DNA of 64,000 nt from Flavobacteriales bacterium. GTDB lineage: Bacteria > Bacteroidota > Bacteroidia > Flavobacteriales_D > Crocinitomicaceae. Location of the stretch: positions 48,812 to 112,811 of the forward strand of contig CANLAQ010000001.1 in the NCBI GenBank assembly GCA_947488235.1, in the 5' to 3' direction. Below are positions 1-64,000 of this stretch, piece after piece. The notes below the pieces were generated by a model. That model saw only the letters and a list, made by a program, of their open reading frames with translations, did no database searches and was not told where the DNA came from. The position numbers and the translations under genes are program-made. Numbering within the stretch: the stretch's first letter is position 1; each line of letters begins with the position of its first letter.

Positions 1-1
1 A

Positions 2-871
2 ATGTTAGAAAATTTATATGCAGGACAAGAAGTACAATCGATGCTAGATGTTCATGACAATGTAATGACTCAAAATGGTGGAAGCGTATGGGTTTTGGAC
101 AGTTTAAATGAAAATAGAATTTTTAGCGGTCGCCTAACCTATGACAAAGGTTCCGCAATTATTCATACCATCAGATACATGGTCAATAACGATAGTTTGT
201 TTTTTGCCACACTACGCGACTTTCAAAATACTTATGCCAATTCAACTGCTTACGGAATAGACATTCGAAATATGTTTCAAAGTGCTACTGGAATTGATTT
301 TACTCCATTTTTCGAACAATGGTATTTTGGTGAAGGTTACCCTACCTACTCTGTTAAATGGGAACAAGCTGGCTTAGATGCCTTAGTACAAATCAACCAC
401 AGTACATCGAAACCTGGAGTTACGCCTACCTTTACCAATCCAATCAGTTTAAGATTCTTGAGACAAGGAATGCAGGACACTACCATTACCTTTGACATCA
501 ACAGCAATAGCGACAACTTTTACATTAGTAATCTTGGTCCTATCGGAAATATGATCTATGTAGATCCAGCCAACTGGGTAATAAACAAAGTAGGAACTGT
601 CGTAGAAGACAACTCACTTTCCATTCAAGAGAACGAAACTTTAGAATCTATTCAAGTGGTGCCAAATCCAAACAATGGTCATTTTAAACTTGTTGGATTG
701 AAGGAAGATTCACATTTAGAAATCTATTCTATGAATGGTTTGGTGGTTAAGGAGATGAATTTATCACCTTCTCAAAACATTGATATCAGTTCATTGCCAC
801 AGGGAACCTATTTATTGTCAATTAGCAATTCAAAGGGAAACAAAACATTAAGATTAGTTACACAAAAGTAA
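2..871 (+). CDS. M1-family metallopeptidase C-terminal part with T9SS type A sorting domain (5' truncated by window)
   Basis: ORF with M1 C-terminal-like motif (GKGSAIIHTIRYMV..FFEQWYFGEGYP) and C-terminal PNPNNGHFKL...GTYLLSI..KTLRLV sorting domain. Confidence 0.8.
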   Translation: MLENLYAGQEVQSMLDVHDNVMTQNGGSVWVLDSLNENRIFSGRLTYDKGSAIIHTIRYMVNNDSLFFATLRDFQNTYANSTAYGIDIRNMFQSATGIDFTPFFEQWYFGEGYPTYSVKWEQAGLDALVQINHSTSKPGVTPTFTNPISLRFLRQGMQDTTITFDINSNSDNFYISNLGPIGNMIYVDPANWVINKVGTVVEDNSLSIQENETLESIQVVPNPNNGHFKLVGLKEDSHLEIYSMNGLVVKEMNLSPSQNIDISSLPQGTYLLSISNSKGNKTLRLVTQK

Positions 872-940
872 AAAGCTAGTAACAGTTTCGGGTTTGGTTT
901 TTTAACACTGTTATTTTTTGTTGACTTGCCATCAAAATTG

Positions 941-1486
941 TCAGTTATGTCCGCTAATATTATGTTCCATTTTTTGTCCCATACCACCTGATAGATAACC
1001 AGCAACAAGCTCCTCTTTTTTTAGTCCGTTGGAAAAGTAGTCAATACTTATTGAGCAGTCTCCTGTAATATCAACCCAAACAGTTTCGCTTTGTCCGATT
1101 TCTAATTTGTCAATATGTCCACCACCACAACCAACAATATTTATATTAGTCAAAGTAGTCTGCGTTGAGTTTGTAAATGTTATTCTCATTGTGTCAAGTA
1201 GAATTATTGCAACCCAGCAATAAAATAACATCACTGGAATATTAAGTAACATTATTCCGCAAGTAGTCATTAACCTCTTCCTGTTGTCGACATCTTTAAT
1301 CGCTTTTAATAAAATTGAAGTTAAAATTCCAATATTTATTAGTCCTGTCAATACGATAAAACCATAACCAACGAAAAGCAATTCAAACGATGAAGAAAGG
1401 AAGTAAAGTCCGAAAATAAATGTCCCGAGCAAGAACGAAATTAATGCTGTTTGTAAACCGAGTTTTATGTATCGTTCAGTCTTCAT
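941..1486 (-). CDS. hypothetical membrane protein
   Basis: 181 aa ORF with several hydrophobic segments; no family recognised. Confidence 0.55.
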   Translation of the reverse strand: MKTERYIKLGLQTALISFLLGTFIFGLYFLSSSFELLFVGYGFIVLTGLINIGILTSILLKAIKDVDNRKRLMTTCGIMLLNIPVMLFYCWVAIILLDTMRITFTNSTQTTLTNINIVGCGGGHIDKLEIGQSETVWVDITGDCSISIDYFSNGLKKEELVAGYLSGGMGQKMEHNISGHN

Positions 1487-1578
1487 ACACTTGAAGTAAA
1501 TTTTTCGATTGGACTTATTTACCTAATCGAGATTAATAAATTAAAGATTTGAGCTTGCCGTTTTGAACAAAAACAAGA

Positions 1579-2586
1579 TTAATCATGCTGGTAGCAATAC
1601 CCGCTTGGATCTTTGGTCATCCGTTTACAACGCGCACCTTTTTTAGTTGTTCCCATGCATTGACTTGAAGTTCCAACATTTTTAGACGAATGATGCGAAC
1701 GACTTCCAGAACTACTTGATGTCCAAGACCAACAGGCAATACAAACCTCTTTTTCTAATGTATTTTCTTCTTTATCAACTAAACCAGGAAAAAAATCAAT
1801 ACCAGTAATGCGCTCTAATTCATCTATCGAGACAACATAACGGGTCAAAGATTCTTTAGAACCTTGATTAGGAAGAATAAAGGCTATCGCTTTTGGATGT
1901 TCATGATAGTCGAGGATTACCTTATAATAATATTTTGGAACGCTTACCTGATTGGATCCTATGGTTGGGAGACCTGCACTTAGAACAGGGCCAGTCACCA
2001 CATAAACAGATTTATAATCTACTGCCCAATCACGAACAAGTTCCTCAAGTTTCTTCCAAATACCCCTATTAAAACTTGGATCTTGAGGACTCATATTACT
2101 ATAATAAAAAGATTCTTGCATGGTATTGGCAGTGGAGGACATATCGGCAGCAGGAGCCAAATGACCTCGATCATATCCAGATCCTTTATAATCACGATCC
2201 GTTGCACTTCCTGTACTTACATTTGGATCAGATTCAAAATCATTAGATCTTTCATACAAACGATTCGTTTCATCAGCTGTTAACTCGTAAGCCACCCAAG
2301 CTGCTTGTTCATATGCTTCACTGTAGCGAATAGTATACGCTAAATGCCTGATGATTTGATCCTTTGAATGAATAAGAGGCAATTCCAAATTTTCTTGTGC
2401 AACCCTTATAGTATCTTCAAGCGCCACATTGGAAACTATTTGTTCTACTTTTGGCTCAGCTTTTTTTTCTGTTGGAGACAGGATATTTCTTTCTTCCTTA
2501 ACCTGATGCTTATTGGATAAGACTTTTACTAAAACTCCAAGACAGAGGAAGAAAAAAATTAAAAAAATTATGGAATATTTTTTCAT
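1579..2586 (-). CDS. DNA/RNA non-specific endonuclease (NUC1 family) with C-terminal Cys/His motif
   Basis: DRGHLAPAADM active-site motif; N-terminal TM/signal; C-terminal CMGTTKKGARCKRMTKDPSGYCYQH. Start trimmed to MKKYS. Confidence 0.85.
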   Translation of the reverse strand: MKKYSIIFLIFFFLCLGVLVKVLSNKHQVKEERNILSPTEKKAEPKVEQIVSNVALEDTIRVAQENLELPLIHSKDQIIRHLAYTIRYSEAYEQAAWVAYELTADETNRLYERSNDFESDPNVSTGSATDRDYKGSGYDRGHLAPAADMSSTANTMQESFYYSNMSPQDPSFNRGIWKKLEELVRDWAVDYKSVYVVTGPVLSAGLPTIGSNQVSVPKYYYKVILDYHEHPKAIAFILPNQGSKESLTRYVVSIDELERITGIDFFPGLVDKEENTLEKEVCIACWSWTSSSSGSRSHHSSKNVGTSSQCMGTTKKGARCKRMTKDPSGYCYQHD

Positions 2587-2587
2587 A

Positions 2588-4225
2588 TCAATTGACAATT
2601 ATTTTTTTGTTTACCATCATACCATTTTTAAATGCGGCGCTTACTAAATAAGTGCCACAAGACCATTGTGATACATCAACAGAAAGGGAATTCGTTAAGG
2701 AAATAGTTTGATAATAAAGCTCCTTTCCATTAAGATCAAAAACCTTTAAATAATCTAACGCTTTATCCATTCCAAAGACAACCTTAAAATAAGACTCAGT
2801 AGGATTCGGATATATTAAAATTGAATTTTCAGGAATAATAGGATCTTTAGGAAAATTAATCTTCCAAAGAGCACCACCTCTTTCGATGACATACAGATCG
2901 TTTCCAAGCAATTCAGCATCTACAGGCAAATAAAATCCAGAAACAACACTTCTTGTTATCATTTCATAGTTATCAATCGAAGTATTATATTCTAATTTCA
3001 TTTGAATCAAATCGCGAGAAGGGTCAACAAATGGGCAAGGAATACCCCAAGGGGAGATTGGAGAAAATCCAAGACTATCACCCCCGGGCATAAAACTCAA
3101 AACAAAACCATCACCTTTATAGGGAAAAGACAAATTACTATCCGCGTCAAAGACCAATCCTAAAGGGGACCGATGCGCGGTGAAAGAACTCACATAAGTT
3201 CCATTTTGACTTGCTTGCAGAACGCCTCCGCTTATAGCATCACGATAAAAATCTCCAGCAGAACCTAAATTACGAATAGGCTCCATCCAATTTACATTAT
3301 TAGGAATTGAGGGAAATCCTGAAGTGTAATTAAACCATCCTGCAGCAACACCACTTCCATTTGGATTTACAAGGGGATCATTGTGATAATCATAGTTGGG
3401 ATATTGTATAGGATTATCATTTCCACCCATTCTCCATGGAAATCCATAATTCCTACCTTGTCTCAACCAATTCAATTCTTCCGGATCATCTCTTTCACCA
3501 GAATTATCAATGGCAAAAAGGGTATCCTTGCTATCCCAAGCCATGTCGTAAGCGTTGCGCGTACCTGATGCAAATAAATAAGGACTATTAACAATAGAAG
3601 CTGAATCATTGAGCAATAAAACATTCGAACTGTTTATAGGAAAACGAAAAATACGAGAAGTTAAAGGCACTTCTCGAGTATTTGGCCAAGCACCATTATT
3701 ATCATCTAATTCACCTAAATGAGTCCGTGCACCGCTACTAACATAAATATGTGCACCACTAGGATCAACTGCAACACCTGTAAAACCATGATCTCCTGTT
3801 GGACTAGCAGTTGGATAAGGATCCGTACTCACCATGACTTCCCATGTGCGTTGACCATTAAAGAAAGGAGTTCCTTTGACCACATAGCCAACACCAACGA
3901 TTGAGGTCCAATTATTACCCGAAAGATACAGAACGCCATCACGAAAACAGAGCCCTTGGAGACAGGTGATGCCATGATCAGCCGAAGTAAATCGAAGAGA
4001 ATCAGTGGCGCCACCTTGTTCATTTAAAAAAATCTCATAAATATCACCTGTTATTATAGCATAAAAAAGATGACCGCTTACAACATCATAATCTAATTTT
4101 GTTGCATAAGGTTTGGGAGTGAAAATTGAATCAACCGATAAATCATTGTATAGAGGAAAAACACGCTGTTGAGCAATAGCAAGAAAATTTAATCCAATAA
4201 ATGCAATGATTAAAAAATTTCGCAT
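2588..4225 (-). CDS. PQQ/sugar-dehydrogenase-like beta-propeller with T9SS sorting domain
   Basis: NSGERDDPEELNWLRQGRNYGFPW motif, signal peptide, C-terminal YPNPTESYFKV..GTYLVSA. Confidence 0.7.
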   Translation of the reverse strand: MRNFLIIAFIGLNFLAIAQQRVFPLYNDLSVDSIFTPKPYATKLDYDVVSGHLFYAIITGDIYEIFLNEQGGATDSLRFTSADHGITCLQGLCFRDGVLYLSGNNWTSIVGVGYVVKGTPFFNGQRTWEVMVSTDPYPTASPTGDHGFTGVAVDPSGAHIYVSSGARTHLGELDDNNGAWPNTREVPLTSRIFRFPINSSNVLLLNDSASIVNSPYLFASGTRNAYDMAWDSKDTLFAIDNSGERDDPEELNWLRQGRNYGFPWRMGGNDNPIQYPNYDYHNDPLVNPNGSGVAAGWFNYTSGFPSIPNNVNWMEPIRNLGSAGDFYRDAISGGVLQASQNGTYVSSFTAHRSPLGLVFDADSNLSFPYKGDGFVLSFMPGGDSLGFSPISPWGIPCPFVDPSRDLIQMKLEYNTSIDNYEMITRSVVSGFYLPVDAELLGNDLYVIERGGALWKINFPKDPIIPENSILIYPNPTESYFKVVFGMDKALDYLKVFDLNGKELYYQTISLTNSLSVDVSQWSCGTYLVSAAFKNGMMVNKKIIVN

Positions 4226-4307
4226 GAACATAAAAATCAATTTATACTACGAATATAGTAAAATGAGATGAGCGAATTGCCACTTAAAATTAAAATAACA
4301 AAACTGA

Positions 4308-5732
4308 TTAAAGTTTAATATTGTACTTTTCAATTTTACTAATCAGCGTGTTAATAGCCCATCCAATGGCAATAGACGACTGTCTTTTATTCCCTTTGAA
4401 ATACTTAAGAACCCTTTCTATATGTTCTTTTTCAACAAAGGAAATATGCATTGGTTTTTCCATTGGACCTTGCGATAATCGTTTTGGTAAAACTTCAGCA
4501 TTGACTAATTCCTCATTAAAAACATACAATCTTGAGATGATATTTTCTAGTTCCCTAACATTTCCGGGATAAGAATAATTTAATAGCACCTCCAATGCTT
4601 CTTTTTCTAAGATTAATTTTTTGGGACGATTTAATTCTTTTTTCTTTTGATTTAAAAAATACTCCATCATCGCTTTTATATCTTGTTTACCCCTTTCGAC
4701 CAATGATGGTAAATCTAATTCTACTACGGACAAGCGATAATATAAATCCCATCTAAACTTACCTTCCTCACACAACTTCGTTAGACTTTGATTTGTTGCA
4801 GCGATGACCCTAACATTTATTTTCTTAGCTTTTCCTCCAAGAGGCATAACCTCTTTTTCTTGCAAGACACGCAATAAAGCTTGTTGCATATAAGGAGAAA
4901 TATCCCCGATTTCATCTAGAAAAATAGTGCCTTCATTAGCTTCTTCGAATAAACCTGTGGTGTCCTTATCGGCACCCGTAAAGGCGCCTTTTTTATATCC
5001 AAACAAGCGAGATTCTAATAATGAATCACTAAATGCAGAGCAATTAACCGTAACATAAGCTTGTTCTGATCTAATTGAATTTTTGTGAATGTATTTAGCT
5101 AAATTTTCTTTTCCCGTTCCACTCGCTCCTAAGATTAATACCGTTACTAAATCCGTTTGAGCAACCTTTTCTGCATTGTTATAAATCCACTTTATTTGAG
5201 GCGTTATAAAATAATCATCAGACACATTGCTTCTTTTAACTTGCTCTTGATGATAAATGGCTGTAACAGGAAGTGATGATTGTTCTAATTCAATCTTAAT
5301 TAATTCCGGTTTATCTTTGGTTTTAGTATACTTTGCTTCTCTTGTTTGAAAAAGAGTTGTGTTTAAATTTAATCCAAGGTGACTTAAATACCACACCACT
5401 TGCATTGAAGGAGTTCCAGGAGTTATAAAAACATCAATTTTATCCTCTTTTAGACTTGTTAGTAATGGATCCACTTTTGATTGAATTTCCCGATGATCAA
5501 TGGGATCATTAATCCCCATATAAATAGGTTCAATGATACGATCAGGGTAAGTTCTTTTTAAGAAATTCACCAAGAGTTCCGTTCTTAGATCACTTTCTTT
5601 AGCACTTGAAAGCAATAAATGTTGATCTTGTTTAAAGAAGAATTTGTGATAATTTGCCGTTGGTCCATTTTCGAGTACTTTACCTTCGTAAAAGTCATTA
5701 TTATAAGCCACCCAAGAAACCAAAGTCTTCAT
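4308..5732 (-). CDS. sigma54-interacting AAA+ transcriptional activator with RtcR/CARF-like N-terminal domain
   Basis: Walker A GASGTGKE, GAFTGA loop, DEIGDIS, Fis-like C-terminal HTH; N-terminal ~170 aa with FITPGTPSMQVVWYL motif reminiscent of CARF proteins. Confidence 0.85.
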   Translation of the reverse strand: MKTLVSWVAYNNDFYEGKVLENGPTANYHKFFFKQDQHLLLSSAKESDLRTELLVNFLKRTYPDRIIEPIYMGINDPIDHREIQSKVDPLLTSLKEDKIDVFITPGTPSMQVVWYLSHLGLNLNTTLFQTREAKYTKTKDKPELIKIELEQSSLPVTAIYHQEQVKRSNVSDDYFITPQIKWIYNNAEKVAQTDLVTVLILGASGTGKENLAKYIHKNSIRSEQAYVTVNCSAFSDSLLESRLFGYKKGAFTGADKDTTGLFEEANEGTIFLDEIGDISPYMQQALLRVLQEKEVMPLGGKAKKINVRVIAATNQSLTKLCEEGKFRWDLYYRLSVVELDLPSLVERGKQDIKAMMEYFLNQKKKELNRPKKLILEKEALEVLLNYSYPGNVRELENIISRLYVFNEELVNAEVLPKRLSQGPMEKPMHISFVEKEHIERVLKYFKGNKRQSSIAIGWAINTLISKIEKYNIKL

Positions 5733-5848
5733 ATATCAATTTTTGACATAAATATAAGAATATTTAGGTAGTAAATCCATCAACATTAAATTTCATCTTA
5801 CTTAATTCACCTCATAACATTATCACAAAGAGCCTTAAACCTAATCGC

Positions 5849-6970
5849 TTATTTTTGTGTCTTAGATTGATAAGATAGCCAAGGAATCAAATCATTATAC
5901 ATTTTTTGATAAAGAAAATCATCTTTCCCTCTCACTTGACCGATAAAATTAATGTGTCCTGTTAATGAATTCAAAAATCGAATGTTTCGTTGTATAACTG
6001 AATGTGAAAAATCACCTGCATTTCTGCTTGAAGCATGATCAATTCCATTAGTATTTAAATCATGGAGCATTGCTCGTACCTTTTTGAGCATCTTACGATC
6101 AATATTTACTTTTTCATTAACAATTATCCCTGTCACCACTTGTTTTTTATTTTTGGACCTCAATCTAAATTTTTTATCATTCAGAGAAAAACCATGCGTC
6201 ATAAGTATGTGTTTTAAGTACTGAACTTGAATTTTAGTGATAAATTCATTCGAAGAAAAACTCAAATCATCTGCATATCTTGTGTAAGTTATCCCTTCTT
6301 GCTCACAATAATTTAAAAGAGCATTATCGAGAGGTAAACAGATTAAATTGGAAAGTACAGGCGAAGTTGCAACACCTTGTGGTAAAACGCCATTATAGGT
6401 TAAAAGATAGGTTAAGGCTTCCGAAACAGATTCATCAAATCCAAAGGGAGGAGATCTAAAAAGCGAGTAAACCTTTTGGGCTGGAATTGAACTAAAAAAA
6501 TCTTTTAAATCTAGATTAAGAAGATACCTTTTACCTACATGAGGCAGGGCATTCTGTACAATATTAGCATTTTGAGAATTATGTTTTACCCGTAAAACAA
6601 AGCCATGAACAGAGGGATGTTTTATACACGAATACACTCCTTGCAAATGACTGTTAATTTTCTTTTGAACTTTATTCAGCCTCCCTTGCGGCGCATTAAT
6701 GACACGGAAACCTTTTTTCCTTTTTGGAATAGAATAATTTAAATAATTCGGATAATTCAACATTAATTCCAATTCAGTCCAGGACAATCTAAGAAAAAGA
6801 CATAAATCTAAAGTTGATTTTATGCCTAACATTCTAAGTGCATATTTTTCAGCTGTATTCAAAAAAGTAAATGGAGTGGTGCGTAATGAATTATTAGGAT
6901 AATAAATAAATTTCCAACATTGATCTTTAAAAATCTCTTTTTTTATCGATAAATCCTCTATTTTATTCAT
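5849..6970 (-). CDS. retron-type reverse transcriptase
   Basis: RT motifs: RVINAP, HGF...NA..HVGKRYLLNLDLKDFFSSI, LPQGVATSPVLSNL, YTRYADDLSFSS, and retron-typical VVTGIIVN (VTG) motif. Confidence 0.95.
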   Translation of the reverse strand: MNKIEDLSIKKEIFKDQCWKFIYYPNNSLRTTPFTFLNTAEKYALRMLGIKSTLDLCLFLRLSWTELELMLNYPNYLNYSIPKRKKGFRVINAPQGRLNKVQKKINSHLQGVYSCIKHPSVHGFVLRVKHNSQNANIVQNALPHVGKRYLLNLDLKDFFSSIPAQKVYSLFRSPPFGFDESVSEALTYLLTYNGVLPQGVATSPVLSNLICLPLDNALLNYCEQEGITYTRYADDLSFSSNEFITKIQVQYLKHILMTHGFSLNDKKFRLRSKNKKQVVTGIIVNEKVNIDRKMLKKVRAMLHDLNTNGIDHASSRNAGDFSHSVIQRNIRFLNSLTGHINFIGQVRGKDDFLYQKMYNDLIPWLSYQSKTQK

Positions 6971-6987
6971 AATTATATTTTAAAAAA

Positions 6988-7139
6988 AGCCGTTGATCCT
7001 TATCTCAAATTTGCATGCATTCTTTCGAGCGAAGCGAGCAAGAATGGAGGCAAAGCCCCTAATTCCACTCAACTTCTAAATGGGTTGCGAGAACACAACC
7101 ACAAGTCTATAAATGACTCATAAGTTCTAATCAACGGCT
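6988..7139 (-). ncRNA. candidate retron msr-msd ncRNA
   Basis: Perfect 10-bp inverted repeat AGCCGTTGAT (6988-6997) / ATCAACGGCT (7130-7139) bounding a series of hairpins; a1 followed by TTAG; lies immediately 5' of the RT start codon, the canonical retron arrangement. Confidence 0.8.
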
Positions 7140-7148
7140 CTTATACTA

Positions 7149-8189
7149 TTAAAAAGGATTATCCTCCTCATCCAAATTCAGTTTTCGATCTTTTCTAATT
7201 TGAAATCTACTTTTTCCTTCTTCAAAAGGAGCCAATTTGCTTTTTGCAAAATCGACATTGAATTTAAGTGTAGTTACGGAACCAAATCTATTTTTAGCTA
7301 AAATCAATTCCATCATAGCCAAAGTAGATTCATTATACTCATCGATTAATAAACCGTAATACTCGGGTCTATATACAAAGAATACCTTGTCTGCATCCTG
7401 CTCTATGCCACCGCTTTCTCTAAGGTCAGTTAGTACAGGCCTTCTATCCCCCCCCCTCATTTCAACACTTCTGCTCAGTTGACTTGAAGCAATTATACAC
7501 ACCTTCAATTCAAGCGCAATCTTCTTCAAAGTCCGACTAATGTATCCCACCTCGAGAACACGACTGTTTCGATAGCGCTTAGAAGAAAGCATTTGCAAAT
7601 AATCAATAATAATTACCTTAATGCCCTTTTCTCTAACCATTTTCTCACAATAATGGAACAATTCGGTCATCGATTCGATTTGTCGATCGTAAAATGAAAG
7701 ATGAAGAGCAGAAAAATACGATTTCAATAACTTTATATCATCCGCATTCACTCTTTTAAAATCAGCCGGATTATGCAGCGGAATCGGTCGCTCTAGAAAA
7801 CCATTGGCAATCCTATACATCAAGGCAGTACTCGTCAAGTCAAATGAAAAATAGAGCACCTGAGTTTGCAAAGAAATCCTAGTCGCAAGATCTAACAGAA
7901 CTAGTGATTTACCCATACCGGGTCTTCCGCCAACTATTATATATTCCCCTAGACTGAGTCCACCTAGTTGACTATCATAATTCGACCAACCAGTGGGAAT
8001 AAGTTCATTAGAATTTCCCTCGCTATCGTCAATGGTTTCCTCTAAACAATTTAAAATGGTTCTAGAGGTATAGTCATCGGTTTCACTTAAACTAGGTTTC
8101 GCTATGAGCTCCTTCAATCTATCAAGTAAAATCCCGTTCTCTGGAGGAAAATCTATTAATATATTCTGTATTTTATCTTGAATTGTCAT
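7149..8189 (-). CDS. DnaB-like helicase C-terminal (RecA-fold ATPase) domain protein, lacking a typical DnaB N-terminal domain
   Basis: GGRPGMGKS Walker A, VIIIDYLQML Walker B, SQLSRSVEMRGGDRRPVLTDLRESGGIEQDAD; start set at ATG of MTIQDK (the longer ORF begins with TTG at 8276). Confidence 0.88.
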   Translation of the reverse strand: MTIQDKIQNILIDFPPENGILLDRLKELIAKPSLSETDDYTSRTILNCLEETIDDSEGNSNELIPTGWSNYDSQLGGLSLGEYIIVGGRPGMGKSLVLLDLATRISLQTQVLYFSFDLTSTALMYRIANGFLERPIPLHNPADFKRVNADDIKLLKSYFSALHLSFYDRQIESMTELFHYCEKMVREKGIKVIIIDYLQMLSSKRYRNSRVLEVGYISRTLKKIALELKVCIIASSQLSRSVEMRGGDRRPVLTDLRESGGIEQDADKVFFVYRPEYYGLLIDEYNESTLAMMELILAKNRFGSVTTLKFNVDFAKSKLAPFEEGKSRFQIRKDRKLNLDEEDNPF

Positions 8190-8432
8190 AAAACTTTGAT
8201 TTGCACTTGATAGACAATTATGAAGCCAACTTAAAAACACCCTATTTATCTCAATATATTTTAAATAATATATCAATTTTTGAAAAACATAATATATTTT
8301 GATATTATAAATACTTTTATATCAGCACTAAAACACTCCTATTTGAATTAATATTTCTAAAATCAATATCTTCCTGATTCACTTTCTAAATAATTAGTAT
8401 TTTCGTCCTGTTGAATTTATTAATCCACCATC

Positions 8433-9818
8433 ATGTTATCAAATGCTGCTATTGCTTTTTTCAAATCCATTGTTGGTGATGAAATGTCAATTTCCCAGGA
8501 AGATCTGTTACATTATGGCCATGATGAGACCGAAGATTTATCTTTCCCTCCTCATGTAGTATTAAAACCTACTATTCCTCAAGAAATATCAAGCATCTTA
8601 AAATATTGCAATGAGCATAAAATTCCAGTAACACCAGCAGGCGCACGAACTGGACTTAGTGGTGGCTCCTTACCGATTTATGGTGGGGTGTTACTTTCCA
8701 TGGAAAAATTCAATAAAATATTAAATATTGATGAGAAAAACCATCAAGTAATTACAGAACCTGGAGTCATCACCGAAGTACTACAAAATACTGTCAAGGA
8801 GAAAGGACTCTTCTACCCTCCGGATCCTGCGAGTAAAGGCTCTTGTTTTATTGGAGGAAATGTGGCTGAAAATTCTGGAGGTCCAAAAGCGGTGAAATAC
8901 GGTGTAACCAATGAATATGTCCTCAATCTAGAAATTGTTTTGCCTACAGGAGAAATTATTTGGACCGGCGCTAATGTTTTAAAAAATGCCACAGGATATA
9001 ATCTAACTCAATTAATTGTCGGTTCTGAGGGTACGCTGGCAGTTGTTACGAAAATTGTCTTAAAACTCTTACCACACCCCACGCACAATCTTTTAATGTT
9101 AGTTCCTTTTTACGATGCAGGTCAAGCATGTGAGGCAGTAGCGGCGATATTCCAAGCTGGAATAACCCCCAGTGGTCTTGAATTCATGGAACGAGACGCA
9201 TTAATTTGGACGCAGAATTTCATTGGAGAAACCACTATTCCCATTGCGGATAACCATGCAGCACATCTATTGATTGAGGTCGATGGTTTTGACACTGAAA
9301 TTTTAATGAGCGACTGTGAAAAAATCATGACCGTGCTAGAAGCCTATCCGCACGATGAAATATTATTTGCTGAATCAGAGGCTCAAAAAAATACCTTATG
9401 GACCTTGCGCAGAAAAGCAGGAGAAGCTGTAAAGTCTCAATCAATTTATAAGGAAGAAGATACGGTAGTACCCCGATATCAATTGCCTGAATTACTTTAT
9501 CATATCAAAAAAATAGGCGCTAAATATGGATTTCAATCTGTTTGCTACGGACATGCGGGAGACGGAAATCTACATGTCAATATCATTAAAGGGAAACTAA
9601 GCGATGCTTTTTGGAACGATGAATTACCCATTGCTATTAGAGAATTATTCACGGAAGTTGTTCGTTTAGGCGGAACCATCTCTGGTGAGCACGGAATCGG
9701 ACTTGTGCAAAAACCCTACATGGATATTGCTTTTTCGGAGGTGAGTTTAAATTTAATGAGGGCGATTAAAAAGGTGTTCGATCCAAACAATATTTTAAAT
9801 CCTGGTAAAATATTCTAA
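8433..9818 (+). CDS. FAD-binding glycolate/lactate oxidase (GlcD family)
   Basis: PVTPAGARTGLSGG, KYGVTNEYVLNLE, GEHGIGL...LFDPNNILNPGK-type motifs. Confidence 0.88.
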   Translation: MLSNAAIAFFKSIVGDEMSISQEDLLHYGHDETEDLSFPPHVVLKPTIPQEISSILKYCNEHKIPVTPAGARTGLSGGSLPIYGGVLLSMEKFNKILNIDEKNHQVITEPGVITEVLQNTVKEKGLFYPPDPASKGSCFIGGNVAENSGGPKAVKYGVTNEYVLNLEIVLPTGEIIWTGANVLKNATGYNLTQLIVGSEGTLAVVTKIVLKLLPHPTHNLLMLVPFYDAGQACEAVAAIFQAGITPSGLEFMERDALIWTQNFIGETTIPIADNHAAHLLIEVDGFDTEILMSDCEKIMTVLEAYPHDEILFAESEAQKNTLWTLRRKAGEAVKSQSIYKEEDTVVPRYQLPELLYHIKKIGAKYGFQSVCYGHAGDGNLHVNIIKGKLSDAFWNDELPIAIRELFTEVVRLGGTISGEHGIGLVQKPYMDIAFSEVSLNLMRAIKKVFDPNNILNPGKIF

Positions 9819-10867
9819 TCAATGCCACTGGCTAGGATTAGATCAATCATCTTGTCGTCCATATCTAGTTGTAATTCCTCACTATCCTTAAGCAGAACTT
9901 GGGTGTGACGATCATCAAAACTTTTATCTGTTGCAAGATATGGCTTGTAAATCCAAAGCAATTCATTCAACATGCGTTCTTTAATCGTTAAATCATGCAT
10001 TCCAATCAAGGGATCAGTTGTTATTGTTAATTGATCATATTGCATTAAAAACTTAATTCTACTTAGAATGTATTGATTTGTAGGAGGATTTGGATTCGTA
10101 ACATGGAAAATCTGTTCATTTTCTCCAAGAGCATGAACTGCCAAAAGTACTTTTACAACATAATCAATCGGCACCAAATTAGAGGTCCCTTTTGCTGAAG
10201 CAATAATCCTGAATAATTCATTTGAACAACCATCGCGCAAAGCCCGTTTTTTGAATACTGATAAGGCTCTTAAGAAACCATAAATAGCAAAATTAGAGTC
10301 TGCACGACCTGTTTTGGAATCGCCAACGATGATGGAAGGACGCACAATATTAACTTTCATTTTATCCTTATAGGACATTACTTCTCGTTCAGCATAGACT
10401 TTAGAAAGCTCGTATGGATTGTGGCAATCTTGATTTTCAGAATACAATTCCTCTACCCCTTTCATTTCCTTACCTAAAGTATAAGCAGTACTCACTTGAA
10501 TGAATTGCTTAAGCCCTAATTTCTCAGATAATTCTAAGGTATTTTTAGTTCCTTGAAGATTGATTTTCATTAATTCATCCGCCAATTCTTCATCAAACTT
10601 AACCATAGCGGCTAAATGATATACCGTATCAATGGAACCCTTGTTTTCATCAATAAATTCAAGAGATTGACCCAAATTTATGAGCGTAACATCCCCTTTT
10701 ATTATAGAAATCCTTTCGAGCTCTTCTGAATTAAACTTAGATAGTAGTTGTTTAGCTTTTCGATCGCTTCTCGCTAATACCATTACCGAATGACCTTGTC
10801 GAATCAATTCACTTACGAGAATCCCTCCTAAAAAACCAGTACCACCTGTGACTAAAAAGCGTTTCAT
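9815..10867 (-). CDS. NAD-dependent epimerase/dehydratase (extended SDR)
   Basis: VTGGTGFLGG, YxxxK (YELSKVYAE). Confidence 0.85.
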   Translation of the reverse strand: MKRFLVTGGTGFLGGILVSELIRQGHSVMVLARSDRKAKQLLSKFNSEELERISIIKGDVTLINLGQSLEFIDENKGSIDTVYHLAAMVKFDEELADELMKINLQGTKNTLELSEKLGLKQFIQVSTAYTLGKEMKGVEELYSENQDCHNPYELSKVYAEREVMSYKDKMKVNIVRPSIIVGDSKTGRADSNFAIYGFLRALSVFKKRALRDGCSNELFRIIASAKGTSNLVPIDYVVKVLLAVHALGENEQIFHVTNPNPPTNQYILSRIKFLMQYDQLTITTDPLIGMHDLTIKERMLNELLWIYKPYLATDKSFDDRHTQVLLKDSEELQLDMDDKMIDLILASGID

Positions 10868-10895
10868 AAATTGCAAATTATTTTTCTAAGCTTAA

Positions 10896-11411
10896 TTATT
10901 TCAAAAAAGTTAGATTTCTTGAGTACATCAAGATAAAAATAAATGCAAAAAAAGCATTTATCACCACCATCTCCGTAGGAACAAATGCTGGATTAACAAA
11001 TAAATAAGTTTGTGCTAAATATACTAAAGAATATACGATATACAAATGAAAACCCAATCGTTTTCCTTGAAACATAAATAATGCAGCAACAGAACCGATG
11101 GCCGCAACTGTTAAAGAAACCAGGTGAAATCCAATAAAATTGGCATACATAGCATCTGTTAAATATTGTATTTTTTGCATCAAATTCGCTAAATAATACA
11201 TTTTTATCTCTAACATTTGATTCATTGATGTTGCTAGCACAACCTTAGATTGCTTAATTTCTTCTAAAGAAGGTTTTCCCATCAACAAGGTAAATAAACT
11301 ACTCATTATTGCAAGACCTGTATTACACCAAGTTAAAATAATTAAGGCAAACAAAAATCTAGGAGGCCTCGATTTCACAACTGATTTATCCGACTGTTCT
11401 GTGTTACTCAT
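10896..11411 (-). CDS. hypothetical multi-pass membrane protein
   Basis: 171 aa ORF with ~4 hydrophobic segments, tightly packed between hutH and the SDR gene. Confidence 0.6.
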   Translation of the reverse strand: MSNTEQSDKSVVKSRPPRFLFALIILTWCNTGLAIMSSLFTLLMGKPSLEEIKQSKVVLATSMNQMLEIKMYYLANLMQKIQYLTDAMYANFIGFHLVSLTVAAIGSVAALFMFQGKRLGFHLYIVYSLVYLAQTYLFVNPAFVPTEMVVINAFFAFIFILMYSRNLTFLK

Positions 11412-12898
11412 ATTTTCATTTTATTACTAACAAAATTTTTCGCGTTAACCATATCAATATGGCAATTCCGATCAACCTTTAAAAAACGCACCTCTTTTCT
11501 GAATTGAGAAAACAAATCTTCCAATTTAGGAGATGATGTCATCGGGCGTCTAAACTCCAATGCTTGCGCAGCATTAATAAGTTCAATGCCCATAATAGCA
11601 TAACAATTATCAATGATGCGATGCAGTTTTGTAGCGGCATTGGCACCCATACTCACATGATCTTCTTGTCCATTACTTGAATCAATAGTATCAACAGAGG
11701 CCGGAGTACACAATTGTTTGTTTTGGCTCACCATTGCTGCACAGGCATAATGAACTATCATTAACCCAGAATTCAATCCAGCATTTTCAATTAAAAAAGC
11801 AGGCAATGCTCTGGTTCCAGAAATTAACTTGTAAGTTCTTCGCTCAGAAACACTTCCCATTTCAGCAAGAGCAATGGCTAAAAAATCCAAGGATAAGGCC
11901 AAAGGTTGGCCATGGAAATTTCCTGCAGATACCACATCATCGTCATCAGGGAAAATGGTAGGATTATCCGTTACAGCATTTATTTCTCTTTCAACTATTT
12001 TGGCGCAATGATCAAATACATCCTTTGATGCCCCATGAACTTGAGGGATACATCTAAAAGAGTATGGGTCTTGAACATGTGCTTTTGGCCGATTGAGCAT
12101 TTCACTTCCCATCATAATTTGACGGAAATAAGAAGCTGTTTCAATTTGACCCACTTGATTCCTTATTTCATTAACATTTGACTGAAATGGCTCTTTTCGA
12201 CCATCAAAGGCATCCAAAGATAAGGCCGCAATGTTGTTGAATTTAAGCCAAATATTGGAACAATGATGCACTGCATAACTGGCATAGGCACTCATAAACT
12301 GAGTCCCGTTCAATAGCGCTAAACCTTCTTTTGACTTTAAAACTAAAGGAGAAATCCCCAATTGAAGATGTAAATCTTTAGCCGACATTTTAAGTCCTTT
12401 ATAATACACTTCACCCTCACCAATTAAAGCCAAAGAAATATGTGCTAGAGGCGCTAAATCACCCGATGCTCCTAAACTTCCTAACTCGAATACTAAAGGT
12501 AAAATGTCATTATTATAAAAAAACAAGAGACGCTCAACCGTTAATAGATCAACGCCAGAATTCCCATGCGCTAAGCCAATAGCTTTAAGCAGTAAAATGC
12601 GTTTAATAATTTCATTTGGAATTTCAGCTCCCATTCCACAAGCATGAGAAACAACAAGATTTCTTTGAAGTTCGCCTAAATCAACCGATGAAATTGCTGT
12701 ATTGCATAAAGACCCAAATCCTGTGTTAATACCATAAATTAATTGATCTGAATTGGCTATTTTTTCATCTAAATAAGAGCGACACTTATTAATCGCCTCC
12801 TTAGCTGACTCATTTAATTCAACTTGGCAATTAGACGCTAAAATCTCTTCAAATTTATTTAGACTTATCCATTGATTATCAATGTAGTAAATAGACAT
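11408..12898 (-). CDS. hutH: histidine ammonia-lyase family
   Basis: MIO motif GSLGASGDLAPLAH; SH selectivity pair in NLVVSHACGMG (HAL-type rather than TAL-type). Confidence 0.88.
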   Translation of the reverse strand: MSIYYIDNQWISLNKFEEILASNCQVELNESAKEAINKCRSYLDEKIANSDQLIYGINTGFGSLCNTAISSVDLGELQRNLVVSHACGMGAEIPNEIIKRILLLKAIGLAHGNSGVDLLTVERLLFFYNNDILPLVFELGSLGASGDLAPLAHISLALIGEGEVYYKGLKMSAKDLHLQLGISPLVLKSKEGLALLNGTQFMSAYASYAVHHCSNIWLKFNNIAALSLDAFDGRKEPFQSNVNEIRNQVGQIETASYFRQIMMGSEMLNRPKAHVQDPYSFRCIPQVHGASKDVFDHCAKIVEREINAVTDNPTIFPDDDDVVSAGNFHGQPLALSLDFLAIALAEMGSVSERRTYKLISGTRALPAFLIENAGLNSGLMIVHYACAAMVSQNKQLCTPASVDTIDSSNGQEDHVSMGANAATKLHRIIDNCYAIMGIELINAAQALEFRRPMTSSPKLEDLFSQFRKEVRFLKVDRNCHIDMVNAKNFVSNKMKI

Positions 12899-12908
12899 AT
12901 TTAATGTA

Positions 12909-13880
12909 TTACTTTTTATTAAATTTAGCGAAATCTTTAGCGAAATAAGTCAGAATTCCATCTGCTCCTGCCCTTCTTATACTCAACAATATTTCAGCAA
13001 CTGCTAATTCATAATTCAACCATCCTTTTTCAGCTGCTGCAATCACCATAGCACATTCTCCGCTTACATTATAGGCGGTAATTGGAATTGGAAAATTTTC
13101 TTTCATCAAATGAATAATGTCCAGATAAGCCAATGCTGGTTTAACCATTAACATATCTGCTCCTTCTTCCATATCCAATTGACCTTCAAGAAGGGCTTCT
13201 CTTTTATTGGCAGGATTCATTTGATATGTTTTTTTATCACCTGATTTAGGCGCTGAATTCAAAGCGTCTCTAAAAGGACCATAAAAAGCACTTGCATATT
13301 TTGCAGTGTAAGACATGATGCTTGTATCAGTATATCCTGCAATATCTAACGCTTCACGAATAACACCCACCCTACCATCCATCATGTCTGAGGGACCAAT
13401 GATATCAACTCCAGCCTGTGCTTGCGCTACAGCCATTTTAGCCAAAATACCTAAAGTGTCATCATTTACTATTTTACCGTCTATTACCAAACCATCATGA
13501 CCATCAGATGAATAAGGATCCATAGCAACATCACTCATGATCACCATTTCAGGAAATCTTTCTTTAAGTTCACGAATAGCACTGAGATAGAAATTATCTT
13601 GTGCATAGCTATAACTAGCTATCTTATCTTTTAAAGATTCATCAACTGCTGGAAATAGATCATAACTATAAATTCCTAAATTCATACACGCTTCCACTTC
13701 TGGAATTAGCGTATCTATGGACCATCTGAAATTATTGGGCAAAGAAGCTATTTCTTCTTTTACACCTTTACCATCTTTTAAGAAAATGGGATAAATAAGA
13801 TGTTGAACTCCTAATTGAGTTTCCTCTAACATATTACGAATAGCACTAGACTTTCGATTTCTTCTTGGACGAATATTCAT
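12909..13880 (-). CDS. hemB: porphobilinogen synthase (delta-aminolevulinic acid dehydratase)
   Basis: RPRRNRKS, GPSDMMDGRVG, MSYTAKYASAFYGPFRDA, LMVKPALAYLD. Confidence 0.95.
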   Translation of the reverse strand: MNIRPRRNRKSSAIRNMLEETQLGVQHLIYPIFLKDGKGVKEEIASLPNNFRWSIDTLIPEVEACMNLGIYSYDLFPAVDESLKDKIASYSYAQDNFYLSAIRELKERFPEMVIMSDVAMDPYSSDGHDGLVIDGKIVNDDTLGILAKMAVAQAQAGVDIIGPSDMMDGRVGVIREALDIAGYTDTSIMSYTAKYASAFYGPFRDALNSAPKSGDKKTYQMNPANKREALLEGQLDMEEGADMLMVKPALAYLDIIHLMKENFPIPITAYNVSGECAMVIAAAEKGWLNYELAVAEILLSIRRAGADGILTYFAKDFAKFNKK

Positions 13881-13888
13881 TTCAAAAA

Positions 13889-14635
13889 TTACATTAACAT
13901 CCCACCACAGACATGAAGGGTTTGACCCGTAATATAAGCAGACATATCAGAAGCTAGAAAAACAGTAGCATTAGCAACATCTATTGGTTGCCCACCTCTT
14001 TTTAATGGAATTGAATTTCTCCAAGTTTCTACCACTGTTTGATCTAATACTTCCGTCATTTCTGTTTCGATAAACCCAGGTGCGATAGCATTACATCTAA
14101 TATTCCTTGAGCCTAATTCAGCCGCAATAGACTTAGTAAATCCAATTAATCCTGCTTTAGATGCTGCATAGTTAGACTGACCGGCATTTCCTTTAACACC
14201 AACAACGGACGACATATTAATAATAGAACCACTTCTTGCTTTGAGCATAGGTCTTTGAACTGCCTTGGTCATGTTAAAAGCTGATTTCAAATTGGTATTA
14301 ATTACTTCATCCCATTGTTCTTCAGTCATGCGCATCAACAAAGTATCTCTTGTTATTCCTGCATTATTAACGAGAACATCAATGGTTCCATATTCCGCTA
14401 CAATATCATCAACCAATTTTTGCGCGTCATCATATTTAGAAGCATCAGACTTAAATCCTTTTGCCTTACCACCGTTTGCCGTTAGTTCATTTACTAAGGC
14501 ATTAGCTTTTTCTTCAGAAGAAAGATAAGTAAATATCACTGTAGCTCCTTGTTGTACACATTCCGTAGCAATAGCTTTTCCAATGCCTCTTGATGCACCG
14601 GTTATCAATACAATTTTATTTTCTAAAAGTCCCAT
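13889..14635 (-). CDS. fabG: 3-oxoacyl-ACP reductase
   Basis: TGASRGIGKAIA, NNAGITRDTLLMRM, YAASKAGLIGFTKS. Confidence 0.92.
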   Translation of the reverse strand: MGLLENKIVLITGASRGIGKAIATECVQQGATVIFTYLSSEEKANALVNELTANGGKAKGFKSDASKYDDAQKLVDDIVAEYGTIDVLVNNAGITRDTLLMRMTEEQWDEVINTNLKSAFNMTKAVQRPMLKARSGSIINMSSVVGVKGNAGQSNYAASKAGLIGFTKSIAAELGSRNIRCNAIAPGFIETEMTEVLDQTVVETWRNSIPLKRGGQPIDVANATVFLASDMSAYITGQTLHVCGGMLM

Positions 14636-14704
14636 ATTTATATTTTTCACTACAAAGATAAAGATAATGTTTTTTAGCAGCAGTAATTCCTTATTTTTGA
14701 TCTT

Positions 14705-15403
14705 ATGATTTTCGGTCCAAAAGATATAAATTTCAAGATTTACAAAGTAATTTTCTTTGTAATCATCATAACTGGCTTAGTTTACAGCTTTTCATTTGTT
14801 TATAAGAACAATAAGCAAAAACAAGAATTATTTTCTAAAAATAAAAAAAGTAATTATTCTGTTCAAGATGGTGATGTTATTTTTCAATCCTCTTATTCGA
14901 AACAAAGTCAAGCAGTTGAAATTGCCACCAATTCAAAATATTCCCATTGTGGAATTATATTTATAGAAAATAATGTCCCTTATGTATACGAAGCAGTTCA
15001 ACCGGTTGGTAAAAGAAAGCTAGAAGACTGGATCAGTAGTGGTGTAGATCAAACTTGTGTCATCAAAAGATTTAAAGGTATTGATACGCTTGACAAAAAA
15101 TCACTTTTAAAAATGAAAGAATACGCAGCAGCACAATTCGGAAAAAATTATGACGGCTATTTCTCTTGGTCGGACAAAGAAATGTATTGTTCCGAACTGG
15201 TGTACAAGACTTATAAAAACTGCATTAACTTCGTTTTAGCCCAACCGAAAACACTTAGAGATTTTAATATTGATGCCCCTGTAGTTCGAAAAATAATGAA
15301 GGAACGGTATGGAGATGATATTCCTTATGACGAGCTTATGATTTCTCCTGGACAAATATTTGATGCACCTTCTTTATACACAATATTCAGTAATGAAAAA
15401 TAA
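14705..15403 (+). CDS. YiiX/YebB-like NlpC/P60-superfamily hydrolase
   Basis: DGDVIFQSSYSKQSQAVEIATNSKYSHCGI and YCSELVYK motifs. Confidence 0.75.
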   Translation: MIFGPKDINFKIYKVIFFVIIITGLVYSFSFVYKNNKQKQELFSKNKKSNYSVQDGDVIFQSSYSKQSQAVEIATNSKYSHCGIIFIENNVPYVYEAVQPVGKRKLEDWISSGVDQTCVIKRFKGIDTLDKKSLLKMKEYAAAQFGKNYDGYFSWSDKEMYCSELVYKTYKNCINFVLAQPKTLRDFNIDAPVVRKIMKERYGDDIPYDELMISPGQIFDAPSLYTIFSNEK

Positions 15404-15941
15404 TAGCGCATCTTTCACTATTTGGCTTACAGGGATTTCTGGTGCAGGTAAGACAACACTCGCTAATGCTCTTCAAAATAAATTAAAAGAAAATAATATT
15501 ACTGGTTTTTGCATCGATGGTGATGTACTAAGAAATGGAATCTGCAAGGACTTAGGTTTTTCAGATTCAGATCGAAAGGAGAACATGCGTAGAGCTTCTT
15601 GCCTGGCTAAAATGATCAACGACCAAGGTCACACCGCTATAGTGTCCTTAATTTCACCTTTTAAAGCAGAAAGAGAAATAGCACAGCATTATATTGGCGC
15701 CGATAAATTTCTAGAAGTATTTGTTGACTGTTCCTATGAAGAATGTGCAAAACGCGATGTTAAAGGATTATATGAAAAATTTGAATCAGGATCGCTAAAT
15801 CAATTTACTGGAAAAGACAGCATCTACGAGGCACCTGAAAATGCTGCGGTTCATATAAAAACAAATGAGCTTGATCTTGAAGTATGTTTACAAACAATCG
15901 TTTCTCAAATTGAAGCTAGATTTCAACTTCAATTATCTTAA
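15393..15941 (+). CDS. cysC: adenylyl-sulfate kinase
   Basis: WLTGISGAGKTTLA, DGDVLRNGICKDLGFSDSDRKENMRR; start at MKNNSAS. Confidence 0.93.
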   Translation: MKNNSASFTIWLTGISGAGKTTLANALQNKLKENNITGFCIDGDVLRNGICKDLGFSDSDRKENMRRASCLAKMINDQGHTAIVSLISPFKAEREIAQHYIGADKFLEVFVDCSYEECAKRDVKGLYEKFESGSLNQFTGKDSIYEAPENAAVHIKTNELDLEVCLQTIVSQIEARFQLQLS

Positions 15942-15958
15942 TTTATTAACTTTGCAGA

Positions 15959-16282
15959 ATGTCTATTCAACAATTACCTCCAAAAAACTGTAGTGAAATC
16001 ATCGCTAAAGACACCCAAATTCAATGTATTGATGTTCGTGAACCCTATGAATATGAACTGGGGAATATAGGTTTTGTCAATATCCCTATGAGTGAAACGC
16101 TAATCATCAGCGAGCAATTTGACAAAGAAAAACAAACTATAATTTTGTGTAGAAGTGGCAAAAGGGCCGAAGCAGTAGCAAATTTATTATCAACTGAATA
16201 TAATTTTACTTCTCTTATTATTGTAGCAGGTGGTATTACCGCTTGGAAAGAGACTATTGACAATACCATTCAACTAGACTAA
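15959..16282 (+). CDS. rhodanese-like domain protein
   Basis: CIDVREPYEYELGNI, active site CRSGKRA. Confidence 0.85.
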   Translation: MSIQQLPPKNCSEIIAKDTQIQCIDVREPYEYELGNIGFVNIPMSETLIISEQFDKEKQTIILCRSGKRAEAVANLLSTEYNFTSLIIVAGGITAWKETIDNTIQLD

Positions 16283-16947
16283 TGGAATTACTTAAAGATT
16301 TTTTAGAATTTTTTTTACATTTAGATAAACACTTATTTACCTTGATTCAAGAGTACGGCACTTGGATTTATGTGATATTATTTCTAATCATATTTACTGA
16401 AACAGGCTTGGTTGTCATTCCATTTCTACCGGGCGATTCTTTACTTTTCGCAGCCGGAACTTTTTGCGCAGGTGTTACTACAAATGGTCAACATGCAGAA
16501 TTGAATCTTTTTATTGTACTTCTTTTATTAATCATTGCAGCAATCTCAGGAGATGCATTGAATTATTTTCTTGGAAAATCAATTGGATCCAAAGCAATTC
16601 GTTGGAAAATTGGCAAAAGACAATTGATACAACAAAAATACATCGATCAAACGCAAGATTTTTTCAACAAACATGGATCCAAAGCAATTGTAATTGCTCG
16701 ATTCGTTCCAATTGTTAGAACTTTTGCTCCTTTTGTAGCGGGAATTGGAAACATGAAATATTTAACCTTTTTACGCTTCAACATCATCGGTGGATTTGCT
16801 TGGGTATTAGGCTTAACCTTACTCGGATATTTCTTTGGTAATTTAGAAATCGTTAAAGCGAATTTTGAAATTGTGATTTCCGGAATTATCTTTTTATCAC
16901 TTCTCCCCATGCTTTTTGAATTCATTAAAGCTAGAAAAAAAATATAA
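16282..16947 (+). CDS. DedA family membrane protein
   Basis: FTETGLVVIPFLPGDSLLFAAG, FNKHGSKAIVIARFVPIVRTFAPFVAGIG. Confidence 0.92.
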   Translation: MELLKDFLEFFLHLDKHLFTLIQEYGTWIYVILFLIIFTETGLVVIPFLPGDSLLFAAGTFCAGVTTNGQHAELNLFIVLLLLIIAAISGDALNYFLGKSIGSKAIRWKIGKRQLIQQKYIDQTQDFFNKHGSKAIVIARFVPIVRTFAPFVAGIGNMKYLTFLRFNIIGGFAWVLGLTLLGYFFGNLEIVKANFEIVISGIIFLSLLPMLFEFIKARKKI

Positions 16948-16952
16948 TTGAC

Positions 16953-16988
16953 TTTTGTTAGTTTAATAAAAATCCAATATTATTTTTG
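16953..16988 (+). promoter_or_regulatory. Bacteroidetes-type promoter (TTTTG-N23-TATTTTTG)
   Basis: -33/-7-like elements upstream of the 17057 ORF. Confidence 0.45.
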
Positions 16989-17056
16989 CCTTCGTGCAAT
17001 TTTATTTAAATTTATCCCGTCACTAAGGTGATTATAAAAACAAACATACTTACTGA

Positions 17057-19441
17057 ATGAAAAATACCATCAAATTATTACTTGTTTTAGCCTTGACTTT
17101 TAGTGGAAATACTCTTTTTTCACAGGGATGTTTTAATGCTAATTTCTCCGATAATTCCTTTTTAAATTGGCAGGGCTTTACCGGTAATTGTTGTGGAATT
17201 AACACCCCTAATGTTGGAATTGTCCCAGGTCAGCACACCATAATGACAGGAACAGGAGTTGATCCTTGGGCATGTACACCAATAACGGTAGTTGCACCAG
17301 GAGAAACTTACTCAGCCATGCTGGGAAACAGCGCTACAGGTGCTCAAGCAGAACGATTGCGTTATGTTTTCAATATCACGCCTTCATCCAACATGATTAT
17401 TTTTAAATACGCTGTGGTTCTTCAAGACCCTGGACATACCATCGCACAACAACCGCGTTTTGAAGCGCAACTAAGTGATACCGCAGGAAATCCGATTCCT
17501 TGTACTTTCTATCAAGTTACAGCCGGAAGTGGTATACCAGGTTTTCAAGCTTGTGGTCAAATTCGCTCAAAAGACTGGACCACTATTGGTGTAAATGTTT
17601 CTGCCTATTTGGGTCAACAAATTATTCTTGATGTCGCTACTGGTGATTGTTCTTTAACGGGTCATTTTGGTTATGCTTATGTAGTTGCTGATTGCGCTTC
17701 ACTTTACATTGAATCAAGATATTGTGAAAACAGTTTATCTCAAACTGTTGAATTAGAAGCTCCTGAGGGATTTGCTAATTATGAATGGACTGACAGTACT
17801 GGAGCAGTTGTTGGAAATGGTCAAATCATTTCGTTAAACACCACCAACCAACAAATAATTACATGTGCTATTACTTCCGTTAATGGATGTACAGCTACCT
17901 TATCTACAGAGATTTTACCTTCGAATGTTGTGGCACTTTATACTATGGATTCTGTTTGTGCAGGTGGAGTAATTGACTTAAACAACATTTCAGTATTTAC
18001 CAACGCCATCCAAGATACAGTAACATGGAGTTCTTCTGATGGTTATTCAGTTCTTGGAAACACCTTTAGTCATACCTTCCCTGGTCCTGGCGATTACACC
18101 GTTCAGATGATTGTAGAGTCAGATGCTGATTGTCAAGACACAGTAACCAATACCATACATGTTTATGATATTCCAGTCTCAGATTTTAATTTTGCAAATG
18201 TTTGTCTTGGAGAGGAAGCTCAATTGAATGCTACTAGTACTATTGCATCTTTAGACTCCTTATCTAATTTATGGTTGATCAATGTTCAAGACACCTTACT
18301 TGGAGATACTACATTTTATGATTTTACGCAACCAGGCTTTTATAATATCGATTTAATAACTACTTCACAATTTGGATGTGCTGATACGAGTTCGCAATCC
18401 ATAACTGTATTTAATAATCCAACGGCCAACTTTACTTTCACAGAACAGTGTATTGATGTTGCTGTGCCATTCACCAATACTACTTCAAATGTTTCCCCAA
18501 TCACCTCCTTTGTATGGTATCAAAATGGAACATTTTTAGATACTACTATCAATATAAGTTACCTATATAATGCTCCGGGATTAAATACCATGACATTAAT
18601 AGCATTGGATAGTTTTCCTAATAATGTGGTTTGTGATGACACCTTAACCTTAACTTTATTTGTTCATGACAATCCTGTTTTAGCTTATGCAGCAGATACA
18701 GTGCTTTGTGAGGATGTTCCTTTTGCCATAACCTCTAGTTCTACTGTTACTACAACTGAAGTACTCAGTTATAACTGGACCACTGGTGGAAATTCAATTG
18801 GAACGAATAGCAATTTGAACTATGTAATCACCACTCCAGGTATCAGTCCAATTAATTATACTGCTACAACTGCCTTTGGATGTGCTACAGATACCACTTT
18901 CAATTTGTATGTGATGACGACTCCAAATGAACCTATACTCTCTATAACAACTCCAGATTGTCCAGGTGATCCGATCTTTATTACTGCGTTAGGAGAATCC
19001 AATTCAACGATTAATTGGTCCGGACCAAATAATTTTACTTCTACTTCATTTAATGTAATGATGCCAATTACCCAAACAGGAATGGGTGCCTATATTTCCT
19101 ACCTTGTTTCTCAATATGGTTGTATTTCAGACACTGCTTCCATAGTGGCAGATATTGCTAACATTGGAACCTTAAACGATTTTGATTTCCCGAATGTAAT
19201 TACAGCAAATAACGATAACACGAACGATGTTTTAGATTTGAAATCTTATTTCTCAACCTGTGATGCTTATACTTGTTATATATTTAACAGATGGGGACAG
19301 TTGTTATTTGAGCAAGGTCAAGATACACCACAATTTATGGGTAAAAATCAAGACGGCGAAGAATTAGTACCGGGGGTATATTTCTACAAATTAGTTTTTC
19401 AAGATTTTGAAAAACAAGGATATATCCATGTAATTAGATAA
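17057..19441 (+). CDS. PKD-domain protein with CHU/gliding-type C-terminal (T9SS) domain
   Basis: Signal peptide, repeated PKD-like FxFxxxC motifs, C-terminal CYIFNRWGQLLFEQ..GVYFYKL. Confidence 0.8.
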   Translation: MKNTIKLLLVLALTFSGNTLFSQGCFNANFSDNSFLNWQGFTGNCCGINTPNVGIVPGQHTIMTGTGVDPWACTPITVVAPGETYSAMLGNSATGAQAERLRYVFNITPSSNMIIFKYAVVLQDPGHTIAQQPRFEAQLSDTAGNPIPCTFYQVTAGSGIPGFQACGQIRSKDWTTIGVNVSAYLGQQIILDVATGDCSLTGHFGYAYVVADCASLYIESRYCENSLSQTVELEAPEGFANYEWTDSTGAVVGNGQIISLNTTNQQIITCAITSVNGCTATLSTEILPSNVVALYTMDSVCAGGVIDLNNISVFTNAIQDTVTWSSSDGYSVLGNTFSHTFPGPGDYTVQMIVESDADCQDTVTNTIHVYDIPVSDFNFANVCLGEEAQLNATSTIASLDSLSNLWLINVQDTLLGDTTFYDFTQPGFYNIDLITTSQFGCADTSSQSITVFNNPTANFTFTEQCIDVAVPFTNTTSNVSPITSFVWYQNGTFLDTTINISYLYNAPGLNTMTLIALDSFPNNVVCDDTLTLTLFVHDNPVLAYAADTVLCEDVPFAITSSSTVTTTEVLSYNWTTGGNSIGTNSNLNYVITTPGISPINYTATTAFGCATDTTFNLYVMTTPNEPILSITTPDCPGDPIFITALGESNSTINWSGPNNFTSTSFNVMMPITQTGMGAYISYLVSQYGCISDTASIVADIANIGTLNDFDFPNVITANNDNTNDVLDLKSYFSTCDAYTCYIFNRWGQLLFEQGQDTPQFMGKNQDGEELVPGVYFYKLVFQDFEKQGYIHVIR

Positions 19442-19465
19442 GCTCATTACAATTTGATATTAAAT

Positions 19466-19498
19466 AAAAAAGGAGCAATTTAACTTGCTCCTTTTTTA
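19466..19498 (+). terminator. Rho-independent terminator (possibly bidirectional)
   Basis: aaaaaaGGAGCAAtttaacTTGCTCCttttttat. Confidence 0.85.
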
Positions 19499-19520
19499 TG
19501 CTTTATATTTTGGCTTATCT

Positions 19521-20042
19521 TTAAAAAAGAGTCTGAAGCTCCTCTTTAAGAAATTCTACTGCGATTTCAGCAGGCAATACCCCTACTTCACTGGTTAAAT
19601 TTAATATTGCTGCACTCAGCATCATTGCATTTGAATCAGCAGCCAAAGAACCGCTAGCAACATTAATTAGTTTGATGGTTTCTTCTTTTGCATCCTTTAG
19701 CATTTTCCATCCTTTAGGTGAAATAAACATTTGTTGGGCGACATTATGTTCATACTCATCGCGAATTGTTTTTAATAAAAGCGCTTGAAAGGCAACACTT
19801 CCCATAGCAGGTTGTTGCATGCGCATAATCAAACTATTGGGATGAATGCGTTCTAAAAACAAAATAGCGCGCTGATAAGCATCGGCTCGATTGGGAAGAA
19901 AGAACTCTTGTCTCTGTTTTTTTAATTCCGAGAAAAGTATTCTATCTTGATCTGTCTTAGTTTTCTTGATAAATATAACTACGACATAAACAAGTGCTCC
20001 TGTAGAAATAAGCAATGCAATTAAGTAAGTAAGGTCTTTCAT
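19521..20042 (-). CDS. conserved hypothetical protein with N-terminal TM helix
   Basis: 173 aa ORF; TAnnTTTG box (CAAATATA on + strand at 20059) upstream. Confidence 0.65.
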   Translation of the reverse strand: MKDLTYLIALLISTGALVYVVVIFIKKTKTDQDRILFSELKKQRQEFFLPNRADAYQRAILFLERIHPNSLIMRMQQPAMGSVAFQALLLKTIRDEYEHNVAQQMFISPKGWKMLKDAKEETIKLINVASGSLAADSNAMMLSAAILNLTSEVGVLPAEIAVEFLKEELQTLF

Positions 20043-20212
20043 AAATTAAACTTTGATGCAAATATAAACACCTCGCCAAATAAAATAGTGAATTTGCTAT
20101 TTAATCTTGTGCAACAGGACTCTTGCACATCAAAACTTATTTCTAGTTCTTAAGTACTGAATAATTTACATGCAAACACTTTTTTAATATCTTTACACTA
20201 ATAAAAATAAGC

Positions 20213-21664
20213 ATGACATCAATTATAATAGCCTGTGTACTCATTGCCTACTTTGGTGTATTATTAGCCATTGCCTATCTTACTTCTCGGAATGCAAGCG
20301 CTAATAGTTTTTTTACTGGCGACAAGAAAAGTCCATGGTATTTAGTTGCCTTCGGAATGATTGGAACATCCCTATCGGGCATTACATTCATTTCAGTTCC
20401 GGGTTCTGTTGGTGATGGAGGTTGGTATTATTATCAAATGGTGATTGGATTTTTTATCGGGTATTTCGTGGTTGCCTATGTCCTTTTACCTTTATATTAT
20501 AAATATAATCTGACCTCAATTTATCGTTATTTAGAGTATCGCTTAGGCTTCAGTGCCTATAAATGGGGTGCTGCTTACTTTATTTTATCAAGAACTTTAG
20601 GAGCAACAGTTAGATTATATCTTGTAATTAATGTACTACAGCTTTTTGTATTTGACCCTCTAGGAGTTCCTTTTTGGCTCGCAACGCTGCTAATAATTGG
20701 AATGATCATCGCGTATACTTTACAAGGTGGTGTGAAAACAATTGTTTGGACTGATACACTACAAACATTATTCATGCTTTTAGCTTTAGTTGTATGTATT
20801 TTTTCTATTCAGTCGGCTTTGCATTTGGAATGGTCTCAGATTTGGACTCAATTAGAAGCAAAAGACATGACGAAATTATGGAATACTGATCCACTCAAAA
20901 AAGACTTTTTTCTTAAACATATTATTGGGGGAGCATTTATTACGATTGCTATGACTGGAATGGATCAAGAAATGATGCAAAAAAACATCAGTGTCAAAAC
21001 ATTGAAAGATGCTCAAAAAAACATGGTGATCTTTAGTGTTGTTTTACTTTTCGTGAATGCGCTATTTCTATTCTTAGGGGGTATGTTGCACCTTTATGCA
21101 AAACAAAAAGGTCTTGACTTACTTCCAGATGATGTGTTCCCTACAATAGTTCAAAAACATCTTCCTTTTGGTATTTTCATTGTTTTCATTATTGGATTGA
21201 TTTCAGCTTTATTTCCTTCAGTAGATGGGGCAATAACCGCATTAACTTCTTCTTTCTGTATTGATATTTTAGGATTCGAAAGAAGAACAGATTTAAATGA
21301 AATGCAGCAGCGTAAATTGCGTAAAACAATCCATCTTTCTTTCGCCTTTGTATTCTTGTTATTGGTCTTCTATTTTAAATGGATGGATAGTAAAAGTATT
21401 GTTACTTTAATATTTCAAATTGCAAGTTATACTTATGGTCCTTTATTGGGATTGTTCTCGTTTGGCATCTTAACCAAAAGAGTGCTGAAAAACTATATGG
21501 TGCCTATTGTGTGCATTGCCGCTCCATTAATCTGCTACTTCATGAATTATTATGCAACGACCTTTAAAGACGGATATACCTTTGGACTAGAAATGTTAAT
21601 CATAAATGGAGCCATCACCTTCAGTTTACTATATTTCACCAGTTCAAAATCTATTAATAATTGA
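20213..21664 (+). CDS. sodium:solute symporter (SSS family)
   Basis: ~13 TM segments, GTSLSGITFISVPG, GMDQEMMQKN. Confidence 0.88.
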   Translation: MTSIIIACVLIAYFGVLLAIAYLTSRNASANSFFTGDKKSPWYLVAFGMIGTSLSGITFISVPGSVGDGGWYYYQMVIGFFIGYFVVAYVLLPLYYKYNLTSIYRYLEYRLGFSAYKWGAAYFILSRTLGATVRLYLVINVLQLFVFDPLGVPFWLATLLIIGMIIAYTLQGGVKTIVWTDTLQTLFMLLALVVCIFSIQSALHLEWSQIWTQLEAKDMTKLWNTDPLKKDFFLKHIIGGAFITIAMTGMDQEMMQKNISVKTLKDAQKNMVIFSVVLLFVNALFLFLGGMLHLYAKQKGLDLLPDDVFPTIVQKHLPFGIFIVFIIGLISALFPSVDGAITALTSSFCIDILGFERRTDLNEMQQRKLRKTIHLSFAFVFLLLVFYFKWMDSKSIVTLIFQIASYTYGPLLGLFSFGILTKRVLKNYMVPIVCIAAPLICYFMNYYATTFKDGYTFGLEMLIINGAITFSLLYFTSSKSINN

Positions 21665-21666
21665 TT

Positions 21667-22794
21667 ATGAAAATTAACTTATCAGATTCCGGACTTCATC
21701 TTTCCTGTGCGCCACTCAGTTTAACAAGACCTATTGGGAGTATACGCTGTGGAGTGTTTACCAATTCGGAACGATGGAATTTTATTTTTCCAGAAGCTCA
21801 AATTGGATTTGAAACTGAAGACTATCTTTCTTCTAAATTCAAAGCTTTAAAAGATGCCGTTGAAATTAATGGGAGTATCATTCCTAATGCTGAATTGGCT
21901 GCTGCTATTCTTCATTTAGAAGAAAATTCAACACTTTATTTAGGCGAGGAAACACTAGCTAAAAAAGGAACTGGAAATCAAAGGATTCAATATACAGGTA
22001 GCAAACCTTTACAATTTAAAAATTGGTGGAACCTACTATCCATAAATGGTGATGCCATAAAAAATGATTTTGAATTGCTCAGAGCATCTACTCATTCGAA
22101 TGATTTATCATCAAGTAATTCGGTTATTGGATCCTCGGAATTGATAATTGTAGAAGATGGTGCAACAATTGAGGGCTGTATTTTTAATACCAATGATGGA
22201 CCAATATATATTGGAAAAGGAGTGGAAATTATGGAAGGCTCTTGTATTCGTGGACCATTTGCGGCCTGTGAAAATAGTGTTGTAAAGATGGCTTCTAAAA
22301 TTTACGGTCCAACTACCATTGGTCCTTATTCTAAAGTTGGGGGTGAATTAAATAATGTTATTTTTCAATCCTATTCTAATAAGGCCCACGATGGTTTTTT
22401 AGGGAATTCATGTATAGGTGAATGGTGCAATCTTGGCGCAGACAGTAATAATTCGAATCTTAAAAATAATTATGGTTTGGTCTCGATTTATGACTACGCT
22501 GCAAAAGACATGATTTCAACTGGATTACAATTTTTAGGATTTTGCATGGGAGATCATTCAAAATGCGGCATCAACACCATGTTCAATACTGGAACTATAA
22601 TTGGCGTTTCCTGTAATCTCTTTGGACCAGGATTTTTCCCTAAACATATCCCTTCCTTTTCATGGGGAGCGCCTGATAATTTAATTCCCTACAAAATGGA
22701 TAAAGCCGTGGAACATTCCAATAAGATGATGGAAAGAAGGAACACTAAGCTTCAAAAAGAAGATCTTGACATTCTTCAAGCAATTCAGGACTAA
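21667..22794 (+). CDS. GlmU-like sugar nucleotidyltransferase with left-handed beta-helix
   Basis: N-terminal LTRPIGSIRCG; hexapeptide-repeat C-terminal half. Confidence 0.75.
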   Translation: MKINLSDSGLHLSCAPLSLTRPIGSIRCGVFTNSERWNFIFPEAQIGFETEDYLSSKFKALKDAVEINGSIIPNAELAAAILHLEENSTLYLGEETLAKKGTGNQRIQYTGSKPLQFKNWWNLLSINGDAIKNDFELLRASTHSNDLSSSNSVIGSSELIIVEDGATIEGCIFNTNDGPIYIGKGVEIMEGSCIRGPFAACENSVVKMASKIYGPTTIGPYSKVGGELNNVIFQSYSNKAHDGFLGNSCIGEWCNLGADSNNSNLKNNYGLVSIYDYAAKDMISTGLQFLGFCMGDHSKCGINTMFNTGTIIGVSCNLFGPGFFPKHIPSFSWGAPDNLIPYKMDKAVEHSNKMMERRNTKLQKEDLDILQAIQD

Positions 22795-22797
22795 TAT

Positions 22798-24510
22798 TTA
22801 TTTGGTCTTAAAGAACTTTAAGATAGGCAGTTTCATATAACTAGGTTCAAAATAAGCACTGTGCTCATAAATAAAGTTGAGTTGAAGCGTTTCTGATTCT
22901 CTAAATTCTTGATTATTTTTTTTCTTCTCCTCATATAATTGTTTTAAAGAAGGATCATTGGCTAATATTTCAGCAATTTTATCAATGAATACATAACTCG
23001 AAAAATACTCCTTTTGCTGTAAATAAGAATCGAAAAAATTCCAGGAAAAATAGCTGTCTTCGGCTAAGGGTTCTAAAACAGAGCAAATAAAAAGTCTTTT
23101 GTTTTGCTGGGTTGAAATCACATAATCTCCGACAGAAACACCTCCAAGTATTAATTTTGAATCTACTTCAATCGTATGGTGTTTAAAATGTCCTTCATAA
23201 GGCTTAGTATAACTTTGAAATGATTTAATCTCAACATTTCGAAAATAATTTCGATCTAACCAAGTACTTCCTTTAATTATTCTTTCCAATACCACCTCAT
23301 TTTGTTTGAGACGATTAATAACCTCTAATTCTGATCCTTTCAATATATAAAAGTCAGGAATGCGAATGGAATCCTTGGGGAAATGAAGGTTGTAAAAAGG
23401 AATGTACTGTTCATACATCTGCTTTCTATCATAATTCAATCTTGGTAATTGCGTTACTGGATGTACTGGATAAGTAGCCTTATAACCTTTAAAAAGAATG
23501 GAATCTGCTACACTAGATAAGGTATAATTAAACTTGAAATATTCTTGTTGCTTTTGATATAAGACGGCATGCTCTCGCGCTAACTCAACCTTTTTTGAAT
23601 TTAATTTTAACCACAAATGCAATTCATTAATAAAGTCGTATGTTGATAGAACTCTTTCGGGAAATGGTTTTAACATGTGTGTTTCAACGGTAAAACTAAT
23701 AGAATTGAATAAGTTGGCATATCCCATCGCATAGCGCGGCAAATCATTAAAGGCAACAATTCCATCCTCAGGAGTCCTGCCTTTTAATTCCACATAAGGA
23801 TAAAGAGTTACTTTTTGATTCAATTCCGGCAAAAGCACTCCATAGGTTATTTCTTTAATACTGGGTGCCATGCGCTCTTTCATTGAAGAGATGTATGTTA
23901 AAGTATAGGTATAATCAGCACCATTTGAGACATGCGTATCGACAAAAACATCGGGGTCAAGTGCATGAAATATTTTAGCAAAAGTAAAAGAGTTTTGAGC
24001 ATCCATTTTAATAAAATCACGATTCAAATCGTAATTCCGAGCACTACCTCGAAAACCATAAACTTCTGGTCCATCTTGATTGGCTCTTGAAGTAGAATTT
24101 CTATTCAACATTCCACCGACATTGTAGGCTGGAATGATTGCTATTAATGGATCGTTTACATTTGGCTTTTCCTTCAATAAATTTAAAAGCCACATCGCAC
24201 TCGCATTTACACCATCTGGCTCTCCAGCATGAATAGCATTGTTTACTAAAAGCGTAGTTGATTTTCGAGCTTTTTGGAAGGTTTTAAGAGAATCCCCTGC
24301 CCCATTATAAATACATAAATAAATAGGGATTCCAGCATCCGAATTCCCCATATTATACAACTCAACAGATTTATTTTCCTTCGCACATTTCTTATAAAAT
24401 TCAATTAATTCAGCATATGAAGGTGAAGTATTCGACTTCCAATCAATGTCTTGAGCCTTACAATTAATACAAAGGTTCAGAAGTAAAATAAATATAAGGT
24501 AGTGTCTCAT
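22798..24510 (-). CDS. M14-family zinc carboxypeptidase
   Basis: [31 protein letters not shown]; start at MRHYLIF (signal peptide). Confidence 0.82.
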
Positions 24511-24571
24511 AAAATTATATTTAGGCAGCAAAACTACACGAAATGTTCCTAAATCAATGTATTTTTGTAAA

Positions 24572-25261
24572 ATGAGAATTGATATCCTAAGTCTATTGCC
24601 TGAATTAATGCACAGTGCGTTTTCTGCTTCCATAATGAAAAGAGCGCAAGACAAAGGACTCGTGGAAATACACCTGCACAATATCAGAGATTATTCTGAT
24701 AACAAACATAAAAATGTAGATGATTATCAATATGGTGGCGGCGCTGGAATGGTAATGCGCATTGAGCCCATAGCGACCTTAATGGATAAATTAATGTCCG
24801 AAAGAAACTACGATGAAATTATTTTCATGACCCCCGATGGCGCTATATTAGAACAAGGAACTGTAAATTATTTATCCCTAAAAGGGAATGTAATGATTCT
24901 TTGTGGCCATTATAAAGGAGTTGATAATCGCATAAGAGAACACTATATCACCAAAGAGATTTCAATTGGATCCTATGTCTTATCCGGAGGCGAGTTGGCT
25001 GCAGCTGTTTTGGTAGATGGAATTGTTCGTCTAATACCTGGAGTTTTAAATGATGAGACATCTGCTTTAACAGATAGTTTTCAGGATGATTTATTAGCAC
25101 CTCCCGTTTATACAAGACCTCCTGTTTTTAAAGGATGGACCGTTCCGGAAGTATTACTTTCAGGAAATCAACAAAAAATTGATCAATGGCGTGAAGAGCA
25201 ATCCCTTGAACGCACAAAAATCAGAAGACCAGATCTAATAAAAAAGCAAAACGAAGCATAA
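24572..25261 (+). CDS. trmD: tRNA (guanine-N1)-methyltransferase
   Basis: [55 protein letters not shown]. Confidence 0.96.
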
Positions 25262-25318
25262 AACCGAGCTTTTGATTGGATTTATTTGGTTAATTTTATC
25301 CCTTTAAAAACCAATACA

Positions 25319-26512
25319 ATGATTGAAATATCTGATAGACTGAATGCAATGGTTGAATCGGCAACTTTAGCCATGTCAAGAATTAGCCGTGAATTAAAAG
25401 CTCAAGGAAAAGATGTAATTTCTTTATCACTTGGAGAACCCGATTTTAACACCCCTCAATTCATCAAAGACGCTGCTCTTGAGGCAATGAATAATAATTT
25501 TACCCAATATACACCAGTACCAGGTTATGATGATTTAAGAGAAGCGATTTCTTTTAAATTCGAAAGAGACAATCATTTAAAATATTCCAAAGACCAAATT
25601 GTTGTTTCAACAGGTGCCAAGCAATCCATAGCAAATGTTGTTCTTAGTCTTATCAATCCAGGAGATGAAGTCATTATCCCTGCTCCTTATTGGGTTTCTT
25701 ATTTTGAAATAGTAAAAATGGCTGAGGGAATCCCAGTAGTTATTGAAGCGAATATTGATCAAAATTTTAAAATTACAGCGGAACAATTTGAAAATGCGAT
25801 CACCAGCAAAACAAAACTGATGATTTTCTCTACTCCATGCAATCCAACAGGGTCTGTATATTCAAAAGAAGAATTATCAAGTTTAGCAGATGTACTCAAA
25901 AGACACCAACAAGTAGTTGTTTTGTGTGATGAAATTTATGAGCATATTAATTTTATTGGTAAACACGAAAGTTTAGCCCAATTTGATGCCATTTATGATC
26001 AAGTTGTCACCGTCAATGGAGTGTCAAAAGCTTGGGCAATGACTGGATGGCGCTTAGGATATATAGGTGCATCAAAAAAAATTGCTGACGCTTGTAATAA
26101 AATTCAGGGACAATTTACTTCTGGAACTTGCTCTATAACTCAGAAAGCTGTTATTCCTGCTATGTATGCCGACCCAAGTGAATTAAATGAAATGGTGCAT
26201 GCCTTTCACAAGCGTAGGGATTTAGTGGTGAGTGCTTTAGAAACTATGCCAGGAGTAAGAAGTAATGTACCTGAAGGTGCTTTCTACTTATTTCCGGATG
26301 TATCGAGTTTCTTTGGAAAACAATATTTAGAATATAAAATTGAAGACGCTCAAGATCTATGTATGTATTTACTAAGTGAAGCGCAAATTGCTTTGGTAAG
26401 TGGTGAAGGCTTTGGTAGTCCTAATTGTATTCGTATATCTTATGCAGCATCTGAAGACACTTTAATCGAAGCAATGAAACGCATGAAAGAAGCGCTTGCA
26501 AAACTCAACTAA
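25319..26512 (+). CDS. PLP-dependent aspartate-type aminotransferase
   Basis: LGEPDFNTP, PCNPTGSVYSKEEL, SKAWAMTGWRLGY. Confidence 0.92.
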   Translation: MIEISDRLNAMVESATLAMSRISRELKAQGKDVISLSLGEPDFNTPQFIKDAALEAMNNNFTQYTPVPGYDDLREAISFKFERDNHLKYSKDQIVVSTGAKQSIANVVLSLINPGDEVIIPAPYWVSYFEIVKMAEGIPVVIEANIDQNFKITAEQFENAITSKTKLMIFSTPCNPTGSVYSKEELSSLADVLKRHQQVVVLCDEIYEHINFIGKHESLAQFDAIYDQVVTVNGVSKAWAMTGWRLGYIGASKKIADACNKIQGQFTSGTCSITQKAVIPAMYADPSELNEMVHAFHKRRDLVVSALETMPGVRSNVPEGAFYLFPDVSSFFGKQYLEYKIEDAQDLCMYLLSEAQIALVSGEGFGSPNCIRISYAASEDTLIEAMKRMKEALAKLN

Positions 26513-27502
26513 ATGAAATACGACAAAGCATTCGATAAATTCTCCTCCTTTCATGTTCTCGTGATAGGAGATGTAATGTTAGATGCTTACCGAATTGGTA
26601 AGGTAAGTAGAATAAGTCCTGAAGCTCCGGTTCCTGTAGTATTGCTTGAAGAAGAAGACAATAGAATTGGTGGCGCTGGAAATGTTGCATTAAATCTTAT
26701 AGCGCTTGGTGCCAAAGCAACTGTTTGTTCTATCATTGGAGATGACGAGGCAGGAAAGACCTTGATTCAATTATTTGAAAAAAATACCATTTCTACAAAA
26801 GGTATTAAAGCAAGTAAAAATAGGAAAACAACGGTTAAAACTCGTGTAATTGCCAATCATCAGCAGCTGCTTAGAATTGATGCCGAATCAACTGAAGCCA
26901 TCAATGATGAAGATTCAAAAATGCTTTTAAGGCACATCACTGATTTGATTCATGAAGGCGTTGATGCTATTATATTTGAAGATTACAATAAGGGTATCTT
27001 AAGTGAAAATACGATTGGGAAAATAATTTCGTTGGCCAAAGAACATCATATACCCACTTGTGTTGATCCGAAAAAAGATAATTTTCTTTCGTATAAAGGA
27101 GTGGATTTATTCAAACCGAACCTTAAAGAATTAAAGGAAGGATTGAATATTGATTTTGATTTTAATAAAGATGCTCCTGAATTTCTTAATGCAGTCAAGT
27201 CGTTAGAAGAGATTCTTCAAAATAACATTTCACTTATTACACTTTCTGAAAACGGTGTTTTTATAAAAAATGCAACTGCGCAACATTTTCTTCCTGCACA
27301 CATCAGAAATATTAGTGATGTCAGTGGCGCTGGAGATACCGTAATTTCTGTTGCTTGTCTTTGCTTGCTGGCAGAATTGCCTATTGAAGACATTGCAGCT
27401 ATTTCAAACATTGCGGGTGGTATGGTCTGTGAATACTCAGGAGTGGTGAGTATTAAAAAAGAATCATTATTGAATGAAATTCACGAACTTTTAGGTGAAT
27501 AA
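26513..27502 (+). CDS. PfkB-family heptose-7-phosphate kinase (RfaE1/HldE kinase-like)
   Basis: GDVMLDAYRIGKVSRISPEAPVPVV, GGAGNVALNL, DVSGAGDTVIS. Confidence 0.85.
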   Translation: MKYDKAFDKFSSFHVLVIGDVMLDAYRIGKVSRISPEAPVPVVLLEEEDNRIGGAGNVALNLIALGAKATVCSIIGDDEAGKTLIQLFEKNTISTKGIKASKNRKTTVKTRVIANHQQLLRIDAESTEAINDEDSKMLLRHITDLIHEGVDAIIFEDYNKGILSENTIGKIISLAKEHHIPTCVDPKKDNFLSYKGVDLFKPNLKELKEGLNIDFDFNKDAPEFLNAVKSLEEILQNNISLITLSENGVFIKNATAQHFLPAHIRNISDVSGAGDTVISVACLCLLAELPIEDIAAISNIAGGMVCEYSGVVSIKKESLLNEIHELLGE

Positions 27503-27519
27503 AATGTTGGAAGTATAGT

Positions 27520-28251
27520 ATGGAACAAAAAATAGTTAAGCCTTATTATTCGGAAGATAAAAGCAAAAAAGAAGAAGTTGCAGAAATGTTTAATAATATA
27601 TCTGTTAACTACGATTTTCTGAATCACTTTTTATCTTTAGGAATAGATCATATTTGGAGAAGAAAAGCAATTCATCAGTTAAAAGAAATAGAACCAAAAA
27701 AAATCCTTGATATTGCAACGGGTACAGGTGACTTCGCCATTGCTGCCCTAAAATTAAATCCTTCTGAAATTGTTGGACTTGATATATCATCAGGTATGTT
27801 AGAGGTTGGTAAAAAGAAAATGGTTCACAAGAAAATTGACCATATTATTAATATGCAGCTGGGTGATTCTGAGAGTATTCCTTTTAAAACCGATTATTTT
27901 GATGCCTTAACAGTTGGTTTTGGCGTACGGAATTTTGAAAATTTAGAAAAAGGTTTATCTGAAATGCTTAGAGTAGTTCGAAAAGATGGTAAAATTGTCA
28001 TATTAGAATTTTCGAAACCAAAGTACTTCCCGATTAAACAATTGTTTACTTTTTACTCTAAATATTTTATACCATTTTTTGGAAAAAGAATCTCAAAAGA
28101 TGCAAAAGCATATAGTTATCTTCCAGAAAGTGTCGCTGCATTTCCTGAAGGAAAAGGATTTGAAGATATTTTAAGGAACTTAGGATATAGAGAGGTGAAA
28201 TCCAAATTGGTGAGCGGTGGTATAGCTTCCATATATAGTGGAATAAAATAA
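27520..28251 (+). CDS. ubiE: demethylmenaquinone/ubiquinone methyltransferase
   Basis: ATGTGDFAIAA, YDFLNHFLSLGIDHIWRRKAI, GFGVRNFENLEKGL. Confidence 0.94.
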   Translation: MEQKIVKPYYSEDKSKKEEVAEMFNNISVNYDFLNHFLSLGIDHIWRRKAIHQLKEIEPKKILDIATGTGDFAIAALKLNPSEIVGLDISSGMLEVGKKKMVHKKIDHIINMQLGDSESIPFKTDYFDALTVGFGVRNFENLEKGLSEMLRVVRKDGKIVILEFSKPKYFPIKQLFTFYSKYFIPFFGKRISKDAKAYSYLPESVAAFPEGKGFEDILRNLGYREVKSKLVSGGIASIYSGIK

Positions 28252-28292
28252 AATTGCAACTTTCAAGTTAGGATATCGTTTTCAAAATAGAT

Positions 28293-29006
28293 ATGAAAAA
28301 ACATTTGTCTTTCCTCTTATTGATTTTACTGCCGATAATGGCTAATAGTCAGCGCTTTAGGCAAGAAAGATATAAGAATTTTGATAAACGATTATTTCAT
28401 TTTGGTTTTATGCTAGGCTATAACAAATCAGATTTCACTGTTTATCAAGATGTAGATGCTTATGCAAAATATGGATTAAAGACTTTGTCGAATGAAGGTC
28501 AACCAGGTGGACAACTAGGAATTTTGACCACTATGCGACTGGGGACACCCGTTTTAAGGTTGCGTTTTATCCCTACCCTTTCCTTTCAAGAACGACTTTT
28601 AACCTATAGCTTTATTGATCCAAATGGTGGTAAAGATAAAATCAATGAAGAAAGGGTAAATTCAACCAATCTTGATTTCCCTCTGATGTTACAATTTAGA
28701 ACAAAACGCTATAATAATTTCACCGCCTACACCCTACTTGGAGCTCAATACTCGCTCGATCTTCAGTCACAAGAAAAAGCATCCCAAAATTATATTGATC
28801 CTTATGTGAAAATTAAAAGAAGTGATTTTCAAGGTCAAATTGGCGGTGGTGTTGAATTCTTTGCGCCTTATTTTAAGTTTGGACTTGAATTAAAATATTC
28901 CCAAGGAATATCGAATAGTTTTATTCAAGACAATACTTTCGTTGCCAAACCAATTAATTCACTTTTCAATAAGGTATGGTCTGTTTCCATTATCTTTGAA
29001 GGATGA
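28293..29006 (+). CDS. porT: PorT-family outer membrane protein (type IX secretion)
   Basis: Signal peptide, beta-barrel-like; directly downstream of ubiE, a frequent Bacteroidetes arrangement. Confidence 0.75.
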   Translation: MKKHLSFLLLILLPIMANSQRFRQERYKNFDKRLFHFGFMLGYNKSDFTVYQDVDAYAKYGLKTLSNEGQPGGQLGILTTMRLGTPVLRLRFIPTLSFQERLLTYSFIDPNGGKDKINEERVNSTNLDFPLMLQFRTKRYNNFTAYTLLGAQYSLDLQSQEKASQNYIDPYVKIKRSDFQGQIGGGVEFFAPYFKFGLELKYSQGISNSFIQDNTFVAKPINSLFNKVWSVSIIFEG

Positions 29007-30553
29007 TGCAACTTGTTACTTTCACCTGTTCTCCTGAACAAGCATTGGATGAATCTTATCTACTGCTCGAAATCAAAAATCAACTTAATTTTTCTTCTAA
29101 GAATAAATTATTCTTCCGTTGGAAAAAAAGAAGTTTGGATGCACGCAATAGAACCATAAAAGTAAACTGCAGTTTTGAAGTATCTGAAGAGGTTCTTCCC
29201 AATCTACTTCCTGATTTCGACTTTAAAAGTGTGGGAAATGAAAAACCTATACACATTATCGGTGCAGGACCCGCCGGACTTTTCGCAGCTTTAGAATGCC
29301 TTTTATTAGGATTAAAACCTGTGCTTTTTGAAAGAGGAAAAGAAGTCCGAGCAAGACGAAGAGACTTAGCCCAATTAAACAAAGAAGGATTGGTGAATCC
29401 AGAATCCAATTATTGTTTTGGTGAAGGTGGCGCTGGAACCTATTCAGATGGCAAACTATATACACGATCAAAAAAAAGAGGCGATGTTGATCGGATTTTG
29501 CAATTGCTCGTTTATTTTGGAGCACATGAAAATATTTTAGTCGAAGCACATCCACATATTGGAACCAATAAATTACCTCAAATCATTGAAAAAATAAGGC
29601 AATTTATAATCGAAAAAGGCGGTGAAGTTCACTTTGAATCTAAATTAACAGATTTAAAAGTCGATTCGAAAACAATAACAAGTTTTGAAATTAATGCAAG
29701 TCAATGGATCGAAACTGATTCCCTTATTTTGGCTACAGGACATTCCGCTAGAGATATCTTTTACCTTCTTCAAAAACATAAGATAAGAATTGAAGCAAAA
29801 CCATTTGCCATTGGAGTTCGAGTTGAACATCAACAGTCCTTTATTGATCAACTACAATATCACAATCAATTAAGTGGTGAATTATTACCTCCCGCTTCCT
29901 ATAGTTTAGTAAGTCAAATAGATGGACGAGGAGTTTATTCTTTTTGTATGTGCCCTGGAGGAATCATTGCGCCATGCGCGACAAGTGATGGCGAAGTGGT
30001 TACCAATGGTTGGTCGCCTTCCAAACGCAATAATCCGTATGCAAATTCTGGAATTGTAGTAAGTATTGATCCAAGTGATTTTCCCAATTTTAAAACAAAT
30101 CCATTGGTTTGTCTTGAATTTCAAAAAATGATCGAAGGAAAAGCTTGGGCCGCAGCTGGCAAAAATCAGAAAGTTCCTGCACAAACATTAAAAGATTTTA
30201 TTGATCGAAAAAAATCAACTCATTTCCCTGAAAGTTCTTATTATATTGGACTAACAAGTGTCGAAATGGATGATATCTTTCCTGCTTTTGTAGTAGATCG
30301 ATTAAGAAAAGGTTTTAAGGAATTTGATAAGAAAATGCCAGGATTCATCAGTCAACAAGCCATAGTACATGCTCCAGAATCTAGGACATCTTCCCCTGTA
30401 TTAATTCCTCGAAATCATGAAACAATGGAACATGTTGACATCATTGGTTTATATCCGTGTGCAGAAGGGGCTGGTTATGCTGGAGGAATTGTTTCTGCAG
30501 CTATTGATGGCGCTAAATGTGTCCAAGCCATACACAACAAGATTTCAAAATAA
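29003..30553 (+). CDS. FAD-dependent oxidoreductase
   Basis: IIGAGPAGLFAALEC, CFGEGGAGTYSDGKLYTR, CEGAGYAGGIVSAAIDG. Confidence 0.88.
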   Translation: MMQLVTFTCSPEQALDESYLLLEIKNQLNFSSKNKLFFRWKKRSLDARNRTIKVNCSFEVSEEVLPNLLPDFDFKSVGNEKPIHIIGAGPAGLFAALECLLLGLKPVLFERGKEVRARRRDLAQLNKEGLVNPESNYCFGEGGAGTYSDGKLYTRSKKRGDVDRILQLLVYFGAHENILVEAHPHIGTNKLPQIIEKIRQFIIEKGGEVHFESKLTDLKVDSKTITSFEINASQWIETDSLILATGHSARDIFYLLQKHKIRIEAKPFAIGVRVEHQQSFIDQLQYHNQLSGELLPPASYSLVSQIDGRGVYSFCMCPGGIIAPCATSDGEVVTNGWSPSKRNNPYANSGIVVSIDPSDFPNFKTNPLVCLEFQKMIEGKAWAAAGKNQKVPAQTLKDFIDRKKSTHFPESSYYIGLTSVEMDDIFPAFVVDRLRKGFKEFDKKMPGFISQQAIVHAPESRTSSPVLIPRNHETMEHVDIIGLYPCAEGAGYAGGIVSAAIDGAKCVQAIHNKISK

Positions 30554-30588
30554 GAGCATTTCCCTCTTTCTATTACTTCCATTATTAA

Positions 30589-30596
30589 TACCTTTG
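30589..30596 (+). promoter_or_regulatory. -7 box TACCTTTG 4 nt before mnmA ATG
   Basis: TAnnTTTG match; spacing consistent with a leaderless transcript. Confidence 0.4.
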
Positions 30597-30600
30597 TAAT

Positions 30601-31779
30601 ATGAAAAGGGTTGTAGTTGGACTTTCCGGTGGTGTAGATTCAAGTGTTGCAGCATATCAATTGATTCAAGAAGGATATGAGGTGATAGGAATGTTTATGC
30701 GAAATTGGCATGATGAATCTGTTACTATCTCCGATGAATGTCCCTGGATAGATGATTCTAATGATGCACTACTTATTGCCAATCAATTAGGAATTCCATT
30801 TCAAGTGATTGATTTAAGTGCTGAATATAAAGAAAGAATCATTGATTATATGTTTACTGCCTATGAGCATGGTACGACACCCAATCCTGATGTGCTGTGT
30901 AATAGGGAAATTAAATTTGATGTTTTTCTAAAAGCCGCCATGGATTTAGGGGCTGATTATGTTGCAACAGGACATTATTGCAGAAAAAAAACTAATGAGG
31001 ATGGAACTTACTCATTATTGGCTGGAATAGACAAAACAAAAGATCAATCCTATTTCTTATGTCAAATAAGGCAAGAACAATTAGCCAAAGCTTTATTTCC
31101 GATAGGAAATTTAGAGAAATCTGAGGTGCGTGAAATTGCAAAAAAACTAGATTTAGTTACTGCAGATAAAAAAGATTCGCAAGGATTATGCTTTGTAGGG
31201 AAGATTAGTTTGCCTGAATTTTTACAACAAAAACTTAAAGCCAAGACGGGGAATGTTCTAGAAGTATTACCAACAGAAGAGCAATACAAAAACTATGATG
31301 CTATTCCTCCTATTTTAGAAAATGTAGTAGCCCTTTCGAAATCCTTTAACTATGAGCCTAATATGGGGATAAAAGTTGCAGAGCATCAAGGCGCACATTT
31401 TTATACCATAGGTCAAAGAAAAGGATTGCATGTTGGAGGAAGACCATTACCTAGTTTTGTTATTGCTACTGACACAGAAAACAATCTTGTATATACTGGT
31501 CAGACCGATCAACATCCTGGATTAAATAAATACGCATTGAAACTTGAAGCTTCAAGTATGAATTGGATGCGTCCTGAACTTAAGTTCAAATTAGAAAATG
31601 GAGTTCTTTTTGATGTTCGAATTCGCTACAGACAAGCACTAAGACCTGCCGTTTTAATCAAAAAAGAAGAAGGGTATTTTTTATTTTTCTCTGAAAAAGA
31701 AAAAGGAATTACGCCTGGACAATTTGCTGCTTGGTATCTTGGAGATGATTTGATTGGATCTGCAGCAATTATGCATTAA
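30601..31779 (+). CDS. mnmA: tRNA-specific 2-thiouridylase
   Basis: [37 protein letters not shown]-type, [10 protein letters not shown]. Confidence 0.95.
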
Positions 31780-32003
31780 TTCATATTAACTGAGAAGAAT
31801 AGAGAATTTACCTCTACTTCATTCGTATTAGCTTTTTTTATCTTATCTAATAAATCAGCTACTTCAAATACATTTAAATTGCTTAATTCACCAAGCTCAC
31901 GGTGTTTTGATAATTTTAATTGTGCCTGATGAATTGTTTTTGTTCTGAGTGATTGCATATAAATTGTCATTATAAATAAATTAACTATGCACTGATACGG
32001 CAT
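31776..32003 (-). CDS. short hypothetical protein
   Basis: 75 aa ORF only; true start probably internal (MTIYMQSL). Confidence 0.3.
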
Positions 32004-32111
32004 GGAATCAAAAAGAGTTTCATTTATAATTATTAATGCAAATCAAATTTTTAAGTGATTTCTTTATTAATCTGTATATCAATAGATTAATAAATATATA
32101 TTTAAAATTGG

Positions 32112-32143
32112 GATCAAAAAAAAGGCGCTAATAGCGCCTTTTA
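32112..32143 (-). terminator. Rho-independent terminator of the T9SS operon
   Basis: Minus strand AAAAGGCGCTATTAGCGCCTTTTTTTT just after stop of 32159 ORF. Confidence 0.88.
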
Positions 32144-32158
32144 AAGTAGGTTGAAACC

Positions 32159-34411
32159 TTAATTATCCAATTGATTATTATTCAACTCCTCATTCGTAGG
32201 GGTTAATAATTTTAATTCAGTTCTACGATTTGCTTGATGATCAACTATTGAACAAGGAACATTATCGGAACAATTATTTAAAAGTTTAGTTTCACCATAA
32301 CCTTTGGCAACAATCATCTTATTATTAATTCCTTTGCTAATGATGTAATTAACACAACTTTGAGATCGATTGTTTGATAAAGTTATGTTATAGGCAAATG
32401 AACCTCTTGAATCTGTATGAGAAGACAACTCAACACGCAATTCTGGTCTTTCCTTCATATATGTTACCAATTTATCCAATTCTACCATTCCTTCTGGACG
32501 CAGCGTAGATTTATCAAAATTATAAAGCACCATATCTAGACGAATAAATTCATCTCCCATTTTTGTTTTCATTTGAACAGGAAGTGCAATTGTATCAACA
32601 CAATTACCTGTTAATTTATTCTCAATAAACAAGAACCCATCTTCATGATTAATAAGATTCATACGAACTGAATCAATCAAATCAACACCTTCATTTCTCC
32701 AAGAATAAGATCCATTTGCATCTGTTAGATATTTAAATATCGTGCCATCATGCTTATAAAGATTCATCATTACTCCAGATAAACTTTGACCAGTTTCATC
32801 TTGAGCAATTAATTTACTTACATTTTTCTTAAAGTAAGAAGTTAAATCAATCTTAAATTCACCATCTGTCTCAGCGGTAAAGAAAGCCGAATCTCCAACA
32901 TTAACTTCGTCACCTTTGTAGAATATTTTATACTTTCTACCTTTAGTTAAGATATAACTAGTTGTCTCTCCTTTTGCATTTGTTTTTAATGCTTCAACTT
33001 TCTTTTTCTTGATATCTAAAATATAAACCTTTTGACCTTTCATCGGAGTCCCTTTACATGACTTAAGATTTACAATTAATTGTCCATCATAAACAGGAGC
33101 ATCAAAAGAATAAATTTGATCTACCCAATTTTCTCTATTAGAGGCGAAATAACCTTTCGCAGTTTCTTCATTTACATAATATGCAAAATCATCACTATTT
33201 GAATTCAATGGAACTCCAAGATGTATAGGTGCTTCATCATCAAATTCAGTAGCGAAAATATCTAAACCTCCCAATCCGTACCAACCATTAGAGGAGAAAT
33301 ACAAGATTCCTTTAGAAGAAATAAAAGGAAAAGACTCATCCCCTGAACTGTTAATATTTTCACCTAAATGTACAACATCAGACCATTCGCCGTCAATATA
33401 GGTTGTTTTGTAAAGATCAGAACTATAATCCTTACCTCCAGCTGTGTATGGAATACTTCCAGGACGGTTGGACACAAAATAAACAGTTCCTGTAGAATCG
33501 ATTGTTGCATGTCCAGTTGAATAAGAAGGGCTATTGAATGGGAAATCAATTTCCGTCCAAGTATCTCCTGAAATTTGATAAACAGATATTTTTAATTTAG
33601 AAAATTTTGTTTTGCCAATCGTATCCACTTCACTTTGATTCGTGGTTAGAAATGCTAATGACTTGTCTGCATTAAATGAAATCGGTCCATCATGAACGGA
33701 ATTTTGCTTAAATTCTCTAAATTTTCCTTTATAAAAGAAGTCTACCCAGAAAGGTTTTTGATAAAACTTAGGTTTAACTTTATCAGGATTAGCGTCAAAA
33801 TAAGCTAATTCAGTAAAATTCTGATTGGTTCTATCATATTCTCTTGTGCGTGCACCATGCATATAACCAGTGGAAACATATAAGATTCCACTTTTATAAG
33901 GAACTGCACCAAACTCTTCAGCTTTATGGGCTTGCTTAAATAGTTTAATTTTATAATCTGTACTGAAGGTAGTTCTGAAATTAATTGTTTCAATGTTTTT
34001 CTTAAAAGACATTAAGTTTTCATTTCCAGGAAAACGCATTAAGGCAGTATCAGTTAAATTATCCAAACGCGCATATTGTTTGGTCATACATAGCAAATTC
34101 AAAGCATTGATAAAATCTTTTTCAGTTGCTGTATTTTTATTAATCTTCACTTGATTCCAATATAAGGACCGTTCATAATGCTCAGAATAAAAAGCAGCTT
34201 CAGCAGCATTAGAAACATAAGACCAATCGCCTATTTTTTTGGATTTTTTCTTTGGACTAACGAAAGAAGTTGCTAATTCATCCCAAACAGGAAATGCATC
34301 TGCATACTTTAATTGGCTGGACAATTTGGTGGCGTAAACAACTTTTCCGCTTTGAGAAAAACCTAAAGCAGAAATGAATACGGTTGAAATAAAGGAAAAT
34401 AGTATTTTCAT
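32159..34411 (-). CDS. OmpA-family protein with PD40-like propeller (T9SS-associated, PorE-like)
   Basis: SNRPGSIPYTAGGKDYSSDLYKT, C-terminal OmpA LSSHTDSRGSFAYNITLSNNRSQSCVNYI. Confidence 0.85.
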   Translation of the reverse strand: MKILFSFISTVFISALGFSQSGKVVYATKLSSQLKYADAFPVWDELATSFVSPKKKSKKIGDWSYVSNAAEAAFYSEHYERSLYWNQVKINKNTATEKDFINALNLLCMTKQYARLDNLTDTALMRFPGNENLMSFKKNIETINFRTTFSTDYKIKLFKQAHKAEEFGAVPYKSGILYVSTGYMHGARTREYDRTNQNFTELAYFDANPDKVKPKFYQKPFWVDFFYKGKFREFKQNSVHDGPISFNADKSLAFLTTNQSEVDTIGKTKFSKLKISVYQISGDTWTEIDFPFNSPSYSTGHATIDSTGTVYFVSNRPGSIPYTAGGKDYSSDLYKTTYIDGEWSDVVHLGENINSSGDESFPFISSKGILYFSSNGWYGLGGLDIFATEFDDEAPIHLGVPLNSNSDDFAYYVNEETAKGYFASNRENWVDQIYSFDAPVYDGQLIVNLKSCKGTPMKGQKVYILDIKKKKVEALKTNAKGETTSYILTKGRKYKIFYKGDEVNVGDSAFFTAETDGEFKIDLTSYFKKNVSKLIAQDETGQSLSGVMMNLYKHDGTIFKYLTDANGSYSWRNEGVDLIDSVRMNLINHEDGFLFIENKLTGNCVDTIALPVQMKTKMGDEFIRLDMVLYNFDKSTLRPEGMVELDKLVTYMKERPELRVELSSHTDSRGSFAYNITLSNNRSQSCVNYIISKGINNKMIVAKGYGETKLLNNCSDNVPCSIVDHQANRRTELKLLTPTNEELNNNQLDN

Positions 34412-34412
34412 C

Positions 34413-35324
34413 TTAAAAATATCTTGGGCTTAAATAAGCGTTATTTTTTGTTCTAATATCGAATCTCAGCATAAACTCGTGACTTCCCCATTGATTAACT
34501 AATTTTCCATTGACAGGAAAGTCGTAAGCATAACCAATCATACAGAAGTCTTTTACTTGATAAGAAGCATTAAATCCTACAGCATCATTGATACGGTAAA
34601 GTACACCAAACCAAATTTGATTGTACAAATGAGCAGATACATTTACATCAAGTACAAGTGGTCCATTCGCAGTATATTTCAAAAGTAAAGACGGCTTAAG
34701 GTCTAAAACACTATTTACTTTATGAACATAACCAGCCATAGCATATAAATGGCGCTGAGCAACTGAATTTCCTGTATTGTTGTCGATAGATCTTTTAACG
34801 AGTTGCGGCACTGATACACCAGCATAAAATCGTTTTGCATATAAATAAGCACCAAATCCAAAATTAGCTTTCAAGATAGAATTAGATTGCAAAAAGTTAG
34901 GATCCGTATTATCCGTTACATTTAGACCAGAAAAGTCATACTGATTTTGTTGAATTCCTGCTGAAGCTCCAAGAGACAATCTCATGTCATCATCATTCAA
35001 TTGAATATGATAAGCAAAAGTACCCATTGCATTTACTCCAGAGCGAGATCCTATACGATCATAACTTAAATTTCCTCCAACACCAATATGCTTTTGCGCA
35101 ATTGGAGCATGAATTGAAAAGAATTGCGTTTTAGGCGCTCCTTCCCATCCTACCCATTGTGCTCGAGTAACTCCTGTGATGGTTAAATTATTAGTACTAC
35201 CCGCATACCCAGCATTAAATTGCAAAGGATTGAAGAAGTACATTGATGTTTGCGCATCTTGCTGAGCCATTAATGGCAGCGCTGACAAACAAATTATTGC
35301 TATTAAATTAATCGTCCTCATCAT
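34413..35324 (-). CDS. PorP/SprF-family type IX secretion outer membrane protein
   Basis: AQQDAQTSMYFFNPLQFNAGYAGS...RAQWVGWEGAPKTQFFSIHAP. Confidence 0.92.
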   Translation of the reverse strand: MMRTINLIAIICLSALPLMAQQDAQTSMYFFNPLQFNAGYAGSTNNLTITGVTRAQWVGWEGAPKTQFFSIHAPIAQKHIGVGGNLSYDRIGSRSGVNAMGTFAYHIQLNDDDMRLSLGASAGIQQNQYDFSGLNVTDNTDPNFLQSNSILKANFGFGAYLYAKRFYAGVSVPQLVKRSIDNNTGNSVAQRHLYAMAGYVHKVNSVLDLKPSLLLKYTANGPLVLDVNVSAHLYNQIWFGVLYRINDAVGFNASYQVKDFCMIGYAYDFPVNGKLVNQWGSHEFMLRFDIRTKNNAYLSPRYF

Positions 35325-35329
35325 ATCTA

Positions 35330-38300
35330 TTAAGGTTGAATTTCTAGGTATCCTGTGTAAGGATCTTGTGACTTTTTATTGGTATCTATTACATAAAAAT
35401 AAGTAGAAGCAGGTAATGAATTTGCTGCAGTTCCCTTATAGTGACCATTCCAATCATTTTGATAAGGTTGCGCTTCAAACACAACACTTCCCCATCTATT
35501 ATAAACGGTAACATGAATGTCTGGATATTGAGAGGCTAAATACTCTATTATCCAAAGATCATTCTTTCCATCATTATTTGGAGATAAAAATTGATTGATT
35601 TCAACCTCAGTTAATTCAGTACATCCTATATCAAATGTAGCTGAAACCACACATCCTGCAGCATCAGTAACTTGAACTGTATGATTTCCAGCATCAATAT
35701 TATTAGCTACCGGACCATTTTCTCCAGTTTCCCAAACATAAGAATAAGCAGATTGACCGCCTTGCGCTAAAACAGTTAAGCTACCATTAAATTCTTTACA
35801 TTCTGAACCAACTGAATCAATCTGAACTACAGTTAAAGGAAGTGGTTGTGTAATCGTTATACTCGTATCTGCTGTACAACCATCGTTGTTCTCTACTTGA
35901 ACAGTATAAGTTCCAATAGACAAACCAGAAACGGATGGAGAATTTAATTGACTTGGCGCCCAGTTGTAAGTTAAGACACCTGAATTGTCAGTTGTAATTG
36001 AAATAACACCATTAGAACCACCGTAACAAGAAACATTGGTCACACTTACTCCTGTAATATTAATTGGTGTAGGAGGATCGATTTGAACCATATCAGTGGT
36101 AATACAACCATTAATATTATCGGTAACCGTTACAAAATACTGACCTGGACCACCAACAACTGGCGAAAGCGTATTAGCACCGGAAACAATTGTTGGACCA
36201 GACCAACTAACTGAAGAATTCACCGGATTCACCGTTCCCAAAATAACACCAGTATTGGTAATACAATCTAATCCTGTTGAAGGAGAAAGTGTGTAATTAA
36301 ATACAGGAGAAGGCAATATATTAACAACAAATTGATCTTGAACACCTGGACAAGCGCCTAATTGCGCAGATACATCAATAGTACCTGATATAGTTGACCC
36401 TGTTGCATTTGAAGCTCCATTCCAAGTTGGAATTTGACCGTTACCTGAACTTCCAATTCCGATATTAGTGTTGTTATTCGTCCAAGAGATCGTTGCTCCG
36501 GTTGGTGTCGTAAAATAATCATTTGGATTAATTTGCGCGCCTGGACAAACAGTAAAATCAGTATTGCTATTCATTGTAATTTGTGGTTGAACCGCAACAT
36601 TTACAATAATATCAGGACCAGGACATAAAATTGTTCCGATTGAAATCGTATAAACTACAGTATCAACTGTTGTTCCTGTATTGGTCAATACCTGAGCAAT
36701 TGAATTTCCTGAACCAGCACTTTCACCTCCAATGGTTGCAGGAGCGGAAGCTGTCCAAGTAAAAGTAGCATTACTTAGGTTGGAACTAATAGCTATACTT
36801 GTAGCATCGCCACTACAAATCGTTTGAGCAGTAGGATCTACATTTAAATTTCCTTGTGGATTAACCGTAATGGTATGCACCACTGGAGCAACATTCGTAC
36901 ATCCAACACTTGCACTGATTTCTACAGTACCTGCTTGCGTTGTTGTATTAAATAAAGTAAGGGGATTAAAAGTCACTGGACTCACACCAGAACCTGTCAT
37001 GGTAGTTACACCTGTTACATTGGTAGTGTCTGTGATTTCCCAAGTAATAACATATCCAGGAACCGTGGATGTCATAATGAATAGCGCTGATGAATCACCT
37101 GAACAAATCATTTGATTGTAAAAAGTCATATTAACAGAAGCTGTTGGATTGATCGTTACCACTTGCATGATAGAATCCACACCACAGAAATTAGCAGCAT
37201 ACATCCAAACATTATAGTCTCCTGGATTTGAGAATGTTATTTCCATATTATCAGTTCCATTGGTCCATTGGGTATAATCATATTGATTACCCACAAAACC
37301 ATTACTTGAACCTAAACTTCCAGCAGTAACGGTGTAACCAGAGGTTTGATCTACTTGCCAATAATAAGAATAAGTAGAATCACATCCAGTAGAAGTCACA
37401 TTTTCTCCACCTGAAGATTGATTATCAAATGTAACTGGTTCCCCTTGACAAATTGGAGAATTAGGATTATAATCAAACGCCGCTGAAGCCCCAGTGTTAA
37501 TAGTGATAGGTCCAACAGTAATTACCGTAGGCAAACCATTATTGGAACAAATGTTCTGAGCAATTATAGTTGCAGAAAAAGCATTTTGAATTGGAGGGAA
37601 ACCAGGCGCAAAAACATAATCAACACCACAAGACGAACTTACGAAAATATGAGAAACGGTAGTGTCATTATTTGTTGTAAACACAAGTGATGGAGATCCA
37701 TCAGAAAAATTAACTGTGTAGTTAATTGGAACATCATTAGATAGAATATCTATAGAGTAAGGTGAAGGCAAACAAGTTGTTTGACCAGACCCAGAGACCG
37801 TTACTACCGGAGCATTACCGTTGAATACAATATAATTCTTTGAAGTTGAACAACCATTTATAGTTACTGTATGCGTAAGAGTATACTGACCTAAAGGATA
37901 AATATGACTTATTTGGGAGCCTGTCATATTGGTTTGATTCGAAGTTGCTCCATCACCCCAAGTAAAAGTTTGGGTAACACCACTATTATAAGTCGAATTG
38001 AAATTAAATAAGGAAGAATCAATAGCTCCACAATTTTTAAAGAAAATTAAGCCATTTTGTATTGTTGTACCATAACCTCCACCAACACTAGCGAGCGTAA
38101 GATTTGACACCGGAGTAACATTAACATCAATACCAACTGAAAATACTGACTGCTGACCATTGTTATTGTTAACTGTTAAGGTAGCCGATGTAGTTGGTGC
38201 TGTAGCTGTCGAATAAGTCACAACATGAGGTCCAATTCCTACTGCAGTAGCAGGAGAAGCTCCTGTGCCAAAATTCCAAGTATAGGTTGCACCTGCAGTG

Positions 38301-38461
38301 GTTTGAGAAGAAGTGTTATTATAAGTAATAGTACTTCCTTGACAAATTGTAATTAAACCACCAGAAACACTTGGAGATGTATTGAAACTTGCGGTTGGCG
38401 CCTGAGCATAAACCATATTGGTAAGGATCAAAAGCGCGAATGCGTAAATAATTTTAGACAT
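35330..38461 (-). CDS. large PKD-repeat / SprB-like secreted protein with CHU C-terminal domain
   Basis: Signal peptide, PKD/Ig-like repeats, SprB-like repeat (NVSCYGGSNGVISITTDN..YNW), C-terminal FLSPNNDGKNDLW..VYNRWGSVVFE. Confidence 0.85.
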   Translation of the reverse strand: MSKIIYAFALLILTNMVYAQAPTASFNTSPSVSGGLITICQGSTITYNNTSSQTTAGATYTWNFGTGASPATAVGIGPHVVTYSTATAPTTSATLTVNNNNGQQSVFSVGIDVNVTPVSNLTLASVGGGYGTTIQNGLIFFKNCGAIDSSLFNFNSTYNSGVTQTFTWGDGATSNQTNMTGSQISHIYPLGQYTLTHTVTINGCSTSKNYIVFNGNAPVVTVSGSGQTTCLPSPYSIDILSNDVPINYTVNFSDGSPSLVFTTNNDTTVSHIFVSSSCGVDYVFAPGFPPIQNAFSATIIAQNICSNNGLPTVITVGPITINTGASAAFDYNPNSPICQGEPVTFDNQSSGGENVTSTGCDSTYSYYWQVDQTSGYTVTAGSLGSSNGFVGNQYDYTQWTNGTDNMEITFSNPGDYNVWMYAANFCGVDSIMQVVTINPTASVNMTFYNQMICSGDSSALFIMTSTVPGYVITWEITDTTNVTGVTTMTGSGVSPVTFNPLTLFNTTTQAGTVEISASVGCTNVAPVVHTITVNPQGNLNVDPTAQTICSGDATSIAISSNLSNATFTWTASAPATIGGESAGSGNSIAQVLTNTGTTVDTVVYTISIGTILCPGPDIIVNVAVQPQITMNSNTDFTVCPGAQINPNDYFTTPTGATISWTNNNTNIGIGSSGNGQIPTWNGASNATGSTISGTIDVSAQLGACPGVQDQFVVNILPSPVFNYTLSPSTGLDCITNTGVILGTVNPVNSSVSWSGPTIVSGANTLSPVVGGPGQYFVTVTDNINGCITTDMVQIDPPTPINITGVSVTNVSCYGGSNGVISITTDNSGVLTYNWAPSQLNSPSVSGLSIGTYTVQVENNDGCTADTSITITQPLPLTVVQIDSVGSECKEFNGSLTVLAQGGQSAYSYVWETGENGPVANNIDAGNHTVQVTDAAGCVVSATFDIGCTELTEVEINQFLSPNNDGKNDLWIIEYLASQYPDIHVTVYNRWGSVVFEAQPYQNDWNGHYKGTAANSLPASTYFYVIDTNKKSQDPYTGYLEIQP

Positions 38462-38501
38462 ATAGTAGTAATTAAAAACTCTAATTATGTGTATTAAAGT
38501 A

Positions 38502-38509
38502 CAAAACTA
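38502..38509 (-). promoter_or_regulatory. -7 box TAGTTTTG upstream of the T9SS operon
   Basis: CAAAACTA on + strand, matching TAnnTTTG on minus strand. Confidence 0.4.
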
Positions 38510-38529
38510 AGGAAAAAATATTTAATATT

Positions 38530-39423
38530 TTAATCAATCCAGTTTATACCTTTTAGTAGTTTTTTTTGGGTTCGAATTGCATTTGAATCATCATTGGGTT
38601 GAAAATCGTATTCCCAAGAAGCCATTGGAGGCATACTCATTAAAATAGATTCAGTTCTGCCATTGGAATAGATGCCGAATTTGGTGCCCCGATCATGCAA
38701 TAAATTAAATTCAACATAACGAGACCGTCTGTGTAATTGCCATTGCCGCTCCTTTTCAGTGGACTCATGAAGCTCTTGAAGATCAACTTGTTTCTTGTAA
38801 ATACCAGGGAATGAAAGTGCTAATTCCTCACAAAAAGAAAAGAGTTGTTGCTTTGAAATTCCAGATGATTCATTTTGATGATCAAAAAATACCCCTCCTA
38901 TTCCTCGTGTTTCATTGCGATGAGGTAGAAAAAAATAATCATCAGCCCAATCTTTAAATTTTTGATAAAAATCAGGATGATATTTATCATTAATTTTTTT
39001 TAGGTCTTTATGAAATTCAGTGGCTAAGGAATCATTAATATAATGTGGTGTTAAATCAATGCCTCCACCAAACCAATAGGTATTACCATCGATTTCGAAA
39101 TATCGGACATTCATATGAATAATAGGATGTAAAGGATGTTTAGGGTGCAAAACAATCGAAACGCCAGTTGCATAAAAAGAATCTCCTTCCAGTTGAAGTT
39201 GTTTTCTCATCGCAGCACTTACTTTTCCATGAACAGCAGAAAAAGCAACGCCACCTTTTTCAATAACCCTTCCATTTTTAATGGTCCTTGTATAACCTCC
39301 ACCACCTTCGGCTCTTTCCCATGCGTCTTCAATAAAAGAAGCGCCTCCATCCCACTCCTCTATTTCTTTAGTGATGAATTGTTGACAAGCACGAAAAGCA
39401 TCACTAATTTCCTTGGCCTTCAT
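38530..39423 (-). CDS. hemF: oxygen-dependent coproporphyrinogen III oxidase
   Basis: FEIDGNTYWFGGGIDLTPHYI, HRNETRGIGGVFFDH, RYVEFNLLHDRGTKFG. Confidence 0.95.
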   Translation of the reverse strand: MKAKEISDAFRACQQFITKEIEEWDGGASFIEDAWERAEGGGGYTRTIKNGRVIEKGGVAFSAVHGKVSAAMRKQLQLEGDSFYATGVSIVLHPKHPLHPIIHMNVRYFEIDGNTYWFGGGIDLTPHYINDSLATEFHKDLKKINDKYHPDFYQKFKDWADDYFFLPHRNETRGIGGVFFDHQNESSGISKQQLFSFCEELALSFPGIYKKQVDLQELHESTEKERQWQLHRRSRYVEFNLLHDRGTKFGIYSNGRTESILMSMPPMASWEYDFQPNDDSNAIRTQKKLLKGINWID

Positions 39424-41167
39424 TGTTGTAAATGGTTGATTCAAAATCTTGATATCTGATCATATAATGAGCGTTATTTTCTTTCATCGGAAGGGAATTT
39501 GTGATGATCGAAAAATTAATTTTTGTCATAACCCCTTCTGCACTTCCATTAGAGATAAAAATTAATTTAGGAACTACTGAAAGCATATCATAGCCCAAAC
39601 AAGCCATTTTTGTAATATCAGCATTGTATTTTAAACGATATTTTTTATGCAAATTAATTACAGGCTGGGAATGATAGTTGAAACAACTTGAACTTAAATA
39701 ATTAAAAGAAAAGCCATTTGAAGCAATCAAATTTAATTCTTTAAATTCCAACCAATCTTTTATTCCATATAATTCAGCGTTTTCACGATCCACCAATTTA
39801 GATAATATTTTTATTACCTCATCCTTTGAAGTGGAGAAACTAAGATACCTTGTTTTCTTATCCGACTTACTGAATAAAATGAAATCATTTGAATTACTTT
39901 CAATTATTTTTGGAGACTGGGCTTTTGAAATATTCCTGTATTGAGCCAAAAAGGACTCTTCCATTTCTAAATCCACTTTATTTTTAGATCTAATGAATAC
40001 AATTTGTTCATTAGAATTATTCGACTTAAGATAGTTCGCCATTTCCACTGCAACGAGTGCATTTGAGCTTGGGATTTGATATACATATGGATTTTGCTTT
40101 AAAAGCTCTGAATTTAAATTAACAGGAACAACATCTATTATTTCATGCAGCGCGCAAAATTTAGCAACTTCTTCAGCTTGTTGTTTGTGCAAAGGAGAAA
40201 TAACCAAATTGACATTTAACAATTCTTTACTTGCTAAAATTGAAGTTAAACTTTTACTAGCACTCGAATAATCATAAAAAGTCACCTCACCTTCCATACC
40301 CCATTTCTTTAAAGAATCAATTGCTAGTAAAGCACCCATATAATATTCCGTTGAAATCTTTGACATTCCTCTTAGTGGATATTTTACAGTATCTAATCCA
40401 AAAGGAAGGAACACCGCTATGTTTATGTTTTTATTAGGCGTGAATGCAAGCTTTGTAGTGAATTTAAATGGCTCAGATAACTTTGGGGGGATTTCACGAT
40501 TTAGTTCTACCGCATCATTCGAATTATTCAAAGGAATTTTAATTATCGCTCCAGTTTTAAGCGATCCACTTTTTAATTTATTAATTTCTTTTAATTGCTC
40601 CGCTGGAACCATAAATCTCTTAGCAATCGTATATATGGTCTCGCCACCTTTTACAGTATAGTTAAGGACTGAATCTGTAAACTCAAAACTTCTAAGAATA
40701 ATAACGGAGTCTTTTGGCGGATTTACAATTTCATTTTCTGGCTTTTCATCCCAAATCGGCAATCTTAAGGCTGCATTTTTTATGGTCAAAATCTGCCCGA
40801 TTTTGATTCCCAAGTCAACACCTGGATTCTCAATAATTAATGAATCAACTTTAACAAAATACTGACTCGCGATCCTAAATAATGTTTCTTTAGCAATAAC
40901 AGTATGCTTAATTGTCCCTCGTTTAATGGGTAAATATAACTTCTGTCCAACTGTTAATGAAAAATTATTGCTTAAAGAATTTCTTTTTGCAATTTCTTCA
41001 CTGCTGTAATTTGTTTTTTGAGCAATGGAATAAAGGGTCATTCCAGAGGTAACCTCAACAACATGACACAATACCTTTTCATGTTCTAGCACAGGGATTA
41101 ACTGTTGAGCACTTAAAAAATGGGACAGCAGTAAGGTGAGCGCTAGAAAAGTATTTTTAATTCTCAT
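39404..41167 (-). CDS. LysM-domain protein with periplasmic-binding-like C-terminal region
   Basis: Three LysM-like repeats (VTSGMTLYSIAQKTNYS, TVIAKETLFRIASQY, YTVKGGETIYTIAKRF). Confidence 0.82.
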   Translation of the reverse strand: MRIKNTFLALTLLLSHFLSAQQLIPVLEHEKVLCHVVEVTSGMTLYSIAQKTNYSSEEIAKRNSLSNNFSLTVGQKLYLPIKRGTIKHTVIAKETLFRIASQYFVKVDSLIIENPGVDLGIKIGQILTIKNAALRLPIWDEKPENEIVNPPKDSVIILRSFEFTDSVLNYTVKGGETIYTIAKRFMVPAEQLKEINKLKSGSLKTGAIIKIPLNNSNDAVELNREIPPKLSEPFKFTTKLAFTPNKNINIAVFLPFGLDTVKYPLRGMSKISTEYYMGALLAIDSLKKWGMEGEVTFYDYSSASKSLTSILASKELLNVNLVISPLHKQQAEEVAKFCALHEIIDVVPVNLNSELLKQNPYVYQIPSSNALVAVEMANYLKSNNSNEQIVFIRSKNKVDLEMEESFLAQYRNISKAQSPKIIESNSNDFILFSKSDKKTRYLSFSTSKDEVIKILSKLVDRENAELYGIKDWLEFKELNLIASNGFSFNYLSSSCFNYHSQPVINLHKKYRLKYNADITKMACLGYDMLSVVPKLIFISNGSAEGVMTKINFSIITNSLPMKENNAHYMIRYQDFESTIYNNEGQGN

Positions 41168-41170
41168 ATT

Positions 41171-42703
41171 TTATTCCCATTCAATAGTAGCTGGAGGTTT
41201 TGAACTTATATCATAAGTAACTCTATTGATACCTTTAACTTGATTGATGATTTTATTTGAAATAGAGGCAAGGAATTCATAAGGAAGATGACACCAATCC
41301 GCTGTCATTCCATCGGTTGAAGTCACAGCTCTAAGCGCTACTGCGTTTTCATAAGTGCGTTCATCTCCCATTACCCCTACAGTTTGAACAGGAAGGAAAA
41401 TACTTCCGGCTTGCCAAACATCTTTATACAAATCAGCTTCTTTCAAGCCATTAATAAATATGGAATCCACTTCTTGAAGAATGGCAACCTTTTCTTTGGT
41501 CACCTCTCCCAAAATTCTTATTCCTAATCCAGGACCTGGAAATGGGTGTCTGCTTAATATTTTATCATCGATGTTTAATGCTGCACCAATTCTTCTTACT
41601 TCATCCTTAAACAACAAACGCAAGGGTTCAACTACGCTTAATTTCATGTAATCTGGTAATCCACCTACATTATGATGTGACTTAATGGTTTGTGATGGAC
41701 CTCCAGTACCTGAAACGGACTCAATTACATCTGGATAAATGGTACCTTGACCCAGCCATTTTGCATTTTCCACTTCTTTTGATGCTTCATTAAAAACATC
41801 TATAAATACTTTTCCAATTGCTTTCCTTTTTAATTCAGGATCGGTCAAGCCTTTCAATTCAGCATAAAACAATTCAGAAGCATTGATACCTTTAACATTT
41901 AACCCCATTCCTTTATAGGATTCTAATACTTCAGCGTACTCATTCTTTCTTAGCAATCCATTATCAACAAAAATACAATGTAAATTTTCTCCAATGGCTT
42001 TATGAAGAAGTACCGCAGCAACAGAAGAATCTACCCCTCCAGAAAGGCCTAAAATAACACGGTCGTTTCCTAGTTGTTCTTTCAATTTAGCTACACTTTC
42101 ATCGACAAATAAAGCGGGGGTCCAATCTGCTGAGCAAGAACATACATTGTAAATAAAATTCTTTAACAATTGCGTACCTTCTAAGGAATGATAAACTTCC
42201 GGGTGAAACTGAACACCAAAAGTATCCTCTCCTAATATTTCATATGCTGCAATGGCAACATCAGCAGTACTTCCAACTACCATGTAATTTTCAGGAATAT
42301 CCGTAATGGAGTCTCCATGAGACATCCAGACTTGCGAATCCATTGAAATTCCCTGCATTAATCGAGAATTAGAATTCACCATAGATAAATTGGCTCTTCC
42401 ATACTCTCTTGTATTAGATGATTGTACCTTACCGCCAAACTCCTGTGCTAATAATTGCGCACCATAACACACTCCAAGAAGTGGTAAATGTCCTTTAAAG
42501 ACTCCTAAGTCTGGTTTTGGGGCTGCAACATCTCTCACAGAGAAAGGACTGCCAGATAAAATTACTCCTTTTAAATTAGCGAAGTCCACTGGAATTTTAT
42601 TCCAAGGGTGGATTTCACAATAAACATTTAGCTCTCTAATTCTACGCGCAATCAATTGGGTATATTGTGAGCCGAAATCAACGATTAAAATGGTTTCATG
42701 CAT
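41171..42703 (-). CDS. guaA: GMP synthase (glutamine-hydrolysing)
   Basis: [44 protein letters not shown]-terminal PPATIEWE; start at MHETI. Confidence 0.96.
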
Positions 42704-42707
42704 AGGA

Positions 42708-42740
42708 CAAAGATAATTGATATTCCTAAGCACTTACAAA
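42708..42740 (-). promoter_or_regulatory. guaA promoter TTTG-N21-TATCTTTG, 4 nt before ATG
   Basis: Both -33 and -7 Bacteroidetes elements; spacing implies leaderless mRNA. Confidence 0.55.
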
Positions 42741-42786
42741 AATTTATTCCTAAGATTTTATTTTTTTAACATGCATTCAGTGTGGA

Positions 42787-42820
42787 TTGATTTTTATAAC
42801 TACTAAATTGATTAACTTTG
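42787..42820 (+). promoter_or_regulatory. secA promoter TTG-N23-TAACTTTG
   Basis: Bacteroidetes -33/-7 elements ahead of secA ATG at 42847. Confidence 0.5.
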
Positions 42821-42846
42821 GACTTTAAATTAAGATAACTATTGCA

Positions 42847-45800
42847 ATGATAAGTGACCTAATAAAAAAGATTTTTGGTGATAAGAACGCTAAAGACGAA
42901 AAATTATACCAGCCTTTTATAGTTGATACCAATAATGCATTACAAATAATTCAGAATCTAAGCGATACTGAACTTAGAGGAATGACAAACTCTTTTCAAG
43001 AAAGAATTAAAAATGAAAAGCAACATTTAGAAGACGATTTGAAATCGCTTGAAACAAAAGCTGCTGACAGTGCTACTTCTATTGATGATAAAGAGGATTT
43101 ATTTGAACAAATCGATAAATTATCTAAAGCAATTGATGAACAAATCGAATTGACTTTGTTAGAAATTTTACCTCAAGCATTTGCTGTAGTTAAAGAAACT
43201 GCCAACAGATGGGTGACAAATGGTCAATTGGAAGTTGATGCTTTGGACTTTGACAGAGATCTTTCCTTAAAAAAAGATGGTATCACCATAAACGGTACTA
43301 AAGCTATTTGGCATAATGAGTGGACTGCAGCGGGAACTAAAGTAAAATGGAACATGGTTCATTACGATGTTCAATTAATGGGTGGAGCTGTTTTACACAA
43401 AGGAAATATCGCTGAAATGCAAACAGGAGAAGGTAAAACACTTGTTGCAACACTTCCTGTATATTTAAATGCATTGGCAGGAAAAGGAGTGCATATTGTT
43501 ACCGTTAACGACTATCTTGCAAAACGAGATTCAGAATGGATGGGACCTTTATATCAATTTCATTGCTTAAGCGTAGATTGTATAGATAAGCACCAACCCA
43601 ATTCAAATGAACGCAGATTAGCTTATCAAGCTGATATTACTTTTGGAACTAATAATGAATTTGGTTTTGATTATCTGAGAGATAATATGGCTGGACAAGT
43701 TGATGAATTGGTTCAGAGAAAACATCATTTTGCCATTGTCGATGAAGTCGATTCAGTTTTAATTGATGATGCTAGGACACCCTTAATTATTTCTGGTCCT
43801 ACTCCAAAAGGTGATGAGCATGAATTTCATGAATTAAAACCGAGAATTGAAAGAATAGTTTCTGCACAAAAAGCATTGGTTCAACAATGTTTAATTGATG
43901 CTAAAAGATTACTATCCGTAATTAATACACCTCCAGAAGATAAAAATGAGGCTAAAGTAATGTTGGAAGAAGGTGGAATTGCCTTACTAAGAGCACATAG
44001 AGGATTGCCTAAAAATAAAGCGCTTATTAAGTATTTGTCTGAACCGGGCATCCGCGTTCATCTTCAAAAAACTGAAAATTTTTATATGCAAGAACAAGGA
44101 AAGCATATGAAAAAAATAGACCTTGAATTGTTCTTTGTTATTGAAGAGAAAAACAACACCATTGAATTGACAAGTAAGGGAATTGATTTAATCTCAGGAT
44201 CTGATGAAAGAGATTTTTATATCATGCCTGATATTGGTGCTGAAATTGCCAAACTTCAAAAAGATAATTTAGATAAAGAGCATTTTCTTTCTGCAAAAGA
44301 CGATCTTGTTAGAGAATATTCTATCAAATCAGAAAGAATTCATTCCATCAATCAATTATTAAAAGCATATACTTTATTTGAAAAAGAAGTTGAATATGTT
44401 ATTCTTGACAGTAAAGTGAAAATTGTTGACGAATCAACAGGTCGTATTCTTGAAGGCCGCAGGTATTCTGATGGTTTACATCAAGCTATTGAAGCAAAAG
44501 AAAATGTTCAAATTGAAGCGGCAAGTCAAACTTATGCGACTGTAACGCTGCAGAATTATTTTAGAATGTATCATAAGTTAGCGGGTATGACCGGAACGGC
44601 GGAGACGGAAGCTAAAGAATTTTATGATATTTATAAATTGGATGTCATTATCGTTCCAACCAATAGAAACATCATTAGAAAAGATGATAATGATTTGGTA
44701 TTTAAAACTGCCTTGGAGAAATTCAACGCTGTAATTGATGAAATTGAAAAATTAGTTGCTGCAGGAAGACCTGTACTGGTAGGAACAACAACAGTAGAAA
44801 TTTCAGAATTATTGAGCCGAATGCTTCAATCAAGAAATGTAGTACATCAAGTATTAAATGCAAAATACCATCAAAAAGAAGCTGAAATTGTAGCCAGTGC
44901 TGGAATGGCGGGTTCTGTAACCATTGCAACCAATATGGCGGGTCGTGGTACTGACATTAAATTAGGTCCAAATGTTAAAGAAGCAGGCGGATTGGCGATT
45001 ATTGGTACAGAAAGACATGATTCTCGTCGTGTAGACAGACAGTTAAGAGGTCGATCAGGAAGACAAGGAGATCCGGGATCTTCTCAATTTTTTGTATCCT
45101 TAGAAGATGACTTGATGCGAAAATTTGGATCAGAGCGCATTGCAAAACTTATGGACCGTATGGGACTTAAAGAAGGTGAAGTGATCACGCATGGAATGGT
45201 TTCCAAATCAATTGAACGCGCTCAGAAAAAAGTAGAAGAGAATAATTTTGGCATCAGAAAGCGTTTATTGGAATATGATGATGTAATGAATGCGCAAAGA
45301 AAAGCGATTTACAAGAAACGCAAAAACGCCCTATTTGGTGATCGTTTGGATATTGATGTAGATAATATGTTTTATGAGCATTGCGAAACAACAGTTCTAA
45401 AATCTTCTAAAAGTTCTTTCCAAGAATTTGAGATCGAATTAATTCGTACCATTGGTATTGACTCACCTGTATCAGAGCAAGAATATAAATCTCTAGATCA
45501 AATGGAACTCATCCATAAGGTTTACATTTCTATGATGGAGCAATATAAAAGAAAAGGAGAGAAAATTGCCCTTACTGCAATGCCTCAAATTAAACATGTT
45601 TTTGAGACACTTTCAGACAAATATAAAAATATTGTATTCCCCTTAACCGATGGTAGAAAGGAATTACAACTTATCATTAATCTAGAAGAAGCATATAAAT
45701 CAAATGGTGCGGTAATCAATAAAGCATTTGAAAAAAACATCATTTTAGGAATGATAGACAATGAGTGGAAAGAACATTTAAGAGAAATGGACGATTTGCG

Positions 45801-46188
45801 TTCAGCTGTTAATAATGCCACTTATGAGCAAAAAGATCCATTAGTAGTCTATAAATTAGAATCTTATGAGTTGTTTAAAAACATGCTTGCAAGATTAAAT
45901 GAAGAAGCTATTGAATTATTAATGAAGTTGAATATTCCAGCAGAGCAAGCATTGCAAAGTACCAATAAGGAAGATAATCAAAGTCATTATGATAATGCAA
46001 TGACTAATAATTCTAATGCAACACCACCACCTCAATTTAGAGGAAGTGATGGTTATAGACAAGCAATTGAAAATTCAATGCCACAGCAAGAAAAGAAACA
46101 ACCAGTAATTGCGGAACCAAAGGTTAATCGCAATGATGCTTGTCCTTGTGGAAGCGGAAAGAAGTTCAAACAATGCCATGGAAAATAA
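42847..46188 (+). CDS. secA: preprotein translocase ATPase SecA
   Basis: MQTGEGKTLVATLPVYLNAL, TNNEFGFDYLRDNM, TNMAGRGTDIKLG, C-terminal CPCGSGKKFKQCHG. Confidence 0.97.
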   Translation: MISDLIKKIFGDKNAKDEKLYQPFIVDTNNALQIIQNLSDTELRGMTNSFQERIKNEKQHLEDDLKSLETKAADSATSIDDKEDLFEQIDKLSKAIDEQIELTLLEILPQAFAVVKETANRWVTNGQLEVDALDFDRDLSLKKDGITINGTKAIWHNEWTAAGTKVKWNMVHYDVQLMGGAVLHKGNIAEMQTGEGKTLVATLPVYLNALAGKGVHIVTVNDYLAKRDSEWMGPLYQFHCLSVDCIDKHQPNSNERRLAYQADITFGTNNEFGFDYLRDNMAGQVDELVQRKHHFAIVDEVDSVLIDDARTPLIISGPTPKGDEHEFHELKPRIERIVSAQKALVQQCLIDAKRLLSVINTPPEDKNEAKVMLEEGGIALLRAHRGLPKNKALIKYLSEPGIRVHLQKTENFYMQEQGKHMKKIDLELFFVIEEKNNTIELTSKGIDLISGSDERDFYIMPDIGAEIAKLQKDNLDKEHFLSAKDDLVREYSIKSERIHSINQLLKAYTLFEKEVEYVILDSKVKIVDESTGRILEGRRYSDGLHQAIEAKENVQIEAASQTYATVTLQNYFRMYHKLAGMTGTAETEAKEFYDIYKLDVIIVPTNRNIIRKDDNDLVFKTALEKFNAVIDEIEKLVAAGRPVLVGTTTVEISELLSRMLQSRNVVHQVLNAKYHQKEAEIVASAGMAGSVTIATNMAGRGTDIKLGPNVKEAGGLAIIGTERHDSRRVDRQLRGRSGRQGDPGSSQFFVSLEDDLMRKFGSERIAKLMDRMGLKEGEVITHGMVSKSIERAQKKVEENNFGIRKRLLEYDDVMNAQRKAIYKKRKNALFGDRLDIDVDNMFYEHCETTVLKSSKSSFQEFEIELIRTIGIDSPVSEQEYKSLDQMELIHKVYISMMEQYKRKGEKIALTAMPQIKHVFETLSDKYKNIVFPLTDGRKELQLIINLEEAYKSNGAVINKAFEKNIILGMIDNEWKEHLREMDDLRSAVNNATYEQKDPLVVYKLESYELFKNMLARLNEEAIELLMKLNIPAEQALQSTNKEDNQSHYDNAMTNNSNATPPPQFRGSDGYRQAIENSMPQQEKKQPVIAEPKVNRNDACPCGSGKKFKQCHGK

Positions 46189-46958
46189 TGAGTAATTGGG
46201 ACAATAAAAGCATAGTTATTATCGGTTCCGGCGCTGTTGCTCATTATTTCACAAATTTATTTATTGAAAAAGGGATTTCTATTTCAGGAATTCACAGTAG
46301 AAATGAAACAAGTGGTAATCATATTGCAAAGCAATATAATATTCCCTTTTTTAATTCAATTTCAGCTTCCAGTGGCGCAGTCTATTTTGTAGCAGTCAAA
46401 GATGATGCTGTGATTGCAATAATTAATGAACTCCCAAAGACTGCAGCAGTTATTTACACTTCTGGAACTATTGATTTGTCTCATATAAACCATCCTAATT
46501 GTTCCGTATTTTATCCCTTACAATCTTTTGATGGAGATCTTTCTATCAAAGCAGACGAAATTCCTATATTATTAGAAAGCAAAAATACTGAGTCGAATAT
46601 AGATTTACAGCAGCTCTGTAAAACGGTAGGACTCCCCTATTTCCAGGTAAATTCTGAAAAAAGAAAAGAAATACATCTTTGCGCAGTTTTTCTAAATAAT
46701 TTCATTATTCACATGGGTAATATTGCTTTTGATGAAATGAAATCAAGAAATATTGAATCTGAAATCCTAAAACCATTACTTGAAAAAACAATGCGTCAAT
46801 TGCTTACAGGAGATTCACTTCAAAAACAGACTGGTCCCGCCAAAAGAAATGACAAAAGCACTATAATTGAACATAAAAAAATGCTTTCGGGAGAAAATTT
46901 AGAAGTTTATAACGCTATGACCAATAGTATTTTAAAAAAGTTTGGATATGAATTATAA
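46188..46958 (+). CDS. Rossmann-fold / DUF2520-type protein
   Basis: IIGSGAVAHYFTNLFIEKG; C-terminal LLTGDSLQKQTGPAKRNDKSTIIEH; start at MSNWDNK, overlapping secA stop. Confidence 0.82.
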   Translation: MSNWDNKSIVIIGSGAVAHYFTNLFIEKGISISGIHSRNETSGNHIAKQYNIPFFNSISASSGAVYFVAVKDDAVIAIINELPKTAAVIYTSGTIDLSHINHPNCSVFYPLQSFDGDLSIKADEIPILLESKNTESNIDLQQLCKTVGLPYFQVNSEKRKEIHLCAVFLNNFIIHMGNIAFDEMKSRNIESEILKPLLEKTMRQLLTGDSLQKQTGPAKRNDKSTIIEHKKMLSGENLEVYNAMTNSILKKFGYEL

Positions 46959-47463
46959 AAATAAACTTAGAGCTATCGACACCTTTATTTTTGATGTTGA
47001 TGGCGTGCTTACCAATGGCCTAGTTCATTTATTTGACAATCAAATTTATAGAAGCTTAAACTGCAAAGATTCTTATGCCATTCAATATGCGCATAAAATG
47101 AACTATAAAGTATTTATTATAACTGGAGGAGATTCTATTGATATTCAAGAAAGATTATTGGAATTAGGTGTAACTGAAGTTAGGCTTAAAAGTCATAATA
47201 AAGTCGCTGTATATAAAGAATTAAAAGAAAAATATCAGCTTGTTGATGCACATGTTTTGTATATGGGCGATGACATTCCTGACATTCCTTTATTGAAAAT
47301 GGTTGGTCTTGCTGCTTGTCCTTCGGATGCTAGTATTGATGTATTACAAAATACGAATTATCAATCTCCTTTAAAAGGTGGTGAAGGATGTGTTAGGGAA
47401 ATCATGGAACAAGTAATGCGTGTACAAGAAAAATGGATGAAAGATTTGGCTTTTGAATGGTAA
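46948..47463 (+). CDS. KdsC-like HAD phosphatase
   Basis: TFIFDVDGVLTNG, MGDDIPDIPLLKMVGLAACPSDA. Confidence 0.9.
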   Translation: MNYKNKLRAIDTFIFDVDGVLTNGLVHLFDNQIYRSLNCKDSYAIQYAHKMNYKVFIITGGDSIDIQERLLELGVTEVRLKSHNKVAVYKELKEKYQLVDAHVLYMGDDIPDIPLLKMVGLAACPSDASIDVLQNTNYQSPLKGGEGCVREIMEQVMRVQEKWMKDLAFEW

Positions 47464-47464
47464 A

Positions 47465-48322
47465 TTAAACCGCTGATGCTTTCTCCCAATGGGCATTAAG
47501 AAGCACAATTAATTTTCGTGAAATATTATTCATGTAGCGTTTGGTTCTGTATCCTCCTACCCAATTAATACCTCGGATGGCATTTGTAAAAAACATCTCA
47601 TCAGCTGATAGCAGATGCTGAGGAAGAATAGAACATTCGTAAACTTTTATCCCATTATTTATAGCCAAATTGATTATCTGCATACGCATGGTTCCAGCAA
47701 TACACCCTTCGTCTAAACCTGGAGTATACAACACACCATTACTAACAATAAATACATTGCTGCTTGATGACTCGATTACATTACCTTGTTCATTCGTTAA
47801 AAGCATGTCATCTAAACCAACTTCATTGCCATAAATCGCAGCCATTACATAAGTTAAGCCCATTTTTGTTTTAAAATTGGACATGAAATTTTTATACAAT
47901 TTGATATCCTTATAGATATCTACTTCTAATCCTTTAGAATTTAACTCAAAATGGTTGACAATATAAGGATACACTTCGATATAGAAAGTACATTCATTTG
48001 ATTCCGGAAGATAAGCTCCTCCTGTCATTCTATCTAGTGAAATCCTACAACGACCTCCAGTTTTAATACCAGATTTAATGAGAAGTTCAATTATTTTTTC
48101 CTCGAAAAAAGCAGCAGTATAAAAACTTGGTACACGCATTTTCAAAACACGAGCACCTTGCAACATCCTTGTGATATGATGTTCGATATTTAAAGGCTTA
48201 CCTTCCATAACACGAACACTTTCAAAAACACCATCGCCATATAAATGTCCTCGGTTACCAGGATTTATAGTTGGAGCCTCATTGGAGAGCATTGTTCCGT
48301 TGTTATTAATATATAAGGTCAT
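47465..48322 (-). CDS. class IV aminotransferase
   Basis: GDGVFESVRVMEGKPLNIEHHI, ESSSSNVFIV. Confidence 0.88.
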   Translation of the reverse strand: MTLYINNNGTMLSNEAPTINPGNRGHLYGDGVFESVRVMEGKPLNIEHHITRMLQGARVLKMRVPSFYTAAFFEEKIIELLIKSGIKTGGRCRISLDRMTGGAYLPESNECTFYIEVYPYIVNHFELNSKGLEVDIYKDIKLYKNFMSNFKTKMGLTYVMAAIYGNEVGLDDMLLTNEQGNVIESSSSNVFIVSNGVLYTPGLDEGCIAGTMRMQIINLAINNGIKVYECSILPQHLLSADEMFFTNAIRGINWVGGYRTKRYMNNISRKLIVLLNAHWEKASAV

Positions 48323-48324
48323 AC

Positions 48325-48939
48325 TCAAAAGAATAAATGTAAGAAAGATTTTCCCTTTTCCAAATTCAAAAGTAGCACAAAAAGAATTCCAAATAAAGCA
48401 CCGCCGATATGAGCATCATGTGCAATTCCTGATTTTACCTTACGCATTGCATAATATTCAATCAATAAATAGATGGGTCCAAATAAATAGGCAGGTATGG
48501 GAATAGGAATGAAGATCAACATTAATTTCATGGTTGGATTCCAAAGAATTGCTGCAAAAATAACAGCAGAAACAGCACCCGAAGCACCCAAAGATCGATA
48601 AGAGCTATTGTCTTGATTTCTTAAATATGGAATTATCGTTGCTGCAACGCCACCTATTAAATAGAGCAAAATAAATAAAGAAATTCCCTTCTCTGGTCCA
48701 TAAATTTCATTCCACTGCTTGGATAAGATTTGTCCCAAAAAGTACAAGGACATCATATTAAACAACAAGTGCTGCCAATCTGCATGAATCCAACTGTGGG
48801 AAAACAATCGGTAACGCTCGTTTAAATGTTTAACATTATAAGGGATAAATAACATTTTTTCTCTAAGCTCATGTTTTTCAAATGCTTGCCATGAAAAAAG
48901 AACATTTAATGCAATTAAAATAATAACTATTGAAATCAT
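48325..48939 (-). CDS. rhomboid-family intramembrane serine protease
   Basis: HADWQHLLFNMMSLYFLG, GASGAVSAVIFA, DAHIGGALFGI. Confidence 0.92.
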   Translation of the reverse strand: MISIVIILIALNVLFSWQAFEKHELREKMLFIPYNVKHLNERYRLFSHSWIHADWQHLLFNMMSLYFLGQILSKQWNEIYGPEKGISLFILLYLIGGVAATIIPYLRNQDNSSYRSLGASGAVSAVIFAAILWNPTMKLMLIFIPIPIPAYLFGPIYLLIEYYAMRKVKSGIAHDAHIGGALFGILFVLLLNLEKGKSFLHLFF

Positions 48940-49044
48940 TTTATTTAATTTATTTACTCTTTACCGTTCAATATCAAATATTTAGAACTTGAACTAGCTT
49001 GTAATTTTATTTTTGGTTAAAAGTAAGTATATTCACCTTTAAAT

Positions 49045-50625
49045 ATGAAGAAAAAAGCCCTATTTATTTTCTTGTTACTTTTTTTATTTTCTTGTGGATC
49101 AAAGGAAGGAAGTGAAATTTCGTTCTTAAAAGACAAAACATTAAAAGTTTCTGAAAAAATGGAACTCTTAATCGAATCAGATTATCTAAAGAAGCTGGGG
49201 CTTTCAAAAGAAGAAATAGTTTGGGTTCAAGAAATTTATCAAAAAAGAAACTTAAAACCTTTTTTTGCAAATGATTCAAGCCTTAATAAAAAAGGCGAAG
49301 CAATAGAAATATGGCAGAAGCATCCTCTTTATTTCGGGATTCCTCAAAAAAGGTTGGTGAAATTGAAGAAAATTAACTTGCATCCTCTTGAAAAAGATGT
49401 TTTGATGACCCTCAATAACGCAAGAATATTAGAAGATTTAAATAAGGGTATTTTTAATTTTGACAGTAAAACCTTAAAACCTAAAGCGCTACCTACAACA
49501 GAAGCGTATATTTTAACATTGAAACAATTAGACACCATTTCGATAGATCGTTTATTTTTGAAACAAGGTAGTTTAGATAGCAATTATCGATTTCTTGCAC
49601 AGCACCTTTATGATTATTGCATGCGATACCAAATCGACACAACAAATTATCATATAAAAACGCGTTCTGAAGACAGTTTAAGTAAATTTAGTGCTGTACA
49701 AAATGCACTTCAAGGTAAAAATTATTTAAGCCCTGGCGATTGGGATCTTAAGAATGGTATCACGGCCTTAAAATTATTTCAAACACACAATGGCTTATCT
49801 CCTGATGGAATTCTTAATTCCTATACAGCAACAGCACTCAACGAATCAACAGAACATAAAGTCCTTAGAGCTATGCTAAGTCTTGACAAATTGAGACAAT
49901 CAAAAATTCATCAAGAAAAATACATGCGCATTAACATTCCAGAATATCGACTTTATTACTATGCCAATGATAGTTTAAAAAGTGAAAATAGAATTGTTGT
50001 AGGAAAAGTAAGCAATAAAACACCCGAACTAAATTCTATTGTCACGCAAGTGATTGCCCTTCCCTTTTGGAAAGTTCCTTCAGATATTGCGAACCACGAA
50101 GTGTTACCTTCCGTTAAGAACAATAGCGGCTATCTTGCGAAACATCATTATAAAATATACAAAGAAAAGGATATTGAAATAGATCCAAGTACAGTATCAT
50201 GGAAAGGAAAATCAAATTTTTCTTATACCCTTATTCAACAACCTGGAGTCGACAATAGCCTCGGACTGATCAAATTTGAATTTGCAAACAAATTCAATGT
50301 TTATGTTCACGACACACCATCAAAAACCTTATTCAGAAATCCAGTCAGAAGTTATTCCCATGGTTGTATGCGCTGTGAAAATCCAATTGAATTGGCAAAA
50401 ATAGTTTTAGATAATGATAAAATTGGAAAGAAAAGGAATGTTGTAACCAAAGATTCTTTGGATAGCATTATTTCTAGAGGTATTAACTATCCCATCGCAT
50501 TACAAAGAAGTTTCCCAATTTTTGTTTACTATCAAACAGTTGTTGCCTATAGAAATCAATTACTGTTTCATTTAGATATTTATGATAGAGATCAAGAATA
50601 TTTAGATTTGCTGAACAACTATTGA
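49045..50625 (+). CDS. L,D-transpeptidase (YcbB-like)
   Basis: Lipoprotein signal, FQTHNGLSPDGILNSYT peptidoglycan-binding motif, YSHGCMRCENP active site. Confidence 0.92.
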   Translation: MKKKALFIFLLLFLFSCGSKEGSEISFLKDKTLKVSEKMELLIESDYLKKLGLSKEEIVWVQEIYQKRNLKPFFANDSSLNKKGEAIEIWQKHPLYFGIPQKRLVKLKKINLHPLEKDVLMTLNNARILEDLNKGIFNFDSKTLKPKALPTTEAYILTLKQLDTISIDRLFLKQGSLDSNYRFLAQHLYDYCMRYQIDTTNYHIKTRSEDSLSKFSAVQNALQGKNYLSPGDWDLKNGITALKLFQTHNGLSPDGILNSYTATALNESTEHKVLRAMLSLDKLRQSKIHQEKYMRINIPEYRLYYYANDSLKSENRIVVGKVSNKTPELNSIVTQVIALPFWKVPSDIANHEVLPSVKNNSGYLAKHHYKIYKEKDIEIDPSTVSWKGKSNFSYTLIQQPGVDNSLGLIKFEFANKFNVYVHDTPSKTLFRNPVRSYSHGCMRCENPIELAKIVLDNDKIGKKRNVVTKDSLDSIISRGINYPIALQRSFPIFVYYQTVVAYRNQLLFHLDIYDRDQEYLDLLNNY

Positions 50626-50660
50626 GAATTACGCTTAATTTTGCTCTATAAAACAAAACC

Positions 50661-51305
50661 ATGATAATCTCCCCCTCTGTTCTTTCTTGTGATTTCGGTA
50701 ATATCGAAAGAGATACTAAAATGTTAGATGCATCTGAAGCCGATTGGCTGCACATAGATGTAATGGATGGTGTATTTGTTCCTAATATTTCATTTGGATT
50801 CCCAGTTTTACAAGCCATTAGAAAACACACCAATAAAACATTAGATGTACATTTAATGATTCAAAATCCAGATAATTATCTGGAAGAATTTAAAAAAGCA
50901 GGTGCAGATATATTAACCGTACATTACGAAGCCTGTACCCATTTACATCGGACCATTTCTCGAATAAAAGAATTAGGAATGAAAGCAGGAGTTGCCTTAA
51001 ATCCACATACGCCTGTTCAAGTTCTTGAAGAGATCATTGGTCAATTAGATTTAGTGCTGATTATGAGTGTAAATCCAGGTTTTGGAGGACAATCATTTAT
51101 TGATGAAAGCATACCAAAAGTTAAAAGATTGTCTGCTTTAATTGCGAAACATCAATCCAAAGCAATTATTGAAATTGATGGAGGTGTTAATCTAGCAACG
51201 GGGAAACTACTTGCAGAGGCTGGTGCACAAGCGTTGGTTGCTGGGAGTTTTGTGTTTAACTCAGCAATACCTAGTGAAACCATCAAAGCGCTAAAACAAT
51301 TATAG
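50661..51305 (+). CDS. rpe: ribulose-phosphate 3-epimerase
   Basis: DWLHIDVMDGVFVPNISFG, MSVNPGFGGQSFI, EIDGGVN. Confidence 0.96.
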   Translation: MIISPSVLSCDFGNIERDTKMLDASEADWLHIDVMDGVFVPNISFGFPVLQAIRKHTNKTLDVHLMIQNPDNYLEEFKKAGADILTVHYEACTHLHRTISRIKELGMKAGVALNPHTPVQVLEEIIGQLDLVLIMSVNPGFGGQSFIDESIPKVKRLSALIAKHQSKAIIEIDGGVNLATGKLLAEAGAQALVAGSFVFNSAIPSETIKALKQL

Positions 51306-51343
51306 CGTAACCTTATGCGTATAGGCGCGTTTCAAAAAAGCAT

Positions 51344-52444
51344 ATGAAATACATATTATTATTTCTTTTTATCTCTATTGGGTTGTTTACTTTAAACAGC
51401 CAGGTTGATCTAGCGCAAAAGGAAATAGAATTAAATGAAAAATTACTAGATTTTCGCTCCGCTAAAACGGATCAAGAAATCAATAAAAAAGGCCTTGAAT
51501 TTAAAAATGCCATGTTGAATTTCTTGAAATTAGACGGAGCATTTACCTATACTTTCACTCAATTAAAAACAGTCGCAATTATAGACAGTCCTGACAAATT
51601 GGTACGCATCGTAAATTGGAATTTAGAATATACTGATTTGTCTTATGCTTACGCAGCTTTTGTCATGAAATTAGAAAGTGAAGACGAGCCGATTAAAATA
51701 ATTGAACTTGTTGATAAACTTGATCCTTATACCGTTAAACCAGAAGGCGTAATTGATGCTAAAAATTGGTACGGCGCCTTATATTATAAAATCATCCCAG
51801 TCGAATATAATGACAAGATAGAGTATACGCTACTGGGTTGGGATGGAGGAACAAGCGGAAGTAACTTCAAATTAATTGATGTGCTTACTTTTACTGCAAA
51901 TTCAGCAAAATTAGGCAGTCCTTTATTTGTCAAGAAGAAAACAACTTCTAAGCGTATTGTATTTGAATATTCTGACAAATCCTCCATGTCATTGAAATAT
52001 GATGATAAATATCAACGCATTGTATTTGACCATCTTTCACCTGAATCAGCAAGTTTGGTCGGCGTGTTTTCCTATTATGTTCCAGATTTTTCATACGACT
52101 CTTATATTTGGGAAGAAGGTAAATGGGTTCTAGAGGAAGATGTAATTGCAGTAAATACAAGTGGAACAAGTAAACATCGAACTATATACACATTAGATCC
52201 TAAAACTGGGAAAACAAAAGAAGAAAAAATAAAGGAAGATTGGGTGAATCCAGAAGATCTAAGTAAAAAAGGCGATATAGGTCATGTCGCTAGAACAGTC
52301 GAAAGCGAAGCCCTATTAAATTCAGATAGCGAAGCGTTAGATGCTAAAGTTAAAAGAAACAAACGCGATCGCCGCACTCCAGATGGACTTTCTGTAACGA
52401 CCGGAAAGTACAAGAAAAAGAACCGTCGTACTACAAAACCATAG
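51344..52444 (+). CDS. conserved hypothetical exported protein
   Basis: Signal peptide; 366 aa ORF with basic C-terminus. Confidence 0.7.
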   Translation: MKYILLFLFISIGLFTLNSQVDLAQKEIELNEKLLDFRSAKTDQEINKKGLEFKNAMLNFLKLDGAFTYTFTQLKTVAIIDSPDKLVRIVNWNLEYTDLSYAYAAFVMKLESEDEPIKIIELVDKLDPYTVKPEGVIDAKNWYGALYYKIIPVEYNDKIEYTLLGWDGGTSGSNFKLIDVLTFTANSAKLGSPLFVKKKTTSKRIVFEYSDKSSMSLKYDDKYQRIVFDHLSPESASLVGVFSYYVPDFSYDSYIWEEGKWVLEEDVIAVNTSGTSKHRTIYTLDPKTGKTKEEKIKEDWVNPEDLSKKGDIGHVARTVESEALLNSDSEALDAKVKRNKRDRRTPDGLSVTTGKYKKKNRRTTKP

Positions 52445-53272
52445 ATGCAATTAGGTATAATCAATAAGTTAAAAATCAACCGAATAACTCCTCCTGGAGC
52501 ATTTTTAGAAGACCTTCAAGGAAACGAAGTTTTACTTCCCACAAAATATCTAACAGAAGATATGGAATTGGATTCAGAAGTAAGTGTTTTTATAATGAAA
52601 GATTCTGAAAATAGAATTGTTGCTACAACAGAAACGCCTCATCTTCTATTAGGTGGATTCAACTATTTGAGAATTGCTGAAGTAAACCCATACGGAGCAT
52701 TTGCCGATTGGGGCTTAGATAAAGATTTATTCGTTCCTTTTCGAGAACAATTACACAAAGTATATATTGACGAAAAATACTTATTTGTCCTAAAGTACGA
52801 CCATGAAACAGATCGCTTATTTGGTAGTATGAAAATTAAAAAGTCTCTTGACCCTTGTTTAAATGATATTACTGGTGAAGAAGTTGAACTTTTAATCTGC
52901 GAGAAATCAGACCTTGGCGTTAATGTCATTGTGAACAATAGGCATGGTGGGTTAATTTATCATCAAGATTTCAATAAACCATTAGAGCGCGGAGAGCGTA
53001 CGGTAGGATTTGTATCTAAAGTGAGGGAAGACGGGAAATTAGACATACGATTCGAACCCTTAACTTTTGAAAAGTATGATCTAGCTACCGAAGATTTATT
53101 AGAAAAATTAAGAGTTGAAAAAACTATTTATCTCACGGATAATTCCAGTCCTGAAGATATTAGAGAATATATGGGAATGAGTAAAAAAACCTTCAAACAA
53201 GCAATTGGGAAACTATATCGATATAGAAAAATAGCGCTGTTTCCCGATAGAATTGAATTTATTGAAAAATAA
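52445..53272 (+). CDS. S1-like RNA-binding protein (CvfB family)
   Basis: Tandem S1-like domains (NPYGAFADWGLDKDLFVPF) and C-terminal winged helix. Confidence 0.85.
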   Translation: MQLGIINKLKINRITPPGAFLEDLQGNEVLLPTKYLTEDMELDSEVSVFIMKDSENRIVATTETPHLLLGGFNYLRIAEVNPYGAFADWGLDKDLFVPFREQLHKVYIDEKYLFVLKYDHETDRLFGSMKIKKSLDPCLNDITGEEVELLICEKSDLGVNVIVNNRHGGLIYHQDFNKPLERGERTVGFVSKVREDGKLDIRFEPLTFEKYDLATEDLLEKLRVEKTIYLTDNSSPEDIREYMGMSKKTFKQAIGKLYRYRKIALFPDRIEFIEK

Positions 53273-53287
53273 GGTTCATTAATCATT

Positions 53288-54967
53288 ATGCCAACAGACT
53301 CCTGTTTCATTCGTTTTAGTTCCGAAATTGATGGCATTGAAATGCCTGAAAAATTTGATTATCCTTTTTATTACGACCCTACCCCACTTGCTTTGCTCGC
53401 TGCAAACGAATTAAAGCGCTATTTAAGAACTCAAGAAGATTGGGTGCATAATTTTGGAATAGACCCAGAGCTCAATTCTTTGGTTATTGGAAAAATGTTT
53501 GGCGTATTGGTGGTTAAAAATGAACAGGGTGAACTCGGTTATTTAAGGGCGTTTTCAGGAAAATTAGCAGGTGGTAATCACCATGATCAATTTGTACCTC
53601 CCGTGTTTGATATGCTTAAAGAAGATGGTTTTTATAAAAAAGAAGAAGCCATTGTAAATGAATTTAATGCAAAAATTCTCGCATTTGAAACAGATCCAAT
53701 CTTCATGAGAATGAAAGTGGAATTACAAGTCTTAAAAAAACAAGCTGAAGAATCTATTAAGCAAACAAAAATCGATATTAAGCAAGCGAAATTAGAGCGA
53801 AAAAAACAAAGAACTGAATCATTATCGATGCATCAAGAGGAAATTAATATCCTTCTAAAAAACCTAAGCGAAATAAGTATAAGAGAACAATTTGAATTAA
53901 AAGATCAACAAAAATATTGGAATCATCACCTTACATCACTAGAGGAGAAAATTCAAATTTATGAGGAAAAACTCAACGCATTAAAACTAGAACGAAAAAA
54001 TAAATCCGGAAAAATTCAAGCCCAATTATTTGAACAATATCTTTTTTACAATCAAAATTTAGAATCTAAAAGTCTAGGGAGTATATTTTCAGACACACCT
54101 TTTCATCAACCACCTGCAGGAGCAGGAGAATGTGCAGCACCCAAACTTTTACAGTATGCCTTTCAACATAAGTTAAGTCCTATAACAATAGCTGAATTTT
54201 GGTGGGGCGATGCCCCTAAATCAGAAATCAGAGCTCACGAACAATTTTATCCAGCTTGCAAGGGTAAATGCGAACCCATATTAGCGCATATGTTAAATGG
54301 AATTGAAATCAATGAGAATACTTTACTGCAAAACCCTGGCGAAGGAAAGTCCTTAGAAATAATTTATGAAGATGATGCTATTGCAATCATCAATAAACCC
54401 TTTGAATTTTTATCTGTCCCCGGAAAAAACATCAAAGATTCTGTTGCGGAGCGCATGAAAATATTGTATCCAGATGCGACCGGTCCATTGGTGGTTCATC
54501 GATTAGATATGTCAACATCAGGATTAATGCTGATAGCAAAAACTATTGCGGTACATAAAGTACTTCAGAGACAATTCATAAAAAGGAAAATCGAAAAAGA
54601 ATATGAAGCCTTATTAGAGGGTGAATTACAAACGCATGAGGGCAGTATTAATTTGCCTTTGCGCTTAGATATTGATGATCGACCAAGACAATTGGTTTGC
54701 TTTGAACATGGGAAATTAGCCCAAACAGACTGGGAACTTTTAGAATTAAAGGACGGAAAATCTAAAGTTCGCTTTAAACCCGTTACAGGACGGACGCATC
54801 AATTAAGAGTTCACGCTGCGCACCCGCTTGGACTCCAAATGCCTATTGTAGGAGATGATCTTTATGGTAAAAAAGAAAAGCGTTTGTACCTGCATGCTGC
54901 TAAACTAAGCTTTTATCATCCCATCAATCGTCAGTGGTTGACCTTTGAATTGAAAGCAGATTTTTAA
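53288..54967 (+). CDS. RluA-family pseudouridine synthase with long N-terminal extension
   Basis: VVHRLDMSTSGLMLIAKT, GRTHQLRVHAAHPLG; ~350 aa N-terminal region incl. coiled coil and PPAGAGECAAPKLLQYAF. Confidence 0.9.
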   Translation: MPTDSCFIRFSSEIDGIEMPEKFDYPFYYDPTPLALLAANELKRYLRTQEDWVHNFGIDPELNSLVIGKMFGVLVVKNEQGELGYLRAFSGKLAGGNHHDQFVPPVFDMLKEDGFYKKEEAIVNEFNAKILAFETDPIFMRMKVELQVLKKQAEESIKQTKIDIKQAKLERKKQRTESLSMHQEEINILLKNLSEISIREQFELKDQQKYWNHHLTSLEEKIQIYEEKLNALKLERKNKSGKIQAQLFEQYLFYNQNLESKSLGSIFSDTPFHQPPAGAGECAAPKLLQYAFQHKLSPITIAEFWWGDAPKSEIRAHEQFYPACKGKCEPILAHMLNGIEINENTLLQNPGEGKSLEIIYEDDAIAIINKPFEFLSVPGKNIKDSVAERMKILYPDATGPLVVHRLDMSTSGLMLIAKTIAVHKVLQRQFIKRKIEKEYEALLEGELQTHEGSINLPLRLDIDDRPRQLVCFEHGKLAQTDWELLELKDGKSKVRFKPVTGRTHQLRVHAAHPLGLQMPIVGDDLYGKKEKRLYLHAAKLSFYHPINRQWLTFELKADF

Positions 54968-55115
54968 TTTAGAATTGATGTTTTGACTTTAAATCGTTTG
55001 ACCTATAAGATTTCTAAAGGCAGAAATTATATTTTTAAAAGAAATAATAAATCAAAGAGATTTCTATCCTAGAATTAACTACAAAAGTTTATCTTTGTTT
55101 AAACAAACTAGGCGC

Positions 55116-55610
55116 ATGCAAGTTATTTTGAATCATCAGAAAATTCAACAGAAAATAACCCGATTAGGGCATCAAATCATTGAAAATTGCGTCGATGAAA
55201 AAACCATTTATATCGGTGGAATAATAGGTAACGGTTATATCTTAGCCCAATCATTAGCGAAAATAATTAGTGATCATTCAGAGATTAAAGTTCATGTCTT
55301 TGAAGTGAAAATTAATAAAGAAGAGCCTTGGAAATATCCAATAACCTTTTCAATCGATGAGAAATCGCTTAAAAAAGGATTTATTGTTCTTGTTGATGAT
55401 GTAATCAATTCAGGAAAAACAATGCAGTATGCACTTGTTCGATTTCTTGAACAAGCTACTAAATCAATTAAAACTGTCGTATTAGTCGATCGACAACACA
55501 GAAGATACCCCATTAAAGCAGATTTTGCAGGACTAGGCTTATCAACTACCTTAAAAAATAGAGTTGAAATCGACCTTAATGCATTAGATTCGAAGGCCTA
55601 TTTAATATGA
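55116..55610 (+). CDS. phosphoribosyltransferase (PyrR-like)
   Basis: PRPP-loop VLVDDVINSGKTM; start at MQVILNH. Confidence 0.85.
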   Translation: MQVILNHQKIQQKITRLGHQIIENCVDEKTIYIGGIIGNGYILAQSLAKIISDHSEIKVHVFEVKINKEEPWKYPITFSIDEKSLKKGFIVLVDDVINSGKTMQYALVRFLEQATKSIKTVVLVDRQHRRYPIKADFAGLGLSTTLKNRVEIDLNALDSKAYLI

Positions 55611-56422
55611 AAAAAATAACTGAATCAGACTCTAATTATCAGCATCTAGAAAAGATGTCCAGTCTTGATTTGTTGCGCAACATCAACAAAGAAGATCAAA
55701 CTGTTGCCGAAGCTGTCTCTCTTGAAATTCCAAATATTGAAGCCTTTATTGAAGCTTGTTTTGAAAGGATGAAAATTGGCGGAAGACTTTTTTACCTAGG
55801 AGCAGGCACCAGTGGTCGACTGGGTATTGTTGACGCAAGTGAATGTCCACCTACCTTTGGAATTGATCACGGAATTGTAGTTGGTATTATTGCTGGTGGA
55901 GATACCGCCATTCGTAAAGCGGTGGAATTTGCCGAAGATGATCGCGAACAAGCATGGAAAGATTTAGCACCTTTTAACTTAACTAAAAACGATACTATTG
56001 TTGGGATTGCAGCCTCTGGATCAACTCCTTATGTTCTTGGCGCGATTGAAAAAGCTAATGAATTAGGAATACTAACGGCTGGAATTTCTTGCAACCCCTC
56101 CTCCCCACTCTCGGCATTAGCTCAATTTCCAATGGCTCCTGTAGTTGGACCAGAATTTGTTACCGGAAGTACGCGTATGAAATCTGGTACCGCACAAAAA
56201 CTAGTTTTAAATATGATCTCAACCACCCTAATGATCAGATTGGGAAAAGTAAAGGGTAATAAAATGGTTGATATGCAATTGAGCAATCATAAATTGGTGG
56301 ATCGTGGGATCAAGATGATTATTGATGAACTTCAAATTGAACATGAACTGGCAAAAGAATTATTAGAAAAAACGGGGTCTGTTCGCGCAGCAGTTAATCA
56401 CTATAACAACAACAAGATATGA
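55607..56422 (+). CDS. murQ: N-acetylmuramic acid 6-phosphate etherase
   Basis: LGAGTSGRLGIVDASECPPTFG, GSTRMKSGTAQKL. Confidence 0.96.
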   Translation: MKKITESDSNYQHLEKMSSLDLLRNINKEDQTVAEAVSLEIPNIEAFIEACFERMKIGGRLFYLGAGTSGRLGIVDASECPPTFGIDHGIVVGIIAGGDTAIRKAVEFAEDDREQAWKDLAPFNLTKNDTIVGIAASGSTPYVLGAIEKANELGILTAGISCNPSSPLSALAQFPMAPVVGPEFVTGSTRMKSGTAQKLVLNMISTTLMIRLGKVKGNKMVDMQLSNHKLVDRGIKMIIDELQIEHELAKELLEKTGSVRAAVNHYNNNKI

Positions 56423-57462
56423 TTCCTTTTGATCCCAATGGTGTAGGAATTGCCAATGGAAATATCTTTGGATTTCCAATTAATGAACAAGAAGCATCGA
56501 TTGTATTGATTCCTGTACCTTGGGACGCAACCGCATCATATGGAAAAGGAACAAGTAATGGTCCCGCTGCAATTCTAGATGCTTCTACGCAGTTAGATTT
56601 TTATCATCCGCAATTGGAACATGCCTTCGATACTCAGATTTTCATGTCCCCCATATCTCAAGAATGGTCCGAAATCAATAGTACTTGTTGTCAAATGAGT
56701 AAAGATTATCTTGCCGAACTTGAAGTCATCGGAGAAGAACAAGCAAGAGAAAAATATGCTGATGAATTAAGTTATATCAATAAAGCACATGAAGCCCTTA
56801 GGTCCAATTTGATGGAACGATCCTTAGACTTAATCAAACAGGGTAAAATTGTTGCTGTTTTAGGAGGAGAGCACTCTACTCCACTTGGATTACTGGAAGC
56901 ATTAAATTCACAACATGATTCCTTTGGGATTTTGCAAATTGATGCCCATGCTGATTTAAGAAATGCCTATGAAGGTTTTGATCAATCACATGCCAGTATA
57001 ATGTATAATGTTTTGGATAGATGTAAAAATCTTGAAAAATTAGTTCAAATTGGAATTCGTGATATTTCTGCCAATGAGGTTGAATTGAGTAAGAGTCATC
57101 CAAAAGTTGTTACTTTTTATGATTGGGATTTGAAATCAGGGAATTTTGAAGGAAAAAAATGGTCCAAACAAGTTCAAGAAATCATTGCTGAATTGCCACA
57201 AAATGTATACATTTCATTCGATATTGATGGTTTAAAACCTGAATTATGTCCCAACACCGGAACACCAGTAGCGGGTGGATTTGAATTGGAACAAATTTCC
57301 TATTTATTATTCCAACTTGTTGCAACAGGAAGAAGGATTATTGGATTTGATTTGAATGAGGTGGCCCCGGGTGAGAACAATGATTGGGATGCTAATGTTG
57401 GCGCAAGAGCACTTTGGCAACTCGTTTGTGCCTGTGAAAAAAGCAGAAGAAATCATGCTTAA
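56419..57462 (+). CDS. arginase/agmatinase/formimidoylglutamase family hydrolase
   Basis: GGEHSTPLG, IDAHADLR, SFDIDGLKPELCPNTGTPVAGG. Confidence 0.9.
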   Translation: MIPFDPNGVGIANGNIFGFPINEQEASIVLIPVPWDATASYGKGTSNGPAAILDASTQLDFYHPQLEHAFDTQIFMSPISQEWSEINSTCCQMSKDYLAELEVIGEEQAREKYADELSYINKAHEALRSNLMERSLDLIKQGKIVAVLGGEHSTPLGLLEALNSQHDSFGILQIDAHADLRNAYEGFDQSHASIMYNVLDRCKNLEKLVQIGIRDISANEVELSKSHPKVVTFYDWDLKSGNFEGKKWSKQVQEIIAELPQNVYISFDIDGLKPELCPNTGTPVAGGFELEQISYLLFQLVATGRRIIGFDLNEVAPGENNDWDANVGARALWQLVCACEKSRRNHA

Positions 57463-57991
57463 AAAGTTAGCGCGAAATACTTGGTTTTTATTATGGCTGA
57501 TCTCCATCATGGCATTTGCTTTTAGTATTTACAGAAGTGTTTCTTTCACGGGTTTAAGCACTGCTAAATGGGCGGTTTATGCACTAGGCCCAAGTGTGAT
57601 TATGGGCTTAAGTTTTATACATTTAAATTGGTTTGTGAAATTAGTAAGCATCATTAATATTGCCATCTATTTAAGCATCGCCTCTTTTTTCATGATTCAT
57701 TTAAATGATTTTGAAAATTATTGGCATTTGTTATTACTTCCAATACTCTTTAGCTTTTATTTTACATGGGCTGCTTTGATAAAATCTCTCAGAATTAAAT
57801 GGCGCTACCTTAGTCAAATTACACTGAGTTTGGCTTGTGTTTTTTGCCTTTTAGATATTGGACTAGACTTTAAAATAGAATTAATGAATCAGCTGTTCTA
57901 TTTTAATTTTATAGCCGCTATTGTCTTGCCTTTATTAAGTCCATTCCAAGAGCAAAAAGTAAAGGAATTAACAGAAAACACAAATGAATAA
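57455..57991 (+). CDS. hypothetical membrane protein
   Basis: Several TM segments; start trimmed to MLKKLARN. Confidence 0.6.
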   Translation: MLKKLARNTWFLLWLISIMAFAFSIYRSVSFTGLSTAKWAVYALGPSVIMGLSFIHLNWFVKLVSIINIAIYLSIASFFMIHLNDFENYWHLLLLPILFSFYFTWAALIKSLRIKWRYLSQITLSLACVFCLLDIGLDFKIELMNQLFYFNFIAAIVLPLLSPFQEQKVKELTENTNE

Positions 57992-58001
57992 GTTTGGATT
58001 T

Positions 58002-58880
58002 CTATTTATTTAGAAAAGTCCCAAAACCTTGTACTCGTTTTTCCCAATAACTAGACCCTGTTATTTTATCAAAAGTAATTCCCTTGCTGCTTGATGCATG
58101 AATCATTACTAAATCTTGGCCTTTTTCAGAGACTAAAATCCCAACATGAGATACTTCTGTACCATTTGAGAAAAAGACTAAATCACCTATTTGAGCTTGA
58201 TCTTTGGTTAATTTAATGGAATTTTCATATTGTTCCTTTGCCCTTCTTGGAACATTAATTCCATAATGTAACAGCACATAGGAAGTGAATCCACTACAAT
58301 CAAATCCCTGTGGACTTTGTCCTGCCCAAACATAGGGAGTTCCTAAGTAGTTTTTAGCATAATCAATTATTCCGGATCTTTCTTTTAATTCAATACTTGC
58401 TGGGGCTACCCATTCGAATTTTCCATCTGTCTCATTAAAATCGATATCAAGAAAAAGTGTTTCAATTTTATTGGAGAAAAAATAGGACAATTCCTTTTCT
58501 TTTCTGCGGTTTAAATCTGCTGTCCAAGCGGCTAAATCCATCTTGAGGGCTACCAACTCAGAATGATGTGCCTCTAAAATTTTTCTGCCTTTTACAGTTT
58601 TTTGAATCTGATCAAAATCTCTTATGGCATCATCAAAAACAGTTGGATGGGACTTTCTCCATGCATCGTCCTTGGCCAATTGCAGTCCACTTATAGACTT
58701 ATAGTATAAGGGTACGAGAGAGTAATCATATGAAGGGTCATTTAACAAACGATTAGCACGACGCTGAACCATTTTAAAATGTTGCTGATCATACAACTGT
58801 TCCATTTTGTCAAATGCAGGCACTTGGGCAAAGGAAAAATTTACTAATAGGATAAAGAAAATTAAAAAACGGAATTTCAT
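58002..58880 (-). CDS. NlpC/P60 (C40) peptidase
   Basis: GTPYVWAGQSPQGFDCSGFTSYVLLHYGI, VSHVGILV. Confidence 0.92.
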   Translation of the reverse strand: MKFRFLIFFILLVNFSFAQVPAFDKMEQLYDQQHFKMVQRRANRLLNDPSYDYSLVPLYYKSISGLQLAKDDAWRKSHPTVFDDAIRDFDQIQKTVKGRKILEAHHSELVALKMDLAAWTADLNRRKEKELSYFFSNKIETLFLDIDFNETDGKFEWVAPASIELKERSGIIDYAKNYLGTPYVWAGQSPQGFDCSGFTSYVLLHYGINVPRRAKEQYENSIKLTKDQAQIGDLVFFSNGTEVSHVGILVSEKGQDLVMIHASSSKGITFDKITGSSYWEKRVQGFGTFLNK

Positions 58881-58885
58881 GGAAC

Positions 58886-59968
58886 TTAGTTCGAATATTT
58901 TTGACCTTTAGAATAAACGATATTGCTTTGATTGAATAATTTAACCAAAACAGAATTACCATAAATTTCAAACTCTGCATCTTGTAAAGATGTTATTGAT
59001 TCTACCTTTCCATCAACCAGAGCAGAAACACCACCCATAATATTTTTGAAGACCAAAGTGTTATTTTTAATCAAATAGGAAGATGGTGTGAAATTAGCCA
59101 CTTCAATTTTGGTGTCGTTTGTATAGGCAAACAAATAAGAGTTTTCTCCCCAAACGATCATATCATCTTTAACATCCCAGAAGGTAGGGGAAAAATTTGA
59201 TAATTGAGTTTTCTCGCCATTTTTATACATCCAAAGATTGCTGTTCAAGTCTTCATAAACGACAAAACCACGACCTGCTTTATACTTTTTCATAAATTGA
59301 CCTTCAATGTCTAAAAATTGACCATTCTCAAACCCAACAAAAGTTCGCGTAGTAGGGTCATTAAAACAAACGATATCAGTTCCCACTTGAAAATCAATAG
59401 CAGATCCATTCCATGCGCCAATTTCAAATATAAGTCCCCTACAAAAAATCTTATAAAGATTCCCATTGTCTTTATAAATCACCATGTTTTCCCCTATCTG
59501 TGTGGGAAGTGCCAAATCCCCTATTATAGTTGCAATGGAAGTTGTTGTTTTATTCCAGTAAACATTGATGGTATTAAAGCGTGTATCTTCATAGACAATT
59601 ATGCTATCTTTTACTAAATAATTTCTGCCAAAATAGGTCAAAGTCTGCAATCTACCGGCATCCCACATATTTAGTGTCGGTCCAATTTTATATCCCAATA
59701 AATGATCCGAAACCTGATACTCAACATTTAAGTTCGTAATATCTTTACGGGCTTTTCCATCATATAAACGCAGATTACCTCTTGTGTCAATATAGGCTAC
59801 CAATTCATCACCGGCCTTGTATTCTTTAACAGGTTGAATTTCAACTTGCTTAAAAAATCCATTTTCAAAACTCAGAAAGAAATTATTAAAATCCATGCAT
59901 GGAATAACCCCTTGCGCAAAAAGGAAATTGAATAAAAAGACAAAAAATAATGTGAATGCTATTTTCAT
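58886..59968 (-). CDS. conserved hypothetical exported protein
   Basis: Signal peptide; repetitive beta-propeller-like segments; upstream TAAATTTG box at 59975-59982. Confidence 0.7.
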   Translation of the reverse strand: MKIAFTLFFVFLFNFLFAQGVIPCMDFNNFFLSFENGFFKQVEIQPVKEYKAGDELVAYIDTRGNLRLYDGKARKDITNLNVEYQVSDHLLGYKIGPTLNMWDAGRLQTLTYFGRNYLVKDSIIVYEDTRFNTINVYWNKTTTSIATIIGDLALPTQIGENMVIYKDNGNLYKIFCRGLIFEIGAWNGSAIDFQVGTDIVCFNDPTTRTFVGFENGQFLDIEGQFMKKYKAGRGFVVYEDLNSNLWMYKNGEKTQLSNFSPTFWDVKDDMIVWGENSYLFAYTNDTKIEVANFTPSSYLIKNNTLVFKNIMGGVSALVDGKVESITSLQDAEFEIYGNSVLVKLFNQSNIVYSKGQKYSN

Positions 59969-60091
59969 GGATTTCAAATTTAACCAAATTTCGGACCACA
60001 AAAAATTTAATCTTAATTAATTATCAGATTTAAAGAAATGTAATGCAATTTGAAAAATCTAATGTATTTTCGTACTATCGAAATCACACCT

Positions 60092-61558
60092 ATGAAAAAA
60101 ATATTTTTATCGCTTATTTTAGTCAATTCACTATGGGGGCTAAAGGCACAAAAGAAAATTGACTTTGTTGAATACGACCTATCCAATGGTATTCATGTTA
60201 TTCTTCACGAAGAACACAGTACCCCTATTGTAGCTGTTTCCGTTTTATATCATGTAGGATCTAAAAATGAGATTCCATCTAGAACAGGATTCGCTCACTT
60301 TTTTGAACATTTACTATTTGAAGGATCTCAAAATATTGAAAGAGGAAAATACAGTGAATTAGTAGAAAAGAATGGAGGGGAATTAAACGCAAATACTTCA
60401 CAAGACAGAACCTACTATTATGAAATTCTTCCTTCCAATCAATTAGAACTAGGTCTATGGTTAGAAAGTGAAAGAATGCTTCATGCAAAAGTTGACATAA
60501 AAGGAATTGAAACGCAAAGAAGTGTTGTAAAAGAAGAGAAAAGACAACGCGTTGACAATCAACCTTACGGTTCTTTCTTTACCGAAATGTTTAAAAGAGT
60601 TTTTGTAACGCACCCATACAACTGGGCTCCTATTGGCAGTATGGCTGATTTGGATGCTGCGCAAGAAGAAGATTATGTGAATTTTTACAAAAATTATTAT
60701 GTGCCAAGCAATGCAACATTAACCATTGCAGGTGACATCAATCTTGCACAGACCAAAAAATGGGTTGAATATTATTATGGCTCTATGCCAAAAGGTCAAG
60801 CTTTGAATGTTTACCGTGATTTTATTGGTTTAAGCGATGTTGATTTTGAAAAAAGATATGGACTTTCGAAAACAAAGTTTGATGCCAAGAACTTTATGGG
60901 ATCTACACAGGCGGACGCAAAAAAACTACTTGCCACATACGCTTCAAAACCAATAGAAATTAAAAGAACAGAGAAAGATCATTCTAAAATTGATGCGGTT
61001 ATCAAGGATGTAATTTATGACAACATACAATTGCCTGCGATTTTTATGGGATACAAATTTCCAGAACAAACACATCCTGACACCTACGCACTGCAATTTA
61101 TGAATGAAGTATTATCAGGTGGTCCAAGTTCAAGAATCAATAAAACAATTGTAGAAAAAAAGGAAATGGCCACATTTGCATTTTCATTTAATTATGGATT
61201 AGAGGACGCTGGAATTGGAATCTTTGCAGCGATTGCAGCGAAAGATATAAGTTTAGATTCTATCCAATTTGAATTTGATAAACAAATTGAAATGATTCAA
61301 AATACGCTTATTTCAGATGATGAATTTATGAAAATAAGAAATAAATTAGAAAATAATATGGTAGAAAACACCTCCAGTATCGAAGGTATTGCTGAGAGTT
61401 TAGCTGACAACCATGTTTATTTTGGCTCTGCCGACCGAATCAATACAGAGAAAGATTTATTTATGAAAGTTACAAAAGAAGATATACAACGAGTTGCTCA
61501 AAAATACCTAACTCAAAATTCTAGAGTCATTCTACATTATTTACCAAAAGAAAAATAA
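60092..61558 (+). CDS. M16 family zinc peptidase
   Basis: GFAHFFEHLLFEGS (HxxEH), start at MKKIFLS. Confidence 0.92.
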   Translation: MKKIFLSLILVNSLWGLKAQKKIDFVEYDLSNGIHVILHEEHSTPIVAVSVLYHVGSKNEIPSRTGFAHFFEHLLFEGSQNIERGKYSELVEKNGGELNANTSQDRTYYYEILPSNQLELGLWLESERMLHAKVDIKGIETQRSVVKEEKRQRVDNQPYGSFFTEMFKRVFVTHPYNWAPIGSMADLDAAQEEDYVNFYKNYYVPSNATLTIAGDINLAQTKKWVEYYYGSMPKGQALNVYRDFIGLSDVDFEKRYGLSKTKFDAKNFMGSTQADAKKLLATYASKPIEIKRTEKDHSKIDAVIKDVIYDNIQLPAIFMGYKFPEQTHPDTYALQFMNEVLSGGPSSRINKTIVEKKEMATFAFSFNYGLEDAGIGIFAAIAAKDISLDSIQFEFDKQIEMIQNTLISDDEFMKIRNKLENNMVENTSSIEGIAESLADNHVYFGSADRINTEKDLFMKVTKEDIQRVAQKYLTQNSRVILHYLPKEK

Positions 61559-61567
61559 GAACTTATT

Positions 61568-63652
61568 ATGAAATCAATTTTATATACCCTATTCATTCTT
61601 CTGTCTTCCAATTTATTTGCCCAAATCGACAGATCTGTAATGCCAAAACCTGGCAAAGCACCCATAATTAACATAAATGATTCTCAAGTCTTTACACTTC
61701 CTAATGGAATCACTGTTATTGTTTCTGAGAACCATAAAATCCCTAAGGTTTCGTTTGACTTAAGAATGGGATCTGATCCAAAACTTGAAGGTCGTCTTGC
61801 TGGTTTATCTGATTTAGCTGGATCGCTTTTGCTTTCTGGAACTACAACCAGAACAAAGGATCAGTTTGATAATGAAATTGATTATATCGGAGCTGACCTA
61901 AATGCTGATAAAAATTCGATTTTTCTTTCTTGCTTAACCAAACATGTAGACAATGGTTTATTATTAATGTCTGATGTATTTCTTAATGCCTCATTTCCTG
62001 AGGATGAATTTAATCGCATTAAAAAACAAAATGAATCTGGTCTCATGGCAGCAAAGTCAGATGCTGGTACCATGGCTCAAAATGCAATTTCGAAAATAAA
62101 CTTTCCTCAGCATCCTTATGGTGAAGTAATGACAGAAGCATCATTGAATGCTATTGAATTACAAGATGTGAAAGAGTACTTTAAAAATACTTTTACACCA
62201 AAAGGTGCTTACTTAGTAATCGTGGGTGATTTAAGCCTTCAAGAGGCAAGAAGACTAGCAATTAAGTATTTTGGTTCATGGTCTGGTCCTGAATCCTACT
62301 CAAATCAAACGGAGTCAGGTCAGAAGAATAAAGGTGACCGTGTGATTTTTGTAAACAAGCCAGGTGCGGTGCAATCTGTTGTTTATATTACTTTTCCGGT
62401 TGAAATTCATCCTGGAGATAAAAATCAATTGCCTTTGACTGTTTTAAATGGTATCTTAGGAGGTGGTGGATTTGGAACTCGATTGATGCACAATCTTCGA
62501 GAAGACAAAGCCTATACATATGGATGTTATTCTAGATTAAATATTACTGATAATGGTTCTTGGATCTCAGCAGGTGGTAATTTTAGAAATGCTGTTACCG
62601 ATTCGGCTATTACTGAAATACTAAATGAATTTAAAATCATTTCATCTGAAATAGTAAAAGACGATGAGTTGAACCTAATAAAATCCTCAATGAATGGAGA
62701 TTTCTCTAGATCTCTTGAGAGTCCTCAAACCATTGCGAGATTTGCCTATAATATTATTAAGAATCAATTAGACCCAGATTATTACAAATCCTACTTACAA
62801 CGCTTAGATGCAGTTTCGAAAGAAACTGTTTTGGAAATGGCTAAAACATATTTCAAGCCCTATGCATGTAATATAATTGTAGTTGGAAATGAAGAAGTAT
62901 TATCTAAAATAAAAGTTTTTGATGCGGATGGACAAATTGAATTTTTAGATGCTTTTGGCGAGGAGAAAAAACAAATACTACCTTCAGATATCAGTAAAGA
63001 AGAATTGGTTGAGCGATATTTATCTGCCGTAACCATGACTAAAACTGCTAAGGAAAGAACTAAAAAATTAAAGAAGGTAAAGACTTTCGTTCGCATTACC
63101 GACTTGAGTATTCCTGCAGTTCCAATTCCATTAAAAAGAACAGAATATTGGCTAGCACCCATGGTGGAAGCAGATAAGATGGAAGGGCAAGGAATGATCT
63201 TCCAAAAGTCTTATTTTGATGGTTCAAATGGTTTTAAATTTGACATGCAAGGAGGAAATACTCCATTTACCGAAGCAGAAATTGCTTCTAAAAAATTATC
63301 CTATGGTTTATTTCCTGAAATTAATTATGCTAAAAACGGAACACAATATGAAGTTTTAGGCATTGAAAATGTCTCAGGAAAAGATTGTTATGTTTTGAAA
63401 ACGAAGGACAATACAAGTGAAACATTCTCCTATTTCGAAATAGATACCTATTTAAAAGTAAAAACAATTTCTATCGAAAAGGATGGAGATAAAGTTCAAG
63501 AAGCTACAAGTACTTTTGGAGACTTTAAGTTGGTGAATGGTTTGCTATTTGCACACACTATTAACTTCAGTACTGAACAAGTTAATATTTCAGGTACAGT
63601 TTCTAAGATTGCAATCAATGAGAAAATTGATTTAAAGGATTTTAAAGAATAA
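61568..63652 (+). CDS. M16 family peptidase-like partner, lacking HxxEH
   Basis: M16 fold; GLSDLAGSLLLSGT replaces the zinc motif, second half of a typical M16 pair. Confidence 0.88.
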   Translation: MKSILYTLFILLSSNLFAQIDRSVMPKPGKAPIININDSQVFTLPNGITVIVSENHKIPKVSFDLRMGSDPKLEGRLAGLSDLAGSLLLSGTTTRTKDQFDNEIDYIGADLNADKNSIFLSCLTKHVDNGLLLMSDVFLNASFPEDEFNRIKKQNESGLMAAKSDAGTMAQNAISKINFPQHPYGEVMTEASLNAIELQDVKEYFKNTFTPKGAYLVIVGDLSLQEARRLAIKYFGSWSGPESYSNQTESGQKNKGDRVIFVNKPGAVQSVVYITFPVEIHPGDKNQLPLTVLNGILGGGGFGTRLMHNLREDKAYTYGCYSRLNITDNGSWISAGGNFRNAVTDSAITEILNEFKIISSEIVKDDELNLIKSSMNGDFSRSLESPQTIARFAYNIIKNQLDPDYYKSYLQRLDAVSKETVLEMAKTYFKPYACNIIVVGNEEVLSKIKVFDADGQIEFLDAFGEEKKQILPSDISKEELVERYLSAVTMTKTAKERTKKLKKVKTFVRITDLSIPAVPIPLKRTEYWLAPMVEADKMEGQGMIFQKSYFDGSNGFKFDMQGGNTPFTEAEIASKKLSYGLFPEINYAKNGTQYEVLGIENVSGKDCYVLKTKDNTSETFSYFEIDTYLKVKTISIEKDGDKVQEATSTFGDFKLVNGLLFAHTINFSTEQVNISGTVSKIAINEKIDLKDFKE

Positions 63653-63666
63653 TTTAAATACTATCA

Positions 63667-63692
63667 AACGCCACTATTTGTGGCGTTTTTTG
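63667..63692 (+). terminator. Rho-independent terminator after M16 pair
   Basis: AACGCCACtatttGTGGCGTTTTTT. Confidence 0.85.
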
Positions 63693-63701
63693 ATTTAACC
63701 C

Positions 63702-64000
63702 ATGATGAAAGAAAGATATTTTTTTATTTTTTTACTTTTAATTGGATCCAAGCTATTCGGACAAAACATATTAGTTTCCAGTGGGAATGTTTTTGAAGGC
63801 GAACCCTATCTGCTTGTAAATCCTCAAAATCAACAACATTTAGTTGCTGCTTGGATGGGTTTTCAATTGAATCAAAAAATAAGTATTAAAACATCTGTAT
63901 CATTAGACGGCGGAATCAATTGGTCAGTACCATCGGCTCAAAGTCACGAAGCACCGAACAATTCATCCGCAGATGTTTCCCTTTCTTTTAACTCATTAGG
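63702..64000 (+). CDS. exported protein, sialidase/neuraminidase-like propeller start (3' truncated)
   Basis: MMKERYFFIFLLLIGSKLFGQ signal; SVSLDGGINWS Asp-box-like motif. Confidence 0.55.
   Translation, partial: MMKERYFFIFLLLIGSKLFGQNILVSSGNVFEGEPYLLVNPQNQQHLVAAWMGFQLNQKISIKTSVSLDGGINWSVPSAQSHEAPNNSSADVSLSFNSL

Follow-up and report, generated by a model that had tools for sequence, protein, structure and literature searches.

Retrons are sorted by their effectors into 13 types (PMC12548924). In a genome assigned to the Flavobacteriales, a 64-kb stretch (64,000 nt of GenBank contig CANLAQ010000001.1; hereafter, the window) carries on its minus strand, in this order, a gene for a DnaB-like ATPase, a candidate noncoding RNA (ncRNA) and a reverse transcriptase (RT) gene. 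A preliminary description, made from the letters alone, had read the intergenic segment as a retron msr–msd RNA. The locus raises two questions: whether this RNA is truly that of a retron and, if so, whether a relative of the replicative helicase is the retron's partner, and in what capacity.

The RT gene (5849–6970, minus strand) encodes a 373-amino-acid protein that is identified as a retron RT by the PADLOC retron RT models (best E value 1.8e-91), by Pfam (RVT_1), by its motifs and by PDB profile matches. The closest PADLOC profiles are those of types XI (RT–protease), I-C (RT–Toprim, for example Eco2/Ec67) and XII (RT–TIR), at 1.8e-91 to 3e-86, and the best PDB matches are the Ec67 (2.6e-60) and Ec86 (1.9e-55) retron RTs. 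In an alignment of 18 RTs, N140, A141 and H144 (NAxxH), Y232–D235 (YADD) and T280 and G281 are invariant, the last two being preceded by V or I (VTG); these three motifs, also present in types XI, I-C and XII, characterize retron RTs (PMC12405507). Those types, however, fuse their effector to the RT, whereas here the RT is standalone and a separate DnaB-like gene lies upstream: no Pfam domain other than RVT_1 was found in the window RT, so it has no protease, Toprim or TIR fusion, and related RTs are mostly 344–405 amino acids long. The RT of Retron-Eco1/Ec86 (type II-A), the source of the second PDB match, is standalone too. None of the effector genes that PADLOC names for other retron types was found beside the window RT. 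A small RT tree did not resolve the DnaB-linked RTs as one clean clade (two changes), and its deep branches are weak.

The putative ncRNA spans 6988–7139 on the minus strand, from the outer a1 arm, AGCCGTTGAT (7130–7139), to the outer a2 arm, ATCAACGGCT (6988–6997). As originally described, the arms are exact complements separated by 132 nt. The minus-strand fold that had been suggested as a check is unusually stable (−54.9 kcal/mol, z = −4.75), a value equalled by none of 200 shuffles. The arms alone were rejected as proof of a retron RNA: the window contains 10 exact 10-bp inverted pairs with 100–170-nt spacing, against a mean of 10.3 in 20 dinucleotide-style shuffles, and such pairs are thus at chance level over 64 kb. 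Within the 178-nt intergenic stretch itself, an exact 10-bp pair arose in just 6 of 2,000 shuffles. Because a repeat of this length is expected about ten times per 64 kb, support from relatives was needed, and an Rfam scan of the window gave no match at the gathering threshold.

Using the RT as the query against 393 genomes of the order (E ≤ 1e-40), we obtained matches at 35 places in 33 genomes, a patchy distribution. Apart from the window itself, 28 loci have a homologous RNA between the stop codon of the upstream DnaB-like gene and the RT. In the 28 aligned RNAs, 98.1% of the structure cells are paired, and both sides have changed at 17 of the 27 pairs, a number that none of 500 shuffles reached; 77 cells carry double changes, compared with 17.1 in the shuffles, which, like all the shuffle controls for covariation used here, ignore kinship among the sequences. 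When the partner was shifted by one to three columns, pairing fell to 28–48%. The outer a1/a2 helix shows compensatory changes at 11 of its 12 pairs; the preliminary description had named arms without covariation as the result that would count against it, and the arms covary.

The same helices recur in sequences that played no part in building the model. With a covariance model built from the RNA, we scanned 389 class genomes, blind to RT and DnaB neighbours, and found 10 new matches beyond the window's own, spread over seven other families (f76, f84, f90, f101, f106, f108 and f110). All 10 are flanked by a DnaB-like gene (36–40% identity) and an RT (41–46%). Together with two loci reached by way of the RT rather than the RNA (L068 and L069), they form an out-of-sample set of 12, in which 96.7% of cells are paired and double changes occur at 14 of 26 pairs, beyond every shuffle (44 double-change cells versus 13.7). 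This alignment was fitted to the RNA model and is biased towards its structure; in the raw sequences, the arms are visibly complementary in nearly all cases, with shorter exact runs in L095 and L104. A search of the genome contigs with a single sequence recovered only five loci.

The alignment also revised the anatomy of the RNA. RNAalifold revealed an inner helix, absent from the preliminary description, between CUUAU (7120–7124) and AUAAG (6999–7003), the latter within an invariant AGAUA motif. It is paired in 95% of cells in the 28-sequence set, with double changes in two of five pairs, and in 100% of the out-of-sample set. Directly 3′ of its a1 strand lies G7119, the G of UUAUG. All 28 aligned homologues have G here, and it is the sole invariant G ahead of the msr hairpins; UUAUG is present in all 12 out-of-sample sequences. 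G7127, earlier named as the branching guanosine, is G in only two of the 28, the window and one near-identical relative. In Retron-Eco1/Ec86, a long a1/a2 stem runs up to the branch G, which directly follows the stem end, and two msr hairpins come next, as here. Because the Ec86 branch G occupies the corresponding position, G7119 is the better candidate for the branching guanosine, its role being assigned by analogy with known retrons.

Both msr hairpins have counterparts in the original annotation. Hairpin 1 (7104–7118, AGUC/GACU), with double changes in four of four pairs in the out-of-sample set, retains the (A)GUC(G)/(C)GAC(U) part of a hairpin drawn at 7121–7101, the 'AU' part of which belongs instead to the inner a1/a2 helix. 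Hairpin 2 (7083–7100, GGUUGUG-UUCU-CGCAACC) was correctly drawn and is conserved, with 100% of cells paired among the homologues and two pairs with double changes. The segment that separates hairpin 2 from the inner a2 helix (7004–7082) is variable and is the probable msd template, predicted to yield an RT-DNA no longer than about 78 nt. No conserved msd hairpin was found in the homologue alignment; the hairpins previously placed at 7059–7047 and 7046–7018 can be drawn in the window sequence but are not conserved between subfamilies. With an adjacent RT, covarying a1/a2 arms, a conserved msr and a variable msd, the retron layout first proposed has held up, and we regard the ncRNA as almost certainly a genuine retron RNA with its retron RT beside it, as judged from sequence. 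RNA anatomy and RT motifs together point to ordinary retron reverse transcription. A U-run follows the a2 arm (6981–6988) in a terminator-like arrangement, and this position is T-rich in all homologues; the a1/a2 stem may double as a terminator of the ncRNA transcript upstream of the RT gene.

The DnaB-like gene, to which the preliminary description of the RNA makes no reference, accompanies this RNA with great regularity. It lies directly upstream of the RT in 31 of the 35 RT loci of the order (L001–L029, L068 and L069), and the four RT loci lacking such a neighbour are all divergent (L070, an RT-Cas1; L071; L091; and the first RT of L072, a type XI-like protein of 560 amino acids). Flanking genes vary between loci while the order of DnaB-like gene, ncRNA and RT stays constant, and one genome (G346) holds two copies of the cassette (L018/L082 and L068). 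We conclude that the DnaB-like protein is very probably a dedicated third component of the retron. Retron biology, the patchy distribution and a nearby second retron RT at L072 suggest, by analogy, that the cassette is probably used against phages. That second retron-type RT (L072, 3275–4957; 560 amino acids; best PADLOC match RT-Protease_XI) lies several kilobases away, and L072, with two retron RTs, looks like a defence island.

Two further genes occur near some of the loci. An RtcR-like CARF–AAA–HTH sigma-54 activator (window 4308–5732, minus strand; PADLOC RtcR_PspF2, 1.2e-131) adjoins the retron at many of the loci and occurs in either orientation. In a sample of the genus, it is present in all six genomes with the DnaB-retron and in 5 of 33 others (Fisher p = 1.4e-4, kinship ignored), an association that could reflect either an insertion hotspot or a functional link. 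As a constant fourth component it was rejected, being missing near many loci, and a search upstream of the DnaB-like gene for sigma-54 promoters, which would link it to the RtcR-like neighbour, found none. The second gene, c4, is an open reading frame of about 190 amino acids present in L072 (14736–15332), L078 (9899–10504), L080, L081, L082, L092 and L068, directly 3′ of the RT in most of them; it had no match in Pfam or PADLOC.

The partner gene (7149–8189, minus strand) encodes 346 amino acids from its ATG, or 375 if opened at an alternative TTG at 8276. Pfam detects DnaB_C (1.9e-59) and no DnaB_N. Homologues are mostly 337–368 amino acids long from ATG, and most intact copies have about 87–102 residues ahead of Walker A, compared with 227 in replicative DnaB. 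The host genome encodes a separate full-length DnaB of 516 amino acids, to which the DnaB-like copy is 34–37% identical; as the host has its own DnaB elsewhere, the copy is not the replicative one. Its score against TIGR00665, the model of replicative DnaB, is 208.5 bits, below the curated cut-off of 385.25, and in a tree of 69 proteins a single 100/100 branch separates the retron DnaB-like proteins from replicative DnaB. The branches of the retron proteins are long, which is common among fast-evolving defence genes. DnaB structures were the top Foldseek matches of an AlphaFold2 model (mean pLDDT 74.8, higher in the RecA core), the best being 4esv. Counting DnaB-like proteins across the phylum by protein profile was uninformative, being swamped by replicative DnaB.

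Most of the ATPase and DNA-binding residues are retained: the Walker A Lys in 39 of 40 proteins, the Walker B Asp and the motif R in 40 of 40, and the finger Arg in 36 of 40. All 30 replicative DnaBs examined carry the predicted catalytic Glu, whereas 29 of the 40 DnaB-like copies have Asp there. Because of this substitution and the loss of the Walker A Lys in one distant copy, ATP may be hydrolysed slowly or not at all; that would weaken a model of an active helicase. From its motifs, the RecA core with its linker helix is predicted still to bind ATP and single-stranded DNA. The protein ends in an acidic -PF tail (window 7152–7163) resembling that of SSB. This tail occurs in 26 of 29 retron DnaB-like proteins and in 28 of 30 replicative Bacteroidota DnaBs (including L032), and as the latter share it, it was probably inherited from replicative DnaB and is no new feature. 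Retron and replicative proteins thus have the DnaB_C fold, motifs and tail in common, whereas the retron copy lacks DnaB_N, mostly has Asp for the catalytic Glu and resides in a retron cassette.

How might such a protein serve a retron? In other retrons, the toxic partner is restrained by a complex of RT and msDNA and is freed by a phage product (PMC12548924), and SSB, a phage replication protein, is a trigger of other retrons (PMC12887533). Because RT–msDNA complexes restrain toxic partners elsewhere, the DnaB-like protein is most likely a restrained effector, and a tripartite retron with the DnaB-like protein as its effector-type partner is the reading we favour, with moderate confidence. 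The RT would prime from the 2′-OH of G7119, where the inner a1/a2 helix ends, and copy the msd (from about 7004 towards 7082) into the msDNA. The RT–msDNA complex would restrain the DnaB-like ring, formed by the RecA core and linker helix, until a phage replication signal broke that restraint; the freed protein would then disrupt DNA replication, either loading on single-stranded DNA or poisoning assemblies of the replicative helicase, and the infected cell would as a result no longer support the phage. By analogy with other retrons, we think it somewhat likely that the DnaB-like protein is toxic; that it acts on replication is a more tentative proposal. To our knowledge, the DnaB_C fold alone is not a known toxin. 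The complete scheme, a new retron type widespread in Bacteroidota in which a truncated duplicate helicase serves as an effector that is silenced by RT–msDNA and poisons replication forks, is plausible but somewhat less likely than not.

The combination appears to be distinct from described systems. The partner of Retron-Eco1/Ec86 is an N-glycosidase/DNA-binding effector; here the partner is a DnaB domain. Retron-Sda1 (HipA/DUF3037) is likewise a newly recognized pairing of partner proteins with a Bacteroidota retron RT (PMC12548924), although its partners differ and its RT is III-A1-like. The DnaB-like protein matched none of the PADLOC retron effector models (2023 library), its only hit being mad8 (1.8e-5), and no DnaB-based retron was found in PADLOC or in the literature searched, a search lying outside the main retron classification papers. 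At sequence level, the DnaB-retron has every retron feature that was open to testing. Its partner appears to be of a kind new among retrons, although it is not proved new. If confirmed, it would add a retron type whose partner derives from a replicative helicase and, if the proposed action is true, retron immunity would have made the replication machinery itself the weapon. It also ties in with reports of retrons triggered by phage replication proteins, making contact with replication testable. The RNA model could reveal members in genomes otherwise credited with a lone retron RT, and the corrected branch position, G7119, is a precise prediction that RT-DNA sequencing can address and that a DNA-writing tool for Bacteroidota could build on.

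Two other readings would dissolve the cassette altogether. The arms and U-run could terminate or attenuate transcription of the DnaB-like gene, or be mRNA structure, as the conserved T-rich stretch and the abundance of exact 10-bp pairs in the window might suggest. Against this stands a conserved architecture of 150 nt with two covarying msr hairpins, a conserved inner helix and an invariant G next to a retron RT and, as the stem may end transcription and still serve a retron, the two roles can coexist; we consider it very improbable that the RNA is not a retron RNA. Equally slight is the likelihood that the ncRNA is an ordinary one from a retron type already described and that the DnaB-like gene lies beside it by chance. 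The affinity of the RT to those of types XI, I-C and XII fits that idea, but RT and ncRNA searches both lead to DnaB-like neighbours in many families with differing flanks, the RNA-model search did so blindly, and the neighbours form a subfamily apart from replicative DnaB.

The remaining alternatives accept the three-part retron and assign its protein another task. In the main rival, the DnaB-like protein is a sensor or decoy that mimics the replicative helicase as bait for phage loaders, primases or helicase inhibitors, while RT–msDNA reports the binding, a role that would tolerate a slow or absent ATPase. The Glu-to-Asp change, the Walker A Lys-to-Arg change in a viral-contig copy and the lost N-terminal domain all suit such a role, the -PF tail shared with replicative DnaBs suggests that contact with host replication partners persists, and phage replication proteins such as SSB do trigger other retrons (PMC12887533). 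A decoy leaves the cassette without a separate, constant toxic component, however, since c4 and the RtcR-like gene are missing from many loci, and we judge it unlikely. Less probable still is an antitoxin-like or processing role, in which the DnaB-like protein might unwind or remodel the RNA–DNA hybrid of the msDNA and the effector would be elsewhere. It is plausible for a ring helicase to work on such a hybrid, the RT carries no fused effector and c4 or the RtcR-like gene is near some loci, but no other gene is common to all loci, and known retrons are reported to rely on host RNase H1 for RT termination (PMC8989520).

Possible distant members lie beyond these loci. An IMG/VR contig of 43.8 kb (L122) has a set in the same order (2964–4951), comprising a 284-amino-acid DnaB-like protein in which the Walker A Lys is Arg, an RNA-model match at 3827–3970 (E = 5e-4) and an RT with 35% identity; it is possibly a phage-borne member. 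At L210, a partial match to the msr hairpins (1921–2026, minus strand; E = 0.05) lies upstream of an RT frame that is longer and interrupted by a stop codon; it may be a related ncRNA belonging to a retron with a fused RT.
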